A stretch of 10,515 nucleotides of DNA from Bacillota bacterium (GTDB lineage: Bacteria; Bacillota; Bacilli; Bacillales_B; DSM-18226): positions 1 through 10,515 of the forward strand of contig JAKACS010000056.1 in assembly GCA_021821235.1 (NCBI GenBank), written 5' to 3'. The translations under genes and the position numbers were made by a program. Positions 1 to 10,515 of this stretch are shown in pieces. Numbering within the stretch: position 1 is the stretch's first letter; the number at the start of each line of letters is the position of its first letter. The notes under the pieces are model-generated. The model saw only the letters and a list, made by a program, of their open reading frames with translations. It did no database searches and had not been told where the DNA came from.

Positions 1-555
1 TACGAGACCCATATTGATGAAATCTTACTTGAACATTTTACGATGGAGAACGAAGCCGCTATCATGGAGAAGATTGTTCAGCGGCTTGGTACGCCGCAAG
101 AAATTGCCAAGATGTGGCGAGAAGAATTAGCTGTGACACCCAGCCGGATGAAATGGCTGTTCATCCTCGTGAATATTATCTTTTTTGCAGGAGGCAGTGT
201 GCTGACGCTGGCTCATAATCTTTTTGAATGGAGATGGCTCGCGATCATATGGCAGAGTTTGACTTCGCTTCCAACCTTAATTGCACTTGTTTACATGGTT
301 TTCTGGATGCTGTTAGGCTATGAAATTGGCAAGGGATTTGGTTATGGCGGCAGGAAAGTTTTAAAAAAAACATTTATCATTTCACTTGTACCTAATCTGT
401 TATTAATGCTGCTGATCGTTTTTCAAATTATTCCGCATAATTGGTTTGCGCCGCTATTAACGAAACAGTTTATTTTTATTTGTATCTTTTTTACAATCAT
501 TCTTTATCCTGTGAGCTTACTTGGTTTTCGGTGGGGAAAGAAAGTGTCGATATGA
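1..555 (+). CDS. HAAS-domain membrane protein, 3' part (5' end outside window)
   Basis: The reading frame is open from base 1, so the gene starts upstream; 184 residues are visible. Visible residues 1-43 have the HAAS pattern (helical, acidic, then LGTPQEIAKMWREEL), which in Firmicutes is typically the cytoplasmic N-terminal domain of small membrane proteins encoded beside PadR-family repressors. After it come about four hydrophobic segments, near visible residues 52-72, 80-108, 124-144 and 156-176, with a glycine-rich loop (GKGFGYGG) before the third. The protein probably sits in the cytoplasmic membrane; its biochemical role is not known to me. An internal ATG at base 43 is unlikely to be the true start because the HAAS pattern extends upstream of it. 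The DUF4173-type gene follows after 67 bases on the same strand. The PadR link is family knowledge; no PadR gene is visible here. Confidence 0.75.
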   Translation, partial: YETHIDEILLEHFTMENEAAIMEKIVQRLGTPQEIAKMWREELAVTPSRMKWLFILVNIIFFAGGSVLTLAHNLFEWRWLAIIWQSLTSLPTLIALVYMVFWMLLGYEIGKGFGYGGRKVLKKTFIISLVPNLLLMLLIVFQIIPHNWFAPLLTKQFIFICIFFTIILYPVSLLGFRWGKKVSI

Positions 556-564
556 TCAATTTTT

Positions 565-586
565 TTTATCTATATACATAGATAAA
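565..586. promoter_or_regulatory. Palindromic candidate operator (PadR-like)
   Basis: TTTATCTAT and ATAGATAAA form perfect 9-bp arms around the spacer ATAC. The palindrome lies between the HAAS gene and the DUF4173 gene, some 37 bp before the latter's start. The core contains ATAC/ACAT-type elements like those of PadR operators. It is all A/T except a few bases, so an RNA hairpin would be weak and a protein-binding site is the better reading. No convincing sigma-A promoter was found beside it, although TATATA-like -10 sequences occur at about 590-599. Confidence 0.4.
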
Positions 587-622
587 CAATATATATAGAA
601 TATTGATGTATGGAGGGTTTTT

Positions 623-2071
623 ATGAAAAAAAATATGCAGCAATCGGATGGTCTGTTTTTCATTGTTTGTTTAACATTGGGAATTTTAGCAGAAGAATCC
701 TTTTTTCGCGGTCAAATTGGTATTTCCAATATTGTTTTTATCGTTGCATTGTATGGAGTGTTTTTCTGGAGATTCTATGGCTTTCCCTTTGCGAATCAGC
801 GTCTTGGATATCTTGTCGCTATTTGTATTTGGCTTTTGTCCATCAATTTTTATATAAGCAACAACATGTTCTTTTACGTTTTGAATATAGTGGTTGTTCC
901 TGTGTTAGTTCTTTTTCATTTTTTGCTAATCGCTCGTCCAAAATTGCTGCTTTGGACCAGCCTTTCATTTGTAAAGTACGCTTTTTGGCGGATAATCGAA
1001 GCGATTCGATTCGATTTTCGTTTCTCCGCTTCTCATCTTAAGTTTTTTAAGGGGGATAATCAGAAAATCATTTTTTGGAAAAAGGTATTGATTGGAATCA
1101 TTCTATCACTCCCTGTTCTTGGAATCGTCCTATATTTACTAAGCACAGCGGACGCCAATTTTAAACAAATCGTCGGCAATTTACCTGAATGGTTTCACCA
1201 AGTAAAGCCCGATACCGTTTTTCGCTTTTTTGTCATTATCGGCTATACGTTTGCCTTTTTTGGCGTATTATTCGTGCTGGGACAAAAGAAAATGACGGTG
1301 ATCGAAAAGAACAATTCTTTTTCCATCCCGGTTGACGGGGTGATTGCATTGACTGTGTTAGTGCTAATGAATGCTGTCTATCTGCTTTTCACGATTGTTC
1401 AATTTCAATATTTTTTTGGCGGTATTTTGCAAGAATCGTATACATTTGCTCAATATGCCCGCAAAGGTTTTTTCGAATTACTGGCTGTTTCAATCATTAA
1501 TTTGTCTTTGACTGTCAGCATTCTCTTGGGAGTGAAACAGTCTGATGCCTTGGTTAAAAAATGGCTGCAAATCTCGTTAAGCTTGTTAATTTTAATGAGC
1601 TGTGTCATTCTTGTCTCTGCTTTTTTACGAATGTATCTATACGAAAAAGCTTACGGTTTTACCTTCACTCGGATGTTGGCCCATTCTTTCATGATATTTC
1701 TTACAGTTATTTTTGCGTATACTTTGGTAAAAATTTGGTTTGAAAAACTATCGCTCTTTCATTTTTATTTTATTAGCGCGCTACTCTATTATACAGGTAT
1801 CAATGTGGTTGATTTGGATCGCCTTGTTGTTCAGCAGAATCTTGTTCGCTATGAACAAACAGGAAATATCGATCTTCAGTATTTGAACCATCTATCGTAT
1901 ACAGGGGTACTAGGGCTGATTCAGCTATATGAAAAAAATCCTGATTTACCAGGGTTGAGAGAAATTTTACGAGAAAGGAAAAGGGAGATTGAATGGGAGA
2001 ACCGCACTTGGCAATCGGCTAACTTGAAGCAGCAAGAAGCGAGTGCAGCACTTAAAAAATTACCAAACTAA
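623..2071 (+). CDS. DUF4173/DUF4153-type polytopic membrane protein
   Basis: A 482-residue integral membrane protein with roughly ten or more hydrophobic segments filling residues 10 to 400, and a soluble, charged C-terminal tail of about 80 residues. The tail includes NIDLQYLNHLS and a Lys/Arg/Glu-rich final helix. Overall plan and length fit the DUF4173 family of Bacillus-type proteins, whose function is unknown. The start is ATG at 623 because GGAGGG at 612-617 lies five bases upstream. Upstream is the HAAS membrane protein; this pairing is common in bacilli and suggests one envelope-associated operon. No catalytic motif is evident. The overlapping frame at 610-1041 is a shadow. The family assignment is from memory of the pattern, not from a search. 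Confidence 0.75.
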   Translation: MKKNMQQSDGLFFIVCLTLGILAEESFFRGQIGISNIVFIVALYGVFFWRFYGFPFANQRLGYLVAICIWLLSINFYISNNMFFYVLNIVVVPVLVLFHFLLIARPKLLLWTSLSFVKYAFWRIIEAIRFDFRFSASHLKFFKGDNQKIIFWKKVLIGIILSLPVLGIVLYLLSTADANFKQIVGNLPEWFHQVKPDTVFRFFVIIGYTFAFFGVLFVLGQKKMTVIEKNNSFSIPVDGVIALTVLVLMNAVYLLFTIVQFQYFFGGILQESYTFAQYARKGFFELLAVSIINLSLTVSILLGVKQSDALVKKWLQISLSLLILMSCVILVSAFLRMYLYEKAYGFTFTRMLAHSFMIFLTVIFAYTLVKIWFEKLSLFHFYFISALLYYTGINVVDLDRLVVQQNLVRYEQTGNIDLQYLNHLSYTGVLGLIQLYEKNPDLPGLREILRERKREIEWENRTWQSANLKQQEASAALKKLPN

Positions 2072-2108
2072 ACTGCATACGTTTCGTTAAAAGGCAAACG
2101 AGTGTCAA

Positions 2109-2220
2109 GAGGAGGACCACTATGATGCGCCAAGTCCCAAAAAACGGCTACAAGCGTCATGAAAGGGGTCACCATGACGCACGAAGTCCAACAAAAGGAA
2201 GCACGACCTTCTTAAAGGGG
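2109..2220 (+). repeat. Tandem imperfect repeat, two units with 52-bp period
   Basis: Unit A runs from about 2109 to 2168 and unit B from about 2161 to 2220. Aligned without gaps from their ATG (2122 and 2174), 29 of 47 bases agree by my count, with the best match over the first 25 bases (ATGAnGCnCnAAGTCC) and an identical AAAGGGG end. Each unit begins with a purine-rich ribosome-site-like run, AGAGGAGG in A and AAAGGGG in B, five to six bases before the ATG. Because 52 is not a multiple of three, the two units read in different frames. It could be a copy of a dispersed intergenic element, which only genome-wide comparison would show. Confidence 0.55.
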
Positions 2221-2232
2221 CTAATATCCTAG
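2122..2232 (+). CDS. Possible 36-residue small protein spanning the tandem repeat
   Basis: An open frame starts at ATG 2122, ends at TAG 2230-2232, and is preceded by a strong ribosome site AAGAGGAGG (2107-2115) at six bases. The product would be basic and hydrophilic, beginning MMRQVPKNGYKRHERGHHDA, with no hydrophobic segment or known motif. It crosses both repeat units in one frame. A second, 13-codon frame starts at ATG 2174 in unit B behind AAAGGGG and ends at TAA 2213-2215; it encodes MTHEVQQKEARPS. Both starts show a similar M-x-x-[QE]-V pattern in their own frames. It may instead be a non-coding repeat with fortuitous starts; translation is unproven. Confidence 0.3.
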   Translation: MMRQVPKNGYKRHERGHHDARSPTKGSTTFLKGLIS

Positions 2233-2239
2233 AACATAT

Positions 2240-2269
2240 AAAAGTAAGACTTTTCAATGTCTTACTTTT
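2240..2269. terminator. Bidirectional hairpin terminator between convergent genes
   Basis: AAAAGTAAGAC (2240-2250) pairs perfectly with GTCTTACTTTT (2259-2269) around an 8-base loop. T-runs end both strands. It lies 17 bases past the stop of the minus-strand AIM24 gene and also follows the plus-strand DUF4173 gene and repeat region, so it probably serves both. Confidence 0.7.
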
Positions 2270-2286
2270 CAATTTCACGATTTTTA

Positions 2287-3075
2287 TTAATCGCCGCTAA
2301 ACACATCGAAAATGCCACGGGCGATGCTACCTTCATCTTTCGCACCGCCGGGGCTTGCGGCTGCAAAGACGCGGCTGGCGAGCCGGCTGAATGGGAGCGA
2401 CTGGATCCAAACCGAACCGGGACCTCTTAACGTCGCGAAGAATAAGCCTTCACCACCAAACAACGCTGTTTTTACTCCGCGCACAAACTCGATATCGTAG
2501 CTGACATTGTTGGTTATCGCGACTAAACAGCCAGTATCTACGCGAAGTTGTTGGCCGGGAAGGAGCTCTTTCCGGGTAATCGTTCCTCCGGCATGGACAA
2601 ATGCAAGTCCGTCACCTTCAAGCTTTTGCATAATAAAACCTTCACCGCCAAAGAATCCGGCACCAATCTTTCGCTGGAACTCAATGCCGATTGAGACTCC
2701 TTTCGCCGCAGCAAGGAAAGAATCCTTTTGGCAAATGATTTTTCCGCCAAGTTCACTTAAGTCCATTGGAATAATTTTTCCTGGATAAGGAGCAGCGAAA
2801 GACACATGCCTTTTAGCGTTTCCCCTGTTCGTGAAGGTAGTCATAAACAAACTTTCTCCAGTTAAAACCCTCCTGCCGGCACTAAATAGCTTCCCCATTA
2901 GACCGCCGTCGCTGCTTCCTGAGCCATCGCCAAAAATGGTTTCCATATGTATATCATCTTCCATCATCATAAAGCTGCCAGCTTCACCCACAACGGTTTC
3001 CTGCGGGTCAAGTTCAACTTCGACAAACTGCATATCATCGCCATATATTTTGTAGTCAATCTCGTGATTGTTCAT
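2287..3075 (-). CDS. AIM24 / TIGR00266 family protein
   Basis: A 262-residue soluble protein of the AIM24 (DUF124, TIGR00266) family. It is glycine-rich and beta-rich, with no signal peptide or transmembrane segment. Two related blocks carry the family's FGGEG motif, FFGGEGF at residues 141-147 and LFGGEGL at 205-211, consistent with an internally repeated beta structure; a GDGSGSSDGG loop lies near residues 49-58. The yeast namesake is mitochondrial; the role of bacterial members is not established. The start ATG (3073-3075) is supported by AAAGGAGTG just upstream on the minus strand (3083-3091). A sigma-A promoter lies at 3128-3156 and a hairpin terminator at 2240-2269, so it appears to be a single-gene unit. 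Frames on the opposite strand are shadows. Confidence 0.85.
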   Translation of the reverse strand: MNNHEIDYKIYGDDMQFVEVELDPQETVVGEAGSFMMMEDDIHMETIFGDGSGSSDGGLMGKLFSAGRRVLTGESLFMTTFTNRGNAKRHVSFAAPYPGKIIPMDLSELGGKIICQKDSFLAAAKGVSIGIEFQRKIGAGFFGGEGFIMQKLEGDGLAFVHAGGTITRKELLPGQQLRVDTGCLVAITNNVSYDIEFVRGVKTALFGGEGLFFATLRGPGSVWIQSLPFSRLASRVFAAASPGGAKDEGSIARGIFDVFSGD

Positions 3076-3127
3076 TCCTGTTCACTCCTTTCAACCTTAT
3101 TTTAAAAGATTAGCTGAAAAAGTGCGA

Positions 3128-3156
3128 ACTATATTTTTGGATTTTTGCAACTTCAA
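3128..3156 (-). promoter_or_regulatory. Sigma-A promoter of the AIM24 gene
   Basis: On the minus strand, TTGAAG (3151-3156) and TATAGT (3128-3133) are separated by exactly 17 bases. Transcription would begin near 3121, leaving a leader of about 46 bases before the AIM24 start. It lies downstream of the terminator at 3186-3219, so the gene need not depend on the RNA upstream. Confidence 0.65.
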
Positions 3157-3182
3157 CCGTATATTTGTTTCGTTTTCACAAA

Positions 3183-3303
3183 CAGAAAAGCCGCTTGTTT
3201 CGAAAAACAAGCGGCTTTTACGAAATTGAGGCGAATAACCACACTCCACATTGTGTGTTCCAAAAAGGACTGTTATTCGGCTTACACAATCAGCTCATCG
3301 CTC
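3183..3303 (-). ncRNA. Candidate small RNA with possible pseudoknot (unrecognised family)
   Basis: A minus-strand transcript of about 120 nt is bounded by its own extended -10 promoter (3308-3337) and an intrinsic terminator (3186-3219). Two perfect helices can be drawn in it. In RNA order, AUUGUGU (3290-3284) pairs with ACACAAU (3256-3250), and CGAAUAAC (3279-3272) pairs with GUUAUUCG (3239-3232). These cross, so they form either an H-type pseudoknot or two alternative folds. A short UCC-U5-GGA hairpin can sit between them, and a CACAC/GUGUG hairpin competes with the first helix. No start codon with a ribosome site opens a useful frame in it. It matches no RNA family I can name (not 6S, SRP, tmRNA, RNase P, T-box or purine riboswitch). 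It could act in trans, or be a regulated leader of the AIM24 gene, but that gene has its own promoter beyond the terminator. Confidence 0.55.
3186..3219 (-). terminator. Intrinsic terminator of the candidate small RNA
   Basis: AAAAGCCGCTTGTTT (3186-3200) pairs perfectly over 15 bp with 3205-3219 around the tetraloop. On the minus strand the stem is followed by a T-rich tail (TTTTCTGTTTGT); on the plus strand the tail is poor, so the minus strand is the likely direction. Confidence 0.8.
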
Positions 3304-3307
3304 AAAT

Positions 3308-3337
3308 AGTATACCATGGTTACTAAGTTATAAGCAA
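3308..3337 (-). promoter_or_regulatory. Extended -10 promoter of the candidate small RNA
   Basis: On the minus strand, TTGCTT (3332-3337), an 18-base spacer and TATACT (3308-3313) are preceded by TGG, giving an extended -10 element (TGnTATACT). The predicted start is near 3301-3303. It points away from the SulP gene, whose own promoter lies at 3424-3452. Confidence 0.6.
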
Positions 3338-3423
3338 GTTAGCTAAAAGTCCATTGCCTTACATTTGCTGCAGCGAAGAAAAACAAGTTATCTATTTTTG
3401 TTCACAATTTTGTAAAAAAATCA

Positions 3424-3452
3424 TTGCGTTTTTAAAAATAATCGTATATATT
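3424..3452 (+). promoter_or_regulatory. Sigma-A promoter of the SulP-ArsR operon
   Basis: TTGCGT (3424-3429), a 17-base spacer and TATATT (3447-3452) precede the SulP start, with a predicted transcription start near 3459. The -10 element lies inside the palindrome at 3444-3469. Confidence 0.55.
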
Positions 3453-3469
3453 CAAATAATCAAATATAC
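3444..3469. promoter_or_regulatory. Candidate ArsR-family operator overlapping the -10 and start site
   Basis: GTATAT (3444-3449) and ATATAC (3464-3469) are inverted around 14 bases. Inside are two direct TCAAATA copies (3452-3458 and 3460-3466). AT-rich ATA/TCAAATA elements of this kind resemble ArsR/SmtB sites, and the operon's second gene encodes such a regulator. Binding here would block the promoter, so autorepression is the simplest inference. Confidence 0.5.
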
Positions 3470-3487
3470 AAAGTAAGAAGGGTACTT

Positions 3488-5257
3488 ATGTTCTTTGACA
3501 GAAGGTTTAGTCAATATTCTTTAAGTAGTTTTCAAAAGGATGTTCTTTCAGGCTTGATTGTTGGAGTGATTGCGATTCCATTAGGAATGGCGTTTGCAAT
3601 TGCCTCGGGAGTGAAGCCGGAGTATGGAATTTACACCACCATTGTTGCCGGAATTTTGATTTCGCTTTTTGGTGGATCGAAGTATCAAATTGGTGGACCA
3701 ACCGGCGCATTTATCCCCATATTATTTGGAATTGTCATGACCTATGGGTATGAAAATCTCTTGATTGCTGGTTTTTTAGCTGGAATTCTGTTGCTGTTAA
3801 TGGGTGTATTTAAGTTGGGGGCCTTGATAAAATTTATTCCCCGCCCAGTGACGATCGGTTTTACCGCGGGGATTGCTGTCACCATATTTACCGGACAGAT
3901 CGCCAGTTTTCTCGGTTTAATCGGTTTAAAGAAACATGAAGATTTCTTTATGAATATGAAGGAAATCTTCCTCCACATCGGAACGATTAATTTTTTTAGT
4001 GTGTTAACAGCCATCATCTGTTTAGTTTCCATATTGATTACACCGAAAATCGCACCGAAAATACCGGGGCCGCTGATCGGACTGATACTTTCTACTGTAA
4101 TTGCGACAATTTTCTTTCCTGGGCAAGTGGCAACCATCGGAACGAGTTATGGAGAAATCCCAAATTCCCTTCCGCATTTCCGCATGCCAACCATCGATAT
4201 TGAGCTAATTAGTAAGCTATTGCCGTCTGCCTTCGTGATTGCGATGCTGGGGGGAATCGAATCGCTCCTTTCCGCAGTTGTGGCTGATGGAATGACAAAC
4301 AGCAGACATAATAGCAATAAAGAATTGATTGGCCAAGGGATTGCTAACATGATTGCACCATTTTTTGGGGGAATCCCTGCGACAGGAGCAATTGCGCGAA
4401 CGGCGACAAACATCAAAAATGGTGCTGTTTCTCCTGTTTCAGGGGTCATTCACAGCATTGTCGTTTTGCTTGTCTTGATATTTTTCGCCTCATACGCATC
4501 GTATATTCCGTTAGCGAGCATGGCACCAATCTTAATGGTGGTGGCATGGAATATGAGTGAATACCATGTTTTTTCACATATTTTAAAAACAAAAACGAGT
4601 GATTCTTTAGTTTTATTGGTGACATTTTTATTAACTGTTTTTGTTACGCTTACAGTCGCAGTCGAGGTAGGGTTAGCCTTGTCTGTTGTTCTGTTTGCAA
4701 AGCGAATGAGCGATATTATGATAACAGAAAAAGCATTGCCGAACCATGAACATAAGCATAAAAAGATGCAAACCCAGATGGTTACTGATACACATGATTG
4801 TCCGCAAATCAGTATTTTTAACGTTGAAGGCCCGCTGTTTTTTGGGGCGGCGCAGACGTTTGCGAGGACGATTATGAACACCATCGATTATCGGCCAAAA
4901 ATCCTCTTACTGCGAATGAGCAAAGTACCCTTTATGGACACAACAGGTGAGGCAAATCTTGCAAGCATTGTGAACCATTTTTCGAAAAATGGTATAGTAA
5001 TTTTATCTGGAGTTAATCCGCAGCCGGAAACGGTATTGAAAAAAACGGGTTTATACGAAAAAATCGGGGAAGAACATTTCTTTGATCATACGGGCGAAGC
5101 GCTTGATTTTGCCCTTGCCAAAATAGAGCGCAGCAAATGCATCGGCTGCAAGCATTTTGCTTTTCATGAATGTGAGAAGCTTTCCCAATCAGAAGGAGTT
5201 GAAATCTCAACGAAACCGACACCAACATACTGGAGTGTAGAGGAGATGATGGATTGA
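3488..5257 (+). CDS. SulP-family anion transporter with STAS domain and Cys-containing tail
   Basis: A 589-residue SulP (SLC26-type) membrane transporter. Residues about 15-425 are the multi-span core with the conserved GGPTGAFIPIL segment in the third helix region, GFTAGIAVTIF, and GGIPATGAIARTATN later on. Residues about 439-545 form a cytoplasmic STAS domain (PQISIFNVEGPLFFG, then FMDTTGEANLAS). The last 40 residues carry Cys551-X2-Cys554-X7-Cys562 with His556 and His560, an uncommon tail that could bind a metal or react with thiol stress. SulP proteins carry sulfate, bicarbonate or related anions; the substrate here cannot be read from sequence. The start ATG follows a modest ribosome site AAGAAGGG (3475-3482). 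Its stop overlaps the TTG start of the ArsR gene, so the two are co-translated under the promoter at 3424-3452. Confidence 0.9.
   Translation: MFFDRRFSQYSLSSFQKDVLSGLIVGVIAIPLGMAFAIASGVKPEYGIYTTIVAGILISLFGGSKYQIGGPTGAFIPILFGIVMTYGYENLLIAGFLAGILLLLMGVFKLGALIKFIPRPVTIGFTAGIAVTIFTGQIASFLGLIGLKKHEDFFMNMKEIFLHIGTINFFSVLTAIICLVSILITPKIAPKIPGPLIGLILSTVIATIFFPGQVATIGTSYGEIPNSLPHFRMPTIDIELISKLLPSAFVIAMLGGIESLLSAVVADGMTNSRHNSNKELIGQGIANMIAPFFGGIPATGAIARTATNIKNGAVSPVSGVIHSIVVLLVLIFFASYASYIPLASMAPILMVVAWNMSEYHVFSHILKTKTSDSLVLLVTFLLTVFVTLTVAVEVGLALSVVLFAKRMSDIMITEKALPNHEHKHKKMQTQMVTDTHDCPQISIFNVEGPLFFGAAQTFARTIMNTIDYRPKILLLRMSKVPFMDTTGEANLASIVNHFSKNGIVILSGVNPQPETVLKKTGLYEKIGEEHFFDHTGEALDFALAKIERSKCIGCKHFAFHECEKLSQSEGVEISTKPTPTYWSVEEMMD
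5239..5245 (+). promoter_or_regulatory. Ribosome-binding site deciding the TTG start of the ArsR gene
   Basis: AGAGGAG lies eight bases before TTG 5254-5256. The next in-frame ATG (5266) is 20 bases from it and too far, so the TTG overlapping the SulP stop codon is preferred. Confidence 0.65.
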
Positions 5258-5577
5258 ATCTTGAAATGCAACGCTTTAAGGCGGAGTTTTTTAAAGCTCT
5301 TGCTCATCCGCTAAGAATTCGTATCCTTGAGCTATTGGCCGAAGGAGATAAAAACGTAAATGAACTTCAAACATTGATTGGCAGTGAAGGATCCGCTGTC
5401 TCTCAACAGTTGACTATTTTGCGGGCAAAAAATATCGTTTTCGGAACAAAAGAAGGAAATAAAGTTATCTATACTTTAAGGGATCCGATGATTGTTGAAT
5501 TGCTCGCGGTCGCAAAGGAAATTTTCAATAACCATCTTGTCGATACAATTTCGATGCTGGACAAATTGCAAGAATGA
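5254..5577 (+). CDS. ArsR-family transcriptional regulator (cysteine-free)
   Basis: A 107-residue winged-helix regulator of the ArsR/SmtB family. Residues 12-28 match the family's KALAHPLRIRILELL opening, residues about 35-60 the helix-turn-helix with recognition helix SAVSQQLTILR, and residues 62-75 the wing (GTKEGNKVIYTL). There is no cysteine anywhere, so the thiolate metal site (CVC) and the BigR/CstR-type sulfide-sensing pair are both absent. The C-terminal helix has one histidine (NNHL), which gives no clear CzrA-type metal site, so the inducer is unknown. It starts with TTG overlapping the SulP stop, implying translational coupling. It likely represses its own operon at 3444-3469. The terminator at 5594-5622 follows. 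Confidence 0.85.
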   Translation: MNLEMQRFKAEFFKALAHPLRIRILELLAEGDKNVNELQTLIGSEGSAVSQQLTILRAKNIVFGTKEGNKVIYTLRDPMIVELLAVAKEIFNNHLVDTISMLDKLQE

Positions 5578-5593
5578 CTCGAAAAACAGCCGT

Positions 5594-5622
5594 AAAAGGC
5601 GGCAGGATTTCTGCGGCCTTTT
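5594..5622. terminator. Bidirectional intrinsic terminator
   Basis: AAAAGGC (5594-5600) pairs with GCCTTTT (5616-5622), with an inner GCAG/CTGC helix, one mismatch and a GATTT loop. It sits between the convergent ArsR gene and the minus-strand membrane operon and has A/T runs on both sides. Confidence 0.75.
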
Positions 5623-5654
5623 ATGATCCTTCTTGAAAAAACTCTCATCAGACT

Positions 5655-6107
5655 TTATTGCTTAACTTTTGCCACTCCAAGTGCTAAATTGTCCCATAAT
5701 ATTTTTTCAATGGTTTCCCATTGATGGTCCTCACAGCGAATCATGAGGATCACTTCAGAGGAAATTTTTTTTATCCCCAATTGACTTTTTTTGACGATCA
5801 AAAGTTTAATTAAAAAACCGAGTAAAAGACCGAATGTTGCACCGATAATACCCCAAATAATCGGCCCCCATTTCAGGACGTAGCCGTAGATGGCTCCTAA
5901 AAGCATAAAGCAAGTTCCTAAAATGGCGGCAACATCGAGCATACTAAAACCATCTGCTCGGTGAATCGTATCAAAAAGCCTCCTAGGTTCTGTTCGTTTA
6001 TCTATAGGAATAGCAAAAATTTGACTTTTATCAATTCCTTTTTGTTCAATCGATGTAATTGCTAATTCAATAAAAAGAGAGTTTTCAAAAGTTGCAATTG
6101 CAAGCAT
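5655..6107 (-). CDS. Unrecognised membrane protein: beta-alpha-beta halves split by a transmembrane hairpin
   Basis: A 150-residue protein I do not recognise by name. Residues 1-35 look like beta-alpha-beta (LAIATF, a helix to about residue 24, then IFAIPI). Residues about 57-76 and 80-104 are two glycine-rich hydrophobic spans separated by KWGP. Residues about 117-148 look again like beta-alpha-beta (EVILMIRC, HQWETIEKILWD, VAKV). The two soluble halves could join into one ferredoxin-like fold with a membrane hairpin inserted; this is inference from the pattern. A single Arg/Glu-rich linker (KRTEPRRLFDTIHR, residues 37-50) precedes the first span. It follows the duplicated membrane protein gene by 14 bases, with AGGTGA (6114-6119) six bases before its ATG, so the two form an operon. 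Glycine-zipper stress proteins such as the DUF1269 type have a loosely similar plan. Confidence 0.7.
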   Translation of the reverse strand: MLAIATFENSLFIELAITSIEQKGIDKSQIFAIPIDKRTEPRRLFDTIHRADGFSMLDVAAILGTCFMLLGAIYGYVLKWGPIIWGIIGATFGLLLGFLIKLLIVKKSQLGIKKISSEVILMIRCEDHQWETIEKILWDNLALGVAKVKQ

Positions 6108-6121
6108 AAAATTTCACCTGA

Positions 6122-6886
6122 CTAAACTGGAAATTTGAAACGATAATTTTGATAATGATGCCGTAAATAATTGGACAAAGCTTTTTCAAATAGTTTATTG
6201 TTTTCAATTGCCGTGACGTAAGCATCATAAAAAATATACGCATAAATGGATGGAATGTATAAAGCCCATTGCATATCAAGGACAGCTTTTGATTTAGGTA
6301 AATTCCCAAGAACCAAATAATGTATTGCTACAGGTATGTGGGAAAAATGTACCATGAAAATCGTGAAAGCGAAAATAAAAAAACCTGTCAGTACTTTATG
6401 TATATACAAATGGCCGAGTCCTGGCGCAATGACGGACCAACATAAGGCAGTAACTGGTTCGCGTTTATCAAGATAATTGAAATCAAAACTTGATAAATTC
6501 AGCGGTGCAATCGGGGCATCTTCACGGTCGGCGAGAAGATAGAGTTTATTCATGTCAACGGTTGCCCGGTAGCTGTCCCAAATTGCGTACATATAAATTC
6601 CGCAATATAAAATTAACCATCTTTCATCAAGTACTTCCTTTGCTTTGTTAAATTCACCCAAAAGTGAATAGAAAATGCCTAAATTAATTTTTGCTTTTGT
6701 GTTAATAAACAATTCCCAGCTAATTAAAATAAAGCCTTTTAACAAGCGTTGCTGCATTAAGTTTCCAAAGCCGGGGAACGAAAAGGAGAAAAACGCAGGA
6801 ATCCAAGGATTGCGCAAATGCAGCTGGGAAGTGGTTAACGCGGATAAGTTGGCACGTTTCCATCGAAAAGACTGGTTCCCAGTCAA
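6122..6886 (-). CDS. Unrecognised membrane protein with exact-offset internal duplication
   Basis: A 254-residue protein from the preferred TTG start. Two halves repeat at a constant offset of 117 residues without gaps: residues 38-119 and 155-236 share 28 of 82 residues by my count. Shared signposts are PG-[FL]-G-x-L, GF, LLG/LVLG, K-x-K-x-VLD-x2-W, IY-x-Y, D-x-Y and NKL. Each half has about two to three hydrophobic segments, so the whole is a two-fold membrane protein; the charged VLD/NKL segments are probably in loops or helix ends. I cannot name a family. TTG 6884-6886 is chosen because AAGGAGG (6894-6900) lies seven bases before it. ATG codons at 6916 and 6904 are in frame, but lack a good ribosome site, and AAGGAGG would then lie inside the gene. 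It is the first gene of an operon with the 150-residue protein. Confidence 0.7.
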   Translation of the reverse strand: MTGNQSFRWKRANLSALTTSQLHLRNPWIPAFFSFSFPGFGNLMQQRLLKGFILISWELFINTKAKINLGIFYSLLGEFNKAKEVLDERWLILYCGIYMYAIWDSYRATVDMNKLYLLADREDAPIAPLNLSSFDFNYLDKREPVTALCWSVIAPGLGHLYIHKVLTGFFIFAFTIFMVHFSHIPVAIHYLVLGNLPKSKAVLDMQWALYIPSIYAYIFYDAYVTAIENNKLFEKALSNYLRHHYQNYRFKFPV

Positions 6887-6893
6887 ATCAATT

Positions 6894-6900
6894 CCTCCTT
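6894..6900 (-). promoter_or_regulatory. Ribosome-binding site deciding the TTG start at 6886
   Basis: AAGGAGG on the minus strand is a near-perfect anti-16S match, seven bases before TTG 6884-6886. It argues against the longer start at 6916. Confidence 0.6.
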
Positions 6901-6958
6901 CCATTATTGTTACCATTAACTTTCCATTTTTCTTACAGTTTCATCCGTTCATTTTCAA

Positions 6959-6986
6959 ATAGTAGTTATGATTGGGAATTTGTCAT
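6959..6986 (-). promoter_or_regulatory. Weak candidate promoter of the two-gene membrane operon
   Basis: On the minus strand, ATGACA (6981-6986), a 16-base spacer and TACTAT (6959-6964). Transcription would start near 6952, giving a leader of about 66 bases. It is back to back with the cold-shock promoter at 6996-7024. Confidence 0.4.
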
Positions 6987-6995
6987 TTTCGCTTC

Positions 6996-7024
6996 TTGAC
7001 ATTCCATCTAAAAAATGTTAAATT
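6996..7024 (+). promoter_or_regulatory. Sigma-A promoter of the cold-shock gene, with long leader
   Basis: A perfect TTGACA (6996-7001), 17 bases and TAAATT (7019-7024) give a predicted start near 7031, leaving an untranslated leader of about 149 bases before ATG 7180. Long leaders are usual for cold-shock genes and often control RNA stability and translation with temperature. Confidence 0.65.
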
Positions 7025-7072
7025 TTAATAAGCCGTTGCACGTGTTAGATTTATGTAACAAGCTTATTCAAT

Positions 7073-7098
7073 GTTTAACTGACGTTTGGATGAGGTAA
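7073..7098 (+). promoter_or_regulatory. Candidate sigma-B-type second promoter of the cold-shock gene
   Basis: GTTTAA (7073-7078), 14 bases and AGGTAA (7093-7098) fit the sigma-B consensus GTTTWW / GGGWAW except at one base of the -10. Transcription would begin near 7105. The match is short and may be chance. Confidence 0.3.
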
Positions 7099-7144
7099 TG
7101 AAAAGTAAAGCTATATACGTTGTAATTTGGTGAATTTTACACAT

Positions 7145-7160
7145 GGCTTTGACGTAAGCC
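7145..7160 (+). promoter_or_regulatory. Small hairpin beside the cold-shock ribosome site
   Basis: GGCTT (7145-7149) and AAGCC (7156-7160) are perfect five-base arms around TGACGT, ending three bases before AGGAGG (7164-7169). A leader hairpin at this place could affect ribosome access with temperature. The stem alone is weak. Confidence 0.35.
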
Positions 7161-7179
7161 AATAGGAGGAAATTTTTAC

Positions 7180-7380
7180 ATGAAAAACGGTAAAGTAAAA
7201 TGGTTCAATTCTGAAAAAGGTTTCGGTTTCATCGAAGCTGAAGACGGAAACGACGTATTCGTTCATTATTCTGCAATCCAAACTGAAGGTTTCAAAACAT
7301 TAGAAGAAGGCCAAGAAGTTTCTTTCGAAGTTGTTGAAGGTGCTCGTGGACCACAAGCTGCTAATGTAACGAAAAAATAA
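7180..7380 (+). CDS. csp: Cold-shock protein (single CSD domain)
   Basis: A 66-residue cold-shock domain protein, the normal length for the Bacillus CspB/C/D group. RNP1 is KGFGFI (residues 13-18) and RNP2 is VFVHY (26-30), where Tyr replaces the common Phe. It binds single-stranded RNA and DNA through the aromatic face and acts as an RNA chaperone. The start ATG follows AGGAGG (7164-7169) at ten bases. Codon use is strongly biased to GAA, TTC, AAA and AAC, as expected for a highly expressed gene. A strong promoter and long leader precede it, and a 12-bp-stem terminator follows, so it is a single-gene unit. Which paralogue (CspB, C or D) it is cannot be settled from this sequence, though the [14 protein letters not shown] part resembles CspB. 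Confidence 0.95.
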
Positions 7381-7403
7381 TAATGGTTGTGAAACCAATG
7401 ATC

Positions 7404-7435
7404 AACAACCCGGTCGATTTGACCGGGTTGTTTTG
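7404..7435 (+). terminator. Intrinsic terminator of the cold-shock gene
   Basis: AACAACCCGGTC (7404-7415) and GACCGGGTTGTT (7421-7432) form a perfect 12-bp stem around GATTT, followed by a T-run. It is 23 bases past the stop codon. Confidence 0.9.
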
Positions 7436-7500
7436 TGTTTATTTTAAATTTTGCAATTCACAAATACTTCACAAAATAGCTCCCAATTAGCATGCTGTTA

Positions 7501-7509
7501 TGCTACAAT
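7501..7509 (+). promoter_or_regulatory. Extended -10 promoter upstream of sbcD
   Basis: TGCTACAAT (TGn plus TACAAT) is an extended -10; the -35 position 17 bases up (TCCCAA) is poor, as such promoters tolerate. The predicted start near 7516 falls within the LexA box. Confidence 0.5.
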
Positions 7510-7515
7510 AATAGA

Positions 7516-7527
7516 GAACAAATGTTC
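7516..7527. promoter_or_regulatory. LexA (SOS) box of the sbcDC operon
   Basis: GAACAAATGTTC is a perfect GAAC-N4-GTTC palindrome, extended by A and T to 14 bases (7515-7528). It matches the Bacillus LexA/DinR core (consensus CGAAC-N4-GTTCG, here with A/T outside). It lies at the predicted start of transcription, where LexA would block the polymerase. Confidence 0.75.
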
Positions 7528-7573
7528 TTAATTTAAATTCCCTTCATTTTTAAGGACCTTTAAAAAACAATTT

Positions 7574-7582
7574 TGCTATAAT
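7574..7582 (+). promoter_or_regulatory. Second extended -10 promoter of sbcD
   Basis: TGCTATAAT is a perfect extended -10. Transcription would begin near 7589, about 30 bases before the sbcD start. The -35 is not obvious. It lies downstream of the LexA box and may supply basal expression. Confidence 0.45.
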
Positions 7583-7618
7583 AATAACATTGGTTAACAA
7601 GCAAAATGAGGTGAAAGC

Positions 7619-8764
7619 ATGAAATTTATCCATACAGCAGATTGGCATTTAGGAAAATTGGTGCATGGTGTTTATATGACGGAACACCAGCGAGAGGTGC
7701 TCGAACAATTCATCGAAATCGTTGCAGAAGAACAGCCTGATGCCGTCATTATTGCCGGTGATTTATATGATCGTTCCGTTCCCCCGGTAGATGCAGTAAA
7801 CCTGCTTGACGAAATACTTTTTAAAATCAATGTTGAGTTAAAGACGCCGATTGTAGCGATCGCGGGCAATCACGATAGCGCCGAGCGTTTATCATTCGGC
7901 AGCTCCTGGTATAAACATAGTCAGTTTTATTTAACCGGCAAGCTAGAGCAAATGCCAATACCTGTTCAACTGAGCGGGATAAATTTCTATCTCATTCCCT
8001 ATGCAGAACCGGGAATAGTCCGGGAATTGCTAGGTGATGATTCGATTCATACCCATCAAGATGCCATGAAAGCAATGATTGGCAAAATCGAGCTAAACTT
8101 GAACCCGATTGAACCAAATGTTCTTGTTGGACACGCTTTTGTCCTTGGCGGTTCTACCTCTGATTCCGAACGCACACTCGCAGTCGGCGGCTCTAGCTGT
8201 GTTAGCTCAGACCTGTTTGCGCCTTTCTCCTACACAGCGCTCGGCCACCTTCATAGCCCGGATGCGATTCGCCATGAAAAAGTGAAATATTCTGGTTCAT
8301 TATTAAAATATTCTTTTTCCGAAGCGAAGCAAAACAAGTCCATTTCCATTATTGAAATGAATCCAGATGGCAGCTTTCAGCACCGCTATCGCTCCCTCAG
8401 ACCAACACATGACATGAGGGAAATCGAAGGTTACCTCGAGCATCTGCTTGATCCTTCTTTTTATGAAAAACAACAAACGCATGACTTTTTGAAAATTAAT
8501 CTGCTTGACGAAGGAGCCCTACTTGATCCGATTAACAAGCTACGCAAAGTATATCCAAATGTTCTCCATCTTGAGCGGAAAATAGAATCGATTGATTTAA
8601 AAAAGAAACAATCCGTTTCTGCAGCACGCGCTGAGAAAAAATCCGAACTTGAACTATTTGAACAATTTTATACGGAAATGACCACCGCACAGTTCACTGA
8701 AGAAAAGAAAGCAGTGATGGCAGAAGTGATTGAAAACGCCTTGAATGTGGGGGCTGTGAAATGA
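7619..8764 (+). CDS. sbcD: SbcD, nuclease subunit of the SbcCD (Mre11-type) complex
   Basis: A 381-residue Mre11-family metallophosphoesterase. The metal-binding motifs occur in order: D8-W-H10, GD48, GNHD (residues 83-86), H172 in GHAF, and GHLH (209-212). A C-terminal capping domain follows, with a Lys/Glu-rich helix near residues 325-355. With SbcC it cuts hairpins and protein-blocked DNA ends using manganese. The start ATG follows AGGTGA (7609-7614). The gene ends in ATGA at 8761-8764, sharing four bases with the sbcC start, so the two are co-translated. In Bacillus subtilis the sbcDC pair follows addAB; here a cold-shock gene is upstream, so the operon stands apart from addAB and has its own SOS-type control region. 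Confidence 0.95.
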   Translation: MKFIHTADWHLGKLVHGVYMTEHQREVLEQFIEIVAEEQPDAVIIAGDLYDRSVPPVDAVNLLDEILFKINVELKTPIVAIAGNHDSAERLSFGSSWYKHSQFYLTGKLEQMPIPVQLSGINFYLIPYAEPGIVRELLGDDSIHTHQDAMKAMIGKIELNLNPIEPNVLVGHAFVLGGSTSDSERTLAVGGSSCVSSDLFAPFSYTALGHLHSPDAIRHEKVKYSGSLLKYSFSEAKQNKSISIIEMNPDGSFQHRYRSLRPTHDMREIEGYLEHLLDPSFYEKQQTHDFLKINLLDEGALLDPINKLRKVYPNVLHLERKIESIDLKKKQSVSAARAEKKSELELFEQFYTEMTTAQFTEEKKAVMAEVIENALNVGAVK

Positions 8765-10515
8765 GACCAATTAAACTAACGATTCAGGCGTTCGGGCCAT
8801 ATGCTGGAGTGGAAACTATTGATTTCACAACACTTGGAAATCGAACGATGTTTGTCATTTCAGGAAAAACTGGCTCGGGAAAAACGACGATATTTGATGC
8901 GATCAGCTACGCAATATACGGAAAGGCAAGCGGAGAAGACCGTACCGGATCCGAACTTCGGAGCCAATTTGCCAATGACGACCTAGCAACTGAAGTTTCT
9001 CTTGATTTTTCCCTTCGCGGCAAGATCTATTCAATAAAGAGAGCACCACAGCAGCTAAAGAAAAAAGCGAAGGGTGAGGGCTATGCAACGATTGGTGCCA
9101 AGGCAGAACTGTATATTTGGGATGATACGGGGCAAAGAAAAATAATAGCCGCAAAAATCAATGAGGTTGATGAAAAAATTAAAGAAATCATGCTGATTGA
9201 CAGCAATCAATTTCGGCAGATTCTTATGCTTCCGCAAGGCGAGTTTCGCAAGCTGCTCACTTCAGACAGTAAAGATAAGGAGGTCATTCTTCAGCGTCTT
9301 TTTCATACGCAGATTTACAAAATGATAGAAGAAAAATTAAAAGACGAAGCTGGTGAATTAAAACGAGCTGTTGAAGATCAGCAAAATACCCGGATCGAGG
9401 CAATTCGCCGTATACAAGCTGTTTTTTGCACCGAGCTTGAACAATTTGTGGAAGAAGGTAGTGAAAATGATGAAATCATTTTACCGCTTTTAAACAAAGA
9501 AATTGACGAAATGGGGGCTGCAATTACCCAATTGAGTTTTGACCTGGAGGAAAAACAAAAACAGCAGGATCAGCTTAAACATCAGCTTTTTACTGCAGAG
9601 GCAACTTTAAAGCAACTTCAAACAAAAAAAGAGTTAACATTGAAAAAAAGGATACTTGAAGAACAAAAGGAGACTTTTGCAGAAAAGGAACAGCAGGTTC
9701 GGTTTGCGCAAAAAGCTGCGATCTTGGCTCGGCAGGAGGAGCTTTGTCAACGTCTAAAAAAAGAATCCGACCAGCTCGTGCAAAACGCGGCAAGGATTTC
9801 ATCAAAGGTTAATTTGTTGGACAAATTTGCAACTGAGCATTATTCAAAGCTGCTGCAGGAAGAAGAGAAGGGTAATGAGCGTGAGGAAGCAGCAGCTAAA
9901 ATCAATCGCCTGCAAAATATGAAAGAAGGAGTTTATTCCTTCGCTGGAATTGAGCAGGCTGCCAATCAAGTTTCTCAATTGCTTGAAAAAGCAAAAGAGA
10001 AACAGAAAATGGCTGAAGAACAGCTTTGCAAAATTGAAGAAAAGCAAAAAAAAGTGCAAGCGCAAAAAACGGAAATGGAACAAGGTCAACTTATATTTAT
10101 TGAAAATGAGCGGAATATAGAGAAATTGACTGCAGAAATCGAAAAGTTAACCCGTTTCGAGAAGGCAACGGTACGCCATCTTCAAAAGCAAACCGAATTG
10201 AAGCGTGTTTCTGGCCGATTTGAGAAGGCTTCGGCATCATTCCATGATGCCAAAATCTTAATGGAAGAAATGGAGCATTCCTGGGTATCCGGGCAGGCCG
10301 CTCTATTAGCCCAAAAACTTGAAAATGGGAAAGAATGCCCTGTCTGCGGTTCAATACACCATCCATCTCCTGCTCTAGTTCCTGATGGAAGAATTCCGAC
10401 AGAAGAAGATTTACAAGCAGCCAAAGCTCAACTACAGAGGTTAGAAGCGGAAAGCGCTCGAGCACAGTCTGCTCTTTATGAATGCCAATCAGAAGAAAAA
10501 AGCGCGAGGGAAACA
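8761..10515 (+). CDS. sbcC: SbcC, Rad50-type ATPase subunit, 5' part (3' end outside window)
   Basis: The frame runs open from ATG 8761 to the last base, giving 585 residues of a protein usually more than 1000 long. The N-terminal ATPase lobe has Walker A GKTGSGKT (residues 35-42) and the Q-loop LPQGEF near residues 158-162. From about residue 200 a long coiled coil of Glu/Gln/Lys-rich heptads runs to the zinc hook, Cys526-Pro-Val-Cys529, through which two SbcC molecules join. After the hook the return coiled coil begins. The C-terminal lobe with Walker B and the signature motif lies beyond the window. The gene overlaps sbcD by ATGA and should be regulated with it by the LexA box at 7516-7527. 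Confidence 0.95.
   Translation, partial: MRPIKLTIQAFGPYAGVETIDFTTLGNRTMFVISGKTGSGKTTIFDAISYAIYGKASGEDRTGSELRSQFANDDLATEVSLDFSLRGKIYSIKRAPQQLKKKAKGEGYATIGAKAELYIWDDTGQRKIIAAKINEVDEKIKEIMLIDSNQFRQILMLPQGEFRKLLTSDSKDKEVILQRLFHTQIYKMIEEKLKDEAGELKRAVEDQQNTRIEAIRRIQAVFCTELEQFVEEGSENDEIILPLLNKEIDEMGAAITQLSFDLEEKQKQQDQLKHQLFTAEATLKQLQTKKELTLKKRILEEQKETFAEKEQQVRFAQKAAILARQEELCQRLKKESDQLVQNAARISSKVNLLDKFATEHYSKLLQEEEKGNEREEAAAKINRLQNMKEGVYSFAGIEQAANQVSQLLEKAKEKQKMAEEQLCKIEEKQKKVQAQKTEMEQGQLIFIENERNIEKLTAEIEKLTRFEKATVRHLQKQTELKRVSGRFEKASASFHDAKILMEEMEHSWVSGQAALLAQKLENGKECPVCGSIHHPSPALVPDGRIPTEEDLQAAKAQLQRLEAESARAQSALYECQSEEKSARET

Follow-up and report, generated by a model that had tools for sequence, protein, structure and literature searches.

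Identification of a BsrF gene

The minus strand of the window (the whole stretch of 10,515 nucleotides that was analysed) contains a full-length member of the Rfam family RF01411, BsrF; the RNA is an ordinary member of an already known small RNA (sRNA) family. Judging from sequence, the stretch very probably represents the BsrF gene of a Bacillaceae-like species, whose sigma-A promoter would produce a free, trans-acting RNA some 119 nt long. When the whole window was scanned with Rfam 15, the match spanned 3190–3301 on the minus strand and all 113 positions of the model (1–113), with a score of 84.6 bits against a cut-off of 50 (E = 5.3e-15), and BsrF was the only family detected at gathering level. 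The sequence-only reading had matched the RNA to no known family and had named a hit to a described RNA family as one outcome that would speak against it; the Rfam search that it proposed for this region returned such a hit, over the full length of the model. Five other models near the stretch (SSRC34_2, trpB motif, RybB, ncr952 and mir-1251) were rejected, each scoring under its own gathering score. The fold energy of the stretch was −41.3 kcal/mol (z = −3.8), which was equalled by none of 200 dinucleotide shuffles, and no listed ORF of at least 60 aa lies over it.

The gene, its signals and its neighbours were placed as follows, the signals being read from the sequence:

3183–3301, minus strand: BsrF small RNA of about 119 nt, beginning at the first G and running to the terminator tail; its exact ends are deduced from the promoter and terminator
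3332–3337, minus strand: weak −35 element TTGCTT, with an 18-base spacer
3308–3316, minus strand: extended −10 element TGGTATACT; of 98 distinct upstream regions, 85 have TGn ahead of the −10
3292–3301, minus strand: nearly invariant 5' end GCGAUGAGCU, the same in 98 of 99 copies
3186–3219, minus strand: intrinsic terminator, a 15-pair stem with a 4-base loop; the stem has TTTT at its end, after which comes CTGTTTGTGA
2287–3075, minus strand: gene for an AIM24-family protein (PF01987), the downstream neighbour, outside the RNA
3488–5257, plus strand: gene for a SulP-type transporter with a STAS domain (PF00916, PF01740), the divergent neighbour, outside the RNA

A minus-strand unit with an extended −10 promoter, an RNA of about 120 nt, a 15-bp terminator and no reading frame had been described before the family was known, and all of these elements are indeed in the sequence. 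Among 98 distinct BsrF upstream regions, 89 had a −10 element with 5 or 6 of 6 matches, and only 44 had a −35 element with at least 4 of 6. The promoter site at 3308–3337 was absent from the list produced by a simple promoter scan of the window. After GCGAUGAGCU, GUAAG followed in 73 and AUAAG in 24 of 97 distinct RNAs. A terminator scan yielded one terminator-like site, compared with 1.3 in shuffles, and was by itself not significant; a T-rich tail followed the RNA in 91 of the 99 BsrF copies. On the far side of the transporter gene, a frame for an ArsR-type regulator (PF01022; 5254–5577) overlapped the end of the SulP–STAS gene by 4 bases, if its TTG start is right.

Secondary structure of BsrF

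The fold was examined in an alignment of 66 of the 99 available copies (the window copy and 98 loci), redundancy being removed at a similarity score of 0.90, such that a copy was kept if it scored no higher than this to any copy already kept. Each large genome search supplied loci only for its 30 best matches, so that the 98 relatives are mostly best-scoring loci and lean toward the Rfam model; one aligned copy, L094 (46.8 bits), was under the gathering score. The Rfam fold places four helices in the window copy:

3285–3290 with 3225–3230, minus strand: P1, 88.8% paired, with both-sided changes in 4 of 6 pairs
3272–3279 with 3232–3239, minus strand: P2, 90.3% paired, with both-sided changes in 7 of 8 pairs
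3267–3269 with 3259–3261, minus strand: P3, weakly conserved, 50% paired
3253–3257 (CACAC) with 3240–3244 (GUGUG), minus strand: P4, 93.7% paired, with both-sided changes in 5 of 5 pairs
3246–3251, minus strand: conserved P4 loop AUGUGG, found in 74 of 97 distinct RNAs

The relatives strongly backed this nested fold. Over P1–P4, 241 doubly changed cells were counted in the 66 relatives, compared with 73.8 (sd 14.3) after shuffling, a value reached in none of 500 shuffles. Paired cells amounted to 85.3%, as opposed to 72.3% in shuffles and 33–46% when the helices were slid, and 19 of the 22 pairs had changes on both sides. P4 was the hairpin with the best support; its loop variants among the 97 distinct RNAs were AUGUGA (10), UUGUGG (10), ACGUGG (2) and GUGUGG (1). 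In the window copy, P1 contained one U-U mismatch, which is common to 34 of the 97 distinct RNAs in all. The calculated energy of P1–P4 was −14.6 kcal/mol and that of P2–P4 −15.3 kcal/mol, with P1 pair probabilities of at most 0.43; P1 is thus weak in this copy, owing to the mismatch and the lack of an energy gain. In a divergent BsrF lineage from genomes of 2.6–2.9 Mb (L172, L173, L174, L176 and L178), P1 was formed by GUCUAU/GUAGAC in place of UUG/CAA, a compensated replacement, and CGCG stood in place of CGCC.

The sequence-only reading had proposed two perfect helices that cross each other, implying a pseudoknot or a two-state switch, and had suggested that both be tested for covariation. 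Its 8-bp helix (3272–3279 with 3232–3239) is perfect by sequence, corresponds to P2 of the Rfam fold and covaries. The CACAC/GUGUG helix, perfect as well, had been taken as a competitor of the crossing helix; it proved to be P4, a nested hairpin in its own right. Only the 7-bp helix, AUUGUGU (3284–3290) with ACACAAU (3250–3256), would cross P2, and it would replace P1 and P4. This helix is perfect in the window, and 81.3% of its cells were paired in the 66 relatives, but shuffles gave 80.5% and reached the observed value in 65 of 500 cases. Its covariation score was likewise not above that of shuffles (0.291 and 0.286, respectively; reached in 138 of 500), and doubly changed cells numbered 4, compared with 6.0 in shuffles. 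A looser pairing test on the 97 distinct RNAs, which chooses the highest-scoring among four registers without allowing for relatedness, was more favourable, with 5.79 of 7 pairs for a segment's own partner and 5.63 for shuffled ones, reached by 1 of 1000 shuffles; all seven pairs were possible in 26 of the 97 (in some register, with G-U allowed). Forcing the crossing helix gave a core energy of −18.3 kcal/mol as against −19.6 kcal/mol, so that energy alone does not exclude it, but its bases had a predicted pair probability of about 0.14, compared with 0.72 for P4. The helix also needs the 5' arms of P1 and P4, both of which covary with their own partners. By eye, L096 and L109 had equal P4 arms, and in L096 the U-U of P1 was replaced by G-C while the crossing helix lost two pairs; the adjacent P1 pair changed from G-C to A-C in the same copy, which qualifies this comparison. 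Since the crossing helix shows no covariation above shuffles while P1 and P4 covary strongly, a pseudoknot or switch is unsupported, and we consider it very unlikely. The sequence-only reading had also named absence of covariation in either helix as an adverse outcome; with P2 covarying, that outcome was realised only in part. Most likely, two conserved segments happen to be complementary in part, and the crossing helix is a by-product of this.

A short helix closing the fold outside the Rfam structure, formed by GCG/CGA of the 5' end with a conserved CG after P1 (3297–3301 with 3219–3224), is possible and is offered as a lead only. Runs of at least 3 pairs occurred in 48 of 53 distinct linkers, a count that ignores relatedness, compared with 45% in shuffles. 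In a control, other 5-mers of the same letters performed as well or better (GCGAT ranked 5th of 60), and the 5' side hardly varies.

Distribution and genomic context

BsrF was widespread in the searched Bacilli. It was found in 175 of 193 genomes from the family of the Neobacillus rhizosphaerae genome (G001, locus L001), in 92 of 146 genomes drawn from the family of the Virgibacillus genome (G017, locus L019; 81 over the cut-off) and in 54 of 398 genomes sampled from the class as a whole (53 over the cut-off). Stricter filters applied whenever more than 40 genomes were searched. Among 28 genomes reached through AIM24 loci (from 29 of the best 80 such loci), 14 contained RF01411, 13 of them over the cut-off. 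Each matching genome in these searches had exactly one BsrF match. B. subtilis was the only one of 14 control genomes to match, and phage and plasmid records gave no BsrF match at 1e-5.

The neighbouring genes differed among copies. Domains found in ten chosen neighbours were tRNA_bind, tRNA_SAD, YflT/DUF2382, HD, DEAD, Rv2525c-like, TetR, GDSL lipase, HSP90 and Sulf_transp (Pfam). In L155, a tRNA_bind gene lay on the opposite strand after BsrF, which fits the csaA side of the B. subtilis locus, CsaA being a tRNA_bind-domain protein. SulP genes neighboured BsrF in 13 of the 99 loci, including the window and L158, and a Sulf_transp gene (PF04143, named on L098) adjoined it in L096, L098 and L106; the presence of sulfate or sulfur transporter genes beside BsrF is perhaps due to chance.

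That the RNA might instead be a riboswitch-like leader belonging to AIM24 had been considered as an alternative to an independent gene. An AIM24 gene does lie directly downstream of BsrF on the same strand in the window and in 11 other loci, but AIM24 occurred in only 17 of the 99 loci, the window included, and in 5 of these it was located upstream. Other BsrF copies precede genes on the opposite strand, among them the tRNA_bind gene in L155. In the window, moreover, the terminator separates BsrF from AIM24 and is followed by a candidate promoter with matches at 9 of 12 positions, although the count of such sites was about that in shuffled sequence. Lacking a fixed position before the gene, the AIM24 leader was rejected and is, in our estimate, highly improbable. 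Because its neighbours differ across copies, BsrF is best read as an independent gene. The stand-alone small RNA gene with its own promoter and terminator that the sequence-only reading preferred is therefore favoured here too, BsrF copies elsewhere adjoining differing genes.

Comparison with BsrF of B. subtilis and regulation

In B. subtilis, BsrF (also named SR2) is an sRNA located between yobO and csaA, is enriched 7.75-fold with Hfq and is stated to be activated by CodY (PMC3574147). It was detected in B. subtilis on a tiling array (PMC2784878), and PMC4634765 lists a B. amyloliquefaciens FZB42 homolog. PMC3574147 places BsrF among sRNAs with identified mRNA targets, yet its entry there gives CodY as the regulator and no target. 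PMC4634765 describes SR1 as "a.k.a. BsrF" with AhrC as its target; SR1 and BsrF are listed as separate RNAs in PMC3574147 and PMC2784878, and the equation of the two looks like a mix-up. The word bsrF was absent from PMC7430163 and PMC8216469.

The window copy resembled B. subtilis BsrF in its full-length family match, its stand-alone gene and the presence of each of the characteristic parts, namely the nested helices P1, P2 and P4, the terminator, the 5' GCGAUGAGCU and the AUGUGG loop. On sequence grounds only, its own promoter and intrinsic terminator were also present. The two loci differed in their neighbours, which are AIM24 and SulP genes in the window, as opposed to yobO and csaA in B. 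subtilis (PMC3574147).

The regulation of BsrF by CodY, the original paper on which is reportedly that of Preis et al. from 2009, was not reflected in a clear enrichment of CodY boxes over mononucleotide shuffles across 99 BsrF upstream regions. With at most 3 mismatches, 1 box was found where 3.7 were expected, and with at most 4 mismatches, 29 where 23.8 were expected. The best match upstream of BsrF in the window had 4 mismatches in the 15 positions of the consensus. Words enriched in the upstream regions were all weak; GAAGGG occurred in 15 of 85 nonredundant upstream regions, compared with 2.2, and perhaps represents Shine-Dalgarno sites of divergent genes.

Putative recognition surface and partner

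Once made from the putative sigma-A promoter, the free BsrF RNA of about 119 nt would act in trans, a mode of action that the genomic context and the terminator make the most likely one. A scaffold of P1, P2 and P4 would hold out the 5' GCGAUGAGCU, the UAAG internal loop and the AUGUGG loop. Conservation suggests that these exposed parts form the contact surface, which would touch a partner, probably target mRNAs and perhaps together with Hfq.

Possible targets were sought through AGCTCATCGC, the exact complement of the BsrF 5' end, which had 89 sites in 10 genomes, compared with 23 for a reversed control. Of these, 83 were examined; the other 6 lie at BsrF genes, as do 4 of the 83. Two more sites (L222 and L241), which a loose regular expression labelled as BsrF, are located apart from the single BsrF match of their genomes. 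ORFs were considered if they encoded at least 60 aa and lay over a site on either strand or started at most 150 bases after it. No ORF family recurred at the exact 10-base sites in at least 3 of the 10 genomes (83 sites), and ten ORF clusters each joined two genomes. Many of the sites are antisense to long ORFs, so that codon usage may explain their excess.

Like the trans-acting sRNAs RoxS/RsaE and FsrA of Gram-positive bacteria, BsrF is a small stand-alone transcript with a promoter and terminator. RoxS and FsrA use C-rich stretches, whereas BsrF is without a universal pyrimidine loop: the P3 region has a CCU-type pyrimidine stretch, which could pair with Shine-Dalgarno sites, in only 55 of the 97 distinct RNAs. 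A nearly invariant 10-base 5' end is not usual in an sRNA whose mRNA targets change, and it would fit a single partner as well. A variant of the favoured explanation is that BsrF is a structured RNA with one conserved binding partner, either a protein or an RNA, in place of changing mRNAs to pair with, which we regard as conceivable but rather doubtful. Conservation of the ten 5' bases, of the P4 loop and of the UAAG internal loop would agree with it, as would the exact target sites without recurrence and the patchy CCU-type stretch. Nothing direct stands against a single partner; the association of BsrF with Hfq in B. subtilis, which base-pairing sRNAs can show, and its listing among trans-acting sRNAs in PMC3574147 lean the other way. 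Only tentatively might BsrF differ from an ordinary mRNA-pairing sRNA, with the 5' GCGAUGAGCU, the UAAG loop and the AUGUGG loop jointly recognised by a single partner, protein or RNA, that is conserved across many Bacilli; the 5' end would perhaps be closed in part by the short helix of GCG or CGA with the CG following P1.

With action in trans on target mRNAs as the preferred reading, the locus described here adds one more species to those with a copy of this known sRNA. Its tested hairpins, its spread in Bacilli and its near-invariant 5' end provide clear points for mutational work on BsrF.
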